In this document: one piece after another, positions 1 to 64,000 of the stretch
Layout of the letters: each line of letters opens with the position of its first letter
Position numbering within the stretch: the first letter of the stretch is position 1
From: Amycolatopsis methanolica 239
GTDB taxonomy: Bacteria > Actinomycetota > Actinomycetes > Mycobacteriales > Pseudonocardiaceae
Assembly: GCF_000739085.1 (NCBI RefSeq)
Contig: NZ_CP009110.1
Span: 2,480,001-2,544,000 of the forward strand
Direction: 5' to 3'
Length of the DNA stretch: 64,000 nt
Made by a program: the position numbers and the translations under genes
The notes under the pieces: model-generated
Seen by the model: the letters and a program-made list of their open reading frames with translations, nothing else
The model's database searches: none
Told to the model about the DNA's origin: nothing

Positions 1-210
1 GACGGCCACCACGTCGTCCGGCTGCGCGACGATCCGGGCGAGGGTGCCGTCGGCGGGCGCCTCGACCTCCATGTCGACCTTGTCGGTGGCCACCTCGCAC
101 ACGACCTCGCCCGCGCGGACCTCGTCCCCTTCGGACTTGTGCCAGGTCACCAGCGTGCCCTCGGTCATGGTCATCGACATCTTCGGCATGACCAGCGGCG
201 CTTCCTGCAT
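1..210 (-). CDS. E2 lipoyl-domain acyltransferase, N-terminal part (runs off window)
   Basis: Seventy residues of the N-terminal lipoyl domain of a 2-oxoacid or acetoin dehydrogenase E2 (dihydrolipoamide acyltransferase) are visible; the rest lies beyond base 1. The lipoylated lysine sits in TDKVDME at residue 44, after the PKMSMTMTEG strand. The ATG shares one base with the stop of the E1 beta gene (TGATG), so the two are translationally coupled. E2 takes the acyl group from E1 onto lipoamide and passes it to CoA. Acyl specificity cannot be read from this domain; the acetoin type is preferred because the E1 alpha is AcoA-like. Confidence 0.85.
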   Translation of the reverse strand, partial: MQEAPLVMPKMSMTMTEGTLVTWHKSEGDEVRAGEVVCEVATDKVDMEVEAPADGTLARIVAQPDDVVAV

Positions 211-1214
211 CACCACCTCCGCACCAGGTCCGTGGCCGCCCGCACGATGTCGCCGGCCTGCGGCACCGCGGCCCGCTCCAGTTGCGGCGCGTACGGGATC
301 GGCACGTCGAGCCCGCACAGCCGGGCGATCGGCGCGCGCAGGTGGCCGAACGCGGGGGATTCGCCGATGGTCGCGGCGATCTCGGCCATGAACCCGGCCG
401 TCTTCGGCGCTTCCTGCACCAGCAACGCGCGCCCGGTGCGGATCACGTCGTCCACGATCGGCTGCGCGTCGAGCGGTTTGAGCGTGCGCGGGTCGATCAC
501 CGACACGTCGATGCCGTCCGCGGCCAGCTGTTCCGCCGCCTCCAGCGCACGCGACACCATCACCCCGGTCGCCACGATGGTCAGGTCCGCGCCGGTCCGG
601 CGCACGGCCGCCTCGCCCAGCCGGGCTGGCGTGGCCGCCTCGGGCACGGGGCCGCTCTGCTTGTAGAGCAGCTTGTGCTCCAGCACGATCACCGGGTTCG
701 GATCGTCGATCGCCGCCAGCAGCAGGGTTTTCGCGTCGGCCGGGGTGGCCGGCATGACCACCTTCAGCCCGGGCACGTGCGCGAACCACGCCTCCAGGCT
801 CTGCGAGTGCTGCGCGGCGGCGCCGGTGCCGGAGCCGGTGGGCGCGCGCAGCACCATCGGCACGGTCGCCGCGCCGCCCAGCATGAAGTGGATCTTCGCG
901 GCCTGGTTGACGATCTGGTCCATGGCCTGCGCGGTGAAGTCGGAGAACTGGATCTCCACCACCGGCCGCATCCCGGCGAGCGCGGCCCCCACCGCCGCGC
1001 CCACGATGCCCAGCTCGCTGATCGGGGTGTCCCGGATCCGTTCCTCGCCGAAGCGGTGCACGAGGTCGCCGGTGACGCCGAAGGCGCCGCCGTAGGTGCC
1101 GACGTCCTCACCGAGCAGGAACACCCGCTCGTCGGCCGTCATCGCCTGGGCCAGCGCCTCGCGCACGGCCTCGGCGTAGGTGAGGGTTCGGGTTTGTTCC
1201 GCCGCCGCGGTCAT
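210..1214 (-). CDS. E1 beta subunit, acetoin/2-oxoacid dehydrogenase type
   Basis: A 334-residue transketolase-family beta subunit with the expected pyrimidine-binding half ([13 protein letters not shown], then [11 protein letters not shown]) and the C-terminal transketolase domain ([11 protein letters not shown]). Length and motifs fit AcoB/PdhB/BkdB. With E1 alpha it forms the ThDP-dependent decarboxylase or acyloin-cleaving component in the cytosol. The ATG overlaps the E1 alpha stop by ATGA, and the stop overlaps the E2 start. The neighbours are a reductoisomerase-like dehydrogenase and a PTS, not branched-chain amino acid genes, which argues against a BCKDH role. Family assignment is secure; the substrate is inferred. 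Confidence 0.9.
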
Positions 1215-2173
1215 TTCGCGTACACCGCCTCGGTCAGCGAGTCCGCCGAGGCGTCCGGCGCGGCGTTGGCGGCGCGGATCGCCGCCCGCACCCGCTCGCG
1301 GGCTTCGTTCCGGCAGGCCTGGATTTCCTGCTCTCCCAGCGTGTTCGCGACCCGTTGCTCGAACCGGGCGATTGGGTCGCGTTCGCGCCACTGCTCGATC
1401 TCTTCGCGGGTGCGGTAGAGGTTCTTGTCGCTCTTGGAGTGACCCTTCCAGCGGTAGGTGGTCGCCTCGACCAGCGTGGGGCCCTCGCCCGCGCGGGCGC
1501 GCGCCACCGCGTCGGCCACCGCGTCGTGCACCGCCTGCGGGTCGTTGCCGTCCACCGTCACGCCCGGAATGCCGTAGGCGGTGGCGCGTTCGGACAGCTG
1601 CTTCACCCGGAACGCGCGGCTGACCGACATGGACATGCCGTAGTGGTTGTTCTCGCACACGAACACCACCGGCAGGTCCCAGATCGCGGCCAGGTTGACC
1701 CCTTCGTGCCAGGCGCCCTCGTTGACCGCGCCGTCGCCGAAGAAGCTGACCACGACCTCCTGCCCGCCGCGCATCCGCACCGCCAGCCCCGCGCCCGCCG
1801 CGATCGGCACCCCGCCGGCGACGATGCCGTTCGCGCCGAGGTTGCCGGTCGCCACGTCGGCGATGTGCATCGACCCGCCCCGGCCGCGGCAGTAGCCGGT
1901 CTCCTTCGCCAGCAGCTCGGCCATCATCTCGTCCAGCCGCGCGCCCCTGGCGATGCAGTGTCCGTGGCCGCGGTGGGTGGAGGTGATGTAGTCCCCTTCG
2001 GACAGTGCCAGGCAGGCGCCCACCGGCACCGCTTCCTGCCCGATCGACAGGTGCATGGTGCCGTGCATGAGCCCGCGCGCGAACAGGTCGTCCACCGCTT
2101 CTTCGAATCGCCGGATCGTCCACATGGTGAGCAGCGCCTCGCGGGCCGGTCCGGCGTCGCCGATCAGATCCAT
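1211..2173 (-). CDS. E1 alpha subunit, AcoA-like ThDP-dependent dehydrogenase
   Basis: A 320-residue E1 alpha. [27 protein letters not shown] and [12 protein letters not shown] are the signature blocks of acetoin dehydrogenase alpha, and the ThDP/Mg motif runs GDGAVNEG to CENN around residues 150-175. The family cleaves acetoin to acetyl-lipoamide plus acetaldehyde, or decarboxylates pyruvate. It starts 11 nt after the upstream dehydrogenase stop and overlaps E1 beta by 4 nt. AcoA-like sequence beside a DXP-reductoisomerase-like enzyme suggests that the acyloin cleaved here could be a 1-deoxyketose; that step is inference. Confidence 0.9.
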
Positions 2174-2184
2174 CGTCGTCCCCT

Positions 2185-3486
2185 TCACGCCGGAACCAGG
2201 TCCCGCACCGGCTCGCCCTGCAGGAGCCGGTCCTGCAGGCGCCGCAGGGACGCGATCGTGGTGGTCTCGTCGACGGCGACGTCCGCGGCGGTCAGCACCG
2301 TGCCGGCGGGCACGTCGCGCAGCACGCGGGCGCCGCTGACCAGGCCGAGCGGCACGTGGCCGCCCGCGCGGGCCGCCTGGGCGGAGTCGGTGACGCCGTA
2401 GACGGTCCCGCCGCCGATGCCGTCGACCAGTTCGCCCTTCGCCAGGTCCCGCTTCGCCACCGCCAGCACCTCGGCGTTCCACGCGACGGGCGCGAGGCTG
2501 GGGGTGCGGTCGAGCACGGCCTGAGCGACGGACAGCGGCGCTTCGACGCTCGCCAGGTGGTAGGGCCGGTAGAAGGTGTAGTACGGGCCGGGACCCATGC
2601 CCAGGTAGGCCATTTCCGCCACGACCACCGGGTCGTCGCTGTGGCCGACGACGAACACGCCCGGCGCGACCGGCCCCGTGCAGTAGTCGACCACGCCGGG
2701 TTCCGGCAGCTGCCCGCCGTCGGCCTCGGGACGGAAGATCCGGTTCAGATCGTCCACAGTGGAGTACGGACCGGTCATGCCACGGCGGCTCACCTTCAGG
2801 TCGGCGCCGTTGGCGAGGGCGGCCATCTCGATCATGGTCTTCGAGCCGTCCACGAAGCTGGCGAGCATGTGCGGGTTCATGCCCTTCGCGGCGGCCTCCG
2901 CCGCGACCGAGTCCGGCGTGGCGGCCGGGTCTAGCGGGTTGTTCTTGCCCTTCCCGGCGCACACGACCGTGAAACCGATGTCGCGGACGTAGTTGACGAG
3001 CGCCTTGCACTCCACGGGTTCGTCGCCGCGGCACACCGAGTAGACGCGGCCGAGTCCGGCGGCCATCTTCGACAGCAGCAGGCCGACGGTGACGTCGCAC
3101 TCCACGTTGAGCAGCGCGATGTCCTTGCCCGCCAGCAATCCGGCGAACGCGACCCGGGCGCCGACCTCGGGGACGCCGCTGGCGTCCACGATCACGTCGA
3201 CCGGCAGGCGGGTCAGCGCCAGCGCGTCGTCCACCACGACCGCCTGTCCCAGTTCCACCGCGGCCGCCAGGTCACCCTCGGTCCGGACGTCCGCGCGCCC
3301 GGCCCGCTCGAAGGCCAGCACCCCGCGCTCCGGGGCGATGTCGGCGATCGCGGCGACCTCCATGCCGTCGATCCGGGCGGCCTGCACGACGAAACCCAGC
3401 CCCATCTGGCCGGCGCCCACCAGTCCGATGCGGACCGGGCGGCCCACTTCGCGTTCGCGGGCCCGCAGCCGATCGGCGTAGCTCAT
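2185..3486 (-). CDS. DRL-like NAD(P)-dependent dehydrogenase/reductoisomerase with C-terminal SAF domain
   Basis: A 433-residue protein. The N-terminal Rossmann fold carries [11 protein letters not shown] (GAGQMG at residues 24-29), as in homoserine-dehydrogenase-type NAD-binding domains. The central region has [10 protein letters not shown] and [10 protein letters not shown], and a SAF-like domain lies near residues 350-420 ([18 protein letters not shown]). This architecture matches the DXR-like (DRL) family known from Brucella, which interconverts DXP and MEP. I chose the ATG at 3486 because GGAAGG lies 8 nt upstream; a longer frame upstream would translate the operator palindrome. It is first in an operon with E1 alpha/beta and E2. 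A different polyol phosphate substrate is possible. Confidence 0.8.
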
Positions 3487-3504
3487 CTCGACACCTTCCC
3501 CGTC

Positions 3505-3518
3505 TGCACAAATGTGCA
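3505..3518. promoter_or_regulatory. Operator palindrome 1 of the PTS/DRL regulon
   Basis: TGCACA-AA-TGTGCA is a perfect 6-bp inverted repeat with a 2-bp centre, 19 bp upstream of the DRL start codon. The same motif recurs at 3587 and, slightly relaxed, at 6132, in the promoter regions of the system. The local SorC-family protein is the obvious candidate binder; this is inferred from repetition and position. Confidence 0.7.
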
Positions 3519-3586
3519 CGTCATATGCACTTCAGTGATTTCTTGGTACCACGCTCGCGATAACCAGCACAACCCTTCAGGTTGTC

Positions 3587-3600
3587 TGCACATTTGTGCA
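3587..3600. promoter_or_regulatory. Operator palindrome 2 of the PTS/DRL regulon
   Basis: TGCACA-TT-TGTGCA is a perfect inverted repeat, extended outward by GTTGT on the left and CAAC on the right. It lies about 100 bp upstream of the DRL start, just upstream of a possible minus-strand -35/-10 pair (TTGTGC, 18-bp spacer, TACCAA). Two sites about 82 bp apart, roughly eight helical turns, would allow cooperative binding or looping. Confidence 0.7.
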
Positions 3601-3611
3601 CAACGTGGAAC

Positions 3612-3647
3612 AAAAAGGGGGCCGGCTCCCGCAAGGAAGCCGGCCCC
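3612..3647 (-). terminator. Rho-independent terminator of the PTS permease operon
   Basis: Read on the minus strand, a 10-bp stem (GGGGCCGGCT paired with AGCCGGCCCC, 10-nt loop) is followed by TTTTT. It begins 17 nt after the GutM stop and ends before operator 2, so it insulates the DRL operon from readthrough of the PTS genes. Confidence 0.85.
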
Positions 3648-3663
3648 GTGCCGCGCCGGGAAT

Positions 3664-4053
3664 TCAGGCGGCCGCGCGTTGTCCCGCGGTCAGGCGGGAC
3701 ACCATCGTCAGCGCGTCGGCGGCGGCCTTGGCCACGGCCTTCGACGGCGCCCGTTCGGTGAGCGTGCCGAGTGGCCCGGTCAGCTCCGGGCGTTCCCGGA
3801 ATCGGGCGAACACCGACGCGCCCTCCATCGCCAGTGCCCTGGTGACGGCGTTCCGCCGCCGGTCGACCACCAGCAGCACCACCGCGCCCCGCAGCTTGCC
3901 CTTGGCCCGCCCGGTCACCAGCAGCACGCCGCCGCGGTTCTCCTCCGCCGCTACCTGGTTGACCACGCCCGCGTACCGCAGGTGCTGCCGGTAACTGAAG
4001 TAGCCGGCCACCACGAACCCGGCGACCAGGATCGCGGCGGCCTGCCAGGTCAC
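3664..4053 (-). CDS. gutM: GutM-like glucitol-operon accessory protein
   Basis: A 129-residue protein with one N-terminal membrane segment (AAAILVAGFVVAGYF), then YRQHLRYAG and a soluble domain with RAKGKLRGAVVLLVVDRR. This is the layout of the GutM family, described as an activator in the E. coli glucitol operon. The GTG start overlaps the EIIA stop (GTGA), making it the last gene of the permease operon. No GutR partner is present; a SorC-family regulator lies nearby instead, so GutM may act on the permease or on that regulator. Family call is fairly secure; mechanism unknown. Confidence 0.75.
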   Translation of the reverse strand: MTWQAAAILVAGFVVAGYFSYRQHLRYAGVVNQVAAEENRGGVLLVTGRAKGKLRGAVVLLVVDRRRNAVTRALAMEGASVFARFRERPELTGPLGTLTERAPSKAVAKAAADALTMVSRLTAGQRAAA

Positions 4054-4427
4054 GTCGTGCTCCCGCCGCTGAGCGTCAGCGTCGCCCCGGCGGCAGGCAG
4101 CGACACCGTTCCCCGGCCGTGCACCGCGCCGGGCAGCAGCGTGGTGCCCTCGTCAGGGTTGAGGTAGACCACGATGTGCCCCAGCGTCTGCAGGTTCTCG
4201 TGGGCGCGCTCGCCGACCGCGGTCAGTTCGATCTCCGCGTCGCCGAGCCGGAAGATGTCGCCGACGCGCACCTCGCGTTCCGGCTTGGCGGCGGGGGAAT
4301 GCACGACGCTGACGCTTTCCAGCGCGTCCGGGATCGGATCGGCGTAGAGGATCACCACCCCGCCGTCCACCATGTCCTGCGCCTCCTCGCCGGCCCGCAG
4401 GATCGTGCTCTCGTAGTACACCGTCAT
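4050..4427 (-). CDS. PTS glucitol/sorbitol-family EIIA
   Basis: A 125-residue cytosolic EIIA. With the ATG at 4427, preceded by GAGG, the histidine of VVHSPAA falls at residue 43, the phosphorylated position in the E. coli glucitol EIIA. ELTAVGERAHENLQTLGH is the second conserved block. An upstream in-frame GTG at 4436 would add three residues but has the GAGG directly abutting it. It accepts phosphate from the HPr encoded across the divergent promoter and passes it to EIIBC. It overlaps GutM by 4 nt. Confidence 0.9.
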   Translation of the reverse strand: MTVYYESTILRAGEEAQDMVDGGVVILYADPIPDALESVSVVHSPAAKPEREVRVGDIFRLGDAEIELTAVGERAHENLQTLGHIVVYLNPDEGTTLLPGAVHGRGTVSLPAAGATLTLSGGSTT

Positions 4428-4437
4428 CGTCGACACC

Positions 4438-5463
4438 TCACAGTCCGAAGCTCGCGCCCCAGGCGATGATGACCGCCAGCGGCGCCGTGATCAACCGGCT
4501 GATCAGCACCGCGGGGGTGCCGACCGCGACGGTCTCGGGTTTCGCCTCGCCCAGCGCGAGGCCGACCGGGATGAAGTCGCAGCCCACCTGCCCGTTGATC
4601 GCGAACAACGTCGGCAGCGCGTACTGCACGGGCAGCGCACCGATCGCGATCTGGCTGCCCATCAGCGTGCCGACCACCTGCGCGATCGCCGCGCCCGGCC
4701 CGAGGATCGGGGACAGGAACGGCAGGGACACCACGAGCGAGATCACGACCAGCCCGAGCGGGTTGCTCGCGATCGGGGACAGCACGTTCGCGATCCCGCG
4801 GGCGATCCCGGTGTAGTTGACGATGCCCAGCAGCAGGCTGACGTAGGCCATGAACGGCAGGATCGTGGTGAGCGTCAGCTCGACGGTCTGCCTGCCCGAG
4901 GCCAGCATCGTGTTCACGAACGAGCCGACGCCCGAGCCGAACTTCACGAACACGCCGGACACCGAGTCGAACGCGCGCCCGAACCCCGTCGACTGCCCGC
5001 CGGTGACCGTCGCCGCGACGTCCCGGGCCGACGGGCGTTCGGCCCGCGGGGGCACCTTCGGTGGCACGGTGCCCGTCTCGCTGTCCGCCTCGGTCACCTC
5101 CTTGACGCCGACGGCGGAGACGAACAGCTCCTCGGTGATGAACTTCGCCAGCGGCCCGCCCGGCGCGCCGGGGTAGACGTCCACAGTGGGCAGTCCCTTG
5201 CGCGGGTACACGCCGATCCGGGCGGTGCCACCGCAGTTGATCACCGCGGCGACCACCTCGTCGTCCGGCACCGACGTGTGGAACCCGTCCACCGCCTCGG
5301 CGCCGGTGAGCTCGGCGATCCGCGCGGCCACCGGGTGGATGCCGCCGCCGGTCACGGACAGGACCTTGTCGCGCTTGCCGTCGGCCCGCAGCAGCAGGCC
5401 CTTGCCCCAGCCGCCTTCGCCGGGGCGGACGAATACCGCGCGGGTGGTGTGGGTTTCGGTCAT
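4438..5463 (-). CDS. PTS glucitol/sorbitol-family EIIBC
   Basis: A 341-residue membrane protein. The N-terminal EIIB domain contains the phosphocysteine motif INCGGTARIGVYP with Cys77, then a linker rich in Pro and Glu, then a C-terminal EIIC2-like membrane domain with LTTILPFMAYVSLLLGIVNYT and the cytosolic loop SPILGPGAAIAQV. It receives phosphate from EIIA and phosphorylates the polyol as it enters. Start and stop are tightly packed: ATGA overlap with the EIIC gene and 10 nt to the EIIA ATG. Family specificity is for polyols; the actual sugar alcohol is not set by sequence alone. Confidence 0.9.
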   Translation of the reverse strand: MTETHTTRAVFVRPGEGGWGKGLLLRADGKRDKVLSVTGGGIHPVAARIAELTGAEAVDGFHTSVPDDEVVAAVINCGGTARIGVYPRKGLPTVDVYPGAPGGPLAKFITEELFVSAVGVKEVTEADSETGTVPPKVPPRAERPSARDVAATVTGGQSTGFGRAFDSVSGVFVKFGSGVGSFVNTMLASGRQTVELTLTTILPFMAYVSLLLGIVNYTGIARGIANVLSPIASNPLGLVVISLVVSLPFLSPILGPGAAIAQVVGTLMGSQIAIGALPVQYALPTLFAINGQVGCDFIPVGLALGEAKPETVAVGTPAVLISRLITAPLAVIIAWGASFGL

Positions 5464-6095
5464 TTCGCACCCGCCTTGGCCGCCTCGAACTGCCGGTCGA
5501 AGTCCGCGAACACTTCGGTCCGCCCGGTCCGCTTGATCATGAACGCGGTGATCCGCTCGGTGACCACGCCGCGGATGAAGATCACCACGATGCCGACCAG
5601 GAAGTACCGCAGAGCCAGCGGCACCGTCGACTGCCCGAGCTGGGCCACGCCGTTGGCCACGCCCAGCCAGACGAACAGCTCGCCGGCGTTGGCGTAGGGG
5701 AAGAACGTCGTCACCGGGTGCACGAACGACACCGCGGAGTCGTAGAACGCGGGCTTGTGCCGCTCCGGCAGGAACCGGCCGAACGAGTAGGCCATCGGGT
5801 TGGTCAGCATGAGCACGGCCAGCACCGGCATGATCGTGTAGCGGGTGATCCACCACCGCGCCGACCACCGGACGGCTCTGGTGACGCGCTGCTCACCGAT
5901 GAACGTGGTGATCGCGTACATCGCGGTCAGCAGGACGATCAGGGTGGGCAGAATGCCGGTCACCAGGCTCACGAACTGCTCGCCGGAGGCGTTGAACAGC
6001 CCGATGAAGTGGCTGCCGAGCCACTCGAGGACACCGAGGGGACCGGAACTGGACCCGGTGTCCGCCTGCTGCGCCATTACAGCAAGCTCCTCCAT
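5460..6095 (-). CDS. PTS glucitol/sorbitol-family EIIC
   Basis: A 211-residue integral membrane protein with several hydrophobic segments (FVSLVTGILPTLIVLLTAMYAI, RYTIMPVLAVLMLTNPMAYSFGRFLP, YFLVGIVVIFIRG) and the family motif FGRFLPERHKPAFYDSAVSF. It forms the translocation channel with EIIBC. The ATG at 6095 has a near-consensus AAGGAGG six bases upstream, so it is preferred over the internal Met at 6077. First gene of the permease operon, transcribed away from HPr, with operator 3 about 37 bp upstream of its start. Confidence 0.9.
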   Translation of the reverse strand: MEELAVMAQQADTGSSSGPLGVLEWLGSHFIGLFNASGEQFVSLVTGILPTLIVLLTAMYAITTFIGEQRVTRAVRWSARWWITRYTIMPVLAVLMLTNPMAYSFGRFLPERHKPAFYDSAVSFVHPVTTFFPYANAGELFVWLGVANGVAQLGQSTVPLALRYFLVGIVVIFIRGVVTERITAFMIKRTGRTEVFADFDRQFEAAKAGAK

Positions 6096-6131
6096 ATTTT
6101 CCTCCTTGTCGGCCCCCTGAACAAACGCGTC

Positions 6132-6145
6132 TGCACATAAGTGCA
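6132..6145. promoter_or_regulatory. Operator palindrome 3 in the divergent PTS promoter
   Basis: TGCAC-ATAA-GTGCA, a relaxed copy of the motif at 3505 and 3587, sits between the EIIC gene and the HPr gene. A plus-strand promoter, TTCACG (6153-6158), 17-bp spacer, TAACAT (6176-6181), begins just downstream, so a bound regulator could control both directions. Assignment to the SorC-family protein is inference. Confidence 0.65.
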
Positions 6146-6222
6146 AAGCTTCTTCACGTTTGACAGTGATGTGTGTAACATGCCGGTCCAGCGGGTCACA
6201 ACCCCCAACGCGAAGGAGCGAC

Positions 6223-6486
6223 ATGCCTGAGATCAAAGTCCGGATCGCCTCGCCGGTCGGCCTGCACGCCCGCCCCGCGAGCCAGTTCGTCAAGGCCGCG
6301 GCCCGGCACGGCGGGCCGGTCTCCATCGCGCGGCCGGGCGCCGAACCCGTCGACGCCCGCAGCATGCTTTCGGTGCTGAGCCTGGCGATCGGGCACGGCG
6401 AGGAGGTCGTGATCACCGCCGAAGGGGACAACGCCGACGCGACGCTCGCCGAGCTGTCCCGGCTGGTGTCCACCGCGGACGCCTGA
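6223..6486 (+). CDS. ptsH: HPr phosphocarrier protein
   Basis: An 87-residue HPr with the active-site histidine at position 15 (SPVGLHARPAS) and a serine at 47 in the regulatory-loop position (DARSMLSVL). AAGGAG precedes the ATG. It carries phosphate from Enzyme I to the local EIIA. The stop overlaps the start of the SorC-family gene (TGATG). Many actinobacteria encode general HPr elsewhere; its place here suggests a dedicated phosphorelay. Confidence 0.93.
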   Translation: MPEIKVRIASPVGLHARPASQFVKAAARHGGPVSIARPGAEPVDARSMLSVLSLAIGHGEEVVITAEGDNADATLAELSRLVSTADA

Positions 6487-7427
6487 TGCCACCGCCCCGC
6501 GAACAGCAGCTGCTCGTCAAGGCGGCGCGCCTGTACTACGAGGAAGGCCGGTCGCAGCACCAGATCGCCGAGACGCTGGGCGTGAGCCGCTCCAGCGTGT
6601 CCCGGATGCTGACCGCGGCGCGGGAACGCGGCATCGTCCAGATCCGCATCAACGACCCGGCCGGGCGGGACCTGGACCTCGAAGGCGAGCTCGCGGCGCG
6701 GTTCGGGTTGCGCGACTGCCGGGTCGCGGAGAACGCCGCGGGGGAGCGCCCGTTGCCGCGCGTCGGTGAGCTCGGCGCGCGGTGGCTGCTGGAGAACGTC
6801 CACTCCGGACAGCGGGTCGGGGTGTCGTGGGGGCGCAGCCTGCAGGCGGTCGTGCAGCACGTGCCCGAGGAAAGCGCGCTCGACGTCGAGGTGCTGCCGC
6901 TCGTCGGCGGCCTGTCGTCGGTGGAATCGGCGATCAGCGGCGAGGAGCTGGTCCGCGACCTGGCCGCGCGACTCGGCGGCCGGTTCCAGCTGCTGCACGC
7001 GCCCGCGTTGTTGACTTCCCGGGCGGGACGGGACATCCTGCTCGCCGAACCGTCCATCCGGGACGCTCTGGACCGGGCGCGCAAGGTGCACGTCGCGGTC
7101 GTCGGCATCGGCAGCGTCGGGGTCGGGTCCTCGGCGGCCCTGCTCACGGCGATGGAGCTGACGCCGGAGGAGCGCGCGGAGTTCGAGGGCCACCACCCGG
7201 TGGGGGACTTCTGCGCGCGGTTCTTCGACGCCGACGGGCGCCCGGTGCCGGGGCCGGTCGACGACCGGGTGATCAGCACGTCGTTCGCCGACCTGGCCGG
7301 CATCCCCACGGTGGCGGGTGTCGCGGCCGGGGCGGAGAAGGCGCGCGGCACGCTGGGCGCGCTGCGCACCGGGGTCCTCGACGTCCTGATCTGCGACCAG
7401 TCGCTGGCCGGCGCCCTGCTCGACTGA
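6486..7427 (+). CDS. SorC-family sugar-binding transcriptional regulator
   Basis: A 313-residue protein with an N-terminal helix-turn-helix (HQIAETLGVSRSSVSRML, about residues 20-40) and the SorC/DeoR-type sugar-phosphate-binding domain (VGVSWGRSLQAVV, VEVLPLVGG, VGIGSVG, ICDQSLAGALL). Such proteins sense phosphorylated sugars. It lies between HPr and Enzyme I and is the only regulator in the system, so it probably binds the palindromes at 3505, 3587 and 6132. The effector would be the phosphorylated PTS substrate; that is inferred. Confidence 0.9.
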   Translation: MPPPREQQLLVKAARLYYEEGRSQHQIAETLGVSRSSVSRMLTAARERGIVQIRINDPAGRDLDLEGELAARFGLRDCRVAENAAGERPLPRVGELGARWLLENVHSGQRVGVSWGRSLQAVVQHVPEESALDVEVLPLVGGLSSVESAISGEELVRDLAARLGGRFQLLHAPALLTSRAGRDILLAEPSIRDALDRARKVHVAVVGIGSVGVGSSAALLTAMELTPEERAEFEGHHPVGDFCARFFDADGRPVPGPVDDRVISTSFADLAGIPTVAGVAAGAEKARGTLGALRTGVLDVLICDQSLAGALLD

Positions 7428-7439
7428 AAGGTGTTGCGC

Positions 7440-9047
7440 ATGCTGGGAACGAGGTTGTCCGGGGTCGCGGTGAGCCCGGGACGCGCGAGTGGTCCCGTGG
7501 TGCGGGTCGCCGAGCCGCTGGGCGAACCCCCGCGCACCCCGGCGCCCGCCGACCCGGCCGCCGACGCGGCCCGGATCGCGCCAGCCGCGGCGGCCGTCGC
7601 GCGGCGGCTGGAGGAACTCGCCGCCACCGCGGAAGGTGAAGCGGCGGACATCCTGTTCACCACCGCGGCCATAGCGAACGACCCCGGCCTGGTCGCCGAG
7701 GCCGAGCGGCTGGTCACTGTCGAAGGCGTGCCCGCGCCGCGCGCGGTGCACGAGGCCGCGAACGGGTTCGCCCGCTCGCTGGCCGCCGCGGGCGGGTACC
7801 TCGCCGAGCGCGTGCGGGACATCCAGGACGTGCGGGACCGCATCGTCGCCGAACTGCTCGGCGTCGAGCCGCCCGGGGTGCCGGAGCTGGCGTCGCCGAG
7901 TGTGCTGGTCGCCCGCGATCTCGCGCCTGCCGACACGGCGGGGCTCGATCCGGCGAAGGTGCTGGCGCTGGTGACCGAGCAGGGGCCGACCAGCCACACC
8001 GCGATCCTGGCGCGGGCGCTGGGAATCCCCGCCGTCGTCGCGGTGCGGGGGTTGCTGGCCTCCGGTGCCGAGGCGCTCGTCGTGGACGGCGACACCGGCG
8101 TCGTCGAACCGGCCGACCCGCGCGGGCCGGTGGTGGTCGCGGAGCGGCAGGCGGCGGCGGAGTGGAACGGCGTGGGCGCGACCGCGGACGGGCACCGGGT
8201 CCGGATCCTCGGCAACGTCGGTTCAGTGGCGGACGCGCGGGCGGCCGCCGAGGCCGGCGCCGAGGGGATCGGCTTGTTCCGCACGGAGTTCTGCTACCTG
8301 GACGCGCCGTCCGAGCCTTCGGTGTCGGAGCAGCGTGCGGCGTATGCGGACGTGCTCGCACCGTTCGCCGGGAAGCCGGTGGTGGTGCGGACGCTGGACG
8401 CGGGGGCGGACAAACCGCTGGCGTTCCTGGCCCCGGAGCCGGAGCCGAACCCCGCTCTGGGGGTGCGGGGCGTGCGGGTCGCGTTCGCCCGGCCGGCGGT
8501 GCTGGACCGCCAGCTCGAAGCGATCGCCGCCGCGGCCGCCGAGTCGGGTGCGGAGGTGTCGGTGATGGCGCCGATGGTGGCGACCGCCGCGGAGGCGGCG
8601 TGGTTCGCGGAGCGGGCGCGGGCCGCCGGGATCGCCCGGGCGGGGGTGATGATCGAGGTGCCCGCGGCGGCGCTGGCGGCGCGGGAGATCCTGGAGGTGG
8701 TGGATTTCGTGTCCGTGGGCACCAACGACCTCGCGCAGTACACGTTCGCCGCCGACCGCCAGCTCGGCGCGGTGGCCGCGTTGAACGACCCGTGGCAGCC
8801 GGCGCTGCTCCGGTTGATAGCCCTGATCGGCGAAGCGGCGCGGGAGGCCGGCAAGCCCGCCGGGGTGTGCGGGGAAGCGGCGGCGGACCCGCGCTTGGCC
8901 CGCGTGCTGACCGGTCTCGGGATGACGAGCCTGTCAATGACCGCGGCGGCCATCCGCCCGGTCGGAGCCACCCTGGCAACGGCAACGTTGACCGACTGCG
9001 AGGCGGAGGCCCGCCACGCGCTGGGGACGTTCGGGGCGAGCACCTGA
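7440..9047 (+). CDS. ptsI: PTS Enzyme I (phosphoenolpyruvate-protein phosphotransferase)
   Basis: A 535-residue Enzyme I: N-terminal phosphohistidine domain with GPTSHTAILARALGIPAVV (active His186), then the PEP-binding barrel with GIGLFRTEFCYLD and VSVGTNDLAQYTFAADR. The ATG at 7440 is preceded by GAAAGG at 8-nt spacing; a GTG at 7431 is an alternative. Typical Enzyme I is about 570 residues, so this one is slightly short. It charges the adjacent HPr from PEP. The operon HPr-regulator-EI makes the permease self-sufficient for phosphate. Confidence 0.93.
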   Translation: MLGTRLSGVAVSPGRASGPVVRVAEPLGEPPRTPAPADPAADAARIAPAAAAVARRLEELAATAEGEAADILFTTAAIANDPGLVAEAERLVTVEGVPAPRAVHEAANGFARSLAAAGGYLAERVRDIQDVRDRIVAELLGVEPPGVPELASPSVLVARDLAPADTAGLDPAKVLALVTEQGPTSHTAILARALGIPAVVAVRGLLASGAEALVVDGDTGVVEPADPRGPVVVAERQAAAEWNGVGATADGHRVRILGNVGSVADARAAAEAGAEGIGLFRTEFCYLDAPSEPSVSEQRAAYADVLAPFAGKPVVVRTLDAGADKPLAFLAPEPEPNPALGVRGVRVAFARPAVLDRQLEAIAAAAAESGAEVSVMAPMVATAAEAAWFAERARAAGIARAGVMIEVPAAALAAREILEVVDFVSVGTNDLAQYTFAADRQLGAVAALNDPWQPALLRLIALIGEAAREAGKPAGVCGEAAADPRLARVLTGLGMTSLSMTAAAIRPVGATLATATLTDCEAEARHALGTFGAST

Positions 9048-9051
9048 GCCC

Positions 9052-9390
9052 GTGGCCCACGACAGATCGCCGGACGCGGGCCGGCTCCTCACCCCGGATG
9101 GCCGGTGGTTCAGCGCGGACTGGCTCCACTCCAGGGCGATCGTGCCCTTCGCCACCCCGTTCGGCGCCGACGACCGGATCCTGGAGGGGTTCCGGGCCGG
9201 CGCGTGCGGTCGGTGCGGCATCGGTGTTCGTCTTTCCCCTCGGTGATGGGCGCCCGCGGGTGCTCGATGTCGACGAACACCCGTTCGGCATGCGGGGTGA
9301 GGTCCTGCTCGCTGTGCCCGACTGGGACGGGGCCTTGCTGATCACGAGCGCGCGGTACTCCCTCCTGGGGGGTACCGCGAAGCACCCTAA
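9052..9390 (+). pseudogene. Small conserved-looking protein, frameshifted
   Basis: From a GTG five bases after the Enzyme I stop, one frame encodes LLTPDGRWFSADWLHSRAIV and continues to about 9205. The apparent continuation (RPRVLDVDEHPFGMRGEV, then GALLITSARYSLL) is in the next frame, and a TAA at 9388-9390 is back in the first. Two compensating indels, real or sequencing errors, would restore a protein of about 112 residues. I do not recognise a named family. Confidence 0.5.
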
Positions 9391-10862
9391 TCCGGCCAGC
9401 TGTGCACCGGTTCGTTGGTGTGCATGTGCTCCCGGTACTCGCCGACCAGGGTGCGCAGCGTGTCGAACCTGTCGAGGCCCGTCGTGTCGAACAGGCGGTG
9501 GAACCGTTGTTGCTGCCAGCTCGCGCCGGTGGCGCCGGTCAGGCAGCGGTGCTCGATGACGCCCAGCAGCCGGTCGCGTTCGCCGGCGTCGACGTCCCAC
9601 TCGCGCAGCCCCTCGTCGGCCATCGGCAGCAGCCGCCGCAGCACCAGTTCCGCGACCGGGACGGTGCCCAGCCCCGGCCAGTAGATCGCGGCGTCGATGC
9701 CGTTGCGGGCGCAGGTGTGGAAGTTCTCCTCGGCCGCGCTGAACGACATCCGGGTCCAAATTGGACGATCGTCCTCGGCGAGCGCGCGGACGAGTCCGAA
9801 GTAGAACGCGCCGTTGGCCATGGTGTCGATGACCGTGGGCCCGGCGGGCAGGACCCGGTTCTCCACCCGGAGGTGGGCGCGGTCGCGGGTGACCGCGTAG
9901 ATCGGCCGGTTCCAGCGGTAGATCGTGCCGTTGTGCAGCCGCAGCTCCTGCAGTGACGGGGTGTCGCCCCGGTCGAGCACCTCGAACGGGTCCTCCTCGG
10001 AGCAGATCGGCAGCAACGCGGAGAAGTACCGCGCGTTCTCCTCGAACAGGTCGAAGATCGAGGTGATCCACCGCTCGCCGAACCACACCCGCGGCCGCAC
10101 GCCCTGCGCCTTGAGCTCCTCGCGGCGGGTGTCGGTGGCCTGCTCGAACAGGGCGATGCGCGTCTCGGCCCACAGGTGCTTGCCGAGCAGGAACGGCGAG
10201 TTCGCGCCGACCGCGACCTGCACCCCGGCGATCGCCTGCGCGGCGTTCCAGTAGGCGTGGAACTGCGCGGGACTCACCTGCAGGTGGAACTGGGTGCTCG
10301 TGCACGCCGCCTCGGGCACGATCGTGTCGCACGTGGCCCGCAGGCGTTCGACGCCGTCGATGGCGATGTGCAGGTCCTCGCCCCGCTCGGCGAGGATCTG
10401 GTCGTTGAGCAGCCCGTACCGCGGGTTGACCGACAGCGACGCGCCGGTCAGGTGGTCCTGGCGCAGGGTGGGCAGGATGCCGACCATGATCAGGTGCGCG
10501 CCGATGCGGTTGGCGTTCGCCTCCGCGGCGTTGAGGCTGGCGCGCACGTCGTCCTCGAACGTCTTGGCGCCGTCGCCGTTGAGCCGTCGGGGCGACACGT
10601 TGATCTCGAGGTTCCACTGGCCCAGCTCGGTCTGGAAGTCCGGGTCGGCGATGGCCTCCAGCGTCCTGGCGTTGCACATCGTCGGCTCGCCGCGCTCGTC
10701 GACCAGGTTGAGCTCGATCTCCAGCCCGGTCATCGGCCGCTCGAACTCGAAGTGCGACTCCCGCAGCATGCGCGCGAACGCCCCCAGGCACCGCCGCAAC
10801 CGGGCCCGGTACCTCGTGCGGTCGGCCCTCGTGAAGGTGTGCTGCCCGACTTCCTCGCCCAT
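9387..10862 (-). CDS. Glutamate-cysteine ligase family carboxylate-amine ligase
   Basis: A 491-residue protein of the GCS2-type ATP-grasp-like family: TGLEIELNLVDERGEP near residue 45, WNLEINVSPRRL, LRATCDTIVPEAACTSTQFHLQVSP and LRVENRVLPAGPT. Members ligate glutamate to cysteine or a similar amine. In actinobacteria, candidates are EgtA (ergothioneine) or an uncharacterised ligase; the egt genes are not adjacent, so I leave it unnamed. Stands alone on the minus strand, with its stop codon overlapping the end of the frameshifted gene at 9052. Confidence 0.8.
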   Translation of the reverse strand: MGEEVGQHTFTRADRTRYRARLRRCLGAFARMLRESHFEFERPMTGLEIELNLVDERGEPTMCNARTLEAIADPDFQTELGQWNLEINVSPRRLNGDGAKTFEDDVRASLNAAEANANRIGAHLIMVGILPTLRQDHLTGASLSVNPRYGLLNDQILAERGEDLHIAIDGVERLRATCDTIVPEAACTSTQFHLQVSPAQFHAYWNAAQAIAGVQVAVGANSPFLLGKHLWAETRIALFEQATDTRREELKAQGVRPRVWFGERWITSIFDLFEENARYFSALLPICSEEDPFEVLDRGDTPSLQELRLHNGTIYRWNRPIYAVTRDRAHLRVENRVLPAGPTVIDTMANGAFYFGLVRALAEDDRPIWTRMSFSAAEENFHTCARNGIDAAIYWPGLGTVPVAELVLRRLLPMADEGLREWDVDAGERDRLLGVIEHRCLTGATGASWQQQRFHRLFDTTGLDRFDTLRTLVGEYREHMHTNEPVHSWPD

Positions 10863-10983
10863 GCGCCCCTCCGGATCCCTGCATTGTCCCACCGAACGGC
10901 CGACGGTCCAGCGGACACGAGGAGTGACGGGGTGGACCGCAAGCGGCGCTACCGCTCGCGGCCCCGGAGAACCGGCGCGTGCG

Positions 10984-11376
10984 TCAGTTGTCGTTGTACC
11001 ACTGCGCGGTGCGCTGGTAGGCGTAGGGCGTGCCGTCCTTGTGAAGGTAGACGCGGAAGTTGATGTAGGCGTTCTCCGGCAGGTTGTGCCCGGCCTCGCT
11101 GGCGTCCGCGAGGTCGCAGTTGCCGCTGCCGCCCGCGCTGAGCGTGTAGGAGCCGCCGTTCCAGTACACGTCGAGGCCGACGGCCCAGCCGTCCGCCTCC
11201 ATGTCGCAGGCGTAGACGTAGTCACCGTGCTCGGTGAACCAGGCGACGCCGCCCGGGTCGCCGTCGGCGGTCCAGACCTCGTGGTCGATGGCGGCGGCTT
11301 CGGGGGCGAACAGCAGCGTGGACACGGCAAGGGCGCCTGCGGTGGCGAGCCCGGCGAGTTTGCGTAAGTGTTTCAT
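10984..11376 (-). CDS. Small secreted protein of unknown function
   Basis: A 130-residue protein with a clear Sec signal peptide (MKHLRKLAGLATAGALAVST, cleavage after APEAAA). The mature part of about 100 residues is rich in Trp, Tyr and Asp, with two cysteines (YACDMEADGW and GNCDLADAS) that could form a disulfide, and repeated aromatic patches (VYWNGGSYTLSAGG). GAAGG sits upstream of the ATG. No family recognised; an extracellular binding or structural role is possible. Confidence 0.75.
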   Translation of the reverse strand: MKHLRKLAGLATAGALAVSTLLFAPEAAAIDHEVWTADGDPGGVAWFTEHGDYVYACDMEADGWAVGLDVYWNGGSYTLSAGGSGNCDLADASEAGHNLPENAYINFRVYLHKDGTPYAYQRTAQWYNDN

Positions 11377-11622
11377 CGCACCTTCGTATTCGCTGGCAAC
11401 AGCGGCCACCCGGAGGCGGCCTGAATCGGAAGGATCTTCGCATTCGTCGCGTGCGTGGCGACGACGTTCCGCTGACACGGACCGCGCCGCTTCCCCGTCC
11501 GGCAGCCCGCGGTGTGCGGTTCCGGTGCGGGTCCGCTACGGGCGGCCGCGGATCTTACGAGAGTCTCAACGCAACGCCTGGGAACGGCCGGACGGCGCGG
11601 GCGCGGACCTAGCATCGCCTGC

Positions 11623-12747
11623 GTGACAACGCCACCGCCGCGCGTGTTGCGGCGCATCCGGTTCCGCAGTCCGCTGCGCGGCCCCTGGCTCACCTCCGTC
11701 CTCGGCGTGGCTGCTGGCCTGCCTGCCGCTCGTGATCGTCACCGGGCTTGTTCCAGCTGACGCAGGGCCTGCACGTCGGCCTGGGGGCTGGTGCTCGCGC
11801 CGGTCGTGCTGGCCAAGCTGTGGTCGGTCATCCCGAAGCTGTTCGCCTGGTCACCGGTCCGCTCGCTCACCCACGCGCTGGAACGGATCTCGCTGCTCCT
11901 CCTGGTGGGCAGCACCCTGTTCGAGTTCGCCACCGGGATCCTCAACATCCAGTACGACTACGTCTTCGGGTTCAGCTTCTACACCGGGCACTACATCGGC
12001 GCGCGTGGGTCTTCCTCGCCTCGTTCGTCACGCACGTCGCGCTCAAACTCCCCACCATGGTGCGCGCGCGCTGCGGTCCCGCTCCCTGCGCCGCGAACTG
12101 GCCACCTCGCGCGAAGACACCGTGCCTGAGCCGCCCGACGACACCGGGCTCGTCGCCGCCGACCCCGCGCCCCCGACCCTGAGCCGGCGCGGGCTGCTCG
12201 GCACCGTCGGCGGCGGAGCCCTGCTCGTCGGCCTCCTCACCGCGGGACCTGGCACTGCTCCTGCCCCGCGGCAGGCAACCGGGGGAGGGTTTCCCGGTCA
12301 ACAGAACCGCCGCCGCGGCCGGGGATCACCGCCGCCAGCACCGGCGCGAGCTGGCGGCTCACCGTCACCGGCGTGCACGAGCGCGTCCTCACGCGCGGCG
12401 ACCTGCTCGCCCTGCCCCAGCACACCGCGCGGGTGCCCATCCCCTGCGTCGAGGGGTGGTCGACCGTGCAGACCTGGACCGGGGTGCGGCTGCGCGACCT
12501 GGCCGCGCTCGCCGGGATCCCGCACCCCGCCTCAGCATCGGTGACCTCGCTCGAACGGGGACCGTTCGCCCGGGCGACCCTCAACTCCGGTCAGGTGACC
12601 GATCCCGACGCGCTGCTCGCGCTGCGGGTCAACGGCGAGGACCTCAGCCCCGACCACGGCTTCCCGGCCCGCGTCATCGTCCCCGCCCTGCCCGGCGTGC
12701 ACTGCACGAAATGGGTGCACTCGATCGCCTTCGGGAGCGCCCGGTGA
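11623..12747 (+). pseudogene. Cytochrome b561/sulfite-oxidase-like fusion, multiply frameshifted
   Basis: Pieces of one gene are spread over all three frames: RIRFRSPLRGPWLTSVLG (from 11623), then FQLTQGLHVGLG, a membrane segment with ALERISLLLLVG and FGFSFYTGHYIGA, then WVFLASFVTHVALKLPTMVRA, TLSRRGLLGTVGGGALLVG, and finally a molybdopterin-oxidoreductase end from 12373 (CVEGWSTVQTWTGVRLRDL, GVHCTKWVHSIAFGS). The layout resembles actinobacterial membrane cytochrome plus sulfite-oxidase-like proteins. At least four frame changes are needed, and some intervening sequence looks missing. Either a true pseudogene or a badly resolved stretch. Confidence 0.65.
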
Positions 12748-13160
12748 AGCGGCTCATCGCCCTGCTCGCGGGCCTGGCACTCGCCGCCTACGCCGGATCC
12801 TTCCTGCTGGGCGAGCCGGATCTGCCGACGATGCTGGCCTGGTTCGCCGGCGCCGCCGTCGTGCACGACCTCGTGCTGTTCCCGCTCTGTGCACTCGTCG
12901 GATGGGCACTGTCCGGACGGGCACTGGCGCGGCTGCCCGTCCGGATCGTCAACCACGTCCGCCTTCCCCTGCTCGGCGCCGGGCTGACCTTCCTGCTGTT
13001 CCTGCCCGGCATCATCCGCCAGGGCGAGGCCACCCACCTCGCCGCCACCGGGCTGGACCAGCAGCCCTACCTCGGCCGCTGGCTGTGGCTGGTCCTGGCG
13101 ATGTTCGCGGTCTCCGGACTCGTCTACGGGATGCGCCTGATCGTCAGACGCCGCGCCTGA
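12744..13160 (+). CDS. Small polytopic membrane protein
   Basis: A 138-residue protein with about four hydrophobic segments (LIALLAGLALAAYAGSFLL, LFPLCALVGWALSG, LPLLGAGLTFLLFLPGII, WLWLVLAMFAVSGLVYGM). The GTG overlaps the stop of the oxidoreductase-like gene (GTGA), suggesting it belonged to the same operon, perhaps as a membrane partner of the redox protein. It remains open although its upstream neighbour is broken. No family recognised. Confidence 0.75.
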   Translation: MKRLIALLAGLALAAYAGSFLLGEPDLPTMLAWFAGAAVVHDLVLFPLCALVGWALSGRALARLPVRIVNHVRLPLLGAGLTFLLFLPGIIRQGEATHLAATGLDQQPYLGRWLWLVLAMFAVSGLVYGMRLIVRRRA

Positions 13161-13752
13161 GTTCGGCGAAGTGCCGCCCGCCGTGCGCCGCCGTCCAGGA
13201 CATCGCCAGTGCGGCGGCCGCGGCGACGCCGGCCAGCGCGTCGGCGCCCAGCCAGGCCCACGCGAACCACGGGCTCCCGTCGACCCGCACGCGTTCTCGC
13301 CGGGCCGCCGCGCCGGGCGGGTCCAGTTCGACGAGCGCCCGGCCGCCAGGCCCGAGCAGCTCGAACACGCGCCGCAGCAACGACACCGGGTCGCCGCCGA
13401 TGCCGATGTTGCCGTCCGCCAGGAGAGCGTGCCGCCACCGGCCGGCCCCGGGAACGCGGCCGAACACGTCCCGCCGCAAAGCCACCCCGCCCCGGCGGCG
13501 GGTCAGGCGGACCGCGGTGCCGGACACGTCGATGCCCAGTGACGGGACACCCCGCCGCGCGAGCGCCGCCGTCAGACGACCCGGACCGCACCCGATGTCC
13601 AGAGTCGGACCCCAGCAGCGGCCGAGCAGCAGTTCATCGGCGGTACCGGGATCGCGCATCCAGCGCCGGGCGGGCAGCTCGATCCGGCTGCCGTCGGCCA
13701 GTTCCAGGCGGCAGTTCCCGCCCAGGAGAGCGCCGTCGAAATGCCCGCTCAC
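13144..13752 (-). CDS. Class I SAM-dependent methyltransferase
   Basis: A 202-residue methyltransferase: LDIGCGPGRLTAALARRGV is motif I, followed by GIDVSGTAVRLTRRR and LLADGNIGIGGDP. The GTG start overlaps the stop of the TIGR04282 gene. It is the third gene of a GT2-TIGR04282-methyltransferase unit whose products would handle activated sugars and modify a glycan or small metabolite. The substrate is unknown. Its 3' end overlaps the convergent membrane-protein gene by 17 nt. Confidence 0.8.
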   Translation of the reverse strand: MSGHFDGALLGGNCRLELADGSRIELPARRWMRDPGTADELLLGRCWGPTLDIGCGPGRLTAALARRGVPSLGIDVSGTAVRLTRRRGGVALRRDVFGRVPGAGRWRHALLADGNIGIGGDPVSLLRRVFELLGPGGRALVELDPPGAAARRERVRVDGSPWFAWAWLGADALAGVAAAAALAMSWTAAHGGRHFAELRRGV

Positions 13753-14411
13753 CGCGTCACCGCCGCCACCGCGGCTGGAAACCGCCCGCGGCACACCGAA
13801 GCCACCGCGCGCGCGTCCGCCATCGTGTCCACATCGGACAACTCGGCGAGGTCGCGCGGCACCACGCCACGCCGGGACAGGGCCGCGTGCGTGCGGTCGC
13901 CGGTGTCCGATCGTGACATGGGCACGTGTTCGAGCACGCGGGCCGTCGCCGGGTCCCGCAGGCCCAGGGCCCACCAGCCGCCGTCGGCCGCGCGGCCCAG
14001 CACCGCCTGGTGCGCGGCGAGGTCCGCGGCCGCCGCCGCGAGCAGCTCCGGACGGACCTGCGGGGTGTCCATGCCGATCTGCAGCACGGGCAGGCCCGGG
14101 TGCCGGGCGGCGGTGTCGGCGTGCACGTTCGCCAGTCGTTCCCCGAAGGGCACGCCGCGCTGACCCAGGACCGTCGTCCGCGTCAGCGCCCGCCGGATCT
14201 CCGCCGACCGCGCTGCCGCGGCGAAATCCCCGGTCACCGCGACCACGGGCACCGCCCCGGGCGTCACGGCGACAGCATCGAGCGTGTCCAGCAACGCGGC
14301 GGCGGCGATCTCGGCGGCCTGGTCCGGCGACGCGGGCGGGCACAGCCGGGTCTTCGCGAACCCGGGCACCGGCGCCTTGGCTACCACCAGCAGGCAGAAC
14401 CGGGCGGTCAT
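13749..14411 (-). CDS. TIGR04282-type transferase (DUF2064)
   Basis: A 220-residue protein matching the TIGR04282 family: LVVAKAPVPGFAKTRLCP at the N-terminus, LQIGMDTPQVRPELL and LGRAADGGWWALGLRD. The fold is that of nucleotide-diphospho-sugar transferases. It overlaps both neighbours by 4 nt, so it is co-translated with the GT2 upstream and the methyltransferase downstream. Family call is good; no substrate is known. Confidence 0.8.
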   Translation of the reverse strand: MTARFCLLVVAKAPVPGFAKTRLCPPASPDQAAEIAAAALLDTLDAVAVTPGAVPVVAVTGDFAAAARSAEIRRALTRTTVLGQRGVPFGERLANVHADTAARHPGLPVLQIGMDTPQVRPELLAAAAADLAAHQAVLGRAADGGWWALGLRDPATARVLEHVPMSRSDTGDRTHAALSRRGVVPRDLAELSDVDTMADARAVASVCRGRFPAAVAAVTR

Positions 14412-15070
14412 CCGAGCAGCACCCGCGCCATGTCGCGGACCGCGCCCACGGTCCCGCGCACCGAACCCGACACCTTCGACCGGCCCGCGGACCGCGGCCG
14501 GTAGACCACGTCGCACTCGCGCACCACCCACCCGGCGCGTCCCGCCCGGATCAGCAGTTCCAGCGGATATCCGGACGCGCGGTCGGCCACACCGAGCCCG
14601 AGCAGGGCCTCCCGGCGGGCCACGCGGACCGGCGCGATGTCGTGCACCGGCACGCCCTGCAGCCGCAGCAGCGCCGACAACACGGCGTTGGCCGCGCGGG
14701 CGTGCCACGGCCAGGCGCCGGGAACCGGCCGCCGCCGCCCGGCCGCCAGGTCCGCCTCGCCGCGCTCGACCACCCCGGCGAGCACGGTCAGCGCGGCGGG
14801 GTCGAGCGAGCCGTCGGCGTCCAGGACGGCGACGAGGTCGCTGGTCGCGTGCGCCAGACCGGTGTGCACGGCCGCGCCGTAACCGCGGCGCGGTTCGCTG
14901 ACCACCTTGGCGCCCGCGGCAGCGGCGACCTCGGCCGAACCGTCGGTCGACCCGTTGTCGACCACGATCGCCCGGCAGCCGGGCGGCAGCGCCGACAACA
15001 CGACGGGCAGGGAACCGGACTCGTCGAGACAGGGCAGGATCACATCCACGACCACGGACGGTATGTCCAC
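14408..15070 (-). CDS. Family 2 glycosyltransferase
   Basis: A 220-residue GT2 with VILPCLDESGSLPVVL, the nucleotide-binding VVDNGSTDGSAEVA, the DXD-type LDADGSLD and a C-terminal VYRPRSAGRSKVSGS patch typical of dolichol-phosphate-mannose-synthase-like enzymes without a membrane tail. First gene of a three-gene minus-strand operon. Probably transfers a sugar from a nucleotide donor to a lipid or protein carrier; acceptor unknown. Confidence 0.85.
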   Translation of the reverse strand: MDIPSVVVDVILPCLDESGSLPVVLSALPPGCRAIVVDNGSTDGSAEVAAAAGAKVVSEPRRGYGAAVHTGLAHATSDLVAVLDADGSLDPAALTVLAGVVERGEADLAAGRRRPVPGAWPWHARAANAVLSALLRLQGVPVHDIAPVRVARREALLGLGVADRASGYPLELLIRAGRAGWVVRECDVVYRPRSAGRSKVSGSVRGTVGAVRDMARVLLG

Positions 15071-15216
15071 GGTGGAGAGTTGAGAACCGTTGCGGCCCTT
15101 ACCGACTCATGACGCCTTGACAATCCTTACCGACTCCTGACGGATCGGCGCGAGCGCCGCCGTCGGCACGGCCGGCGGGTTACGGTGCGGCGAAGCCGGC
15201 GCGGAAGGGGACACGA

Positions 15217-16569
15217 GTGCGGGTGGACGCGGTGCGGGCGCCGGAGCGCAGCGGCCGCCGGGCGGACCTGGTGACCGTGGTGTGCGCGGGCGCGCTGGTC
15301 GCGGTGGCCGTCGCGGTCGGCGCCTACCTCAACCGGCCCGGTTCCGGGGTCACCCTCCTCGCACCGGCCGCGCCGCTGTTCGGGGTCTGGCTGCCGCACG
15401 CCGGCCCGGGCACGGCGGTCGCCGTCATGGTGGCGTTCGCGGTGGTTGGCTGGGGGCCGTCGCTCGCGCGGACGATGGCGTGGTGGCCGCTGCTGGCGGG
15501 GTCCTACCTCGCGGCGCTGGCCTGGACGTTCGCGCTCGCGCTCGTCGACGGCTGGCAACGAGGCCTCGCCCGGCGCCTGAGCAACCCCAACGAGTACCTG
15601 CGCGAGGTGCCCGGCATCCACGACATCCCGGCCATGCTGCGCGGGTTCACCGCCCGGATCCTCGACTTCCGGCCGGATTCGTGGACCACCCACGTGTCCG
15701 GGCACCCGCCGGGCGCGACCCTGGTGTTCGTGTGGCTCGACCGCCTCGGCCTGTCCGGCGGGGGATGGGCCGCCGTGGTGTGCGTGCTCGCCGGGTGCCT
15801 GGCGGTGCCCGCGGTCGCGGTGACGCTGTCCGCGCTGGGCCGGGCAGCCGCGGCGCGCGCGACCCTGCCGTTCCTGGTGCTCTTCCCGGGCGCGGTGTGG
15901 ATCGGCGCCTCCGCGGACGGGCTGTTCGCCGGGGTCACCGCCGCGGGCATCGCCCTGCTCGCGCACGCGGCGCTGGCCTTCCGGACCGGCCGGCGCTCGG
16001 CGGTCCCGGCGGCGCTGTCCGGCGGCGCGGTGCTGGGGTTCGGGATCTTCCTGTCCTACGGGCTCGTCCTGCTCGGGACGGTCGCGCTCGCGGTGGCGAT
16101 AGCCGGGCGGAGCCTCACCCGCACACTGCCGCTGGCGGTGGCCGGCGCCCTCGCCGTCACCGGGGTGTTCGCGCTCGCCGGGTTCTGGTGGCTCGACGGC
16201 TACCACCTCGTCGTCGAGCGGTACTACCAGGGCATCGCCGCCGAGCGGCCGTGCACCTACTGGGTGTGGGCGAACCTGGCGTGCCTGGTGATCGCGACTG
16301 GGCCCGCCGTCATTGCCGGGGTGCGGCGCTCGGTGCTCGTCCGGCGGTGGCGTGATCCGGTGCTGCTGCTGGTCGCCGGGGCCGCGCTGGCCGTCGCGCT
16401 GGCCGACCTGTCCGGGTTGTCCAAGGCCGAGACGGAGCGGATCTGGCTACCATTCCTGGTGTGGCTGGTGCCCGCGGTGTCGCTGCTGCCGGGCCGGCGC
16501 CGGGTCTGGCTGGCCGGCCAGGCCGTCACGGCGCTCGCGGTGAACCACCTCGTGCTGACGTACTGGTAG
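15217..16569 (+). CDS. Polytopic membrane protein, GT-C-like
   Basis: A 450-residue protein with about ten hydrophobic helices. A conserved-looking external loop (HDIPAMLRGFTARILDFRP, then THVSGHPPGATLVF) precedes the later helices (GVFALAGFWWLDGYH). Topology and the neighbouring GT2 suggest a lipid-linked sugar transferase of the GT-C fold, but no acidic DD/DE catalytic pair after the first helix is obvious. The GTG start follows a 146-bp gap from the divergent GT2 gene, and an OmpR-type regulator starts 7 nt downstream, so the three plus-strand genes probably form one operon. Confidence 0.7.
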   Translation: MRVDAVRAPERSGRRADLVTVVCAGALVAVAVAVGAYLNRPGSGVTLLAPAAPLFGVWLPHAGPGTAVAVMVAFAVVGWGPSLARTMAWWPLLAGSYLAALAWTFALALVDGWQRGLARRLSNPNEYLREVPGIHDIPAMLRGFTARILDFRPDSWTTHVSGHPPGATLVFVWLDRLGLSGGGWAAVVCVLAGCLAVPAVAVTLSALGRAAAARATLPFLVLFPGAVWIGASADGLFAGVTAAGIALLAHAALAFRTGRRSAVPAALSGGAVLGFGIFLSYGLVLLGTVALAVAIAGRSLTRTLPLAVAGALAVTGVFALAGFWWLDGYHLVVERYYQGIAAERPCTYWVWANLACLVIATGPAVIAGVRRSVLVRRWRDPVLLLVAGAALAVALADLSGLSKAETERIWLPFLVWLVPAVSLLPGRRRVWLAGQAVTALAVNHLVLTYW

Positions 16570-16576
16570 GGCGGAC

Positions 16577-17275
16577 GTGACTGGAACAGGCCACATTCTC
16601 GTCGTGGACGACGACGAGACGGTGCGCGACGTCGTGCGGCGCTACCTCGAAGCGGGCGGCTTCACCGTCGAACTCGCCGGGAACGGCGACGAGGCGCTGC
16701 GCCGCTTCGCCGGGCGCGAACCCGACCTCGTCGTGCTCGACGTGATGATGCCCGGGATGAGCGGCCTGGAGGTGTGCCGGCGCATGCGGGAACGCACCGC
16801 GGTGCCGGTCGTCCTACTCACCGCGCTCGGCGAGGAGGAGGACCGCATCGCCGGCCTGCGCCTGGGCGCCGACGACTACGTGACCAAACCGTTCAGCCCG
16901 CGCGAACTCGCGCTGCGGGTGATGTCGGTGCTGCGGCGGGCGCGGCTGCCCGCGCGCGCACCGGCGCCCGACGTGCTCACCGACGGCGGGCTGCGGCTGC
17001 GGCTGAGCGCGCACCAGGCGACCCTCGACGGGCGGCCGCTGTCCCTGACCACCCGCGAGTTCGACCTGCTCGCGTTCTTCCTCGCCCAGCCCGGCACCGC
17101 GTTCTCCCGCGAGGAACTGCTGGAGAAGGTGTGGGGCTGGAACTTCGGCGACCAGTCCACGGTGACCGTCCACGTGCGCCGGTTGCGCGAGAAGATCGAG
17201 GACGACCCGGCCAGGCCCACGCGGATCGCGACGGTGTGGGGTGTCGGCTACCGCTACGAACCGGTGCGGCCATGA
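16577..17275 (+). CDS. OmpR/PhoB-family response regulator
   Basis: A 232-residue regulator: receiver domain with acidic pocket (ILVVDDDETVRD), phosphoacceptor in VVLDVMMPGMSG and conserved Lys in DDYVTKPFSPREL, then a winged-helix output domain (LTTREFDLLAFFL, TVHVRRLREKIEDDP, VWGVGYRYEP). The GTG start is 7 nt after the membrane protein; its stop overlaps the kinase ATG. Confidence 0.93.
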   Translation: MTGTGHILVVDDDETVRDVVRRYLEAGGFTVELAGNGDEALRRFAGREPDLVVLDVMMPGMSGLEVCRRMRERTAVPVVLLTALGEEEDRIAGLRLGADDYVTKPFSPRELALRVMSVLRRARLPARAPAPDVLTDGGLRLRLSAHQATLDGRPLSLTTREFDLLAFFLAQPGTAFSREELLEKVWGWNFGDQSTVTVHVRRLREKIEDDPARPTRIATVWGVGYRYEPVRP

Positions 17276-18318
17276 TCGAACCGAGCGAACCGTGGCGGGA
17301 CATGCTCCTGCACGCCTGGCACATCCTGCCGGTGGCGCTGCTGTTCGCCCTGCCCGTCGCGGTCGCCGGCGGGCTGGTCCTGTACGTCCTGCGGCGCCGC
17401 TCGCTCGCGACCACGCTGACGGTGCTCGTACTGATCCCCGTGCTGTCGACGCTGACCGGCGTGCTCGGCGTCAGCGGTTTCATGTTCACCCCGGCGATGA
17501 CCACGATGGTGCTGGTGTGCCTGCTCGTCGGGCTGGTCACCGTGCCGGCCGCGATCGTGCTGGGCCGCACCATCGCGCGGCGCACGGTGTGGGAACGCGA
17601 GGCGCACGAACGTGAACGGATGGCCGAGGCCGCGCGGCGCGACCTGGTCGCGTGGATCAGCCACGACCTGCGCAGCCCGCTGGCCGGGATCCGGGCGATG
17701 GCCGAGGCACTCGCCGACGGCATCGTCTCCGACCAGCGCGAGATCGCCGGCTACGCGCAGCGCATCAGCGGCGAGAGCGAACGGCTCTCCGGCATGGTGA
17801 CCGACCTGTTCGAGCTGTCCCGCATCACGGCGGGCGCGCTGCGGCTGTCGATGTCCGCGGTGCCGCTGCGGGACGTCGTGAGCGACGCGGTCGCCACGCA
17901 GGCGCCGATCGCGCGGCGGAAGCAGGTCTGCGTGCGTGCCGAGTCCGATTCGTGGCCGGTCGTGTTCGGCAGCGACCCGGAACTGGCGCGGATCGTGCAG
18001 AACCTGGTCTCCAACGCGATCCGGCACACGCCACCGGACGGCACGGTGTCCGTGCGGGTGGCCGTCGAGGGCGGCGACGCGCTGCTCGCCGTGGACGACG
18101 GGTGCGGTGGCATCCCGGACGACGAGCTGGCCCAGGTGTTCGACGTCGCCTTCCGCGGCACGGCAGCGCGCACCCCGGACCCCTCCGGCGCGGCAGGCGC
18201 GGGGCTGGGGCTGGCGATCACGAAGGGACTCGTGGAGGCGCACCACGGCCGGATCGGGGTGCGCAACCACGGCGCGGGCTGCCGGTTCGAGGTCCGCCTC
18301 CCGCTCGCCGCGCACTGA
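17272..18318 (+). CDS. Sensor histidine kinase
   Basis: A 348-residue kinase with two or three N-terminal membrane helices (LPVALLFALPVAVAGGLV, MVLVCLLVGLVTVPAAIVL), a HisKA domain with the phosphorylated His in VAWISHDLRSPLAGIRAM, and a HATPase_c domain with the N box NLVSNAIRHTPPDG and G boxes DDGCGGIPD and GAGLGLAITKGLVEAH. The extracellular sensing part is very short, so it may sense the membrane state or a partner such as the polytopic protein upstream. Coupled to the regulator by ATGA. Confidence 0.92.
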   Translation: MIEPSEPWRDMLLHAWHILPVALLFALPVAVAGGLVLYVLRRRSLATTLTVLVLIPVLSTLTGVLGVSGFMFTPAMTTMVLVCLLVGLVTVPAAIVLGRTIARRTVWEREAHERERMAEAARRDLVAWISHDLRSPLAGIRAMAEALADGIVSDQREIAGYAQRISGESERLSGMVTDLFELSRITAGALRLSMSAVPLRDVVSDAVATQAPIARRKQVCVRAESDSWPVVFGSDPELARIVQNLVSNAIRHTPPDGTVSVRVAVEGGDALLAVDDGCGGIPDDELAQVFDVAFRGTAARTPDPSGAAGAGLGLAITKGLVEAHHGRIGVRNHGAGCRFEVRLPLAAH

Positions 18319-18321
18319 TGC

Positions 18322-19371
18322 TCAGGCGCGTAGCGGCGCGGCGGCGAACGCCGCGATCCCCTCGGTGAACGGGATTTTCGCGGTGAACCCCAGCAGTTCC
18401 CGGGCGCGGGCCGGATCGGCCACGACGTGCCGGACATCGGCGGGCCGCGCACCCCCGGCCACCACCGGGGCCGGGCCGCCGAAGGCCAGGGCCAGTTCGG
18501 TGGCCAGGTCGCCGACGGTGTGCGGGGTCCCGGAGCAGACGTTGACCGGAGTCAACTCGCCCGGCGCGCCCGGAGTGGTCAGCGCCCGGAGGTTCGCTTC
18601 GGCGACGTCCTCGACGTGCACGAAGTCCCGGCGCTGCCGCCCGTCCTCGAGGACGGTGGGAGCCTCACCGCGTTCCAGGGCAGAGCGGAACAGCGCCGCG
18701 ACGCCCGCGTACGGGGTGTCGCGCGGCATCCGGGGCCCGTACACGTTGTGGTAGCGCAACGCCCACACGCTGCCACCGGTCTGTCGCGTCCAGGCGGCGG
18801 CCAGGTGTTCCTGCGCGAGCTTCGTGGCCGCGTAGGTGCTGCGCGGCCGCAGCGGCGCGTCTTCCGGCACGAGAAGCGGTTCGAGGTCGGCGCCGCAGCG
18901 CGGACAAGGCGGCTCGAATCGGCCGGCGTCCAGCGCTGCCGGTGTGCGAGCGGTGGGTTCGACCAGGCCGTGAGCCGGGCACTGGTAACGCCCCTCCCCG
19001 TAGACGACCATCGAGGAGGCCAGCACCAGCCGCCCGACCCCGGCTGAGTACATCTGGGCCAGCAGCACCGCGGTGCCGTAGTCGTTGTGCCACGCGTAGA
19101 GCGGAGCGTCCGCCGGATCGAGCCCATGCCCCACGACGGCAGCTTGATGACACACCGCGTCCACCCCGTCGAGCAGATCACGCACCAGCCCGGCGTCCGT
19201 GAGAGTGCCCCGAACGAACCGATGCCCCGCGAGGTACGCCGGCACCGCGTCGCTGTCGTGCGCCTGGGGAAGGAGATCATCGAGTACCAGAACGTCATGC
19301 CCGTCGGCGGCCAGCAGATCAGCAACGCACGAGCCGATGAACCCAGCGCCCCCGGTGAGTAGAACCCGCAT
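18322..19371 (-). CDS. NAD-dependent epimerase/dehydratase (extended SDR)
   Basis: A 349-residue extended SDR: LLTGGAGFIGSCVADLLAADG binds NAD, catalytic YAATKLAQEHL lies near residue 165, and WALRYHNVYGPRMPRDTPYAG is the substrate loop. A C-x2-C-type insertion (ARCPAHG-like, then CPRCGADL) around residues 125-150 is unusual and could bind zinc. The ATG at 19371 has AGGGTGG upstream; a GTG at 19380 is less likely. Probably supplies a nucleotide sugar for the neighbouring glycosyltransferases. Convergent with the kinase gene, 3 nt apart. Confidence 0.85.
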   Translation of the reverse strand: MRVLLTGGAGFIGSCVADLLAADGHDVLVLDDLLPQAHDSDAVPAYLAGHRFVRGTLTDAGLVRDLLDGVDAVCHQAAVVGHGLDPADAPLYAWHNDYGTAVLLAQMYSAGVGRLVLASSMVVYGEGRYQCPAHGLVEPTARTPAALDAGRFEPPCPRCGADLEPLLVPEDAPLRPRSTYAATKLAQEHLAAAWTRQTGGSVWALRYHNVYGPRMPRDTPYAGVAALFRSALERGEAPTVLEDGRQRRDFVHVEDVAEANLRALTTPGAPGELTPVNVCSGTPHTVGDLATELALAFGGPAPVVAGGARPADVRHVVADPARARELLGFTAKIPFTEGIAAFAAAPLRA

Positions 19372-19506
19372 GGCGGCCACCCTATGGGCGCCCTACACAC
19401 CACCCATCAGCCGCGGCGCACTCGTCAGACTTCGGTAATGCCGGGATTGCCGGCCCCCGGTCGATCGTGTGATCCCCGTTTGCCGCGGCCTGGGCCGGAC
19501 ACCGAT

Positions 19507-19538
19507 TCTGTCCGCGACCGGTGCGAAAAGTGGACAGA
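19507..19538. promoter_or_regulatory. Inverted repeat upstream of the extradiol/luciferase operon
   Basis: TCTGTCC and GGACAGA, separated by 18 bp, lie about 120 bp upstream of the first luciferase-like gene in the intergenic control region. It could be a regulator site for the AraC protein at the end of this operon. Position supports this; nothing else does. Confidence 0.3.
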
Positions 19539-19656
19539 CTTGAGCGAAGAACGGCTCGTCGGACCGTGGCGCTCCGCCCTAACGTGATCGGCACCGGATC
19601 CGGTCGTGAGCCGGAACGCGGATGCAGGCCGAATGTCAAAGTGGACGGAGAATCAC

Positions 19657-20742
19657 GTGGTCAAGTCTTGGCTCTTTGAGATTTTCAGCTACCCGTACGA
19701 TCCCGACCCTGCGAAGTTCGACCCGCAGCTGTGCAAGGATCTCTACGACTGGAAGCTGGAATCGTGGGTCGCTGCCGAGGACCTGGGATTCGACGGGGTC
19801 TTCTTTTCCGAGCACCACTTCACGCCGTACAGCATCAGCCCCTCGCCCAACCTGCTCGTGGCGACCCTGGCCCAGCGGACCAGCCGGATGAACATCGGGG
19901 TGATGGCGAACATCACCGCGTTCCACAACCCGCGCCGGCTCGCTGAAGAGGGCGCGATGCTCGACTACCTCACCGGTGGCCGGCTCGAGGTCGGCTTGGG
20001 ACGTGGCGTGGACGAGCCCGAGTTCATTCGCGAAGGCGTCAAAATGGAGGAGACGCGCGCCCGGTTCGAGGAGTCCGTCGCGCTCATCCAGTCTGCCTGG
20101 ACGGAACCCACCTTCACCTTCAAGGGCGAGTTCTACAAATACGACAACGTGAGTCTCTGGCCTCGGCCCTTGCGGTCAGAGCTGCCGATCTGGGTTACGG
20201 CGCTGAGCCCGCAGACGGTGAGCTGGGCGGCCCGGCAGGGTTTCCGGTTCACTTCGGTCTTCTCGCCGACCGAGAACATGCGGACGATTTTCGAGCAGTA
20301 CAAGAAGGCGGCCGCGGAAGCCGGTCGTGAAGCTGAACCCACCGACATGGGTGTGTGCCGCAACGTGTTCATCGCGGACTCCGAACAGGAGGCGCGCGAT
20401 CTTGCCGAGCCTGCCTTCGACGCGCTGTTCGCGGCGTTCAAGGAGGCCGCTGTGTTCCACGATCTCGAGAACGTGCCCGCCGGCTACGAGCACTATCAGT
20501 CCTTCTTCCGCCCGTTCGCCGGAGAGGACGTGTCGTTCGACGCTCTCATCGACATCGGGGCGATCTGCGTGGGGAGGCCGGAGACCGTCCGCGACCAGAT
20601 CGTGAGCCAGATGGAGCAGATCGGCTGCGGGAACTTCCTCAACTGGGGGTCGTTCGGCACCCTCACCAAGGAGCAGACGATGCGCTCCTACCAGCTGTTC
20701 GGCGAGCACGTGGTGCCGGCTCTGCGCTCCCTGAAGGTGTAG
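19657..20742 (+). CDS. Luciferase-like flavin-dependent monooxygenase 1
   Basis: A 361-residue bacterial-luciferase-family monooxygenase: FFSEHHFTPYSISPSPNLLV, GGRLEVGLGRGVDEPEFIREG and IGAICVGRPETVRDQI. Uses reduced FMN and O2; the flavin reductase at 23349 is the likely electron source. I chose the GTG at 19657 because GGAG precedes it by 6 nt and family members start near the KSWLFE block; ATG 19633 is an alternative. First gene of an operon with an extradiol dioxygenase and hydrolases, so it probably hydroxylates or opens an aromatic or heteroaromatic substrate. The exact substrate is unknown. Confidence 0.88.
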   Translation: MVKSWLFEIFSYPYDPDPAKFDPQLCKDLYDWKLESWVAAEDLGFDGVFFSEHHFTPYSISPSPNLLVATLAQRTSRMNIGVMANITAFHNPRRLAEEGAMLDYLTGGRLEVGLGRGVDEPEFIREGVKMEETRARFEESVALIQSAWTEPTFTFKGEFYKYDNVSLWPRPLRSELPIWVTALSPQTVSWAARQGFRFTSVFSPTENMRTIFEQYKKAAAEAGREAEPTDMGVCRNVFIADSEQEARDLAEPAFDALFAAFKEAAVFHDLENVPAGYEHYQSFFRPFAGEDVSFDALIDIGAICVGRPETVRDQIVSQMEQIGCGNFLNWGSFGTLTKEQTMRSYQLFGEHVVPALRSLKV

Positions 20743-20744
20743 TC

Positions 20745-21698
20745 GTGACGTCCGAGCTGGCCTTGTGCTGCATGTCGCACACGCCGTTGCTGGGGTCGGG
20801 CGACCCGGGCGAGTCGGTCGTGCAGCGGGTCGACGGCGCTCTCCGCGACGCCAGGCGGTTCGTGGAAGCTTTCGACCCGGACCTCGTCGTCATCTTCGGC
20901 CCTGACCACTACCAGGGCTTCCGGTATGAGCTCATGCCACCGTTCTGCGTCGGGTTGTCGGCTACAGCCATCGGCGACTACAACACCAGTCCCGGTGAGC
21001 TCGACGTGCCACAGGCACTCGCCGATGATCTCGTCGCCCATCTGCTGGCGGCGGATCTCGACGTGGCCATGTCGGAGAAGATGGTCGTCGATCACGGCAT
21101 CGCCCAGCCGCTGGAAAACCTGTTCGGCTCGAGCGCGGCCAAACCCGTGATCCCTGTCTTCATCAACTCGGTCGCCGAGCCGCTCGGACCTCTGCGCCGG
21201 ATCAGGCGCCTCGGCGCGGCGGTGGGCGAGTTCGTCCGGGACTTGGATCAGAAGGTTCTGCTCGTCGGCTCGGGCGGCTTGTCACACGATGTGCCGGTCC
21301 CGCGGCTGCGGCAGTCTCCACCGGAAGCTGTCGCCTACATTGTGGACAAGCGCCGAACGCCCGAGGAGCAGACGGCGCGCGAGGAGGCGGTGTTCCAGGC
21401 CGGCCAAGCCTTCGCGCGCGGTGAGTCTTCGCTGCTGCCACTGAACCCTGATCTCGACGAGCAGATCCTTCGGCAGTTCGAGAAGGGCGACCTGGCCTGG
21501 TTCGACCCGATCAGCGTCGAGTGGCTCGGCAAACAGGGCGGCAGCTCGATCCACGAAGTGCGTTCGTGGATCGCGGCCCATGCCGCGCTGCAAACCGCAG
21601 GGCCCTACCGGACCGAGTCTTCGTTCTACCAACCGGTCCCCGAGTGGATCATCGGTTTCGCGGTGACCACGGCGCGACCACGAGAAGCGACCAGGTGA
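20745..21698 (+). CDS. Class III extradiol ring-cleavage dioxygenase, MhpB-like
   Basis: A 317-residue protein matching 2,3-dihydroxyphenylpropionate 1,2-dioxygenase: CCMSHTPLLGSGDPGE, FGPDHYQGF, MPPFCVGLSATAIGDY, catalytic VDHGIAQPLE and GSGGLSHDVPVP, and IPEWI-type end (PVPEWIIGF). Fe(II)-dependent meta-cleavage of a catechol-like ring. GTG start two bases after the monooxygenase stop. No MhpA, D, E or F homolog is near, so the substrate may differ from phenylpropionate; MhpB-type enzymes also act on hydroxypyridones in other bacteria. Confidence 0.9.
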   Translation: MTSELALCCMSHTPLLGSGDPGESVVQRVDGALRDARRFVEAFDPDLVVIFGPDHYQGFRYELMPPFCVGLSATAIGDYNTSPGELDVPQALADDLVAHLLAADLDVAMSEKMVVDHGIAQPLENLFGSSAAKPVIPVFINSVAEPLGPLRRIRRLGAAVGEFVRDLDQKVLLVGSGGLSHDVPVPRLRQSPPEAVAYIVDKRRTPEEQTAREEAVFQAGQAFARGESSLLPLNPDLDEQILRQFEKGDLAWFDPISVEWLGKQGGSSIHEVRSWIAAHAALQTAGPYRTESSFYQPVPEWIIGFAVTTARPREATR

Positions 21699-21702
21699 CA
21701 AA

Positions 21703-22455
21703 ATGGTTGAGAAAGAAGAAGTCGTACCGACCGACGACGGACCGATGACCGTCACGGTTCGCCATCCCGACGGCGGTGGCCCGTTTCCCGTGGTCATCGT
21801 TTACCACGACGGACCGGGGCTGCGTGCGGACATCCACGACGTCAGCCGCAAATTGGCGCGTGCCGGCTATTACGCTGTCCTGCCGGATCTCTACCACCGG
21901 CTCGGTCATCAGATTTCCTTCGACCTGGCCGGTATCGGTCAAGGGCCGGGATCACCGGAATTCGATCGGCTGATGGCGGCGGTCACCTCGCTCGGTGATG
22001 ACATGGTGCTGGCCGACACGGCCGCGATGCTGGAGGTCACCGCGAAGGACGCCGCCGCCGACATGAACGCCAAGGCCGCCATGGGGTTCTGCATGGGCGC
22101 GCGCTTCACCCTGCGGTTGCTCGCCGCCGACCCCGCGGGGTTCGCGGCAGGCTCGGCTCTGCATCCGTCGAACTGCGTCACGGATGACCCGGATTCGCCC
22201 CATCGGAGCGTCGGGAAGATCTCCGCCGAGCTGTTCGTCGGACTCGGCGCGGCCGACAAGCTCTCCCCGCTCGAGCTGAACAAGCCGCTGCGGGACGAGC
22301 TGGGCGGGCCCTCGGTGAAAGCGACTGTCGAGATCTTCGACGGCGCCGATCATGGCTTCATGTTCCCGCAGCTGCCGGCCTATCAGCAGTACGCGGCGTC
22401 CGTTTCGTGGGACCGCACGCTCGAGTTGTTCCACCGAACCCTGGGGAAGAGGTAG
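21703..22455 (+). CDS. Dienelactone hydrolase family protein
   Basis: A 250-residue alpha/beta hydrolase of the DLH family. The nucleophile is Cys in MGFCMGARF (about residue 129), with Asp in GLGAADKL and His in GADHGFMFPQ completing the triad. PVVIVYHDGPGLRADIHD forms the oxyanion region. Sits between the extradiol dioxygenase and an MhpC-like hydrolase. It may open a lactone or hydrolyse the ring-cleavage product. Family is secure, role inferred. Confidence 0.88.
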   Translation: MVEKEEVVPTDDGPMTVTVRHPDGGGPFPVVIVYHDGPGLRADIHDVSRKLARAGYYAVLPDLYHRLGHQISFDLAGIGQGPGSPEFDRLMAAVTSLGDDMVLADTAAMLEVTAKDAAADMNAKAAMGFCMGARFTLRLLAADPAGFAAGSALHPSNCVTDDPDSPHRSVGKISAELFVGLGAADKLSPLELNKPLRDELGGPSVKATVEIFDGADHGFMFPQLPAYQQYAASVSWDRTLELFHRTLGKR

Positions 22456-22463
22456 CGCCGATC

Positions 22464-23303
22464 ATGCGATCTGCGAAGCTTGCTCCCGTGCAGACGGAGG
22501 ACCGGGCCACCGGCGCGGACACGACGCACGTCGCGACGGCGGGAGACCCCGGTGGCGAACCGCTGTTGCTCCTGCACGGGACCGGACCGGGTGCGACGGG
22601 AGCGCTGAGCTTCCGGCCGCTCCTGCCCGGCGTTGCGACATACCGGTGCATCATGCCCGATCTGGTGGGATTCGGGCACAGCAGTCATCCGGAAACCCTG
22701 CCCCCGGGCCCGGGACCGTGGTTCAGGCGGCGCGTCGACGCGGTACTCCGGCTCCTGGACGACCTCGGACTGGACCGGGTTCACGTGGCAGGGCACTCCT
22801 ACGGTGCGCGCGTGGCGCTCGAACTGGCCGTGCACGCACCCGAGCGGCTCGGGCGGATCGTCCTGATGGGCGCGGGCGGGACACCGGTCAAGGCCAGGCT
22901 GGGGACGCTCACCGCGTTCTACGAGAGCCCGAGTGAGGAGGCGATGCACGCGCTCGTGAGCGCCCAGCTGTCTCGAGGCGATGTTCCTGGCATCGACGAT
23001 TACGTGAAGGAGCGTTTCGCGATCGCGGTCCGGCCGGAGGTGCGACGGTCGTTCCAGGCCGCCATGGCGCCCGGCGACCCCGCGCCGGTCTACGACGAGC
23101 CGGTGCTCGCCGGCATACCGCACCCGGTCCTCGCGGTTCACGGGAAGGACGACGGCACGATCTCACCTGCCGCGGGGCTCTTCCTTGCCGAGCACCTTCC
23201 GCACGCGGACCTGCACCTGTTCGCGGATTGCGGGCACTTGCTCCAGTTCGAGGTGCCGGACCGGCTCGGTGCCCTGATCCGCGAGTTCCTGGCAGCGGCG
23301 TAG
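22464..23303 (+). CDS. Alpha/beta hydrolase, MhpC/meta-cleavage-product hydrolase type
   Basis: A 279-residue hydrolase: oxyanion motif LLLLHGTGPGATGALSF, nucleophile Ser in VAGHSYGARVALELA, acid in HGKDDGTISP and His in DCGHLLQFEVP. HGTGPGA is typical of meta-cleavage product C-C hydrolases such as MhpC. Located after the extradiol dioxygenase and DLH, it likely cleaves the ring-fission product. No strong ribosome-binding site, but the gene follows the DLH stop by 8 nt. Confidence 0.85.
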   Translation: MRSAKLAPVQTEDRATGADTTHVATAGDPGGEPLLLLHGTGPGATGALSFRPLLPGVATYRCIMPDLVGFGHSSHPETLPPGPGPWFRRRVDAVLRLLDDLGLDRVHVAGHSYGARVALELAVHAPERLGRIVLMGAGGTPVKARLGTLTAFYESPSEEAMHALVSAQLSRGDVPGIDDYVKERFAIAVRPEVRRSFQAAMAPGDPAPVYDEPVLAGIPHPVLAVHGKDDGTISPAAGLFLAEHLPHADLHLFADCGHLLQFEVPDRLGALIREFLAAA

Positions 23304-23348
23304 GCCGGGGAACGCCGAACCTGCTGAACCACTGACGAGGAGGAAACA

Positions 23349-23930
23349 ATGGCACCGGTCGAGACCGTCGGTGCACCGTGCCGTGCCGCGAGCCTTGAGA
23401 CCAAACCCCGCGGCCGTGACAGGAGGCCCGCGTTGATCGTTCCCGATCCAGACGAGACCGGCCCGCTGCGGCAGGTCTACGGCACCTTTCCCAGTGGGGT
23501 GGTAGCCGTGTGCGCGCTGCGCGACGCCGCTCCGGTCGGCATCGTCGCGAGTTCGTTCGTCGCGGTCTCGATGAACCCGCCGCTGGTATCCGTCTGCGTG
23601 CAACACACCTCCACAACCTGGCCGTTTCTGGCTGACTGTCCCCGGGTCGGGCTGTCGGTGCTCGGGACGACGCATGACCGGGCCTGCCGGCAGATCGCGT
23701 CGAAGACGGGGGACCGGTTCGCTGGCATCGGCTACACCGCGACCGGCGAGGGTGCGGTACTCCTGCACGGCGCGGCCGCCTGGCTGGACTGTTCGATCGA
23801 CACGGTCGTCAGTGCGGGGGACCACGACCTGGTGCTGCTTCGCGTGGCGGCTATGCGGCCACACGAAGAGGTCGCCCCGTTGGTCTTTCACGGCAGCCGG
23901 CTGCACGCGCTGTCCGCGTTGGCGTCCTGA
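23349..23930 (+). CDS. Flavin reductase (HpaC/NtaB family) 1
   Basis: A 193-residue flavin reductase domain: YGTFPSGVVAVCALRDAAPVGIVASSFVAVSMNPPLVSV, here quoted only as its known pattern of FPSGV and SSF.SVS.NPPL, followed by DHDLVLLRVAAMRPH. Supplies free reduced flavin to the luciferase-like enzyme. AGGAGG sits 7 nt before the ATG; the first 35 residues are not conserved, so translation might begin later. Its stop overlaps the RibBA-like start (TGATG). Confidence 0.88.
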   Translation: MAPVETVGAPCRAASLETKPRGRDRRPALIVPDPDETGPLRQVYGTFPSGVVAVCALRDAAPVGIVASSFVAVSMNPPLVSVCVQHTSTTWPFLADCPRVGLSVLGTTHDRACRQIASKTGDRFAGIGYTATGEGAVLLHGAAAWLDCSIDTVVSAGDHDLVLLRVAAMRPHEEVAPLVFHGSRLHALSALAS

Positions 23931-25015
23931 TGTTCGCTGACGACCGAGTCGCCCACGCGGTGGCCGCATTGCGCGCGGCGCGCCCGGTTCTCGTCGGCGG
24001 CACCGACCGGGAGAGCAAGTATGAGGTCGTCCTCCCCGCGGCACTGGCTGAGCCGCGGTGGACCGCATGGATGGTCCGCCACACGTCGGGGATACTCTGC
24101 GCGCCCCTTCCGGCCGAGCGCGCCGGTGCGCTCGGCCTGCCTCCCATGGTCCAGGACAACCAGGATCCACGAAGTCCTGTTTTCACCGTCTCGGTTGACG
24201 CGGCAGACGGCATCACCACCGGTATCAGCGCGACGGACCGCGCGCGCACCGCACGGGTGCTCGCCGATCCGGCCAGCGGCCCCGCCGACCTCGTCCGGCC
24301 CGGTCACCTGCTGCCGCTGAGGGTTTGTGCCAACGGTGTCGTCGTGCGGCCCGGGCACGCCGAGGCGGGGGTGGACCTGTGCCGCCTCGCCGGGCTTCCG
24401 CCGGTGGCGTTGACTGCCCGGCTGGTCGGCGACGGCGTGGGGATGGCCGGTGACGAGGACGCGGCCCTGCTTGCGGCTCGGCACGACCTCCCTGTCCTGC
24501 ACATACCGGAGCTCGTCGAGCACCGGTTGCGCTTCGGCGATGGGGAGCGAGGACGCGTCACCCGCGTCACCAACGCTCGGCTGCCGACCGAGCACGGCCC
24601 GCTCGACGCTGTCGGATACCGCGACGAGGTCACCGGCGCCGAGCACGTCGCGCTGGTCGGGCGTCCGTGGACGGGTGTGCCGCTCGTGGCGGTGCACGCC
24701 GAGTGCATCACCGGCGACACCTTCAAGACTACGATCTGTGATTGCGCTCGCCGTTTCGCTGAATCGGCGGCCATCATCGCCCATGCGGGTGGTGTGCTGG
24801 TCTACCTGCGCAGGCCGGGAGCGCGGGTGCTCGACGGGCACATTTGGACGACTGCCGACGACGGCGCTGCCGGCGCGATCGTCGCCGACCTCGGGTTCCG
24901 ATCCGTCCGGCTGCTCACCGGGCCGGCGGCGGCGCCGCAGCTTGCCCGGCCCGGCCTCACCGTCCTCGCGGTGCAGAATCGAGCCGCGAGCCTGGCCTGG
25001 TCGAACTTCGGCTGA
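23930..25015 (+). CDS. RibBA-like protein 1, catalytic motifs degraded in both domains
   Basis: A 361-residue two-domain homolog of DHBP synthase/GTP cyclohydrolase II. In the RibB half the DRENEGD motif is DRESKYE (residues 26-32), so one of the acidic residues is Lys; the histidine motif RPGHAEA is kept, but the CEI block reads LTARL. In the RibA half the three zinc cysteines remain (ECITGDTFKTTICDC), but the QEGRGIG loop is replaced by RRPGARVL and the DTVEAN segment is absent. Riboflavin-precursor synthesis by this protein is therefore doubtful. It is coupled to a flavin reductase gene in a flavin-dependent operon. Confidence 0.8.
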   Translation: MFADDRVAHAVAALRAARPVLVGGTDRESKYEVVLPAALAEPRWTAWMVRHTSGILCAPLPAERAGALGLPPMVQDNQDPRSPVFTVSVDAADGITTGISATDRARTARVLADPASGPADLVRPGHLLPLRVCANGVVVRPGHAEAGVDLCRLAGLPPVALTARLVGDGVGMAGDEDAALLAARHDLPVLHIPELVEHRLRFGDGERGRVTRVTNARLPTEHGPLDAVGYRDEVTGAEHVALVGRPWTGVPLVAVHAECITGDTFKTTICDCARRFAESAAIIAHAGGVLVYLRRPGARVLDGHIWTTADDGAAGAIVADLGFRSVRLLTGPAAAPQLARPGLTVLAVQNRAASLAWSNFG

Positions 25016-25129
25016 TGCGGTTCGATTTCCGGACTGTCGACCGGAGCGCAGAGCACTACCATGTTGCCGAAGGCTGATCACCGGCCATCCTGGCTGTGCC
25101 ACCCGAAGCCGAGTGGGAGGTACTCGACG

Positions 25130-26212
25130 ATGACGTCGAGGCACGCGTCCGAGGGCTACGCGCTCGCAAAACAGATTGCGAAGGGGCAACGAGCCACTTC
25201 GCGAGGCCTCCTGCGCACCGACGACCTCGATGAGGCCCGCGGTTTCCTCACCAGCGTGTACGCACCCCACCACATCACGGCGGTCGAACGAGGCCGATTC
25301 GGATTCTGCATGCGGGTGCTGAACGCCGAGCGGCTCAGGATCGGATACAGCAACTTCAGGTCCGACGTCCGGCTGGACGTTCCGCCGCCGTCGTTCTACG
25401 TGTTCTGCTACGCGCCATCGGGATCCGTCGACGTCGTTTCGGGCCGCCGGTCCGCATCTGTTTCCCGTACTACCGCGGCTGTCCTGTCGCCCAGCGCGCC
25501 GTGGCGGTTCGAGCGCTGGACCGACGACAGTACGTTGATGGCGATGCGGATCGACCGCGCCGATCTGGAGGACGATCTGTCCGCCATCCTCGGCAGAAGG
25601 GTTGTCGAGCCGATCGAGTTCGGCGACAAGCTGGACCTCACCAGGGGACGAGGCGCCGACTTCGCCCGTGTGCTGCGACTCCTGCAAGACGACGTGGGAC
25701 AGCCGAGCCAGCTTGCCCAGCAGCATCCGGTCATGGCATCGCACCTGGGACAGCTGGTGCGGTCGGCGCTGCTCATGTCGCAACCGCACAACTACTCGGA
25801 CAAGCTCGACGAAGACCGGGGCTCGCGCCTTCCCGCCGCCATACAGAGGGTCGTCGACGTGATCGAAGACGACCCCATGCGGGTCGGCAGTGCGGCCGAC
25901 ATCGCGAGGATCGCCTGTGTCAGCCTGCGCGCGCTCGAAAAGGCGTTCGTCCGGGAGTTCGGCATACCGCCGATGGCGTACCTTCGGCAGGTCAGGCTCG
26001 CCCGGGCACGGAATGACCTGATCAACGGGGACCCTGAGGACCTCACCGTGTCCGCGGTGGCGCTCCGCTGGGGTTTCGGCCATCTCGGCCGGTTCGGCGC
26101 CGCGTATCAGGAGCGGTACGGGGAGCCACCGTCACACACGCTGCGGCGCGGGAACCGAGGACTCGAATTTGTCGTTTCGCGACCGTCGTGGTTCGAGAAC
26201 GGACCTGGATAA
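25130..26212 (+). CDS. AraC-family transcriptional regulator
   Basis: A 360-residue regulator: N-terminal AraC-binding-like domain (LRIGYSNFRSDVRLDVPPPS), then a C-terminal AraC helix-turn-helix pair (SAADIARIACVSLRALEKAF and VSAVALRWGFGHLGRFGAAY). GGGAGG is 9 nt before the ATG at 25130. Last gene of the first catabolic lobe, on the same strand; probably activates it in response to substrate. Confidence 0.88.
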   Translation: MTSRHASEGYALAKQIAKGQRATSRGLLRTDDLDEARGFLTSVYAPHHITAVERGRFGFCMRVLNAERLRIGYSNFRSDVRLDVPPPSFYVFCYAPSGSVDVVSGRRSASVSRTTAAVLSPSAPWRFERWTDDSTLMAMRIDRADLEDDLSAILGRRVVEPIEFGDKLDLTRGRGADFARVLRLLQDDVGQPSQLAQQHPVMASHLGQLVRSALLMSQPHNYSDKLDEDRGSRLPAAIQRVVDVIEDDPMRVGSAADIARIACVSLRALEKAFVREFGIPPMAYLRQVRLARARNDLINGDPEDLTVSAVALRWGFGHLGRFGAAYQERYGEPPSHTLRRGNRGLEFVVSRPSWFENGPG

Positions 26213-26292
26213 CGATCACAAGCTGCGGCGTGTCGTAGCGAACGCTCGGGTCTGCGCATGGGTACGCAGCCCCGAGCGATCCGCGAGCCGCC

Positions 26293-26755
26293 TCACAAGT
26301 CCGGTACGGCGGGAAGGACCTTCTCGGCGAAGTTGCGAGGTAACCGGCAGATTCCTCCCAGGTCATCCCGTGCCGGGTGGCCATCAGACGAAGTTCGTCA
26401 GGCCTGCCCTCCTCGTATGTGGTGCGGAGCTCCGTGATGGCCTGGTCCGGTGTCTGGAAATATCCGCTCCCAGTTCGGGATGTCCTCGGGTTTGGTCGGC
26501 GGTACGTCCACTACCGCCGGGGAGATGTGCACCCGTAAAGCTCGTTACTGATGGAGGGTCATCGGTGATGTAACAGGTCCCGAACGTGTGGACCTTCGCG
26601 TAGTTGGGCTGCCGTCCGTTGCGGACACACGCCTCCCGCCAGCCGGCCAGCCACTTCGGCCACGTCTGCCCACCGGTGAGTCCCTGGAAAAACCCGCCGA
26701 GCCCACCGACATTCAGCCCGCGCTTCGCAACCCCGGTCCATCGCCGCCGCGGAGA
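26293..26755 (-). pseudogene. Luciferase-family monooxygenase remnant
   Basis: On the minus strand a frame from about 26700 to 26530 reads FFQGLTGGQTWPKWLAGW, then PNYAKVHTFGTCYI, and the C-terminal end resumes in another frame as ITELRTTYEEGRPDELRLMA with a final NFAEKVLPAVPDL before a TGA at 26293-26295. The last block resembles the luciferase-like tail FAEKVIPVLKDL of the gene at 38707. The N-terminal two thirds are missing and at least two frame changes are needed. Family assignment rests on the C-terminal resemblance. Confidence 0.55.
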
Positions 26756-26837
26756 AATCGATACAAAAGCCGTTGCCGGTGTGGGTTGTCGCGGCGTTCT
26801 AGCCTGCGTCTTTCACGAGATGTGATGTAGATCAGAG

Positions 26838-28444
26838 CCTGGAAATGGGGGAAGTGCCTGTTCTGTAAGGGAAACTTGGGCTTGCGACGGTCCAAGATTC
26901 ACTTCACGGGAAGGCACTTCCTTGGTGCAGGGTAGCAAGGCGTCATCGGTACGGGTCAGCGCGGACGGTGAGGGGCTGGTGTCGCGGGCGGGGGTTGCGT
27001 TGCTGCGGGAGCTGACGATCAGCACCGGCCTAGGAACCGGCTGGTCACAGGAACTTCTCGACGCCTATGACGGGACGCCGGTCCACCTGCCGGGGCGGGT
27101 TCTGGCTGATCTGGCGGTGATGATCGCCGACGGTGGTAACGCGCTGGCGCATCTGGCGACGCTGCGGGATCAGGACAAGCTCTTCGGCGCGGTGGCCAGT
27201 GACGCCACCGCGTGGCGGGTGCTGGGCCGGGTCGATGACGAGCACCTCACCCGCCTGCGGACGGTCCGAGCGGCAGCCCGGGAACGAGCCTGGGCCGCCG
27301 GAGCGGGGCCGGACCTGACGGCCGGGTTGACGATCGACATCGACGATCAGCATCGCGCACAGCGAGAAGGAGAACTCGGCGAAAAACGTGGAAAAAGACC
27401 TTCGGGTTTCATCCGCTGCCGGCCTACCTCGACCGGCCCGACGTCTCCGGCGGGGAAGCACTGGCCGGGATTCTGCGACCGGGCAAAGCCGGGCCCAACA
27501 CCGCCGCCGACCATGCCGAGGTCCTGGCGATGGCGCTGGCCGCGCTCCCCGCCCGCGCACGGCCCGACCCCGATGATCCCGACGCGCCACGGGTGATGAT
27601 CCGGACCGACGCCGCCGGCGCGACCCACGCCTTCGCCGCGGCGGTCCGTGCCGCAGGATGCGGGTTCTCGATGGGGTTCCCGATCAGCACCGAGGTCCAG
27701 GCCGCGGTCCTGGCCATTCCCGATAACGCGTGGGTCCCGGCCTACGACATCGACGGCGGGCCCGGGATGGAGCGTGGGTCGCGGAGATCACCGGCATGCT
27801 CGACCTGACGAAGTGGCCGGGAGGTTCGCGGGTGTTCGTCCGCCGGGAACGCCCCCATCCCGGTGCGCAGCTGCGGTTCACCGACGCCGACGGGCACCGG
27901 TTCACCGCGTTCATCACCGACACCGAAGGTGGGCAGCTCGCCGACCTCGAAACCCGGCACCGCTCCCACGCCCCGGTTGAAGACCGGATCCGCTGCGGCA
28001 AAACCACCGGGCTGCGCAACTTCCCCTGCCGCGGCTACCCGGAGAACAAAGCCTGGCTCGAACTCGCCCTCGCCGCCGCAGACCTGCTCACCTGGGCCCA
28101 AGCGCTGTGTTTCACCGGCGACCTCGCCCGCGCCGAACCCGCCACCTTCCGCTACCGCATCTGCGCCATCGCCGGGAAACTCACCCGCACCGCGCGGGCC
28201 ACCACCCTGCACCTGGACCAGGACTGGCCCTGGGCCCAGCACCTCGCCACCGCCTTCACCCGGCTCCGCGCAGACCCCTGGCCCGGCTAAACCCGGCCCC
28301 CTGCCCCTTCGACCAAGGACCCTCGGAACCCGCCCGCCGCCGCGACAGCCGGCCCACAACCCTGCCCACACAACGACTTCCAGTCAAAACTCGACCACAA
28401 CAGGAACTTCCACCGAACCCCACAACCCCATGCAAGATCGAGGC
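26838..28444 (+). mobile_element. IS1380-family insertion sequence
   Basis: Bounded by imperfect terminal repeats, CCTGGAAATGGGG on the left and, read inward, CCTCGATCTTGCATGGGG on the right, around an IS1380-type transposase. The extreme ends are approximate and I could not identify a clear target duplication. It lies between the AraC gene with its monooxygenase remnant and the SnoaL/cupin genes, so it separates lobe 1 from the decaying middle. Confidence 0.65.
26922..28290 (+). pseudogene. IS1380 transposase, frameshifted
   Basis: Three consecutive frames together encode an IS1380-type DDE transposase: 26922 to about 27345 (KASSVRVSADGEGLVSRAG, ATAWRVLGRVDDEHL, LTIDIDD), then to about 27770 (LAGILRPGKAGPNTAADHAE, IRTDAAGATHAFAAAVRAAG), then to 28290 (DGAWVAEITGMLDLTKWPGG, VEDRIRCGKTTGLRNFPCRG). 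Full length would be about 455 residues. Two indels inactivate it unless they are sequencing errors. Confidence 0.8.
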
Positions 28445-28528
28445 TAAGCCCTACCGACTGGTAGGCGCTTCCCAACCTGGTCGTCGCCGAATCGCCCCTG
28501 GAACGGGCACCCCTGATGTCAGGAATGC

Positions 28529-28912
28529 TCACCCGTCTCCGGCCATCGCCGGAGAGAAGTCCATGTAGACGGTGTAGTCGGCGACCTGCGTCCCGAACAG
28601 GCTTATGACTGTCATGCACGGCAACGCCAGGTGTTTCCCGTCGGGTGCGGCCGTTTCGATGGTGAAGTGGCAGAAGAGGCGGTCGCCGGTGTCGGTTATC
28701 TCCCGGATCGTGTGCCGTACCCAGGGGAGCGCGGCCACGGCGCCGGCCGTGGCCGCGGCGATGGCCGTACGGCCCGAAATCGTCTCGCCATTGCCGAACG
28801 TGTAGGTGGCATGGTCGCGGAACCCCTTCGCGAAGTCCTCGGCGTCGCCGCGATCGACGGCCGCGCACATCGAGCGCACCATCTGCGCGCGGCCGGTCAC
28901 GTCGCCGCTCAC
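28529..28912 (-). CDS. SnoaL-like (NTF2-fold) small protein
   Basis: A 127-residue protein of the nuclear-transport-factor-2/SnoaL-like fold: CAAVDRGDAEDFAKGFRDHA, TISGRTAIAAA, HFTIETAAPDGK. Members include ketosteroid-isomerase-like cyclases, dehydratases and binding proteins. The GTG overlaps the cupin stop (GTGA). Third gene after the broken FAD monooxygenase and cupin; a role in the same lost pathway is likely, possibly isomerisation or hydration. Confidence 0.8.
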   Translation of the reverse strand: MSGDVTGRAQMVRSMCAAVDRGDAEDFAKGFRDHATYTFGNGETISGRTAIAAATAGAVAALPWVRHTIREITDTGDRLFCHFTIETAAPDGKHLALPCMTVISLFGTQVADYTVYMDFSPAMAGDG

Positions 28913-29361
28913 CGGAGTGCCAGCCCGTAGCGGGTCATGACCTCGGCGACGAGTTTCATGTCGCGCCCCGGTGCCAGTTCGCTCAGTTCCCGGTAGTAGT
29001 TCTCCAGGCCCGGCGGGGAAACGACGGCGATCACCCGTGTTTGGACGTCGAACGAGTTGTAGAAGACGTGTGGGACGCCGCGTGGCATGAGCGGGGAGTC
29101 GCCCGGCGCGAGCACGTGCTCCACACCGTCGAGTTCGACCGTCACCCGCCCCTCGACACAGGTGAAGAGTTCGTCCTCCCGCGAGTGGATGTGGGTGGGC
29201 GGGCCGCCGAGTCCTGGCGGGACGACGTATTCGAAGAGCGAATAGGTACCTTTTGTTTCCGCGCCGGTCAGCCTTGGGTCGATGCCCAGCCCGATCGCGC
29301 CGTGATTCGTTCCGCCCTCGGTCCGGAACACCCGGCTCGGCGCCGTGGATTCGGTGGTCAT
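28909..29361 (-). CDS. Cupin-domain protein
   Basis: A 150-residue single-domain cupin. Motif 1 is PTHIHSREDELFTCVEGRVT with His-x-His and Glu ligands, and motif 2 is PRGVPHVFYNS with a His. It binds a divalent metal and could be a dioxygenase, isomerase or sensor. The ATG at 29361 has GAGAGGA upstream. It starts 2 nt after the monooxygenase stop and overlaps the SnoaL-like gene by 4 nt. Confidence 0.82.
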   Translation of the reverse strand: MTTESTAPSRVFRTEGGTNHGAIGLGIDPRLTGAETKGTYSLFEYVVPPGLGGPPTHIHSREDELFTCVEGRVTVELDGVEHVLAPGDSPLMPRGVPHVFYNSFDVQTRVIAVVSPPGLENYYRELSELAPGRDMKLVAEVMTRYGLALR

Positions 29362-29363
29362 TT

Positions 29364-30860
29364 TCAATCCTCTCCGTCAACGTGATCTAGGACTTGTTCG
29401 CGGACGTCTCCGGCAAGAGGGGTTCGGCCTTCGGCTGGGCCGCCCGTGCAGCGGCGATCCGGTCGAGCAAGTGCCGGTGTCACCTTGCGATAGGTCGCCG
29501 GGTCAACGGGGGCGAGCCACTGGAACGCCCTGGTCAGAATGCCGATCTGAAGATCGAGATCGGTGAGCACCTCGTCGGCGTGGTGCAGCGAGAACGGGAT
29601 GATCTTCGCGTCTCGGCAATGGTGCGAACCGAGCGCGTCGTCCATGAATTCAAGCTGCCCGGTGACCTGCTCGCGCCGGGCGTCGAGGCTGGGGAGCTCG
29701 AGTTCTCCCTCGATGCCCGCGGCGATCCGCAATGCCGCGAATTCCGCGTTGAGCGGGCTGAAGAACGACGAGTTGTAGCCGTTGAAATAGAGACCGGGGA
29801 CGTCCGGCGGCTGGATCTGCCGTAAAGTGCGAAGTTTCCGCGGTCGTCGTGCAGTTTGGCCTGCACGTTCGCGTCGAGGAACGGAACGGACTGCTGAAAA
29901 CCGGTCGCACAGACGATGATGTCCGCCGGGATCACGGTTCCATCGTCGAGTTCGGCGTACCGCTGTTTCCCGTCGGCATACAGCCGGGCGATCGTCCGGT
30001 CGCGTCGTACCCGGATCGTCCCGGCCTCGACGCCTTCGAAGAATCCTTCGGTGGCCAGGCCGATCGCGCCCCGGACGATGCCTTCCATCGTTCCCCGCGG
30101 GATCAGGCCGAGCTTGTCCAGACCGAACTGCTTGACCGAGACGGAGCCGATCGAGTTGATCAGCGAGCGCCGGATCTTGTCGCCGGGACCGTGCAGGAAC
30201 TTCTCGAACCCGCGCAGCATGCGGTAGCGGAACAGCGCCTCGCCGAGGCGGGTCATCAGCAGCACCTTGAAATTCAGAACCCGGCGACTTTCCGCGGGAT
30301 CTTCCACAGCAGCTGGCGCGCCACGATGTCGGTGCTCGTGGCGACCGACGCGATCGCCACGGTGACATCACACGCCGACTTCCCGTAGCCGGCCACCACG
30401 GCGTGCCGGTCCCGCGCGTCATCGAGGTCCAGGAACTCGGTCCCAGCCATCAGCACGCCGCCGGCGGCGCGGAACTCGTCCACGCCAGGAAACTTCGGCA
30501 CCGCGGGCTCGCAGAACACCCCAGTTGCCACGACGACACGGTCGAACCGCTCGGTTTCGGGAACGCCGTCGCCCTTGGTGGTGACGAGCCAACCCCCGGC
30601 GTCCGGGACAACGGACTCGACTTTGGTCTCCAGCCGCAGCAGGGAATCGATGCCGAAATTGCGCGCGTAGGATGCGAGGTATTCCTGCACTTGGCGTCCC
30701 GTCGGCCATTCCGGCGTCCCTTCGGTATCGGGAAATCGGAGAACGCGTACTGGGCCGCCGGACTCTGCGTCGTCACTCCGGGGTAACGGCGGGTACGACT
30801 TCACACGCCGCCCACGTCGGGACACCTGTCGAAGATCACGACATCGCATTCACCGGTGGC
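29364..30860 (-). pseudogene. FAD-dependent (FMO/BVMO-type) monooxygenase, frameshifted
   Basis: A flavin-containing monooxygenase is split over several frames: an N-terminal scrap VVIFDRCPDVGGV near 30810, then 30780-30274 (TGRQVQEYLASYARNFGID, FDRVVVATGVFCEPAVPKFP, AVVAGYGKSACDVTVAIASV), then 30307 to about 29830 (ADIIVCATGFQQSVPFLDAN) and finally to 29364 (DVPGLYFNGYNSSFFSPLNA). ATGxx and GxGxSA dinucleotide motifs are intact, so decay or sequencing error is recent. The N-terminal FAD motif GxGxxG is missing. Confidence 0.75.
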
Positions 30861-30963
30861 GGATCGGGCGGTATCGGCGCCGCGGTGGCGCGCACCCTGC
30901 TCGGGGGTGGCTTCCCCGGCCGCGAGGCTCACGATGGGCGCTCGGCACACCGACCGTGCCGAG

Positions 30964-32168
<1,205 letters not shown>

Positions 32169-32365
32169 GACGCCTCCTCCCGGCTCCGGTGCTGGGTGAT
32201 GCACGACTGTGACCCCATGCAGGAGCCTCGGGCGACACCGGAAGAGCCGCCTCAGGAGTCCCACTGCGCGGGAAAGGCCGATCCCGACCGGTGGGACTCG
32301 CGGTTGTCGGCCGATTGCCCAACCGCACAAAATCGCCTCATCGCGCCAACGGTGACTGGAGGTCA

Positions 32366-33444
32366 ATGATGACGCAGCAGGCGGCGTTCACGGACTTCAA
32401 CCCCGGTGGAATCGCCGCATCGGGAGAATCCGCATCTGTTCAACAAGTGGTCGCGCACGCACGCCGATTTGCTTTTCACCGACGCTCAACGCGTACGTCG
32501 TGACGCGCTACGACGAGATCAAGTCGATCGTCGACGACCCGGACACCTATTCGTCCAGCAACGCCATTCCGGTCCTGTGGCAGAATCCGGAACCCGTCGT
32601 CGAAGCGCTCCAGGGGATCATCCCGGAGGCGGCCACCGTCGTGAACACCGACAAACCACAGCACGCACCCTTGCGCAAGGTGCTCGATTGCGCGTTCTCC
32701 GACCGCCGCATCCGCCGGCGGATGTCGCTCATGAGGACACGTTCAGCCGAACTCGTCGACCAGTTCGCGGGGGCACACCGGGCGGACCTCGTCAGCGCCT
32801 ATGCCGACCCCTACGTGCAGTTGATCGTCAGCGACGTCTTCGGCATCCCCGCCGAGGACAACGACCGGGTGCAGGGCTGGACGAAGCACGGCACCGACAT
32901 GGTTCCCGCGGTGAGCAGGGACGACCTGCACTACATGTTCCGCGGCCTGCGCTTCGCCGGGCACGACACCACACGCGATCTCATGACCAGCGCGCTCCTG
33001 CTGCTGCTCGACAACGACCGCCAGTTGTGGGAGATGGTCCGCGCCGACCACCCGGCGTTGCAGCAGGTCATCGAGGAGACGCTCCGGCGGGACGCGCCGC
33101 ACCGCGGGCTCATGCGCGTGACCACCCGGGACGTGGAGATCGGTGGGACGCCGTTGCCGGCGGGGACGTCGTTGCCGCTGCTTTTCGGTTCGGCGAACCG
33201 GGACGAGACCCGTTTCGCCGCGCCGGACGAAGTCCGGCTCTCGCGGGCGAACATCCACGAGCACCTGGCGTTCGGCACCGGCATTCACCAGTGCCCGGGC
33301 GCGCAGCTGGCGCGCACCGAAGTGCGCACGGCCATCGAGACCCTGCTCGACCGGCTACCGGACCTTCCCCTGGCACCCGGTTACGAGCCGTCCTACGTCG
33401 CGAGCTTCTTCCGCGGCCTGGAACGGCTCGATGTCACCTGGTGA
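32366..33444 (+). pseudogene. Cytochrome P450 with N-terminal frameshifts and an internal deletion
   Basis: Starts MMTQQAAFTDFNP at 32366, changes frame near 32404 (HRENPHLFNKWSRTHADLLF) and again near 32480 (LNAYVVTRYDEIKSIVDD), then stays open to 33444. The I-helix FAGHDTTRD, EETLRR and heme-binding FGTGIHQCPGAQLAR are intact. Between GWTKHGTDMVPA and FRGLRFAGHDTT about 60 residues of F-G region are missing relative to normal P450s. Hence inactive even if the indels were sequencing errors. Confidence 0.75.
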
Positions 33445-34542
33445 CGGCCACACAGCCCAGGCTCGGTTCGAGCCCGGGGGCTGTGTGGCCGTAGTCACCC
33501 CGCCCGCGGGTCTGGGGTGCTGCTCGAACTCGTACACGGCGTCGAGACCGAGATCGGCAAGAATGTTGGGTACGACGATCTCTGGGCCCGGTTGAGGAGG
33601 CGTGTCCGCCTGCAGCAGTCCGCAGGCCCTTGCTCTGCCGTCCGGCCGTAGGTAGATCACGACCCCGCGACCTGTTCTGCCGAACTCCGTGAGTGCGCGA
33701 TCAAGGTTTCCTCGGCACGTGCACGAAACGGCTCCGAAGACGTCGCCGCAAAGACATTCGGCGTGAACGTAGACAGGAACACGGCCATCGCCCGTTCCCG
33801 CGACCAAGGCCAGGTACTCGTTGCCGGACAGGTACTCGCTGTAGCCCAGAGCGAGAAACTGTCCGAACGACGTGGGCAGTGCCGCCTCAGTGACGCGCGT
33901 GAACTGGGTTTCGTGGCGGAGCCTGTAATCGATGATGTCAGCAACAGACAAGTGCACGAGTCCGTGCTCGAGAGCGAAACGCGCTAGTTCTTCACCTTTG
34001 GCCATTTCGTTAGGCCGGTCCACGGACACGATCTCGCAGAGCGCTCCGGCGGGTGTGCGGCCCGCGAGCCGGGCTAGATCGACTGCTGCTTCGGTGTGAC
34101 CGGGCCGTTCGAGAACTCCGCCCGCGCGTGCACGCAACGGTACGACGTGGCCCGGACGTGAAAAATCTTCCGGGTTCGCGTCGTCGGATCCCAAGGCGGC
34201 GATTGTGGCCGCACGGGACTTTGCGGAGATTCCCGTACAGGTGCCGACCAAGTCGACGGTCACCTGGTAGGCGGTTTGGTATCGATCTTGGTTGGCGTGG
34301 GTCATGGGGATCAGGTTGAGCCGGTCGCACATTTCGCCGGCAAGGGCGACACAGAGGAAACCGGAAGTGTGCCTGACGGTGAAGGAGACCAGTGTCGGGG
34401 TCGCGAGTTCTGCCGCGAAGATGAGATCTCCCTCATTCTCACGGTTTTGATCGTCGACGACTACCACCGGTCGCCCGGCGGCAATCGCGCTCAGGGCGGA
34501 GCGAACGCGCTTGTCGATTGCGCTCTGTGAACTTTTGGACAT
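33355..34542 (-). CDS. RibBA-like protein 2: intact DHBP synthase motifs, degraded GTP cyclohydrolase II
   Basis: A 395-residue protein. The RibB half keeps DRENEGD-type NRENEGDL (about residues 33-40), RPGHTEA and ALCEIVSVD, so 3,4-dihydroxy-2-butanone-4-phosphate synthase activity is plausible. The RibA half has zinc cysteines (ECLCGDVFGAVSCTC), but the QEGRGIG loop is PDGRARACG and the DTVEAN block is absent. The last 35-45 residues are translated through a hairpin and antisense to the P450 gene, so the natural stop was probably near 33490. GAGGAG lies upstream of the ATG. Located just downstream of the SMP-30 gene. Confidence 0.82.
   Translation of the reverse strand: MSKSSQSAIDKRVRSALSAIAAGRPVVVVDDQNRENEGDLIFAAELATPTLVSFTVRHTSGFLCVALAGEMCDRLNLIPMTHANQDRYQTAYQVTVDLVGTCTGISAKSRAATIAALGSDDANPEDFSRPGHVVPLRARAGGVLERPGHTEAAVDLARLAGRTPAGALCEIVSVDRPNEMAKGEELARFALEHGLVHLSVADIIDYRLRHETQFTRVTEAALPTSFGQFLALGYSEYLSGNEYLALVAGTGDGRVPVYVHAECLCGDVFGAVSCTCRGNLDRALTEFGRTGRGVVIYLRPDGRARACGLLQADTPPQPGPEIVVPNILADLGLDAVYEFEQHPRPAGGVTTATQPPGSNRAWAVWPSPGDIEPFQAAEEARDVGRLVTGCQGKVR
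33446..33490. terminator. Bidirectional hairpin between convergent P450 and RibBA-like genes
   Basis: GGCCACACAGCCC (33446-33458) pairs perfectly with GGGCTGTGTGGCC (33478-33490), and the loop itself contains GCTCG/CGAGC. It begins right after the P450 stop. No T-tract follows on either side. Its place inside the RibBA-like reading frame suggests that frame originally ended before it. Confidence 0.7.
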
Positions 34543-34642
34543 CTGCTGTGTCTCCTCGCGACGATCAAAAAAACGTGCTCGGCCCTGGCTGTGGCGGTTC
34601 TCCCGGCGCTCAGTTGACCTGTACGCCGCGGCTGAAGCCGGG

Positions 34643-35530
34643 CTACGGGCGGCCGCCGTGCGGTACCGAGACGCGAACGGTCAGCAGATCGGACTCGTGT
34701 GTACTGGCCCGCGCAGCGGGGTCGAAGTCCGGAGCTGTGCACAGGAACAGCGTCCGACCGTCGTCCCCACCTAGCATGCATGCGTAGACACCGCTACCGA
34801 CCTGTATTTCATCGACGATGTCCCCGCCCTCCTGCACGCGGATCACCCTGCCGTTCAAGGCATCCGCTACCCATAACGCCCCCTCGGCGTCGAGACAGCA
34901 ACCGTCGGGGGCGACCTTCACCTGACTCAGGACCGTGGCGAAATCCCCGGCCGGTACCTCCCCGAACTTCGCCCAAATCCGCTGATTCGTGAGCTGTCCG
35001 CTGTCTTCGATATCGAATGCGGTCATCCGGTTCGCGAAGGTCTCACCGACCACCAGCACGTTGTCGTCGGTGATGACGCTCCCGTTCGGAAAATGCAGGC
35101 CATCCGCGGCTTCGGCGACAGTTCCGTCGGGGTCCACGCTGACCAAGTTCGTCGGGATGGGATCAGACCCAGCGCCGATGTCGAAGCCGAAGTTCCCGAC
35201 GTAGGCGTGTCCGAGGCGATCGACGACCATGTCGTTGAGATTTCCGTTGACATGTCCACTCAGGTCCGCATGGACGACGACCCGGCCATCATGCTCTCGA
35301 CGCAGCAACGTGAAGTCCCGTGCGGAAACCACGAGCAACCGGCCGTCGGGAAGCCAACCAAGACCACCTGGTTGGTTCGGGACCTCGAGTTCGGTCCGGA
35401 GGCCGGTACCGTCCGCGTCCGCGGAAAAAACGCGATTGGTGTAGAAGTCGGAGACCCATATGCGACCTTCATGCCAGCGAGGGCATTCCAGAAATGACAT
35501 TCCAGAGATAATGGTGGTCAGCGCGCTCAT
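34643..35530 (-). CDS. SMP-30/gluconolactonase-family protein
   Basis: A 295-residue six-bladed beta-propeller lactonase: FLECPRWHEGRIWVSDFYTN with the metal-binding Glu, NLNDMVVDRLGHAYVGNFGF with Asn/Asp ligands, LHFPNGSVITDD, and CLDAEGALWVADALNGRVIR. Hydrolyses lactones or related esters. Transcribed ahead of the RibBA-like gene, 100 nt apart, from a promoter with a TGTCGCAA-type palindrome at 35711. Confidence 0.88.
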   Translation of the reverse strand: MSALTTIISGMSFLECPRWHEGRIWVSDFYTNRVFSADADGTGLRTELEVPNQPGGLGWLPDGRLLVVSARDFTLLRREHDGRVVVHADLSGHVNGNLNDMVVDRLGHAYVGNFGFDIGAGSDPIPTNLVSVDPDGTVAEAADGLHFPNGSVITDDNVLVVGETFANRMTAFDIEDSGQLTNQRIWAKFGEVPAGDFATVLSQVKVAPDGCCLDAEGALWVADALNGRVIRVQEGGDIVDEIQVGSGVYACMLGGDDGRTLFLCTAPDFDPAARASTHESDLLTVRVSVPHGGRP

Positions 35531-35683
35531 CGTTTACCGTGTCCTCTCATTGCGCTGATTGCCCAGCTGTGTGAGCCGGTGCGATTGTGGACCGTGTTTC
35601 GCAGGTGCGGGCCGCGGTCTGACGGCCCGGCCACGTTCGGCTGCGTCTGGGGTCTGCGAACGGTGATGCCGGACTCAAGCCGA

Positions 35684-35727
35684 TTGTCGCAGGATTGGGC
35701 TGAAGTGAGTTGTCGCAACTTGCGACA
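35684..35727. promoter_or_regulatory. TGTCGCA-type operator upstream of the SMP-30 gene
   Basis: TGTCGCAA-C-TTGCGACA (35711-35727) is a perfect 8-bp palindrome with a single-base centre, and a half site TTGTCGCA lies at 35684-35691. Related palindromes occur at 38520 and 38559, on the far side of the AcoR-like regulator gene. About 180 bp upstream of the SMP-30 start, an activator-like distance. Confidence 0.65.
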
Positions 35728-35859
35728 GTTCAATGTTCGGTAGTCCCCCGTTAGCTTTTTCGTGGTTGCTGATCAAGGAGCTGTGGCCGCCGGTTCGGTA
35801 TGACCGATGCCCCGGTCGACGTCATGATCCGCGGGAGGGCGGGCCTGAGGGCATCGAGG

Positions 35860-36480
35860 ACCGCTGATAGGGACACAGCCACCGCTTGGTACGTCTCGTC
35901 GCAGGCGTGGGTGCCGGCGATCCATAAGCTTCGGGCCTTGTTCCACGAGCTCAACCAGATGGGCCACTGCTCGTGGTGGTCGACCAGCCAGCCACGATCG
36001 GTGCGCTGCCGGTCGCGGTTGCCCGTGCAGCCGGGTTGTCTACCGGGGCCAGGACAAGGCCGGTGCCCGGGATGCGTTCGTCATCGCCGACGCCGCCCGC
36101 TCGCTGCCGCGTACGATACGGCCGGTCGACGTCTGCGGACCGGCGTCCATCCGACCCTCGAACGGACGAGGACCAGCTGCTCGCCGCGTCGCGAACCTCC
36201 ACATGCCCCGGATGGGCGAAACCTGGTCGAGGCGATCATGGCCGCACCGGCCGCACTGCCGAACGGACCGTCACGGCCCCCGGCACTGCCACCGCGGACA
36301 CCGGGCTGCCCCGGTCCTGACCTCGATGCCGGCATCGGCGCCAGGAGCGCAGCCCGCATCTCGCTCGAGATCGGCGCTGCCTCGAACTTCACCAGCTCCG
36401 GCCACTTGGCCGCGTCACCCGCAGCTCCGGCGCCAGCATCAAAAGCGACCATCCAGCCCGGACCGGCAACCGCAAGCTGC
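35860..36480 (+). pseudogene. IS110-family transposase remnant
   Basis: Scattered frames preserve IS110-type blocks: VVVDQPATIGALPVAVARA near 35970, ARDAFVIADAARSLPRTIRP near 36060-36130, and IGARSAARISLEIGAASNF followed by SSGHLAA near 36330-36410. Large parts are missing and at least three frame changes are needed. No terminal repeats recognised. A dead element between the SMP-30 promoter and the regulator gene. Confidence 0.6.
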
Positions 36481-36511
36481 GGGCCGTTTGGGTGGCCCGG
36501 CCTCCTTTCGG

Positions 36512-38296
36512 TCAGTAAATGCTGGCGGAGAGATCGAGGCCGAGTGCTCTGATTTTTCGGTACAGGGTCGATCTCGCGATGCCCAGGGCGAGCGCTGCTT
36601 GGTGTTTGTTGCCTCCTGCCTCGCGTAAGGCCTGGAGGATGGTCTGCGCTTCGATCTGTTCCAAGGTGGCGAGCTGGCGCCGCGCGGCGCGGGCTACGTA
36701 CTCGGGCGGAAGGTCGTCGGTACCGATCTTCGTAGCGCAGCTGCCAGTGACGGTGCGGCGCACCAAGGTCTTGAGCGAGTTGAGGTTGCCCGGCCACTCG
36801 AGTCGAGTCAGGGCCTGGACGACCTCCGGGGTCCACTCGATTGAGTTCTTCGCTCCCGACACCTGTTCGGAGAACCGCGCGAGCAGGTCGGGGAAGTCGT
36901 CGAGGCGCTCGCGTAGCGGGGGAACTTCGAGGACCGACTCGAAGTGGTCGAGCAGGGCGTTGTGCGCGGCAGGCTCGCCGGATCTGCGCTGTGCGGTGGC
37001 CAGTAGCCGTGCGGGCGGCGTGCGGCGCAGCGCGGCTAGTGTGGCGACAGCGGTTGACGGCTCCAACGAGTCAACGTGCCGTATGACCAGGACACAAGTG
37101 GGTTCCTCGAGTTGCACGTGGAGGTGCTGGACCCAGCGGCCGTCCCCCAGTGCCGCCGCGTCGATCGCATCCACGACGCGGATAGCCTGCGCGTCCTGCA
37201 GCGCCTCCGCCACCGCGAGCCGCCCCGAACCTGGCTCGCCCACGACCAGCACCGGGCTGGTTCCGTTCCGTAAGCGGTGCGCCTGGCAGCACAGTGAGCG
37301 CCACTTCTCGGATCTGCCTACGAGGCCAGGCAGCAACACCGAAGGCTTGGGAAGGACGCCGGCTTCGGTCTTTCGCCGGGGAGCGGATCCTTTTCGAAGG
37401 AAGAGGATCGCGCCGGCGTCCGTGTCCTGCCCGGACAGGGGACAGCAGTCGACGCTGAGCACCTCGCCGTTCGGCAGTGTCAGGCTGGTCGGCCCGCTCC
37501 TGCGCTCACGGAGGCTGCGCCGCGCGTGTTCCCACAGTAGCGTTTGATCCACGCCGCCCAGCAGGCGAGCGGCGGCCGCGTTGGTGATGATGGTCGTCAT
37601 GTCGAGCGCCACGATGGGGTGACGTACGTCCCGATTGTAGGTCGTGTAGGCCTCGAACAGGCGTTGTTCGCGCTGGCAGGCGCGGGCGCGCAGCGCCTCC
37701 TCGACCGCCGTGATCAGGTCGGTCACCCAGGACAGCATCAACGGAGTCGTGTCTGCCACCCGGCAGATCAACGAGACGCTTCCGAGCAGCGTTCGCCTGA
37801 CCGGGTGGACGACCGGCGCGCTCGCGCAGCTGTACTGCTTGAACTTCTCGGAGAAGTGCTCGGGGCCCCGGATCAGCTCGGGCCTTCCGGTCAGCAAGGT
37901 GACGAGCCCTGTGGTGCCGACCGTTGACTCATCCATCGTGAAACCGGCGGCGACGCCCTTCGTGTCAAGGTCCGCGGCCATTTCGTGGTCGCGCACCCAT
38001 CGGCGCAGCAGGTTCCCGTCACGGTCAGTCAGTACCAGTGCGCATGCGCTCTGGTCGAGTGCTGCCGCTCGCTTCTCGACAATTGATGTCACCGTTCGGG
38101 ACAGGTAGTTGTCGAGCTCGATCTCGGAAAACTCCACGGGCGAGACGGCCTCGGGGGCCAGGCCTTGCAAGCGGGAGCGCCGCCACGACTCGTAAACGGT
38201 GGGACGAACGACCGAGGATGAATGGGTCGATACGTCAAGCGAGCTCGAAAAGATGTCGTCCCGTGCCTTGGCGGCTGTTCGAAGCCAGTCGTTCAT
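36512..38296 (-). CDS. AcoR-like activator (GAF-AAA-Fis) without the sigma-54 contact motif
   Basis: About 594 residues: N-terminal ESWRRSRLQGLAPEAVSP typical of AcoR-type activators, a GAF-like region (DESTVGTTGLVTLLTG, YSCASAPVVHPV), an AAA+ domain with a modified Walker A (GEPGSGRLAVAE, Lys to Arg), and a C-terminal Fis helix-turn-helix (GGNKHQAALALGIARSTLYR). The GAFTGA loop that contacts sigma-54 is absent, as in actinobacterial relatives that lack sigma-54. ATG 38296 with AAGGA upstream is preferred over ATG 38320. Likely regulates the divergent monooxygenase operon and the SMP-30 operon. Confidence 0.88.
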   Translation of the reverse strand: MNDWLRTAAKARDDIFSSSLDVSTHSSSVVRPTVYESWRRSRLQGLAPEAVSPVEFSEIELDNYLSRTVTSIVEKRAAALDQSACALVLTDRDGNLLRRWVRDHEMAADLDTKGVAAGFTMDESTVGTTGLVTLLTGRPELIRGPEHFSEKFKQYSCASAPVVHPVRRTLLGSVSLICRVADTTPLMLSWVTDLITAVEEALRARACQREQRLFEAYTTYNRDVRHPIVALDMTTIITNAAAARLLGGVDQTLLWEHARRSLRERRSGPTSLTLPNGEVLSVDCCPLSGQDTDAGAILFLRKGSAPRRKTEAGVLPKPSVLLPGLVGRSEKWRSLCCQAHRLRNGTSPVLVVGEPGSGRLAVAEALQDAQAIRVVDAIDAAALGDGRWVQHLHVQLEEPTCVLVIRHVDSLEPSTAVATLAALRRTPPARLLATAQRRSGEPAAHNALLDHFESVLEVPPLRERLDDFPDLLARFSEQVSGAKNSIEWTPEVVQALTRLEWPGNLNSLKTLVRRTVTGSCATKIGTDDLPPEYVARAARRQLATLEQIEAQTILQALREAGGNKHQAALALGIARSTLYRKIRALGLDLSASIY

Positions 38297-38519
38297 CTCT
38301 TGGGTCCTTGACGAGAGCATCGTTGCCCGGTGGTGCTACCAGCGCATCCGGCCGCCGAGGGCTATCCGAGGCTGTCATCTCGTCTGGTCCTCCTCCCGTG
38401 CGCTGCGAGGAGCTTGGGGCCGTCACGCTGCGGCCTGGCGCCCACCTTGTCGTCGATGTTACCTCAGTCACGCCTCGCACAGTGTCCCATAACGAGACAG
38501 TCAGAGGCGGCCTCCTGGT

Positions 38520-38574
38520 TGTCGCAATTCGACACAGGTGCGGTCCGGGCGTCACATCGTCGCAGAATGCGACA
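38520..38574. promoter_or_regulatory. Tandem TGTCGCA-type operators upstream of monooxygenase 2
   Basis: TGTCGCAATTCGACA (38520-38534) and GTCGCA-GAA-TGCGAC (38559-38573) are two inverted repeats of the motif seen at 35711, about 39 bp apart. A weaker relative, TGTCCCATAACGAGACA, begins at 38483. They lie in the 410-bp gap between the regulator and the monooxygenase start; no other gene is seen in that gap. Confidence 0.65.
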
Positions 38575-38706
38575 CATTGAACCGCGTCTTCGGTGACAGA
38601 GTTAACGGCGTCGAAAGTAGCGCGACACCCGATGGATACGTCGATCCATCTCAGCGGCAAGAACGTGGAAGGAAATTTCCCCGTCGCACCAGGAGGACGC
38701 CGAATC

Positions 38707-39774
38707 ATGATCCCCAGTTTCCAGCTTCTTTTTCAGAATTCGGACCCGAACCAGTCCGATGCGGAGCTCTACCGCAAAGACCTCTACCTGGCTGAGCTGG
38801 CTGAGCCGCTCGGCTTCTCAGCCATCTGGTGCGTCGAGCACCACTTTGATGCGCAGTACTCGATGTGTCCCGACAACATGCAGCTGCTGTCCTACTTGGC
38901 TGCGAAGACGAACTCGATCGAGCTCGTCCCGGCGGCGGTGATCCTGCCATGGTGGACCCAGCCCCTCCGGGTCGCGGAGAAGATCGCGATGCTTGACATC
39001 CTCGCCGAGGGACGCGTGCGCCTGGGGCTGGGGCGAGGACTCTCGCGGGCGGAGTATGCCTCGCTCGGGTTGGACATGAACGAGGCGCGCGAGCGGTTCG
39101 ACGAGTGCGCCGAGATGGTCCTCCGAGCCCTCGAGACAGGTGTGATCTCGGGCGACGGGCCGCTGTTCCCACAGCCGTCAGCCCCGATCGCGCCCGCCCC
39201 GCCGAGGGGGTTCCGCGACCGGGCCGTGTGCATCGCCATGTCGCCCGACTCCTTGGATGTCGCGGCGAATCTCGGTGCCGCCATGGCGACCTTCGTCCAG
39301 TTCCCGATCGAGAAGCACGCCCCTCTGATCGAGTCCTACCGGGAATCCTTCCGCAAGAAGCAGGGCCGTGAGGCACCCGCCCCGACGCTGACCGAGTTCG
39401 TCTACTGCGCGGAGGACCCCGAGGAGGCCAAGCAGACCGCGACGGAGTACATCTCGCGCTACTTCATCCAGGTCATGCGCCACTACGAGTTCGGCGGTAC
39501 GCACTTCGCCGGCACGGCGGGCTACGAGTCCTACAACGCGGTGGCCGAGGTCATCCGCGAGGCCGGCCAGGAAGCCTCCGCCGCCGCCTATGTCGACGCG
39601 CAGACGTGGGGTACGCCCGAGCAGATCATCGAGAAGGTGAAGGCGCGACGTGCCGTGATCGGCGACTACCACCTCAACTGCGCGTTCACCTACGCCGGTC
39701 TGCCGCACGACAAGGCCGAGGCGAGCATGCGGTTGTTCGCTGAGAAGGTCATCCCGGTGTTGAAGGATCTCTGA
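38707..39774 (+). CDS. Luciferase-like flavin-dependent monooxygenase 2
   Basis: A 355-residue luciferase-family monooxygenase: IWCVEHHFDAQYSMCPDNMQ, GRVRLGLGRGLSRAEYASLG and TWGTPEQIIEKV, ending LFAEKVIPVLKDL. It resembles monooxygenase 1 in layout but differs enough to have another substrate. AGGAGG lies 10 nt before the ATG. First gene of the third lobe, followed by an esterase, flavin reductase, SDR and MDR; the reductase at 40812 would supply reduced flavin. Confidence 0.88.
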   Translation: MIPSFQLLFQNSDPNQSDAELYRKDLYLAELAEPLGFSAIWCVEHHFDAQYSMCPDNMQLLSYLAAKTNSIELVPAAVILPWWTQPLRVAEKIAMLDILAEGRVRLGLGRGLSRAEYASLGLDMNEARERFDECAEMVLRALETGVISGDGPLFPQPSAPIAPAPPRGFRDRAVCIAMSPDSLDVAANLGAAMATFVQFPIEKHAPLIESYRESFRKKQGREAPAPTLTEFVYCAEDPEEAKQTATEYISRYFIQVMRHYEFGGTHFAGTAGYESYNAVAEVIREAGQEASAAAYVDAQTWGTPEQIIEKVKARRAVIGDYHLNCAFTYAGLPHDKAEASMRLFAEKVIPVLKDL

Positions 39775-39906
39775 CCAGTTCTGCGGCTCGTGGCCGGTCG
39801 CGCGGATTCAGTCCTCGACGACCGGCCCCAGCGCCGCACGAAGCCGCTGCCACCCAGAGCGCCGGTGAGGCCGCAGCGGACCACCGATCAACTCTTGAGG
39901 ACAAAC

Positions 39907-40815
39907 ATGCCCAGTGTCGAGTCCGACGCGTTGCGCGTCCACTTCAATTCCTTCACCGAGCGTCTCGCCGCCAACCCTGACGCGGATCTCGCGACCATCC
40001 GGGCAATGCTCGAGGAACTGCACGCTCGCAGCGCCGAGCCGACGGATGTCACCTACGCGGAGGTGAACGTCGGCGAGTGCGCCGGCATCGTGTGCACACC
40101 CACGAAACACACGGCCAGGGGTGCCGTGCTGTACCTGCATGGTGGTGGGTTCGTCGGCAGCTCGATGCACACGCACCGGAAGCTGGGCGGACACCTGGCC
40201 CGCCTCCTCGGTGCGCCGGTTCTTGTCCTTGACTACCGGCTGGCGCCCGAGGCTCCCTTCCCGGCGGCGCTCGACGATGCGGCCGCTGCCGTGGAGTGGC
40301 TCGTCGGCCAGGGATTCGCTCCGGAGGACATCGCATTCGCCGGCGACTCGGCAGGCGGCAACCTGGTCACAGCCCTCGCGGTCCGGCTTCGTGACCAGGG
40401 CCTGCCGCTTCCGCCTGCCATCGTGGCCTTCTCACCGTGGCTCGACCTCAGGTGCACGGGCGCGACGTTCGAGACCAATGCGGCGAGCGACGCGTTCGTG
40501 CAGCGGCCGGTCGCGGAGAACATGGCCACCATGTACCTGAACTGGACCTCACCGACGGACCCCTTGGCGAGCCCGATTTATGCCGACCTCCGGGGACTGC
40601 CGCCGATCTACGTGGCCTACGGCGACCAGGAAACGTTGCAGAGCGACAGCGAGCGGTTCGTAGAACGTGCCCGGGCAGCCGGTGTCGACGTCACCGCCGA
40701 ACTCTCGCCCGGCATGCAGCACGTGTACGTTCTCATGGTCGGACGTGCGCCTGAGGCGGACGCCACGGTAGCCAATGCCGCCGCTTGGCTGGCTACCAGG
40801 TGGGGGAAGCCGTGA
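39907..40815 (+). CDS. Alpha/beta hydrolase, HSL-family esterase
   Basis: A 302-residue hormone-sensitive-lipase-type esterase: oxyanion motif YLHGGGFVGSS, nucleophile in GDSAGGNLVTALA, DYRLAPEAPFPAALDD, Asp in VAYGDQETLQSD and His in GMQHVYVLM. GAGGA precedes the ATG. Its stop overlaps the flavin reductase start. It probably hydrolyses an ester, possibly one formed by a monooxygenase acting in Baeyer-Villiger fashion. Confidence 0.9.
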   Translation: MPSVESDALRVHFNSFTERLAANPDADLATIRAMLEELHARSAEPTDVTYAEVNVGECAGIVCTPTKHTARGAVLYLHGGGFVGSSMHTHRKLGGHLARLLGAPVLVLDYRLAPEAPFPAALDDAAAAVEWLVGQGFAPEDIAFAGDSAGGNLVTALAVRLRDQGLPLPPAIVAFSPWLDLRCTGATFETNAASDAFVQRPVAENMATMYLNWTSPTDPLASPIYADLRGLPPIYVAYGDQETLQSDSERFVERARAAGVDVTAELSPGMQHVYVLMVGRAPEADATVANAAAWLATRWGKP

Positions 40816-41339
40816 GCACTCCAATGCAGACGGAGCTGACCCTGCCCGCCGAAACAGACGACCTCCGTCGTGTCTACGGAGTCTTTCCCAGCGGCGTCGT
40901 CTCAGTGTGCGCGCTGGTCGACGGGAACGCTGTCGGGATGGCGTTCAGCTCCTTCACCTCGGTCTCCCTCGACCCGCCACTGGTTTCGATCTGCCCTGCC
41001 CACAGCTCTCGAACGTGGCCATCGCTGCGCAGAGCTCCCCGACTCGGGGTGAGCGTGCTCGGGGTTTCGCAGGCGGAGACGGCGCGCAGGCTCTCGTCGC
41101 GGAATGGAGACCGCTTCGCGGATCTGGAGGTCGCGAGCAGCGAGGACGGAGCACTGTTCCTGCCGGACGCGGCCGCCTGGATCGACTGCACCGTGGAGGC
41201 CGAGCTGCGGGGCGGAGACCACGATGTCGTGCTGCTCCGTGTACAGCGAATGGCGATGGCGAGCGACGTCGACCCCCTGGTGTTCCACGCCTCTTCCTTC
41301 CACCGGTTGGACCCGCTGGCCGGCTCCGGCAGAGGGTGA
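40812..41339 (+). CDS. Flavin reductase (HpaC/NtaB family) 2
   Basis: A 175-residue flavin reductase: VYGVFPSGVVSVCALVDG, AFSSFTSVSLDPPLVSICP, HDVVLLRVQRMAMA. GTG start overlaps the esterase stop (GTGA). Closely similar in layout to the reductase at 23349, suggesting that the two lobes arose by duplication or recruitment of the same two-component design. Confidence 0.9.
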   Translation: MSTPMQTELTLPAETDDLRRVYGVFPSGVVSVCALVDGNAVGMAFSSFTSVSLDPPLVSICPAHSSRTWPSLRRAPRLGVSVLGVSQAETARRLSSRNGDRFADLEVASSEDGALFLPDAAAWIDCTVEAELRGGDHDVVLLRVQRMAMASDVDPLVFHASSFHRLDPLAGSGRG

Positions 41340-41402
41340 CTGCTGCCACGAACGCAATCGAAGTCGAGTTCACCAATAGCGATGTAACTGTAGGAGGACA
41401 TT

Positions 41403-42236
41403 ATGGCTGGAAGGGTTGACGGCAAAGTCGCCTTCATCACCGGCGCCGCGCGTGGACAGGGCCGGTCACACGCGCTGCGATTGGCGCAGGAGGGCGCCGA
41501 CATCATTGCGATCGACGTCTGCCGGCGAGTGCCGTACGAGGTGAGCGCCGCGGCGACCGAAGAGGACCTTGCCGAGACGGAGCGGCAGGTGAAAGGTCTG
41601 GGCCGGCGCATCGTCGCGAAGCAGGCGGATGTGCGCGACTTCGACGCCGTGAAGGCCGCGGTGGAGGAAGGCGTCAGTAATCTCGGGCGGTTGGACATCG
41701 TCAGCGCGAACGCTGGGGTCGTCGGCACCCCGACCACCACGGAGTCGCTCCCCGAAGACGAGTGGCGCACGATGATCGACATCAACCTGACCGGCGTGTG
41801 GCACACCGTGAAGGCAGCGATCCCCAGCCTCAAGAACGCTGGTCGCGGGGGCTCGATCATCCTTACCAGTTCGGTCGCAGGCCTCCGTGGATACGCCAAC
41901 ATGGCGCACTACGTGTCGGCCAAACACGCGGTTGTCGGGTTGACCAGGACACTCGCGATGGAATTGGCAGCCGACAGTATCAGGGTCAACAGCCTGCATC
42001 CGACGCAAGTGAACACGGACATGATCCACAACCAGCCCATCTACGACCTGTTCGCGGGTAAGCAGGGGGCCACGAAGGCGGAGTTCGCGGCGGCGTCGAG
42101 CCGGCTGCAGATGTTGCCTGTCCCGTGGGTGGAGCCGGTCGACATTTCCAACGCACTCCTCTTCCTGGCAAGTGACGAGGCCCGGTACATCACTGGCGCG
42201 GCGCTCGCCATCGACGCGGGGAGCAGCCTGCTCTGA
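41403..42236 (+). CDS. Mycofactocin-type short-chain dehydrogenase
   Basis: A 277-residue SDR with TGAARGQGRSHALRLAQEGA, the extended glycine motif of mycofactocin-coupled SDRs, the insert around VPYEVSAAATEEDLAETERQ, catalytic Ser in LTSSVAGLRG and Tyr-x3-Lys in HYVSAKHAVV. Such enzymes hold NAD tightly and pass electrons to mycofactocin. TAGGAGG precedes the ATG. Oxidises an alcohol intermediate of the third lobe. Confidence 0.9.
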   Translation: MAGRVDGKVAFITGAARGQGRSHALRLAQEGADIIAIDVCRRVPYEVSAAATEEDLAETERQVKGLGRRIVAKQADVRDFDAVKAAVEEGVSNLGRLDIVSANAGVVGTPTTTESLPEDEWRTMIDINLTGVWHTVKAAIPSLKNAGRGGSIILTSSVAGLRGYANMAHYVSAKHAVVGLTRTLAMELAADSIRVNSLHPTQVNTDMIHNQPIYDLFAGKQGATKAEFAAASSRLQMLPVPWVEPVDISNALLFLASDEARYITGAALAIDAGSSLL

Positions 42237-42270
42237 TCGATCTGGAAGCGATCGTCACCGGAGGAGCATC

Positions 42271-43254
42271 ATGTTCAAAGCGATCCTCATCGACCGAAGC
42301 AACACCGACTACCAGGCCGAGGTGCGGAACCTCAGGGAAGAGGAGTTGCCCGACGGCGATGTGACCGTGCGGATCGTCCGCAGCAGCCTCAACTACAAGG
42401 ACGCACTTGCCATCACCGGTAAGGGGCCCGTCGTCCGCAGCTTTCCGATGGTGCCTGGCATCGATCTGGTCGGCGTCGTCGAGTCCAGCGGCGACCCGGC
42501 CTATGCGCCAGGTGACCAAGTCCTGCTGAACGGCTGGGGCATCGGAGAGACCCATTGGGGTGGGCTCGCTCAGCGCGCCCGGGTTCGAGGAGAGTGGCTC
42601 ATCCCGCTGCCTGCTGGACTCGACGACAGGCAAGCCATGGCCGTCGGGACCGCGGGATACACGGCGATGTTGTGCCTCATGGTGCTGGAGAGTAATGGCC
42701 TGACTCCGGAAGATGGCGAGGTTCTCGTCACTGGGTCCAGCGGCGGAGTCGGTAGCTTCGCGGTTTCATTGCTGGCTCGACGCGGCTATTCGGTGATCGC
42801 TGCGACCGGACGGCCATCCGAGGCGGGTTACCTGCAGCGGTTGGGAGCCGGCGCGATCATCGACCGGGCCGAGCTGTCCGAGCCCGGACGTCCGCTCGCC
42901 AAGGAGCGATGGGCCGCGGCGATCGATTCGGTGGGCAGCCACACCCTCGCCAACGTCTGTGCCGCGACCCGCTCGGAGGGCCTCGTGGCGGCTTGCGGAA
43001 TGGCGCAGGGTTTGGATTTTCCCGCGTCGGTCGCGCCCTTCATCCTGCGGGGAGTGCGCCTGCTGGGCGTCAACAGCGTCACTCAGCCCTACATCCGCCG
43101 CAAGACCGCGTGGGAGAGGCTGAGCCGCGAGCTTCACCTGGCGCACTTGGAGGACATCAGCCAGGAGATCGGGTTGAGCGAGGTGATCCCGGCAGCATCG
43201 AAGCTGCTTGACGGCCGGATCAGAGGCCGGATCGTCGTCGACGTGAACAACTGA
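42271..43254 (+). CDS. YhdH/AcuI-family quinone-oxidoreductase-like reductase
   Basis: A 327-residue MDR-superfamily protein: SSLNYKDALAITGKGPVVRS, PGIDLVGVVESS, NADPH-binding VTGSSGGVGSFAVSLLARRG and IRGRIVVDV near the end. The group includes acrylyl-CoA reductase AcuI and YhdH. GGAGGAG precedes the ATG. Last gene of the third lobe; probably reduces an activated double bond. Confidence 0.88.
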   Translation: MFKAILIDRSNTDYQAEVRNLREEELPDGDVTVRIVRSSLNYKDALAITGKGPVVRSFPMVPGIDLVGVVESSGDPAYAPGDQVLLNGWGIGETHWGGLAQRARVRGEWLIPLPAGLDDRQAMAVGTAGYTAMLCLMVLESNGLTPEDGEVLVTGSSGGVGSFAVSLLARRGYSVIAATGRPSEAGYLQRLGAGAIIDRAELSEPGRPLAKERWAAAIDSVGSHTLANVCAATRSEGLVAACGMAQGLDFPASVAPFILRGVRLLGVNSVTQPYIRRKTAWERLSRELHLAHLEDISQEIGLSEVIPAASKLLDGRIRGRIVVDVNN

Positions 43255-43580
43255 CCAGGGGTTGGGGAGGGCGCCTGTTCTCTGGAGATTGTGCAGGTGG
43301 TACGCGCCTGGCACATTTGGAGACCTGCCGTCAAAGCTCGCTGAACGCAGGAATTCCCGTACGTCCATCCGTCGGTGGCGGACGTCGCCGCAGAAACCAG
43401 GCTGTCGTGGTCGCGGCCCCGCTCGAGTGCGAGCGGAGGTACAGGCAAAGCGGGAGCGAATCCGGAGCGGGGTGCATTCCGGTGTTGCCTTGAACAGCCC
43501 TCAATGCGCTCGAACCGCGCCCACCGGTACAGGGGGTTTTCTGTTTTCCCAGGTCGGCTCGTTTCGTCGACCAGTTGGGG
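43255..43580. other. Intergenic stretch with no recognised gene
   Basis: About 325 bp after the third catabolic lobe. I see no convincing coding pattern, ribosome-binding site or strong hairpin. It separates accessory genes from the conserved chromosome that begins near the tRNA. Confidence 0.5.
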
Positions 43581-43830
43581 TCAAGGGGCCAGCTGAGTCT
43601 TCCGGATCCTGCCGACTTGGCGTTGTGAGCCGATGCTCGCCGCCATGGAAGCGGCCTTTCCGAGGTGCTTGGCGGCCTCTTCGTGTTCATCGTGCTTCAG
43701 CAGAGCGATGCCGAGGTCGACGCGCAGGCCGATTTTGGCTCGGGTGAACGTTGGGTCCAGTCTGTCGAGCGCTGAGGTGAGCACCTGGATTGCTTCGGGT
43801 TCCCCCCACCTGCGCGAGAGCGTGACCGCG
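43581..43830 (-). pseudogene. C-terminal remnant of a TPR-type regulator
   Basis: The minus strand encodes EAIQVLTSALDRLDPTFTRA, then VDLGIALLKHDEHEEAAKHL, ending QRQVGRIRKTQLAP. This resembles the tetratricopeptide tail of actinobacterial XRE-type regulators, which are usually over 350 residues. No helix-turn-helix part remains upstream. A broken end at the edge of the accessory region, next to the tRNA. Confidence 0.55.
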
Positions 43831-44043
43831 CCATCAGGCGAGGTGGGTGTCGTCGAGGGCAAGGTACGGTTCTGCGGGCTCGTTGCCGCTTGGCGGCAGG
43901 CGCCGCGCTGCTCGATGTGGTCACGCCGGCGGGCTTCAAGGCCCGTTCGAGCCATCACCCTAGGTGACTCGCATCTAGGGCCGCCGCAGCCAATGATCAA
44001 CATCGTTGATCCGACTGAAGTTCTTTTCGCTGGTCAGAACCGG

Positions 44044-44117
44044 TGGGCCGGGCGGGGCTCGAACCCGCGGCCAAGGGATTATGAGTCCCCTGCTCTAACC
44101 AGCTGAGCTACCGGCCC
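44044..44117 (-). tRNA. tRNA with CAU anticodon (elongator Met or Ile2)
   Basis: On the minus strand a cloverleaf folds: acceptor GGGCCGG with CCGGCCC, D arm GCTCAGCTGGTTAGAGC, anticodon arm GGGGA-CTCATAA-TCCCT, T arm GCGGGTTCGAGCCCCGC, discriminator A. The 3' CCA is not fully encoded. It is not the initiator, because the anticodon stem lacks the three-GC-pair pattern. Met versus lysidine-modified Ile2 cannot be settled by eye. Confidence 0.9.
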
Positions 44118-44378
44118 CAGGCGGGCGCACGCAGCAGCACCCGCACCCATCGAAGGGTGAACGACAACATATCGCACGCCGACCGGACGCCGGTGTGGTG
44201 GGCGGGTCACCCGGACGGCCCAGTGGTGGTGCACCTGCGGTGTCGAACCGGTCGATCGGCCCGCCTCAGCGCCTAGGATGGGTGTCATGGCGGGCGGCGC
44301 GGTGCTCTGGTGGGGGTGCGGCGCCGGCCGGATCCTCGTGCACGTGCACGCCCGGAGGTAACGGCGCCGGGAGGGTAC

Positions 44379-46151
44379 GTGAGAGGTCGGTTCGCGGAGC
44401 AGCTGTCCGAGCGGGTTCTGGTGTTCGACGGGGCGATGGGCACCGTCCTGCACGTGGCGGGCAATTCGCTGGACCGGGCGTTGCCGGAACTCACCCTCTC
44501 GAATCCGGAGCTGGTCAGCACCATCCACGAGAGTTACGTGGCCGCGGGCGCGGACGTGCTCCTCACCAACACCTTCGGCGCGAACCGGCTGCGGCTGGCC
44601 GAGCACGGGTGCTCCGTCAGCGCCCGCGACATCAACCTCGCCGCGGTGCGGCTCGCCCGGCAGGCGCGCCGCGGGGTGCACCGGACCATCTTCGTCGCCG
44701 GATCAGTCTCCCCGGCGGTGTCCTCGTCCGCGCGGGCAGGCGTCCGCGCCGACGAGCGCGCCGAGGTCGTGCGCGAGCAGGTCCAGGCCCTGGTCGACGG
44801 CGGCGTCGACCTGCTGGTCCTGGAGACCTTCGGCCACCTCGACGAGCTGGTCGAAGCCATCACGGTCGCCGCGGAGGTCACCGACCTGCCGATCGTCGCC
44901 CAGGCCACCTTCACCAGCGATGGCCTCACCCCGGCCGGCGAGACACCGCGCGAGGTCGTCAAGGCCCTCACCGGCCTCCCGGTCACCGCGGTCGGCGCCA
45001 ACTGCACCGTCGGCCCCCAGCGCATGCTCGCGATCCTCGACGGACTCCGCGACGCCGGCGACCTGCCGGTGGGCGTGCACCCCAACGCGGGCATGCCGCG
45101 GCGCACCGGGCGGCGCTTCACCTATCCGGCCGCCCGCGCGCACTTCGGGCGGTACGCGCGGCGCTTCGCCGAGCACGGCGCCGCCATGATCGGCGGCTGC
45201 TGCGGCACCACACCCGGTCACATCCGCGAGGTCGTCGCGCGCCTGTCCGACCTGCGGCCCCGCCAGGCCAACCCCGTCACGGCCGTGCCCAAGCCGCGCC
45301 CGGCGCCGCCGCAGAGCCCGCTCGCCCGCCGCCTCGCCCGGCCCGGCTTCGTGCTCGCCACGCAGGTCACCCCGCACGGCGAACCGGAGGACGTGGAGCG
45401 GGTCCGCGGCGCCGGCCTGGCGCTGGTCCGCGGCAACTTCGGCGAAGCGCTCCGCCTGGAACGCGAGGCGGGCGTCGACACGATCACCACGGTCACCGCC
45501 TGGGACCGGTCGCTGGCGGCGCTGCAGGCGGACCTGCTCGGCGCCCACGCCTTCGGCCTGCGCACGGTCGTGTGCGAAACCGGAACCCCGGTCCCGCTGG
45601 GCGACTACCCGGGCGCCGACGGCATCTGGGAGGTCGACTCGGTCGGCCTGATCGGGCTGCTCGCGGGCCTCAACTCCGGCCGCGACCACGCCGGCCTCAC
45701 CCTGGCCACCCGCACCGCCTTCCACATCGGCGCGCGCGTCAACCCCGGCGCGGAGGACCCGGACGCCGAACTGTCCCGCACCAAGGCGAAGATCGCCGCG
45801 GGCGCGCAGTTCCTCATCACGCGGCCGGTGTACGAGCTGGAGGGCCTGTCCCGCATGGTCACCGAACTGTCCGGTGTGGACATCCCAGTGCTGGTGGCGA
45901 TCGCGCCGCTGTCCGGCTTCGCCGAAGCCGAGTACCTGGCCTACGAGGTCCCGGACGTGACGATCCCGCCGCGGGCACTGTCCGAACTGGAGGCTGCCGG
46001 GAAGCGGGAGGCCGAGGTCGGGCTGGCGCTCGCCGCGGAGCTGCTCGACGGGGCGCGCGACCTGGTCCGCGGCGCCGTGGTGGTCGCCGACGAGCACCCC
46101 GGCAAGATCGAATCGCTTCTGCGGCAAGAGAAATCGGTGCTTCAGCTGTGA
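44379..46151 (+). CDS. Bifunctional homocysteine S-methyltransferase/methylenetetrahydrofolate reductase
   Basis: A 590-residue fusion. The N-terminal half is a homocysteine methyltransferase: VFDGAMGTVLH, LLTNTFGANRLRL, VGANCTVGPQRM and the zinc cysteines in IGGCCGTTPGHIREV. The C-terminal half (about residue 310 on) is an MTHFR-like barrel: LSRTKAKIAAGAQFLITRPV and VLVAIAPLSG. Makes methionine using methyl groups from folate. GTG 44379 with GGAGGG 4 nt upstream was chosen; longer starts are less supported. Confidence 0.9.
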   Translation: MRGRFAEQLSERVLVFDGAMGTVLHVAGNSLDRALPELTLSNPELVSTIHESYVAAGADVLLTNTFGANRLRLAEHGCSVSARDINLAAVRLARQARRGVHRTIFVAGSVSPAVSSSARAGVRADERAEVVREQVQALVDGGVDLLVLETFGHLDELVEAITVAAEVTDLPIVAQATFTSDGLTPAGETPREVVKALTGLPVTAVGANCTVGPQRMLAILDGLRDAGDLPVGVHPNAGMPRRTGRRFTYPAARAHFGRYARRFAEHGAAMIGGCCGTTPGHIREVVARLSDLRPRQANPVTAVPKPRPAPPQSPLARRLARPGFVLATQVTPHGEPEDVERVRGAGLALVRGNFGEALRLEREAGVDTITTVTAWDRSLAALQADLLGAHAFGLRTVVCETGTPVPLGDYPGADGIWEVDSVGLIGLLAGLNSGRDHAGLTLATRTAFHIGARVNPGAEDPDAELSRTKAKIAAGAQFLITRPVYELEGLSRMVTELSGVDIPVLVAIAPLSGFAEAEYLAYEVPDVTIPPRALSELEAAGKREAEVGLALAAELLDGARDLVRGAVVVADEHPGKIESLLRQEKSVLQL

Positions 46152-46176
46152 CCGGTCGCGGTGTTACCCTCGCTCG

Positions 46177-47322
46177 ATGGCACTGTCGCGCAGGACGGTC
46201 CTGAAGCTGGGGGCACTCGGCACGGCCGGGTGCACGGTCCTCACGGGCCGCGCGGTGGCCGGTGAATCACCACCCGTCGAGCGCGCCCTGCGGGAGGCGA
46301 TGCGCGAACTGCAAGGCGCGCCAGGCGGTCCGCCCGCCATCACCGTCGCGTTCAGACGGAGCCAGGGCACGGCCTTCCACAGCGTCGGCGTGTCCGATGT
46401 GGCGACCGGCCGGAAACCGCGGCCCGACGACCACATGCGTGTGGCGAGCGTGGCGAAGGCGTTCAGCGCCGCGACCGCGCTGTCCCTGGTGAGCCGCCGC
46501 CGGCTGGGGCTCGATGACACGGTCGGGCTGCGGCTGGACGGTTTCCCCCGGCAGTGGTCGGGGGTGACCCTCCGCCAGTTGCTCGGCCACACCAGCGGGA
46601 TCCCGGACTTCAGCCGGTCGCAGCGGTTCCGCGACGCGCTGCTGGCGTCCCTGCAGGACCCGCCGCCCCCGCGCGACCTGCTCGGCTACCTCGACGACCC
46701 CGGCCCGCTGTTCGCGCCTGGCACCAGGTACGCCTACTCCAACTCGGACAACATCCTCGTCGCGCTGGTGTGCGAGGCCGCGACCGGTGCGCGCTACGAA
46801 GACCTGCTGCGGCAGCACGTCACGCAGCCGCTGGGGCTCGGCCGCATCAGCCTGCCGCGCGGCTCCGCGCTGCCCGAACCGCACCTGCACGGCTACGACG
46901 GCGCTGAGGACGTGACCACGCTCGTCGCCGCGGGCTGGAGCTGGGCCTCCGGCGGAGTGGTGTCCACACCGGCCGATCTGGCGCGCTTCATCGGCGGTTA
47001 TAGGGCCCTCCTGCACCCGGCGGTGCGCGCCGCGCAGCTCACGTTCCGGCCGGGCGGTTCGGAACCGCCCGGGCCGGGCGTCAACGCGGCCGGCCTCGGC
47101 ATCTTCCGCTACGACACGCGGTACGGCCGCGTCTACGGGCACACCGGCAACACCCCGGGCTACACGCAGTTCGCCGCGGCCACCCTGGACGGCCGCCGGG
47201 CCGTCGCCGTCAGCGCCACCGCGCAGATCACCCCGGACAGCGACCCCGCGCTGTTCGAGCGGTTGCGCGGGATCTACGAACTCGCCGTCGGCGCGCTCCT
47301 TCACACCAGCGCCAGGTCGTGA
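46177..47322 (+). CDS. Exported serine hydrolase, beta-lactamase/DD-peptidase fold
   Basis: A 381-residue class C beta-lactamase-like protein. N-terminus SRRTVLKLGALGTAGC looks like a twin-arginine signal. Catalytic SxxK is in VASVAKAFSAA, the YxN motif in YAYSNSDN, and HTGNTPGYTQ replaces the KTG box. Possible D-aminopeptidase, esterase or DD-carboxypeptidase of the outer cell envelope. Convergent, 22-nt overlap with the amidohydrolase. Confidence 0.85.
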   Translation: MALSRRTVLKLGALGTAGCTVLTGRAVAGESPPVERALREAMRELQGAPGGPPAITVAFRRSQGTAFHSVGVSDVATGRKPRPDDHMRVASVAKAFSAATALSLVSRRRLGLDDTVGLRLDGFPRQWSGVTLRQLLGHTSGIPDFSRSQRFRDALLASLQDPPPPRDLLGYLDDPGPLFAPGTRYAYSNSDNILVALVCEAATGARYEDLLRQHVTQPLGLGRISLPRGSALPEPHLHGYDGAEDVTTLVAAGWSWASGGVVSTPADLARFIGGYRALLHPAVRAAQLTFRPGGSEPPGPGVNAAGLGIFRYDTRYGRVYGHTGNTPGYTQFAAATLDGRRAVAVSATAQITPDSDPALFERLRGIYELAVGALLHTSARS

Positions 47323-48515
47323 GCGACCACCCGGCCGGCGTGGACCACCGTGCGGTGCGGCAACCGGTCCTGCACGGCGGCCGCGGGCGCCTCGCCGTCG
47401 AGCAGCACCAGCTCCGCCGGGTCGCCGACCGCGAGCCCGGGGCGGTCGTCCACGCCCCGCAGCCGCGGCAGTGACGGGTCGAGCACCGTCGCGCCGCCCC
47501 AGGTGCCCACGGCCAGCGCGTGCTCGACGAGGTGGTCGTTGCGGAACCCGTTGGTGAACGCCAGTTGCCAGGTGCGGTCGAGCAGGTCCGCGTTGCCGTA
47601 GGGGGACCAGTAGTCGCGCTGCCCGTCGTCGCCGAGGCCGACGCGCAGGCCGGCCTCGGTCAGCCGGGTGAGCGGTAGCGTGTTGCGGCCGGGCGGCGCG
47701 ACGGTCGCGACCGAGATGTCCAGCTCGGCCATCTCGGCGAGCACCTCGTCCAGCCGCGGCGGCGGGGTGTGGGCGAGGGTGAAGGCATGCGAGATGGTGA
47801 CCCGGCCGCGCAAGTCCAGCGCCCGCGTCCGCTCGATGATCAGCCCGAGGCTGAACAGGCCCAGCTCGCCGGGCTCGTGCAGGTGGACGTCCACCGGCAC
47901 CCCGTACCGGTCGGCGAGGTCGAACACGATGTCGAGGTGCCGCACCGGGTCGCCGTCGACGCCGCACGGGTCGATGCCGCCCATCACGCCGGCGCCTGCC
48001 CGCAGCGCGGCTTCCATCAGCGAAGGCACGCCGGGTTCGCGCAGCAGCCCGGCCTGCGGGAAGGCGATGATCTCGACGTCGGCCCGGCCGGCGTGCGCCT
48101 CCCGCGCGGCGACGACGGCTTCCAGGCGTTCCAGCTCGCAGTCCGCGTCGACCTGGGCGTAGCCGCGGACGCGGGTGACGCCGTGCGCGATGAGCAGGCC
48201 GAGCATGTGCGTGGACCGCTCGGCCATCGGCGGCCCGCCGTCCCGCCAGTGGGCGCGGTCGTGCAGCATGTTCGCCCACACCCCGCCGGGGGAGTCGTTG
48301 GGCCGCCATGGCAGGCCCAGCCGCGTGGAGTCCAGGTGGACGTGCACGTCGGAGAACGAGGGGACGAGCAACCGCCCCTCGCCCGCCAGCAGCGGCACGC
48401 CCTCCGGTGCGGGGCCGCCGGCCGCGGTCACCGCCGCGATCCGGCCGTCGCGGATCTCCACATCGGACAGTTCGCCGCCCCATGGGCGCACGCCGGTCAG
48501 GTACAGGCCCGTCAC
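47301..48515 (-). CDS. Amidohydrolase, cytosine-deaminase-like
   Basis: A 404-residue metal-dependent hydrolase: metal ligands in SDVHVHLDSTRLG, VDVHLHEPGELG and TISHAFTLAH, acid in LGDDGQRDYWSP, and VGDPAELVLLDGEAP at the C-terminus. Cytosine deaminase-type members deaminate nucleobases or related cyclic amidines. GTG start chosen at 48515. Stand-alone; substrate not determined. Confidence 0.83.
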   Translation of the reverse strand: MTGLYLTGVRPWGGELSDVEIRDGRIAAVTAAGGPAPEGVPLLAGEGRLLVPSFSDVHVHLDSTRLGLPWRPNDSPGGVWANMLHDRAHWRDGGPPMAERSTHMLGLLIAHGVTRVRGYAQVDADCELERLEAVVAAREAHAGRADVEIIAFPQAGLLREPGVPSLMEAALRAGAGVMGGIDPCGVDGDPVRHLDIVFDLADRYGVPVDVHLHEPGELGLFSLGLIIERTRALDLRGRVTISHAFTLAHTPPPRLDEVLAEMAELDISVATVAPPGRNTLPLTRLTEAGLRVGLGDDGQRDYWSPYGNADLLDRTWQLAFTNGFRNDHLVEHALAVGTWGGATVLDPSLPRLRGVDDRPGLAVGDPAELVLLDGEAPAAAVQDRLPHRTVVHAGRVVAHDLALV

Positions 48516-48569
48516 CCGGCCAGCATCGCACGACAGGCGCGGAGGACCGGCTTGATCCATCCTGGGGGG

Positions 48570-49445
48570 GTGGTGGTGGACGACGAGGTGGTCCGGCGGA
48601 CCGCCGGTGTTTCATCGCGGCGGTGGCTGGTGATCGCCGCCGTGGCGGCCGCGCTGACGGTGGCGGTCTACCTGCTGGCCGTGTGGACGGCGAGTGGACA
48701 GGCGCTGGAGAACGCCGCGCTGCGGGGCGCCGACCAGGCGGACGCGGCGGAGTCGGGGCAGGCGTGGCAGGCGCTCGACGAGATCACGGTCTACTCGCTG
48801 GCCGGGGCGACGCTGCTCATCGCGCTGACGGGCGCGCTCCGCCGCCGCTGGGACCTCGCGGTCGCGGCGGTCGGGGTGATCGTGCTCGGCCAGGTGGTCG
48901 TGCAGGTGCTGAAGCGGTTCGTGCTGGTCCGGCCCGCGCTGGTGCCGGTGACGGGCGACTTCGGCCACAACAGCCTGCCCAGTGGCCACACCACGATCGC
49001 CATGACCGTCTTGTTCGCGGCCGTGATCGTCGCGCCGTACCGCTGGCGCGGCGTGGTGATGCTGGTCGTGCTGCCGTGGGCGGTGGGCATCGGCCAGTAC
49101 ACGCTCACCGCGAAGTGGCACCGCCTGTCCGACACCCTCGCCGCCGACGCGATCGCCCTCGCGCTGGCGGGGCTGGCGTCGTGGTGGCTCGCGCGGCGCG
49201 GCGCGGTGCACCCGTACGAGGGAAACCGCCGGATCGGCCGGGTGGTCATCGGCGCCTTCGCGGGGCTCGCCGCCCTGGCCGGCCTGACCCTCGGCGCCAT
49301 CCTGTGGGGTGTCCCGCTGGCGCGCGAGGGCCTGGCCGGGGCGGACGAGTGGGTGATCTACCTGGGCGCCGGATCGTTCGCCTCCGCCGGGTCGATCGTC
49401 GCGGCGCTGGTGTTCCTGCTGTCCTGGCGGCGCCTGGCCACCTAG
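48570..49445 (+). CDS. PAP2-family membrane phosphatase
   Basis: A 291-residue polytopic membrane protein with the phosphatidic acid phosphatase signature: KRFVLVRPALVP, SLPSGHTTIAMTVLF and KWHRLSDTLAADAIAL. Likely dephosphorylates a lipid phosphate at the membrane. One of three tandem GTG codons (48570-48578) is the start. The TAG stop is part of the CTAG target of the following IS5-type element. Confidence 0.85.
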   Translation: MVVDDEVVRRTAGVSSRRWLVIAAVAAALTVAVYLLAVWTASGQALENAALRGADQADAAESGQAWQALDEITVYSLAGATLLIALTGALRRRWDLAVAAVGVIVLGQVVVQVLKRFVLVRPALVPVTGDFGHNSLPSGHTTIAMTVLFAAVIVAPYRWRGVVMLVVLPWAVGIGQYTLTAKWHRLSDTLAADAIALALAGLASWWLARRGAVHPYEGNRRIGRVVIGAFAGLAALAGLTLGAILWGVPLAREGLAGADEWVIYLGAGSFASAGSIVAALVFLLSWRRLAT

Positions 49446-50387
49446 GGCGTGTCTGACAATGCCTTTGTTCAGGTGATGGCGTCGTGGATGAGGATGGCGG
49501 CGCGGTAGAGGGTGGCGAGTTTGTCGAATCGGGTGGCGATGCCGCGCCATTGTTTGAGCTGGTTGAAGCTGCGTTCGATGACGTTGCGGCCGCGGTAGTC
49601 CTGGGCGTGGAAGGCAGGTGGTCGTCCACCGCGGGAACCGCGGCGTTTCCGGTGTTCTGCTTGGTCGGCCGGTTCGGGGATCACCGCCCGGATCCCCCGC
49701 CTGCGTAGGTGTGTGCGGATGGCTCGGGAGGAGTAGGCCTTGTCTGCGCGCACCCGGTCGGGGCGGGTCCGTGCTCGCCCGCCGCCCTGTCGGGGCACCT
49801 GCAGGCGGGCCATCAGCGGTTCGAACATCGGTGAGTCCCCGGCCTGCCCCGGTGTCAGCAGGGTGGCCAGTGCGCGTGCGTTCCCGTCGACGACACGGTG
49901 GATCTTGGTGGTCCAGCCGCCACGCGAGCGGCCGATAGCGTGATCAGGCGGCTCGATGCCGGGTTTCGTGTAGTTCGATCCAGCCCCCTGTGTGGCGGGT
50001 GATGGTCGTGGCGTGCTGATGCGCCCGCGCGATGGTGGAGTCGGCCGACACCGACCAGTCGATCAGCCCGGTCGCGTCCGCGGCGGCCTGGAGTCGCTGC
50101 AGCACCACATCCCAGGTGCCCTCCCGGGCCAGCCGGCGGTGCCAGGTCCAGATCGTCTGCCACGGCCCGAACACCGCCGGCACATCCCGCCACGCGAGCC
50201 CGCAGCGGTAGCGGTAGATGATCCCCTCCACCATCGCCCGCGCATCCGAAAACGGACGCCCCGGCCTACCCGTCCCGCGCCGGCAACAAATCCTTGATCA
50301 ACACCCACTGCTCATCCGAGAGCATCTGAAACCGCGACACGACCAGCAGCATCCCAGCCCCCAACCGCGATCTTTGTCAAACACGCC
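49446..50387 (-). mobile_element. IS5-family insertion sequence (IS427-like)
   Basis: 942 bp with 14-bp near-perfect inverted ends, GGCGTGTCTGACAA and GGCGTGTTTGACAA, flanked on both sides by CTAG (49442-49445 and 50388-50391). The flanks rejoin cleanly, so the insertion is precise. The internal gene is an IS5-type transposase on the minus strand. Confidence 0.88.
49469..50352 (-). pseudogene. IS5-family transposase in three frames
   Basis: From ATG 50352: SRFQMLSDEQWVLIKDLLPA, then a stop right after the GDG-type end of that block (about 50275). The next frame carries MVEGIIYRYRCGLAWRDVPA, WQTIWTWHRRLAREGTWD and VSADSTIARAHQH to about 49985. The last carries YTKPGIEPPDHAIGRSRGGW, then ADKAYSSRAIRTHLRRRGI and RNVIERSFNQLKQWRGIATR to 49469. 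The second change is where IS427-type elements often use programmed frameshifting; the first would abolish synthesis. Confidence 0.8.
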
Positions 50388-50394
50388 CTAGGCG

Positions 50395-51183
50395 TCAGCC
50401 GAGCAGCTTGCCGCGCAGCTCGGCCACGTCGGCCGCGTCGAAGCCGTGCGCGTCCAGCCACGTCACGACGCCCCCGTAGCGCCGGCCGACCTCTCCGAGG
50501 AACAGCGACATCGTCTCCGGCTTGGGGCGGTGGTCGTCGTCGTCCGGGCGCTTGTCCAGGTCCGGCGCGTAGGTGGGGGAGGCGCGCAGCCGGTCCAGGA
50601 TCTCGTGGATCCGCTCGCCGCTGGCGGCGTAGTCGGCGATCACCGCGTCCCGCCGCACCCCGGCGACCGTGAGCGCGAACGCGGTCACCACGCCGGTCCG
50701 GTCCTTGCCCGCCGCGCAGTGCACCAGCGCCGCGCCCGGCGCGCCGGCGATCGTGCGCAGGGCGCCGACGATGCTCTCCGGCCGGTCCTCCAGGTAACCC
50801 AGGTACAGCGCGGTCATCACGTCGTCGGGGAACCGCTCGATCGTTCGCTGCCGCCGCTTCAGGTAGAGGGCGTCACTGATGTCGTCGGCCGTCGCGTCGG
50901 TGGTGCCGCCGCTCTCCGGCAGGACCGAGTAGTGGTGGTGCCGCACCGACTCGACGCTGGTCAGCGGCCCCGGGCCCTCCTTGGTCACCTCGGGGGTGCC
51001 GCGCAGGTCGACCACCGTCGTCAGGCCGAAGTCGTCGACCAGGACCTTGATGTCGCGTGGCGTGAGCCCCTGCAGGTTGTCCGACCGCAGCAGCCGCCGC
51101 TCCGCGACCGCGCCGCCGTCCTCGGTGGGCAGGCCGCCGACGTCGCGGGCGTTGACCGCCCCCTCCAGTTCGAGCCAGTGCAT
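50395..51183 (-). CDS. Tyrosine-protein phosphatase
   Basis: A 262-residue phosphatase with P-loop HCAAGKDRTGVVTAFAL, VVDLRGTPE and NARDVGGLPTEDG, typical of actinobacterial PtpB-like tyrosine/serine/lipid phosphatases. The ATG at 51183 aligns with the conserved GAVNARDVGG start. Its stop lies 4 nt from the CTAG flank of the IS5 element. Confidence 0.9.
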   Translation of the reverse strand: MHWLELEGAVNARDVGGLPTEDGGAVAERRLLRSDNLQGLTPRDIKVLVDDFGLTTVVDLRGTPEVTKEGPGPLTSVESVRHHHYSVLPESGGTTDATADDISDALYLKRRQRTIERFPDDVMTALYLGYLEDRPESIVGALRTIAGAPGAALVHCAAGKDRTGVVTAFALTVAGVRRDAVIADYAASGERIHEILDRLRASPTYAPDLDKRPDDDDHRPKPETMSLFLGEVGRRYGGVVTWLDAHGFDAADVAELRGKLLG

Positions 51184-51194
51184 GACCCCATGGT

Positions 51195-51881
51195 TCACCG
51201 CGCCGCCGATCCCGCCAAGGGCCGCGCGCGGTCGCCGGGTCCGGCCGGCGCCGGGAGCGTGCCGGTGACCCCGCGCCGCAGCAACCACCGCCACCAGCCC
51301 AGCATCCCGATGTGCAAGGCGATCAGGTGCCCGGCGAACGTCACGATCCCGCCCAGCGTCCCGGGCCCGTTTATGAGGTAGATCACGACGATCCCGGCCT
51401 CGATCGCGGGGACGGTCCACAGCCGGAACCGGCGCGCCAGCACCGGCACGAGCGCGCCGGCGGTGGCGAAGAACCCGTAGCTGACCCCGATGTCGAGCCA
51501 GCGGCTGTCGGTGGCGGGCAGCAACCCCTCGGCGAGCGCCCACATGACCGGCAGCTCGGTCGCCAGCGTCGCGAGCACGTGCCCGCTCGCGAAGACCGCG
51601 CACGTCCACCCCGCCCCGATCCGGCGCTCCAGCGGGGCGACGGCGAACGTGAAGATGATCACGTACACGAGCGAGCCGTCGTCGCCGAGCCACAGCGCGC
51701 TGCTGACCAGGCTCATCACCGCCCGGTGCCACAGGTTGTGCGCGTCGGTGCTGGCCAGCTCCAGCAGGCGCGCCGAGACCGTCTCGCCGAGCAGGTGCTG
51801 CAGCGCGGTGGTGGCCAGCAGCAGCACGAGGTACCAGAACGTGAACGGGGTGCTCACGGGGCTGGGCAGCAACCTAGGCAC
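51195..51881 (-). CDS. Rhomboid-like membrane protein
   Basis: A 228-residue protein with about six hydrophobic segments. GVSYGFFATAGALVPVL holds a GxSxG-like serine near the fourth helix, and FAGHLIALHIGMLGWW contains the histidine of the last helix, matching the rhomboid-like family of actinobacteria. Protease activity is plausible but not proven. Lies 11 nt upstream of the phosphatase, probably the same transcript. Confidence 0.75.
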   Translation of the reverse strand: MPRLLPSPVSTPFTFWYLVLLLATTALQHLLGETVSARLLELASTDAHNLWHRAVMSLVSSALWLGDDGSLVYVIIFTFAVAPLERRIGAGWTCAVFASGHVLATLATELPVMWALAEGLLPATDSRWLDIGVSYGFFATAGALVPVLARRFRLWTVPAIEAGIVVIYLINGPGTLGGIVTFAGHLIALHIGMLGWWRWLLRRGVTGTLPAPAGPGDRARPLAGSAAR

Positions 51882-51964
51882 GATCGCAGTCTTCCCGCGC
51901 GCGCTGTGAAAACACTGTGACCACCCGTCCGGGGCAGCGTCGGCCGAGGCGCACGATCTGCTCC

Positions 51965-52105
51965 GTGCCGCGAACGCGCCTGCGCGACGGTGAGCCCGGC
52001 GCGGCGGCGGAGCTGCGGGACCGGGCGCAGGGCCTCGGCGCCGTGGTGCGCGAGCGGCGGTCGCACGAACAGCAGTGGCGCCCGGCCGCGGAGAAATCGC
52101 GGTGA
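51965..52105 (+). CDS. Possible small basic protein
   Basis: A 46-residue frame from GTG 51965, rich in Arg and Glu (LRDGEPGAAAELRDRAQGLG), ending 33 bp before the aminotransferase start. No clear ribosome-binding site or homology that I recognise. It may be only the leader region of the aminotransferase gene. Confidence 0.3.
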   Translation: MPRTRLRDGEPGAAAELRDRAQGLGAVVRERRSHEQQWRPAAEKSR

Positions 52106-52137
52106 CCGTTGCCGCGGAGGTCGGTTAGCGTCCAGGC

Positions 52138-53151
52138 ATGCGCACAGCCTTCGGAGCCGAGTTCGACGTCCCCGCCGGATACCTCAACACTCCGAGCATC
52201 GGGATCCCGCCCGCGGCGGTGGCCGACGCGGTGGCGGCGTCCGTCGAGGCCTGGCGCGCCGGCGCCCACCAGCCCGGCGACTTCGACCCGCTCGTCGCGC
52301 GGGCCCGGGAGTCCTTCGCGCGGCTCGTCGGCGTGCCCGCGGACCGGATCGCCATCGGCGCGGCCGTGTCGCAGCTGCTCGCGAGCGTCGCGGCCGGGCT
52401 GCCCGACGGCGCCCGCGTGCTGACCGCCGAGGGGGAGTTCACCAGCGCGACGTTCCCGTTCGCCGCCCGCGGCGCGCGCGTCACCGAGGTCCCGGTCGCC
52501 GAGCTGCCCGGCGCCGTCCGCGGCCACGACCTGGTGGTCGTGAGCGTCGCGCAGTCCAGGGACGGCGCGCTGGCGGACCTGGACGCCCTGCGCGCGGAGT
52601 CCGAAGCCGCGGGCGTCCCGGTCGCCCTCGACGCGACCCAGGCTGCCGGCTGGATGCCGCTGGACCTGGAGTGGGCCGACTGGGTGGTGGCCGCGGGCTA
52701 CAAGTGGCTGATGTCCCCGCGCGGCTGCGCCTGGCTGGCGGTGCACCCGCGCGCCGCCGGGCGCACGGTGCCCGTCGCCGCCAACTGGTACGCGGGCGAG
52801 GACCCGTGGCAGGCCACCTACGGCATGCCGCTGCGCCTGGCCGAGGGGTCGCGCCGGTTCGACGTGTCGCCGGTGTGGTTCGCGCACGCCGGCGCGGCGG
52901 TGGCGTTGCCGTACCTGGCTTCGCTGGACCTGACCGCGGTCCGCGCGCACGACGTCAAACTGGCCGACACCCTGCTGACCAGGCTCGGCCTGCCGGAACA
53001 GGGCAGCGCGATCGTGGCGCTGGACGCCGATCCGGCCGCGCTCGCCCGTGCCGGGGTCACGGCCAGCGTCCGCGCGGGCCGGGCGCGCGTCGGCTTCCAT
53101 CTCTACAACACCGAGGACGACGTCGAACGGGTTCTGGACGCGCTGCGGTGA
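52138..53151 (+). CDS. PLP-dependent class V aminotransferase, EgtE-like
   Basis: A 337-residue class V aminotransferase: GYLNTPSIGIPP at the N-terminus, cofactor contact in LDATQAAGWMPLD and the PLP lysine in VAAGYKWLMSPRGCAWL. Length and opening resemble EgtE, the C-S lyase of ergothioneine synthesis, but no other egt genes adjoin, so another cysteine desulfurase-like role is possible. Confidence 0.8.
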   Translation: MRTAFGAEFDVPAGYLNTPSIGIPPAAVADAVAASVEAWRAGAHQPGDFDPLVARARESFARLVGVPADRIAIGAAVSQLLASVAAGLPDGARVLTAEGEFTSATFPFAARGARVTEVPVAELPGAVRGHDLVVVSVAQSRDGALADLDALRAESEAAGVPVALDATQAAGWMPLDLEWADWVVAAGYKWLMSPRGCAWLAVHPRAAGRTVPVAANWYAGEDPWQATYGMPLRLAEGSRRFDVSPVWFAHAGAAVALPYLASLDLTAVRAHDVKLADTLLTRLGLPEQGSAIVALDADPAALARAGVTASVRAGRARVGFHLYNTEDDVERVLDALR

Positions 53152-53184
53152 GTCACCCGGCCGAGTGAGCTACGGTGTCCCCCC

Positions 53185-53820
53185 GTGGTTAGTGCGCAGT
53201 TCACTCCCGGCCGCGGCGACACCGCGCCGCTGCCCCGGATCCCCGCCGGACCGCCGTCCCGGCGCGCGGGCGGCCCGCTGCTCAAGGCCGCCGGACTGGT
53301 GGCGGTGGCGGTCGTGGCGGGACTCGTGTGGTGGCTGGTCCGCGGCGGCTCCTCCGACGAGGCCCCGCCGGCGGCCCAGTCGCAGGCCAAGGAGTTCCAG
53401 TTCGTGGTCAGCGACGGCCCGGTGGGCGCGACCGACTGCGCGGCGAACTCCTACTCGCAGGTGAGGCAGTTCTTCACGCAGCACCCGTGCCAGCGGCTGA
53501 CCCGCGCCCTCTACACGACCAGCAGCGGGGCCGGCCGCGCGCTGGTGTCGGTCGCGGTCGTGGCCATGCCCGCCCCGGAGGACGCGCAGCAGCTGAAGAA
53601 GCTCGCCGACACTGACGGCACCGGCAACGTGAACGACCTGGTGCGCGATGGCACGGCGAAGATCCCGGGCGCACCGAAACTCGCCGACGGCGACTATCTG
53701 TCCCGCGTCACCGGCGCCTCGGTGACCATCGTGCTGTCCGCCTTCTTCGACGGCCACTCCGACGAGGCCACGCTGCAGCGCATCAGCAAGGAGGCGCTGG
53801 ACCTCGCGCCGGGCGCTTAA
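53185..53820 (+). CDS. Membrane-anchored protein of unknown function
   Basis: A 211-residue protein: a proline-rich cytosolic N-terminus, one membrane helix (AAGLVAVAVVAGLVWWLV), and an extracytoplasmic domain of about 150 residues with two cysteines (GATDCAANSYSQ and HPCQRLTRAL). Actinobacteria have many such proteins. The GTG start follows the aminotransferase by 33 nt. Confidence 0.75.
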   Translation: MVSAQFTPGRGDTAPLPRIPAGPPSRRAGGPLLKAAGLVAVAVVAGLVWWLVRGGSSDEAPPAAQSQAKEFQFVVSDGPVGATDCAANSYSQVRQFFTQHPCQRLTRALYTTSSGAGRALVSVAVVAMPAPEDAQQLKKLADTDGTGNVNDLVRDGTAKIPGAPKLADGDYLSRVTGASVTIVLSAFFDGHSDEATLQRISKEALDLAPGA

Positions 53821-54389
53821 CCGGCGTTGCGCAGGTAGGCGACCAGCGAGTCGATCAGCAGGAACGGCGGCTTGCCCAGCGCGGGGATCTCCGGTGACGG
53901 CGGGAGCCGCTCGCCCGCGACGACCAGCTCCTTCGAGCTCTGCAGGAACACCGGCTGGTGCCCCTCGTCCAGGACGAACATCACCGCGGTGTGGTCGACC
54001 AGCCGGGCGATCGTCGTGCCGGTGATGCCGGGCCGCGAGCCGGTGAACCGGGCGCCGGTGCCGAGGTAGACGCCGCGGCGGCCGGGGTCGGCGTCCCGCC
54101 AGCCCTGGTCGGCGCCGGGCACCAGGCGCGGATCGCCGTGGGCGGACTGGAGCTCGCTCAGCGCCCGGCCCTGCACCTGCGGCAACGGCTCGTCGACGAG
54201 CGGCTGCGCGACCTCGTACAGCGCGTAGCGGCTGCCGCCGGGCTCGGGCGGGATCAGGAACAGGTGCAGCACGACGAACTCGCCGGGCCGCCCGTGCGGC
54301 ATCCGGATCAGCTGGCGCAGCAGCAGGCCGCGCAGGCGGGCGGCGCCGTCTTCGGACAGGCCGGCCAGGGTGCGGGTCAGGGTCAGCAA
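53817..54389 (-). CDS. Conserved hypothetical cytosolic protein
   Basis: A 190-residue protein without membrane segments or signal peptide. Blocks such as LIRMPHGRPGEFVVLHLFLI and KPPFLLIDSLVAYLRNAG look conserved, but I cannot name a family. Convergent with the membrane protein, overlapping by 4 nt. The start at 54389 is the first Met in the frame. Confidence 0.6.
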   Translation of the reverse strand: MLTLTRTLAGLSEDGAARLRGLLLRQLIRMPHGRPGEFVVLHLFLIPPEPGGSRYALYEVAQPLVDEPLPQVQGRALSELQSAHGDPRLVPGADQGWRDADPGRRGVYLGTGARFTGSRPGITGTTIARLVDHTAVMFVLDEGHQPVFLQSSKELVVAGERLPPSPEIPALGKPPFLLIDSLVAYLRNAG

Positions 54390-54458
54390 AGGGGCGTCCT
54401 CGGGCGTCGAACGTGTCCGGGGAAGGTTATGTCGCCACGCGCCGTCGCGCGCCCCCAG

Positions 54459-55391
54459 TCAGCTTTGGGCGGCCGAGCCGGGCAGCACGATCGCCGTCGG
54501 CTGCTCGCCCGCCGCCTCGCGCCAGCGGGTGCCGCGCCGCGCCGAGGCGAGCAGCGCCTTCAGCGCCACGTCCCGCAGCGCCGCGTCGTCGGTCTGCTCC
54601 AGCACGCCCCGCCAGGCCGTGGCGGCGTCGGCCTCCGCGGTGGCGACCACGCTCTTCGCCGACGTCGCGTCCGTGACCGGTCGCGGCGGGATGTAGGCGG
54701 GCTCGGCCACCCCCGGCTCCACGCCCGCGGCGGTCAGCATCCGCACGCACGCGTCGCGGCGGTCCTGGTGCTCGGCGGTGCCGTCGGCGACCCCCGCGGT
54801 GTAGTTGCCCGGCAGGAACGCGCTGACCAGCCCGTAGATCCACAGGGCCGCGTGCTCGGCCGACAGGGCCTGCTGCACCGGCCCGACCGACTCCGGCGGG
54901 ATGGCCGACGCCGTCGCGGTCACCTGGCCGGGCTCGGCGCCCGGCCCCAGCTTGGTGCCGACCTGCTGCAGCCCGGCGCAGCCGCCCGCGACGGCGGCCA
55001 CCAGCCCGGCCCGGTACCGCGGCAGCCCGCCGACCAGGGCCTCGGCCTGCTGACGGGCGGTGGCCAGCCGCTGCTTCAGCCCCGCCATGCCCTGCTCGGC
55101 GGGCACGACGGCGCTCGCCTGCGACTTCGGCCGGTTGAGCCGGTCCACTTCGGACTGCAGGGCCCGCGCGTGCGCGGTGCGGGCCGCCGAGTACTGGCGC
55201 GCCACGTCCGCGTCGGCGGATGCGGACACGGCCACGGCGTCGGCCGCGGCAGCGTCGGCACGGGCCTGCTCGGCCAGCAGGGCCAGCGGATCCGGTTCGT
55301 CGGAGTAGCCGGTTGCGCACGCGGCGAGGGGCGCGGCCAGTGCCGCGAGCGCGCTCGCGCGCAGGACGTCACGACGGGTACGGGGTCTCAC
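54459..55391 (-). CDS. Ferritin-like (DUF4439) Tat lipoprotein
   Basis: A 310-residue protein. The N-terminus RPRTRRDVLRASALAALAA has a twin-arginine motif, and LAAC forms a lipobox with the acylated Cys. The mature part is mostly alpha-helical, ending with a ferritin-like domain (LSAEHAALWIYGLVSAFLPG, EHQDRRDACVRML). This domain is commonly encoded beside rimP in actinobacteria. GTG 55391 was chosen because it places the arginines at the start. Confidence 0.82.
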   Translation of the reverse strand: MRPRTRRDVLRASALAALAAPLAACATGYSDEPDPLALLAEQARADAAAADAVAVSASADADVARQYSAARTAHARALQSEVDRLNRPKSQASAVVPAEQGMAGLKQRLATARQQAEALVGGLPRYRAGLVAAVAGGCAGLQQVGTKLGPGAEPGQVTATASAIPPESVGPVQQALSAEHAALWIYGLVSAFLPGNYTAGVADGTAEHQDRRDACVRMLTAAGVEPGVAEPAYIPPRPVTDATSAKSVVATAEADAATAWRGVLEQTDDAALRDVALKALLASARRGTRWREAAGEQPTAIVLPGSAAQS

Positions 55392-55498
55392 GTGCGCCCA
55401 TCCTGCCAGGGGACCGGTGACCACGGGCGGTGACCGGGGCCAACAAGATAAGCTTGTCCCTCACCAACCGACAACACACCAAACAGGAGAGCGCCAAG

Positions 55499-56032
55499 GT
55501 GCCTGGAGAACTCGCCGCCCGGCTCGAGCCGATCGTGGCCGAAGCCGTGTCCGGCGCGGGTTTCGACCTCGACGCGCTCGACGTCCAGCAGGCGGGCCGC
55601 CGCAAGCTCGTCAAGGTCGTCGTCGATTCCGACGACGGCGTGGGACTCGACGAGGTCGCCGACGTCAGCCGTGCCGTCTCGGCCGCGCTTGACGAGAACG
55701 AGCAGCTGATCGCGGGCGCCTACACGCTCGAAGTGACCTCGCCCGGCGTCGACCGCCCGCTGACCCGCCCCCGCCACTGGCGCCGCTCGCGGTTCCGCCT
55801 CGTGCGGATCACGCCGCGGGAGGGCGCCGAGTACGTCGGCCGCGTCGGGCACGCGGGCGAGGACTCGGTGCGGGTGCTGGTGGACGGTGCGGTCCGGGAC
55901 GTGGCCTACGCCGACGTGGCCAAGGCCGTGATCGAGATCGAGTTCAGGCAACCACCGACCGAGGAGCTGAAGCTGCTCGACCAGGACGCCTCGGAGCACA
56001 ACGCGGGCGAGCCGGAGGAGGATCCGAAGTGA
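55499..56032 (+). CDS. rimP: Ribosome maturation factor RimP
   Basis: A 177-residue Rim[41 protein letters not shown] and [20 protein letters not shown]. Assists 30S subunit assembly. GTG start with AGGAG 9 nt upstream. First gene of the translation cluster, overlapping nusA by 4 nt. Confidence 0.94.
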
Positions 56033-57051
56033 ACGTGGACATCGCGGCCCTGCGCGCGATCGAGCGGGACAAGGACATCCCCTTCGAAACGGTCATCGAG
56101 GCCATCGAGACCGCGCTGCTGACGGCCTACAAGCACACCGAGGGGCACCAGCCGCACGCCCGCATCGACATCGACCGCAAGACCGGCGTCGTGCGCGTCC
56201 TCGCGCACACGCTGGACGAGAACGGCGAAGTCGACGAGGAGTGGGACGACACCCCCGAGGGTTTCGGCCGCATCGCGGCGACCACCGCGCGGCAGGTCAT
56301 CCTGCAGCGCCTGCGCGACGCCGAGCACGAGAAGACCTACGGCGAGTTCTCCACCCGCGAGGGCGAGATCGTCGCCGGCGTGATCCAGCGCGACGCGCGG
56401 GCCAATGCCCGCGGCATGGTGATCGTGCAGGTCGGCGACACCGAGGGGGTGATTCCCCCCGGCGAGCAGGTGGCCGGCGAGCGGTACGAGCACGGCGAGC
56501 GCATCAAGGCGTTCGTGGTCACCGTGTCGCGCAGCGCCCGCGGCCCGTCGATCACGCTCTCGCGCACCCACCCGAACCTGGTGCGCAAGCTGTTCGCGCT
56601 GGAGGTCCCCGAGATCGCCGACGGCACCGTCGAGATCGCCGCGGTGGCCCGCGAGTCCGGGCACCGCACCAAGATCGCCGTCCGGTCCACCGTGCCGGGC
56701 GTCAACGCGAAGGGCGCCTGCATCGGCCCGATGGGCCAGCGGGTGCGCAACGTGATGAGCGAGCTCGGGGGTGAGAAGATCGACATCGTCGACTACTCCG
56801 AGGATCCGGCTCGCTTCGTCGGGAATGCGCTGAGCCCGGCGAAGGTTGTTTCGGTACGGGTGGTGGACGAGCGCGCGAAGACGGCCCGCGTGGTCGTGCC
56901 GGACTTCCAGCTGTCCCTGGCCATTGGCAAGGAGGGCCAGAACGCCCGCCTGGCCGCCCGGCTGACCGGGTGGCGGATCGACATCCGCAGCGACGCGGCG
57001 GCCTCCGAGGAGGACGCCACGCCCGCAGCGACAACCGGTTCGGCTGAGTGA
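56029..57051 (+). CDS. nusA: Transcription termination/antitermination factor NusA
   Basis: A 340-residue NusA of the short actinobacterial type: N-terminal RNAP-binding domain ([18 protein letters not shown]), S1 domain ([19 protein letters not shown]), and two KH domains ([40 protein letters not shown]). It lacks the C-terminal acidic repeats of E. coli NusA. GTG start within the rimP stop. Confidence 0.95.
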
Positions 57052-57449
57052 CAGGCCAGGAGTTAAACTCGACGGTGGTGCGGAGCTCGCGCTCGGGTAC
57101 AGCATGCTCGAAGCACCGGGGCGACACCCCGGTGCGCACGTGCGTGGGGTGCAAGAAGCGGGCTCCCGTCGGTGAACTACTGCGAGTGGTCGCGCTGGAC
57201 GGGCGGCTGGTCGCCGACACGCGTCGGCGGCTGCCGGGGAGGGGTGCCTGGTTGCACCCCGGGCCGGAGTGCCTGGCCAAGGCCGAGCGGCGGCGGGCGT
57301 TCCCCAGGGCCCTGAGGGTCCACGGGACGCTCGACGTGGCGGAGCTGCGCGAGCACCTGGGGCAGGACGCCGGGAAGCATGGACAGGGGAGCGTCCCCGG
57401 TCCGGATGGAACGAAGGAAGCAGGTCGACCCGTCATGAGTCAGCCGTGA
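57048..57449 (+). CDS. YlxR-family RNA-binding protein
   Basis: A 133-residue DUF448 protein: [19 protein letters not shown] and [20 protein letters not shown]. YlxR proteins bind RNA and, in B. subtilis, affect RNase P and expression of many genes. GTG overlaps the nusA stop. The C-terminal tail of about 35 residues ([13 protein letters not shown]...) is not conserved. Confidence 0.9.
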
Positions 57450-57527
57450 AGCTGAAGCCATGAACGCGCGACGATAGGACGAGGTCGAGCGGGTTTTGCC
57501 GCCCGGCCTCACCAGTTGAGGAGAGCA

Positions 57528-60452
57528 GTGGCAGGCAAGGCCCGTGTGCACGAGCTCGCGAAGGAGCTCGGGGTTACGAGCAAGGAAGTTCTCGCCAAGC
57601 TGAAGGAGCAGGGCGAGTTCGTGAAGTCGGCGTCGTCGACCGTCGAGGCACCCGTTGCCCGGCGGCTGCGTGACGCCTTCGTCACCAAGGACAGCAAGCC
57701 CGCCGGCCGGTCCGGCGGCGCCCGGCCGGGACCGCCGGCCGGGAACGGCAACGGCGCGGCTCCCAAGCCGGCCGCGCCGCGTCAGCAGCAGCCGCAGGCG
57801 CGCCCGGTCCCGGGCGCCAAGCCCGGCCCGCGTCCCGGCCCGCAGCAGCAGGCCCCGGCGCCCCAGGCGTCTGCGCCGCAGGCCCCCGCGCCCCAGGCGC
57901 CGGCCCCGCAGCAGCAGCGTCCGGCCCAGCAGCCGGCTCCGCAGCAGCAGGCCCCGGCCGCGAAGGCGCAGCCCCAGGCACCCAAGCCCCCGGTGCCGCG
58001 TCCCGGCGCGGGTGGCTCCGGCCAGTCCGGCTCGGTGGTGCCGCCCAAGCCGCAGGGCCCCAAGCCCGGGCCGAAGCCCGGTCCGCGCGCCCCGCGGCCC
58101 GGCAACAACCCGTTCGGTGTCGGCCAGGGCGCCCCGGCGCCGCGTCCGCCGGCACGTCCCGGCGGCCAGGGCGGCGAGCGCCCGGCCGAGCGTTCCGGCG
58201 GCGGTGACCGTCCGGCTCCGCGTCCCGGTGGCGGCGCCCGCCCGAACCCGGGCAACATGCCGCCGCGTCCGAACCCGGGCATGATGCCCGGCCGCGTGCA
58301 GCGGCCCGGCGGTGGTCCCGGCGGCGCGGGCCGTGGTGGTCCCGGTGGCGGCCGCGGTGGTGCGGGCGCGGGCCGTGGCGGACCCGGTGGTCCCCGTGGC
58401 GGCGGCGCTCCGCGTGGCGGTCCCGGCGGCGGTGGCGGCGGTTTCCGCCCCGGTGGTGGCGGTGGCGCCCCCGCCGGCGGTGGCTTCCGCGGTGGCGGCG
58501 GTCGTGGCGGCGGCGGTGGCCGCGGCGGCACGGCCGGTGCCTTCGGCCGTCCCGGTGGACCCTCGCGCAAGGGCCGCAAGTCGAAGCGGCAGAAGCGCCA
58601 GGAGTACATGGAGAACATGCAGGCGCCGTCGGTCGGTGGCATCCGGCTGCCCAAGGGCAGTGGCGAGACCATCCGTCTGCCGCGCGGCGCCTCGCTGACC
58701 GACTTCGCGGAGAAGATCGACGCGAACCCGGCCTCGCTGGTGCAGGTGCTGTTCCACCTGGGTGAGATGGTCACCGCGACGCAGTCCGTCTCGGACGAGG
58801 TGCTGGAGCTCCTCGGCTCGGAGATGAACTACAACGTCCAGGTCGTCTCCCCCGAGGAGGAGGACCGCGAGCTGCTGGAGACCTTCGACATCACCTACGG
58901 TGAGGACGAGGGCGGCGAGGAGGACCTGCAGGTCCGCCCGCCGGTGGTGACCGTCATGGGTCACGTCGACCACGGTAAGACCCGCCTGCTCGACACCATC
59001 CGCAAGACGCGGGTGCACGAGCGGGAGGCCGGCGGCATCACCCAGCACATCGGCGCCTACCAGGTCGAGACCGAGCTCGACGGCAACCCGCGCCTGATCA
59101 CCTTCATCGACACCCCGGGTCACGAGGCGTTCACCGCCATGCGTGCCCGTGGTGCGAACTCCACCGACATCGCGGTGATCGTGGTCGCCGCGGACGACGG
59201 CGTCATGCCGCAGACGGTGGAGGCGATCAACCACGCCCAGGCGGCCAAGGCGCCGATCGTGGTCGCGGTCAACAAGATCGACAAGGAAGGCGCGAACCCG
59301 CAGAAGATCCGCCAGCAGCTCACCGAGTACAACCTCGTGGCGGAGGAGTACGGCGGCGACACCATGTTCGTCGACATCTCCGCCCGCGAGAACATCAACA
59401 TCGACGGGCTGCTCGAGGCGATCCTGCTGACCGCGGACGCCACCCTGGACCTCCGGGCCAACCCGGACATGCCGGCCCAGGGTGTCGCGATCGAGGCGCA
59501 CCTCGACCGCGGCCGCGGCCCGGTGGCCACCGTGCTGGTCCAGCGCGGCACCCTGCGGGTCGGCGACTCGGTCGTCGCCGGTGACGCGTACGGCCGCGTG
59601 CGGCGGATGGTCGACGAGTACAACGAGGACGTCACCGAGGCGCTGCCCTCGCGTCCGGTCCAGGTCATCGGCTTCACGTCGGTGCCTGGCGCGGGCGACA
59701 CGTTCCTCGTCGTCGAGGAGGACCGGGTGGCCCGGCAGATCGCCGAGCGCCGCCAGGCCCGCATCCGCAACGCGCAGAACGCCGCGAAGCGCAAGCGCGT
59801 CAGCCTGGAGGACCTGGACTCCGCGCTGAAGGAGACCAACAGCCTCAACCTGATCATCAAGGGTGACAACTCCGGTACGGTCGAGGCCCTGGAAGCGTCG
59901 CTCATGCAGCTGGACGTCGGCGACGAGGTCGAGCTGAACGTGGTCCACCGCGGCGTCGGTGGTGTCACCGAGAGCGACATCGACCTGGCGACGGCCTCCG
60001 ACGCGATCGTCCTGGGCTTCAACGTGCGGGCCGAGGGCAAGGCGACCGAGCGGGCCAACCGCGAGGGCGTCGACGTCCGGTACTACACGGTGATCTACCA
60101 GGCGATTGACGAGATCGAGCAGGCCCTCAAGGGCATGCTCAAGCCGGAGTACGAAGAGGTCGAGCTGGGCCGCGCCGAGGTCCGGGAGGTCTTCAAGTCC
60201 TCCAAGTTCGGCACCATCGCCGGTTGCCTCGTGCAGTCCGGGGAGATCCGCCGCAACGCGAAGGCGCGTCTCCTGCGGGACAACGTGGTCGTCGCCGAGA
60301 ACCTGCCGGTCAGCTCGCTGCGGCGGTTCAAGGACGACGTGGTCGAGGTCCGCGAGGGCTACGAGTGCGGTCTGACGCTCGGGTCCTACAGCGACATCAA
60401 GGTCGACGACGTCATCGAGACCTACGAGCAGCGCGAGAAGCCGCGCGTCTGA
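57528..60452 (+). CDS. infB: Translation initiation factor IF-2
   Basis: A 974-residue IF-2. IF2-N at residues 1-60 ([20 protein letters not shown]), then a long low-complexity stretch of Pro/Gln/Ala followed by Gly/Arg, the second IF2-N, and the GTPase: G1 [15 protein letters not shown]3 [12 protein letters not shown]4 NKIDK. C-terminal barrels recognise fMet-tRNA. GTG at 57528 with GAGGAG upstream. Confidence 0.96.
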
Positions 60453-60467
60453 GTCGGGTAGTGGTTC

Positions 60468-60495
60468 GCGGGGCCGGTCTGGTGACCGGCCCCGC
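60468..60495 (+). terminator. GC-rich hairpin after infB
   Basis: GCGGGGCCGGT (60468-60478) pairs with ACCGGCCCCGC (60485-60495) around a 6-nt loop, starting 16 nt after the infB stop. No T-tract follows, so it may attenuate rather than stop transcription into ylxP-rbfA. Confidence 0.6.
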
Positions 60496-60519
60496 GTCCT
60501 CACCTGGGACAGGGAACCG

Positions 60520-60813
60520 ATGTACGTAGGCGCGCTCGAGCTCGACGTCCTGTTCGGTGACGTCCATTCGCTGAAGCAGAAGCGGTCGCTGGTGCGGCCG
60601 CTGATCGCCGAGGTCCGCCGCAGGTTCGAGGTGTCGGTCGCCGAGGCAGGCCACCTCGACCTGCACCGCAGAGCCCTGATCGGGGTGGCGGTGGTGGCGG
60701 CCGACGGTGCACATGTTCGTGACGTGCTCGACGGCTGTGAACGGCTGGTGGCGCAGCGCCCCGAGTTGGAGCTGCTCTCCGCCCACCGCCGCTTCGTCGG
60801 GCCAGAAGACTAA
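60520..60813 (+). CDS. DUF503/YlxP-family protein
   Basis: A 97-residue protein: MYVGALELDVLFGDVHSLKQ, KRSLVRPLIAEVRRRFEVSV and GVAVVAADGAHVRDVLDGCE. This family regularly sits between infB and rbfA and is thought to act in ribosome assembly. Coordinates follow the first ATG after the infB hairpin. Confidence 0.9.
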   Translation: MYVGALELDVLFGDVHSLKQKRSLVRPLIAEVRRRFEVSVAEAGHLDLHRRALIGVAVVAADGAHVRDVLDGCERLVAQRPELELLSAHRRFVGPED

Positions 60814-60825
60814 GGGGAGTGCGTG

Positions 60826-61287
60826 ATGGCCGATCCGGCTCGCGCCCGCAGGCTGTCCAAACGGATTTCGCAGATCGTGGCGTCGGCGATCGAGCACGAG
60901 ATCAAGGACCCGCGGTTGAAGAACGTGACGATCACCGACGCGAAGATCACCGCGGACCTGCACGACGCGACCGTGTACTACACGGTGCTGGGGGAGAACC
61001 TCGAGTCGAAGCCGGACTTCCCGGGCGCGGCCGCCGCGCTGGAGTCGGCGCGGGGCGTGCTGCGCAGCCGCGTCGGGCAGGGCACCGGGGTGCGGTTCAC
61101 GCCGACGCTGACGTTCGTCGCGGACACCATCCCGGACGAGGCCCGGCACATCGAGGACCTGCTGGCGAAGGCGCGCGAGGCCGACGCCGAACTGGCCCGG
61201 CGCGCGGCCGCCGCGCAGCACGCCGGCGACCCGGATCCGTACAAGCAGCCCCGCGACTCCGACGAGGACGACTCCGACGAGGAGTAA
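60826..61287 (+). CDS. rbfA: 30S ribosome-binding factor RbfA
   Basis: A 153-residue Rbf[41 protein letters not shown] and ATVYYTVLG. The C-terminal 25 residues are acidic, as in other actinobacteria. GGGGAG precedes ATG 60826. Needed for 16S processing and cold growth in studied bacteria. Confidence 0.94.
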
Positions 61288-61477
61288 CCGCGTGGGTTGT
61301 CGCGGAGTTGCCGCTTCCCGTGAGGCCGACGAGAAGCAGCCGCGCTTGCTCTTGGCTCGCGGTGCGTCGGGTTGCGGCTGCGTCGCGATGGCGACTGGTA
61401 CGGTCCCGCCCGCTCTTGACCGGCGGTGCTTGGATTGCCGCAGCACTGCCGCTGCGACGCGATCTGAGGGGGTCCGC

Positions 61478-61870
61478 GTGAGGTCGATGGGATGGCTGTA
61501 CCCGTTCCGCTCCCGGCCCTGGGCCGAGATCGCCGCGGAGTTCCACCGGCTCGCCGCCGCGCGGCCGGTCTACCGCCCCATGTCCGAGGTCGTGGACAGC
61601 GTGCTCGCCGCGAACACCGTCCTGCTCGGCACGACGTCGCTGGGTGACCTGATCGTCGTCGACCGGCCGGTGCCGCGGGCGCCGTGGGGCGCGGTCGTCG
61701 TGTCCGGGCCGTGGTCGCGGCGGTCCGCCGTCGGCCCCGGCCTGGTGCGCGTCGAGCACCTGGGCGCCGACGGTGAGGCGGACGAGCGCCCCGTCGACGA
61801 GGCCGTGCCGCTGTTCTGGTGCTTCGTGACCCGCAAGTTCGGCGTGGTGCCCGCCGCTCAGGTGTCCTGA
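61478..61870 (+). CDS. Conserved hypothetical protein
   Basis: A 130-residue protein with VYRPMSEVVDSVLAANTVLL, GDLIVVDRPVPRAPWGAVVV and PLFWCFVTRKFGVVP. No signal peptide or clear membrane helix. GTG 61478 after GAGGGGG is preferred; the frame is open further upstream but that part has unlike composition. Convergent with the TetR gene, overlapping by 13 nt. Confidence 0.6.
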   Translation: MRSMGWLYPFRSRPWAEIAAEFHRLAAARPVYRPMSEVVDSVLAANTVLLGTTSLGDLIVVDRPVPRAPWGAVVVSGPWSRRSAVGPGLVRVEHLGADGEADERPVDEAVPLFWCFVTRKFGVVPAAQVS

Positions 61871-62410
61871 GGCCGGATCCCGTCCAGCAGGAACGTCAGG
61901 TGGCGGCGCCAGTCGCCGAGCGGCGCCGCCCGCGTGATGGCCGCGATGGCGAAGGCCAGGTCGTCGAGCCCGAAGTCCGGCCGCAGCACGCCGGCGTCGT
62001 GGGCGCGTGCCAGCACTTTCTCGCACACCTCACCGACGCGTTCCCGGGCGGCTCGCAGCCCCGGTGCGTCGGGTAGCGCGCTCGTGCAGAGCTCGGTCAC
62101 GCCGCGGTCGATCGTCTGCAGCTCGCAGGTCCGCATGATCAGCTCGACCAGCCCGTCCCACGGGTCGTCCGCCTTCAGTGCCTGCTCGGCCTCGCCGGTT
62201 CAGCGGTCGAGCAGGCCGCCGAACGCCGCCTCCACCAGGTCCATCCGTGTGGGAAACCGGCTGTAGAGCGTCCCGATCGCGACCCCGGCCCGCCGGGCGA
62301 TCTCCTCCAGCGGCGCGTCCAGCCCCTTCTCGCCGAACACCTCGCGCGCGGCGGCGACCAGCAGCTCGCGGTTGCGCTGCGCGTCGCGGCGGAGGGGGCC
62401 ACGGCCCGCC
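61858..62410 (-). pseudogene. TetR-family regulator interrupted by an in-frame TGA
   Basis: Helix-turn-helix part: RNRELLVAAAREVFGEKGLD, then EEIARRAGVAIGTLYSRFPT, then FGGLLDR followed by TGA (62200-62202) and, in the same frame, TGEAEQALKADDPWDGLVEL and the ligand-binding part to RPQDT. A single TGG to TGA change, Trp to stop, explains it. The true start codon is missing; the frame runs into the antisense of the neighbouring SDR. Confidence 0.75.
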
Positions 62411-62983
62411 GGTTCGGCGAGGAGGGCTACCAGGTCGCGCTGGTGGCGCGCGGCGCGGACCGGCTGGCGTCTCGACACGCACGGACGGCTGCTGTCGGAC
62501 ATCGGGCCGGTCGACGTCGCGGTGATCAACGGCTCCGTGGACATGGCACGGCTGAAGCCGGTGCGCGACCTCGATGTGGAGACCCTGCGGGCGGTGTTCG
62601 AGACCGTGGTCCTGGCGCCGGTGTCGCTGACGCGGCTGATGCTGCCGGGGATGCTGGAGCGTGGCTCGGGTGCGCTGCTCTACGGGTTCGGCTCGTCGGC
62701 GAAGAACCCCGAGCCGGTGCTGGCCGGCGGTGGAGCGGCCCAGGGCTCGCTGCGCAACGATGTGCTCGCGCTGCGCGCCGCCGTGGCAGGCACGGGCGTC
62801 ACCGCGGCCGGGATCACCATCGGTGCGCTCATCCGCGGCAGCGACGCCGAGAAGCTGTTCGACGCCTCGGAGGAGGCCCGCCGTGGCTTCGACCCGGAGC
62901 GCGTCGACCCAGCCGACCTCGCCGAGATCCTGTGGGGCATGGCCACGACGGGGGAGCCGGCCGAGCAGGTGGTCGGGGTCTGA
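62395..62983 (+). pseudogene. Short-chain dehydrogenase remnant
   Basis: One frame opens with ARRFGEEGYQVALVARGADR, which is the stretch after the glycine-rich NAD loop, then the frame changes near 62470 to THGRLLSDIGPVDVAVINGS, LRAVFETVVLAPVSLTRLML and ALLYGFGSSAKNPEPV. The first strand with the GxxxGxG loop is missing, as is much of the region between. It lies divergently from the TetR remnant, and both lack their starts. Confidence 0.65.
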
Positions 62984-62987
62984 TCGC

Positions 62988-63837
62988 TCAGGTGGTCGCC
63001 ACCAGGAAGTCCTCGCCGCTCGACGGCCGCAGCCCGTCGGGCCGCCCGGTGAAGTACCGGTCGGCCAGCGCGGTTCCCGGCACGTGCCGCACGTGGGCGA
63101 AACCCGCCTCACGCGCCATTGTCAGCATCTCCTCCGGGGAGTAGAAGCTGACGATCGGGGTGCCGGAGTTCCGGGCTCCGCGTGTGCTCGTCTCGAGACC
63201 GCGCCGGTCCGCTTCGTCGACAAGTTCGACCGGCAGCAGGAAGGTCATGGCGAGTGTGGATCCCGGGGCGAGTCCGGCGATCTGGCGCAGAGTGGCGGCG
63301 GTGGTCCCCTTCGCGAGGTACATGGAGACGCCGGTCGAGGCGACGACAGCGCGCCTGCCCGGATCGAAACCTGCCGCGACCAGCCGGTCCAACCAGGACT
63401 GACCGGCTTCGAAGTCGACCGGCACCAGCCGGAGCCAGTCCGGCACCGGGTAGCCCAGTTCGGTCAGCCGCCGCCGTTTCCAGGCCCGCGTGCCGGGCTG
63501 GTCGATCTCGAACACCCGGAGGCGGCCGCCGAGCTCGGGCCGGCGTTGGGCGAAGGGAGTCCAGCCCGGCTCCGAGGACGACGTACTGGCCGGCACCGCG
63601 TCCGGCCTCGTCGAGGACCAGGTCTTCGACGAACCGGGCGCGAGCCACAACGCCCGCCCGGAAACTCCTGGTGGCGTCCGGGTCCATGTCCGGGCGCCGC
63701 CGCCAGTTGTCGCCCGGCGCGGCGAGCCGCAGGCCGATGTCGTCGCCGAACACCGGTGGCGGGGCGTCGACGTCGAGGTGCATCGCCCGCCACAGCGCCA
63801 CCCGGACCGTGATGTGGTCCGGTTCCACCGGCGTCAC
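62988..63837 (-). pseudogene. TIGR00027-type SAM-dependent methyltransferase, one-base frameshift
   Basis: From GTG 63837 the frame gives VALWRAMHLDVDAPPPVFGD, then QYVVLGAGLDS at about 63560. A single extra base shifts the rest, which continues in the next frame as FAQRRPELGGRLRVFEIDQP, AVVASTGVSMYLAKG and GEDFLVATT to 62988. The two parts make a normal protein of about 282 residues in the leucine-carboxymethyltransferase-like family. May be a sequencing error. Confidence 0.75.
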
Positions 63838-64000
63838 TTCCCGGCCGGGGCCTGCAGCGACCAGAGCCGCCCGTCCGGATCGCGCACGGTCGCTTCCCGC
63901 GTGCCGTAGTGGGTGTCCTCGAACGGGGTGACGACCTCGACGCCCGGGCCGGGCTCGAACGCGTCCGCGTCGGGAACCGCGAGCACGATCCGGGTCTGCG
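63834..64000 (-). CDS. VOC-family (glyoxalase-like) protein, C-terminal part
   Basis: The last 54 residues of a protein starting beyond the window: DTHYGTREATVRDPDGRLWS followed by LQAPAGK. The TREATVRDPDG pattern is typical of vicinal-oxygen-chelate proteins. Its stop overlaps the methyltransferase GTG (GTGA). Confidence 0.7.
   Translation of the reverse strand, partial: QTRIVLAVPDADAFEPGPGVEVVTPFEDTHYGTREATVRDPDGRLWSLQAPAGK

Follow-up and report, generated by a model that had tools for sequence, protein, structure and literature searches.

A candidate operon for import and breakdown of methylerythritol that combines a glucitol-type PTS, a DXR-II-type oxidoreductase and an E1/E2 complex

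The genes at positions 1-9047 of the window (the whole stretch of DNA that was analysed, 64 kb from a soil actinobacterium), together with those that continue beyond its edge, likely form an inducible operon for the catabolism and salvage of methylerythritol. The best reading of this gene set (the module) is that methylerythritol is probably imported and broken down via MEP and DXP to acetyl-CoA and glyceraldehyde 3-phosphate; we infer the substrate, the direction and the products from the gene context. A glucitol-type PTS, served by an HPr and an EI of the module, would import 2-C-methylerythritol and release 2-C-methylerythritol 4-phosphate (MEP) inside; DRL would turn MEP to DXP, the reverse of the biosynthetic direction; E1 alpha/beta would bind a two-carbon unit from DXP to thiamine diphosphate and free glyceraldehyde 3-phosphate; and acetyl-CoA and NADH would be formed by E2 and an E3 encoded at another place in the genome. 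In actinobacteria, the IspD-type enzyme of the operon could convert some of the MEP to CDP-methylerythritol and so feed isoprenoid synthesis. The same pathway had been put forward in a preliminary description of this DNA, and it is supported by the IspD-like paralogue in the operon and IspF near DRL in some Clostridia, the residues and tree position of DRL, the transporter and kinase genes that replace the PTS in rhizobia, the E3 and, once, lipoyl synthase genes that accompany E1/E2 elsewhere, and the genomes in which a DRL of this type is the only DXR found. Its weak points are the IspD-like copy, with a score below the curated threshold and one altered contact, the PDH models as the best matches of E1, and the presumed direction.

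Gene organization

The region consists of two divergent units, HPr-SorC-EI on one side and EIIC-EIIBC-EIIA-GutM followed by DRL-E1 alpha-E1 beta-E2 on the other. The features are listed below (L002 coordinates refer to the genome; the start codon of EIIC was picked by eye).

L002:9895-10224, same strand as E2, 110-aa zinc-ribbon-like gene, after the IspD-like gene
L002:10232-10948, same strand as E2, IspD-like gene (P0004) after E2, outside the window; PF01128 5.9e-45
1-213, minus strand, N-terminal end of E2 (lipoyl domain); full gene L002:10957-12213; PF00364, PF02817 and PF00198 on P0005
210-1214, minus strand, E1 beta; PF02779/PF02780 (Transket_pyr 1.2e-46), NF006667 over cut-off
1211-2173, minus strand, E1 alpha, thiamine diphosphate dehydrogenase; PF00676 (E1_dh) 3.1e-89
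2185-3486, minus strand, DRL, oxidoreductase of the DXR-II type (proposed to convert MEP to DXP); PF21135 (DRL_cat) 5.8e-63 and SAF
3505-3518, palindrome TGCACAAATGTGCA before DRL, proposed operator
3587-3600, palindrome TGCACATTTGTGCA before DRL, proposed operator
3664-4053, minus strand, GutM-like protein; PF06923 2.9e-12
4050-4436, minus strand, glucitol-type PTS EIIA; PF03829 3.8e-22
4438-5463, minus strand, glucitol-type PTS EIIBC; PF03612/PF07663 (EIIBC-GUT_N 3.9e-55), NF049924 over and TIGR00825 below cut-off
5460-6095, minus strand, glucitol-type PTS EIIC; PF03608 (EII-GUT) 2.1e-75, NF049923 over cut-off
6132-6145, palindrome TGCACATAAGTGCA in the gap from which EIIC and HPr diverge, putative operator for SorC
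6220-6486, plus strand, HPr phosphocarrier; PF00381 (PTS-HPr) 1e-23
6486-7427, plus strand, SorC/DeoR-type sugar-binding regulator; PF04198 (Sugar-bind) 2.3e-61
7431-9047, plus strand, PTS Enzyme I (EI); TIGR01417 342.6 bits (cut-off 341.7), PEP-utilizers_C 5.8e-79

The gene content given in the preliminary description (a PTS with HPr, EI and SorC; DRL, E1 alpha, E1 beta and E2) was found in full, with Pfam scores far over the cut-offs. The operon it described holds for the genes as named, but the window edge is not the operon end: E2 continues past it, followed by the IspD-like gene and the zinc-ribbon-like gene. The SorC gene matched the NF053881 and LsrR models below their cut-offs. Besides the EI of the module, PF02896 was found in two strong places and one weak place of the genome.

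The sequence TGCACN4GTGCA occurs in three places in the whole 64 kb, all before EIIC or DRL and none elsewhere; the search on both strands with up to one mismatch gave 6 rows, with a mean of 0.10 rows expected. Sites like TGCACATTTGTGCA and TGCACAAATGTGCA stand about 110 and about 30 bases, respectively, before DRL in L003, L004, L006 and other loci. SorC would sense a pathway intermediate, and both units would be controlled through these sites, with SorC as the putative binder. The genes, their order and families, the common palindromes and the conservation are direct observations.

Uptake genes

EIIC, EIIBC and EIIA belong to Gut families over the Pfam cut-offs. Among the NCBIfam PTS models, NF049923, TIGR00821 and NF049924 were over cut-off, and TIGR00825 (328.3 versus 458.7) and gutA (64.0 versus 189.55) were below. 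The EII sequence thus indicates a polyol as the predicted substrate, and not which one. Sugar kinase and ABC transporter genes replace the PTS in L204, L207, L209, L210 and L212, and an FGGY kinase and MFS do so in L201. Some loci have another PTS set, judged galactitol-like by eye, next to the module, so that uptake there may not go through the glucitol-type PTS alone.

The EII, HPr, EI and SorC families matched here are common in sugar-alcohol operons. We nevertheless give hardly any credence to the view that this is a sorbitol-type PTS operon of the usual kind, whose oxidoreductase is promiscuous, whose PDH is a spare one and whose link to MEP is accidental. Against it stand the recurrence of this gene combination across several phyla, together with a distinct E1 alpha group and loop, the repeated MEP-pathway neighbours and the common palindromes. 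Among the module's genes there was no classical sorbitol-6-phosphate dehydrogenase.

DRL and the IspD-like partner

DRL has the domain set of the DXR-II family, namely NAD-binding, DRL_cat and SAF (PF08666, 2.6e-08) parts, and its match to PDB 3upy (phmmer, 4.2e-97) covers residues 9-422 with the NAD-binding part included (E of about 1e-97 for 3upl/3upy). PMC3847144 presents the Brucella DXR-II/DRL enzyme of these structures as an alternative enzyme of isoprenoid biosynthesis, gives K191, K193, T229 and R320 as DXR-II residues, and states that position 229 is not Thr in DLO1 and DLO2. Equivalents of all four are kept in DRL (GKGKNN, KTM, RPYH); as read off the 3upy alignment, Ala and Tyr stand at the equivalents of E174 and F178. 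The nine-residue pattern of the window's DRL was found in 109 of the 178 DRL rows and was absent from the DLO-like rows L129-L136, from which the window's DRL was also set apart in the tree (support, 70; the tree had no row of any assayed enzyme). By its domains and key residues, DRL is DXR-II-like at the sequence level. A DLO-type (non-DXR) identity was rejected in view of the residues and the tree.

DXR is reversible and its equilibrium favours MEP, so that the reverse direction needs a pull. The passages on a "reverse reaction" found in PMC8791446 concern HMGR.

P0004 carries the IspD motifs (nucleotide loop, HDxxRP, TPQ, N[IF]KxT) and scored 174.5 bits on TIGR00453 (ispD), just short of the curated cut-off of 181.3; it is therefore named IspD-like and not IspD. 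It has Ile at the equivalent of T140, which in E. coli IspD we take to be a contact to MEP, and keeps K213 and the threonine of TPQ. P0004 and the L003 copy retain the equivalent of R157, which most other IspD-like copies of the module do not have. IspF was found in 19 of 133 DRL flank sets (16 actinobacterial and 3 of Clostridia); the actinobacterial IspF is often part of a canonical CarD-ispD-ispF locus, and in Clostridia it lies in or near the DRL locus in 3 of 20 regions.

These partners bear on two alternatives. DRL and IspD could serve a cell-envelope polymer by making CDP-methylerythritol or a different CDP-polyol, much as ribitol is used in teichoic acids, E1/E2 being an unrelated pyruvate dehydrogenase. 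In its favour, IspD is related to the ribitol enzyme, and the model for ribitol-5-phosphate cytidylyltransferase (cut-off, 166) also gave P0004 90.9 bits. The 174.5 bits of P0004 on the ispD model do not favour a role of the teichoic-acid type. No polymer genes were noticed beside the module, and no IspD gene appeared among the annotations and tblastn matches listed for the inspected loci of Rhizobium, Sinorhizobium, Aminobacter, Priestia and L180/L181, where E1/E2 stays. We consider this alternative very improbable.

Rather unlikely, yet the more serious of the two, is an operon whose substrate is a different branched or deoxy polyol; apiitol (2-C-hydroxymethyl-erythritol), 2-methylthreitol and a linear deoxypentitol would be examples. 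DRL would then act on the polyol phosphate in a step of the reductoisomerase type, and the acyl-CoA made by E1/E2 would be another one. The class-level assignment of EII and the altered contacts in the IspD-like copies would agree with it, but the neighbouring IspD and IspF genes suggest methylerythritol phosphates, and xylulose 5-phosphate derived from apiitol would need no E1/E2. It is also opposed by four distinct genomes with DXS, IspG and DRL but no DXR-I match (G024, G215, G400 and G401; G397 has the same coordinates as G215 and was counted once). In the tree, the DRLs of these genomes fall inside the PTS+E1 group (the module clade), and they are the only DXR found; that of G024 is flanked by PTS EII, SorC, E1 alpha, E1 beta and E2.

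E1/E2 complex

E1 alpha, E1 beta and a lipoyl E2 are encoded in one operon, as in the acetoin dehydrogenase complex. The best models were those of PDH, both under cut-off: TIGR03182 for E1 alpha (359 bits; cut-off, 393.85) and TIGR01349 for E2 (239 bits). E1 alpha groups with the module rows in a tree with few outgroup rows and carries the loop GHS[KR]SDxNLYR, while five E1 paralogues of the same genome carry other loops. E3 adjoins E1/E2 in L201, L204, L207, L209, L210 and L212 and, as named by eye, in L180; lipoyl synthase does so in one locus, L204. A class II fructose-bisphosphate aldolase in L209, L210 and L212 fits a triose-phosphate product. The formation of 1-deoxyketoses by PDH and by acetoin dehydrogenase is cited in PMC3424233 (a passage and a reference title); the proposed cleavage of DXP would thus be known chemistry reversed, which lends weight to the acyloin cleavage proposed earlier.

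Distribution across genomes

The survey of DRL-acoAB-PTS neighbourhoods, suggested in the preliminary description as a check, found PTS EII and E1 alpha/beta within the fetched flanks in 59 of the 80 closest loci (L003-L082, including near-copies), so that the gene set is not a chance one. DRL with a glucitol-type PTS and E1/E2 was found in Actinomycetota, one Rhizobium and one Clostridia genome. Rhizobia, Priestia and Aerophobota have a kinase, mostly with a transporter, in place of the PTS. Against the proposed pathway, Listeria innocua and 7 of 20 Clostridia regions have DRL-PTS loci without E1/E2, and 11 of the 20 have neither PTS nor E1.

The module might instead be biosynthetic, with E1/E2 replacing DXS (DXP being made from pyruvate or acetyl-CoA plus glyceraldehyde 3-phosphate), DRL and IspD continuing, and the PTS just salvaging methylerythritol. 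We regard this as improbable. A mutant E. coli PDH E1 permits DXP production (passage in PMC3424233), the operon has an IspD-like gene, and a full DXS match was absent in the module genomes G402, G403, G398, G017, G053, G237 and G026. However, the window's genome has DXS, DXR-I and a second IspD besides the operon copy; DXS is present in the module genomes G701, G704, G706-G708 and G404; and DXS was not found in six Actinomarina genomes (G399, G723-G727), whose DRL locus is without E1. Moreover, G087 (99% complete; PTS, DRL, SorC, E1, E2 and EI seen together) and G119 (96%) gave no full DXS, DXR-I or IspG match, and PTS-DRL there is therefore not for MEP-type isoprenoids. E1/E2 as a general DXS substitute was rejected in view of the DXS-bearing module genomes and the absence of DXS where no E1 adjoins DRL. 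DXS is missing from many DRL genomes, including some without PTS or E1 by DRL, and the proposed pathway does not account for this.

Implications and comparison with known systems

Methylerythritol catabolism beside the PTS may be the reason that bacteria retain a second DXR that looks redundant. A wider joint reading is offered tentatively, being plausible but as a whole somewhat doubtful: methylerythritol catabolism would be widespread and undescribed, and the original role of many DXR-II enzymes; DRL (with an IspD-like partner in freshwater actinobacteria and Actinomarina) would later have been co-opted for isoprenoids, so that DXR-I could be lost; DRL hosts without DXS may draw isoprenoids from imported methylerythritol; and Ligilactobacillus and some Clostridia may split DXP by a fructose-6-phosphate-aldolase-like enzyme instead of E1/E2. 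2-Methyltetrols are an abundant isoprene oxidation product in aerosol. If true, the pathway would be a bacterial sink for methylerythritol and 2-methyltetrols with a link to the isoprene cycle, and for engineers a transporter-based entry to the MEP pathway bypassing DXS. Methylerythritol and its glucosides occur in plants (passage in PMC11192765), and a cloud-water paper (PMC6529453) names 2-methyltetrols in its reference list only. Among the matches listed in the open-licence PubMed Central literature (subscription papers lie outside it), none was seen for methylerythritol as a carbon source or for this operon.

The module shares EIIC, EIIBC, EIIA and GutM with the glucitol/sorbitol PTS operons (gut/srl), but has its own HPr and EI, a SorC regulator, and DRL with E1/E2 instead. 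DRL has the domains and the four key residues in common with the DXR-II family (Brucella enzyme), but sits in a PTS-E1-E2 operon of a host already equipped with DXR-I, and is proposed to work in reverse. The subunit set E1 alpha, E1 beta and E2 is that of acetoin dehydrogenase and PDH, whereas the module E1 alpha has its own loop and its proposed substrate is phosphorylated. DXP, MEP and CDP-ME are intermediates common to the canonical MEP pathway (DXS-DXR-IspD), but the proposed flux would start at MEP, pass through DXP, end at acetyl-CoA and glyceraldehyde 3-phosphate, and have no counterpart to the decarboxylation carried out by DXS. In AI-2 (Lsr) catabolism, a C5 methyl-ketone phosphate is converted to acetyl-CoA and triose phosphate by means of ABC transport, the kinase LsrK and the thiolase LsrF, and LsrR is a SorC-family regulator; the end products proposed here and the regulator family are similar, but the module has a PTS, DRL and a thiamine-dependent complex instead.

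Organization of the locus

The window (G000:C1:2480001-2544000) lies in a genome of 7.24 Mb, and its DRL is closest to Amycolatopsis sequences (97% identity to A. tucumanensis). All the genes that the preliminary description had placed within 1..9047 (PTS, HPr, Enzyme I, SorC, DRL, E1alpha, E1beta, and E2) are indeed encoded, on two strands:

6220-9047, plus strand: HPr, SorC regulator, Enzyme I
6095 to 3664, minus strand: EIIC, EIIBC, EIIA, GutM
3486 leftwards, minus strand: DRL, E1alpha, E1beta, E2

A G+C-rich hairpin with a T run was recognized by eye in the GutM-DRL gap; thus, the EII genes and DRL-E1-E2 were taken as two units. The DRL unit extends outside the window (extended locus, L002), with E2 followed by an IspD-like gene and then a gene for a 110-aa zinc-ribbon-like protein. 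The latter (L002:9895-10224) matched no Pfam family over the cut-off; its homologues were found in the fetched DRL loci L003-L022, L035, L040-L053 (in part), L067, L119, L127, L137, L181, and L186, and the actinobacterial homologues and those of two Clostridia regions adjoin DRL or IspD. The window's genome has one DXR-I place, one DRL, a DXS, and four IspD-family places over the cut-off, of which the operon copy has the top score and that at 6665708 the second.

The palindrome TGCACWWWNGTGCA occurs at 3505 and 3587, both before DRL, and at 6132 in the EIIC-HPr gap, with no further places in the 64-kb window when up to one mismatch was allowed (6 rows over both strands, 0.10 expected; none of 100 shuffles reached 6). 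Exact TGCACN4GTGCA was found in 23 of 80 loci (L003-L082), mostly a short distance before EIIC or DRL, and also in other spots (e.g., L012 at 5028, L016 at 12466, and L057 at 3384). SorC is the putative binder of these palindromes.

Distribution of the module

The survey for DRL-acoAB-PTS neighbourhoods that the preliminary description had called for found the combination among the close loci, in the phylum, in Clostridia, and on plasmids. Among the best 80 of 95 closest loci, an uneven sample that includes near-copies, 59 had PTS EII with E1alpha/E1beta, 3 PTS only, 2 E1 only, and 16 neither; E2 was present in 58, SorC in 56, the zinc-ribbon protein in 32, and an IspD match in 56, which in Microbacteriaceae (e.g., L023-L031) is the canonical CarD-ispD-ispF gene and not a module copy. 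In an even sample of the phylum, 64 of 396 genomes had a DRL_cat match, and 20 regions (19 genomes) comprised 6 with PTS+E1, 1 with E1 only, 11 with neither, and 2 below the DRL threshold. In the class of G411 (here called Clostridia), 34 of 291 genomes matched, 23 of them strongly; 20 regions were divided into PTS+E1 (1), PTS only (7), E1 only (1), and neither (11). For plasmids, 14 loci were opened among the matches listed (40 of 111 records with a match), and 13 were counted, 3 of which were unannotated and read by tblastn: PTS+E1 (1), PTS only (2), E1 only (9), and neither (1). The fourteenth, a Deinococcus gene within a polysaccharide locus, was excluded. Gene orders by annotation were as follows:

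Rhizobium sp. L51/94: GutM-EIIC-EIIB-EIIA-EI-SorC-DRL-E1-E1-E2
Sinorhizobium meliloti Rm41: sugar kinase and ABC transporter, SorC-DRL-E1-E1-E2-LpdA-LipA
Listeria innocua: SorC-DRL-GutM-EIIC-EIIB-EIIA
Priestia aryabhattai: E1-E1-E2-LpdA-SorC-MFS-SorC-DRL-FGGY kinase

DRL and E1 sequences

The window DRL aligns with the solved Brucella enzyme across residues 9-422 (4.2e-97). The equivalents of K191, K193, T229, and R320, which are substrate-site or dimer residues according to PMC3847144, are kept, and those of E174 and F178 are changed. In an alignment of 178 DRL rows, which includes some overlapping copies of loci, 109 rows have the exact nine-residue pattern of the window and 58 are one position off (Phe at Y322, n = 24; Ser at T229, n = 18; Asn at K228, n = 16); L053 is the single further row with one difference, and the DLO-like rows (L129-L136) have at least two. 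By its sequence, the window DRL is DXR-II-like. In a quick maximum likelihood tree (136 rows, near-duplicates and overlapping copies having been removed by hand beforehand), the 54 PTS+E1 rows are clustered in a few groups (7 changes vs 24.8 by shuffling), and nine DLO-like rows are all on one side of a branch with support of 70.

After deduplication of 94 E1alpha rows to 75, the loop GHS[KR]SD was found in 68. Six of the remaining seven rows are non-module E1s, and the last, L159, is a truncated fragment; the loop is present in its longer copy, L181. Ten plasmid loci from rhizobia and Priestia also have this loop in their E1alpha, and it was absent from five E1 paralogues of the window's genome. 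A careful E1alpha tree split the module rows, including L159, from the six others (support 96/78), a separation that is modest given the few outgroup rows and the midpoint root. The conserved basic residue of the loop would suit a phosphorylated substrate. Pyruvate dehydrogenase and acetoin dehydrogenase are cited as 1-deoxyketose formers in PMC3424233, in its text and through the title of its reference 39.

Replacement of partner genes

In the PTS-less loci L201, L204, L207, L209, L210, and L212, transporter and kinase genes adjoin DRL-E1-E2 in place of the PTS, which fits a phosphorylated polyol as the DRL substrate. E3 adjoins E1/E2 in these six and in L180 (by eye for L180), and lipoyl synthase accompanies them once (L204); thus, the set looks like a full oxidative complex. 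A class II fructose-bisphosphate aldolase gene lies 3' of the DRL-E1-E2-LpdA operon in rhizobial L209, L210, and L212 (about 14200-17270), which fits a triose-phosphate product. A chemotaxis receptor gene also follows the operon there.

On a Ligilactobacillus salivarius plasmid (L202:12913-15572), fructose-6-phosphate aldolase and transketolase genes come after PTS-DRL, in the place taken elsewhere by E1/E2. This aldolase has been used for making 1-deoxyxylulose from hydroxyacetone and glycolaldehyde (PMC8791446), so the reverse reaction could split DXP, a possible second route of DXP splitting in this species. An aldolase-like match was also found in L191 and L194. In Clostridia L182, L183, L187, and L198, DRL-PTS is followed by genes for a NagD-type phosphatase and Fe-ADH_2 (glycerol-1-phosphate-dehydrogenase-like) replacing E1/E2, with the family tests made on L182. 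By eye, nusB-xseA-xseB-ispA come next after Fe-ADH_2 in L182 and L183.

Possible biosynthetic and catabolic roles

DXR-I matches were found in 35 of 80 genome handles, some genomes being counted under two handles, and three matches were weak and partial (G017, G070, and G200); DXS had a full-strength match in 13 of 30 handles searched, and IspG was present in 53 of 55. The draft genomes G024 (97% complete), G215 (96%; coordinates same as G397), G400, and G401 have DXS and IspG and no DXR-I match, so that DRL is the only DXR found in them. Their DRLs all fall in a tree group of 67 rows, in which most PTS+E1 rows are found; the DRL of G024 is surrounded by PTS EII, SorC, E1alpha, E1beta, and E2. 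PTS and E1/E2 genes flank DRL in Actinomarina L047, L048, and L072, and the same spot in six relatives (L076, L077, and L079-L082; L081 from its left flank) holds IspD-DRL alone. The tree does not join these two kinds of Actinomarina DRL as sisters, which speaks against a simple insertion. No DXR-I match was found in G398 or G399, one genome of each kind.

Many DRL genomes, among them G053, G237, G026, G076, G098, G152, and G184, have IspG, and sometimes DXR-I, but no strong DXS match; Clostridia examples are G501, G474, and G655. In the Clostridia sample, DXS was present in 4 of 23 DRL genomes vs 47 of 57 tested DRL-less genomes (Fisher p 7.6e-8, with kinship ignored), and IspG in all nine DRL genomes tested. 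Another DXP source is likely in DRL genomes without a strong DXS match. Methylerythritol import via this PTS cannot fully account for the missing DXS, since some of them have neither PTS nor E1 by DRL.

DXR-I and IspG matches were absent from G087 (99% complete) and G119 (96%), and DXS-family matches there were just weak (about 5e-7); thus, the module in these two cannot serve MEP-type isoprenoids. The G087 locus (L118) reads GutM-EIIC-EIIBC-EIIA-DRL, three second-PTS genes, and SorC-E1-E1-E2-EI, and G119 was viewed in a 3.5-kb stretch with EIIBC, EIIA, and DRL. Besides the operon's IspD-like copy, the window's genome carries DXS, DXR-I, and another IspD. Taken with the gaps of G087 and G119, this favours catabolism, and the favoured role of the module is catabolism, plus salvage via the IspD-like enzyme in actinobacteria.

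Some results, the missing DXS of many DRL genomes among them, speak against this reading. The IspD-like protein of the operon (P0004) scored 174.5 and did not reach the TIGR00453 cut-off of 181.3. In it, Ile replaces T140, an MEP contact in the E. coli enzyme; it retains the R157 equivalent, as does the L003 protein, but most other module copies have lost this residue. In freshwater actinobacteria, 15 loci among L040-L074 (cluster 15; e.g., L042:12589-13239) have a second IspD-family gene without the nucleotide-binding loop, adjoining CarD in L052 and L053, with an intact IspD-like gene beside DRL; in these loci the functional IspD may therefore be the DRL-adjacent gene. Loci of Cryobacterium and Salinibacterium, and also L118, have a second PTS next to the module (galactitol-like EIIC/EIIB/EIIA by eye), which might import a related polyol. 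This set (clusters 24, 33, and 25) was found in L024-L026, L028, L029, L031, L039, L062, and L118.

Comparison with known systems

Among the papers listed for open-licence PubMed Central, none dealt with methylerythritol catabolism or with this operon. DXR-II is known as an enzyme; its PTS-E1-E2 operon setting and a catabolic role appear undescribed in those papers. The polyol PTS operon appears to be of a known kind, and the pathway inside it to be new.
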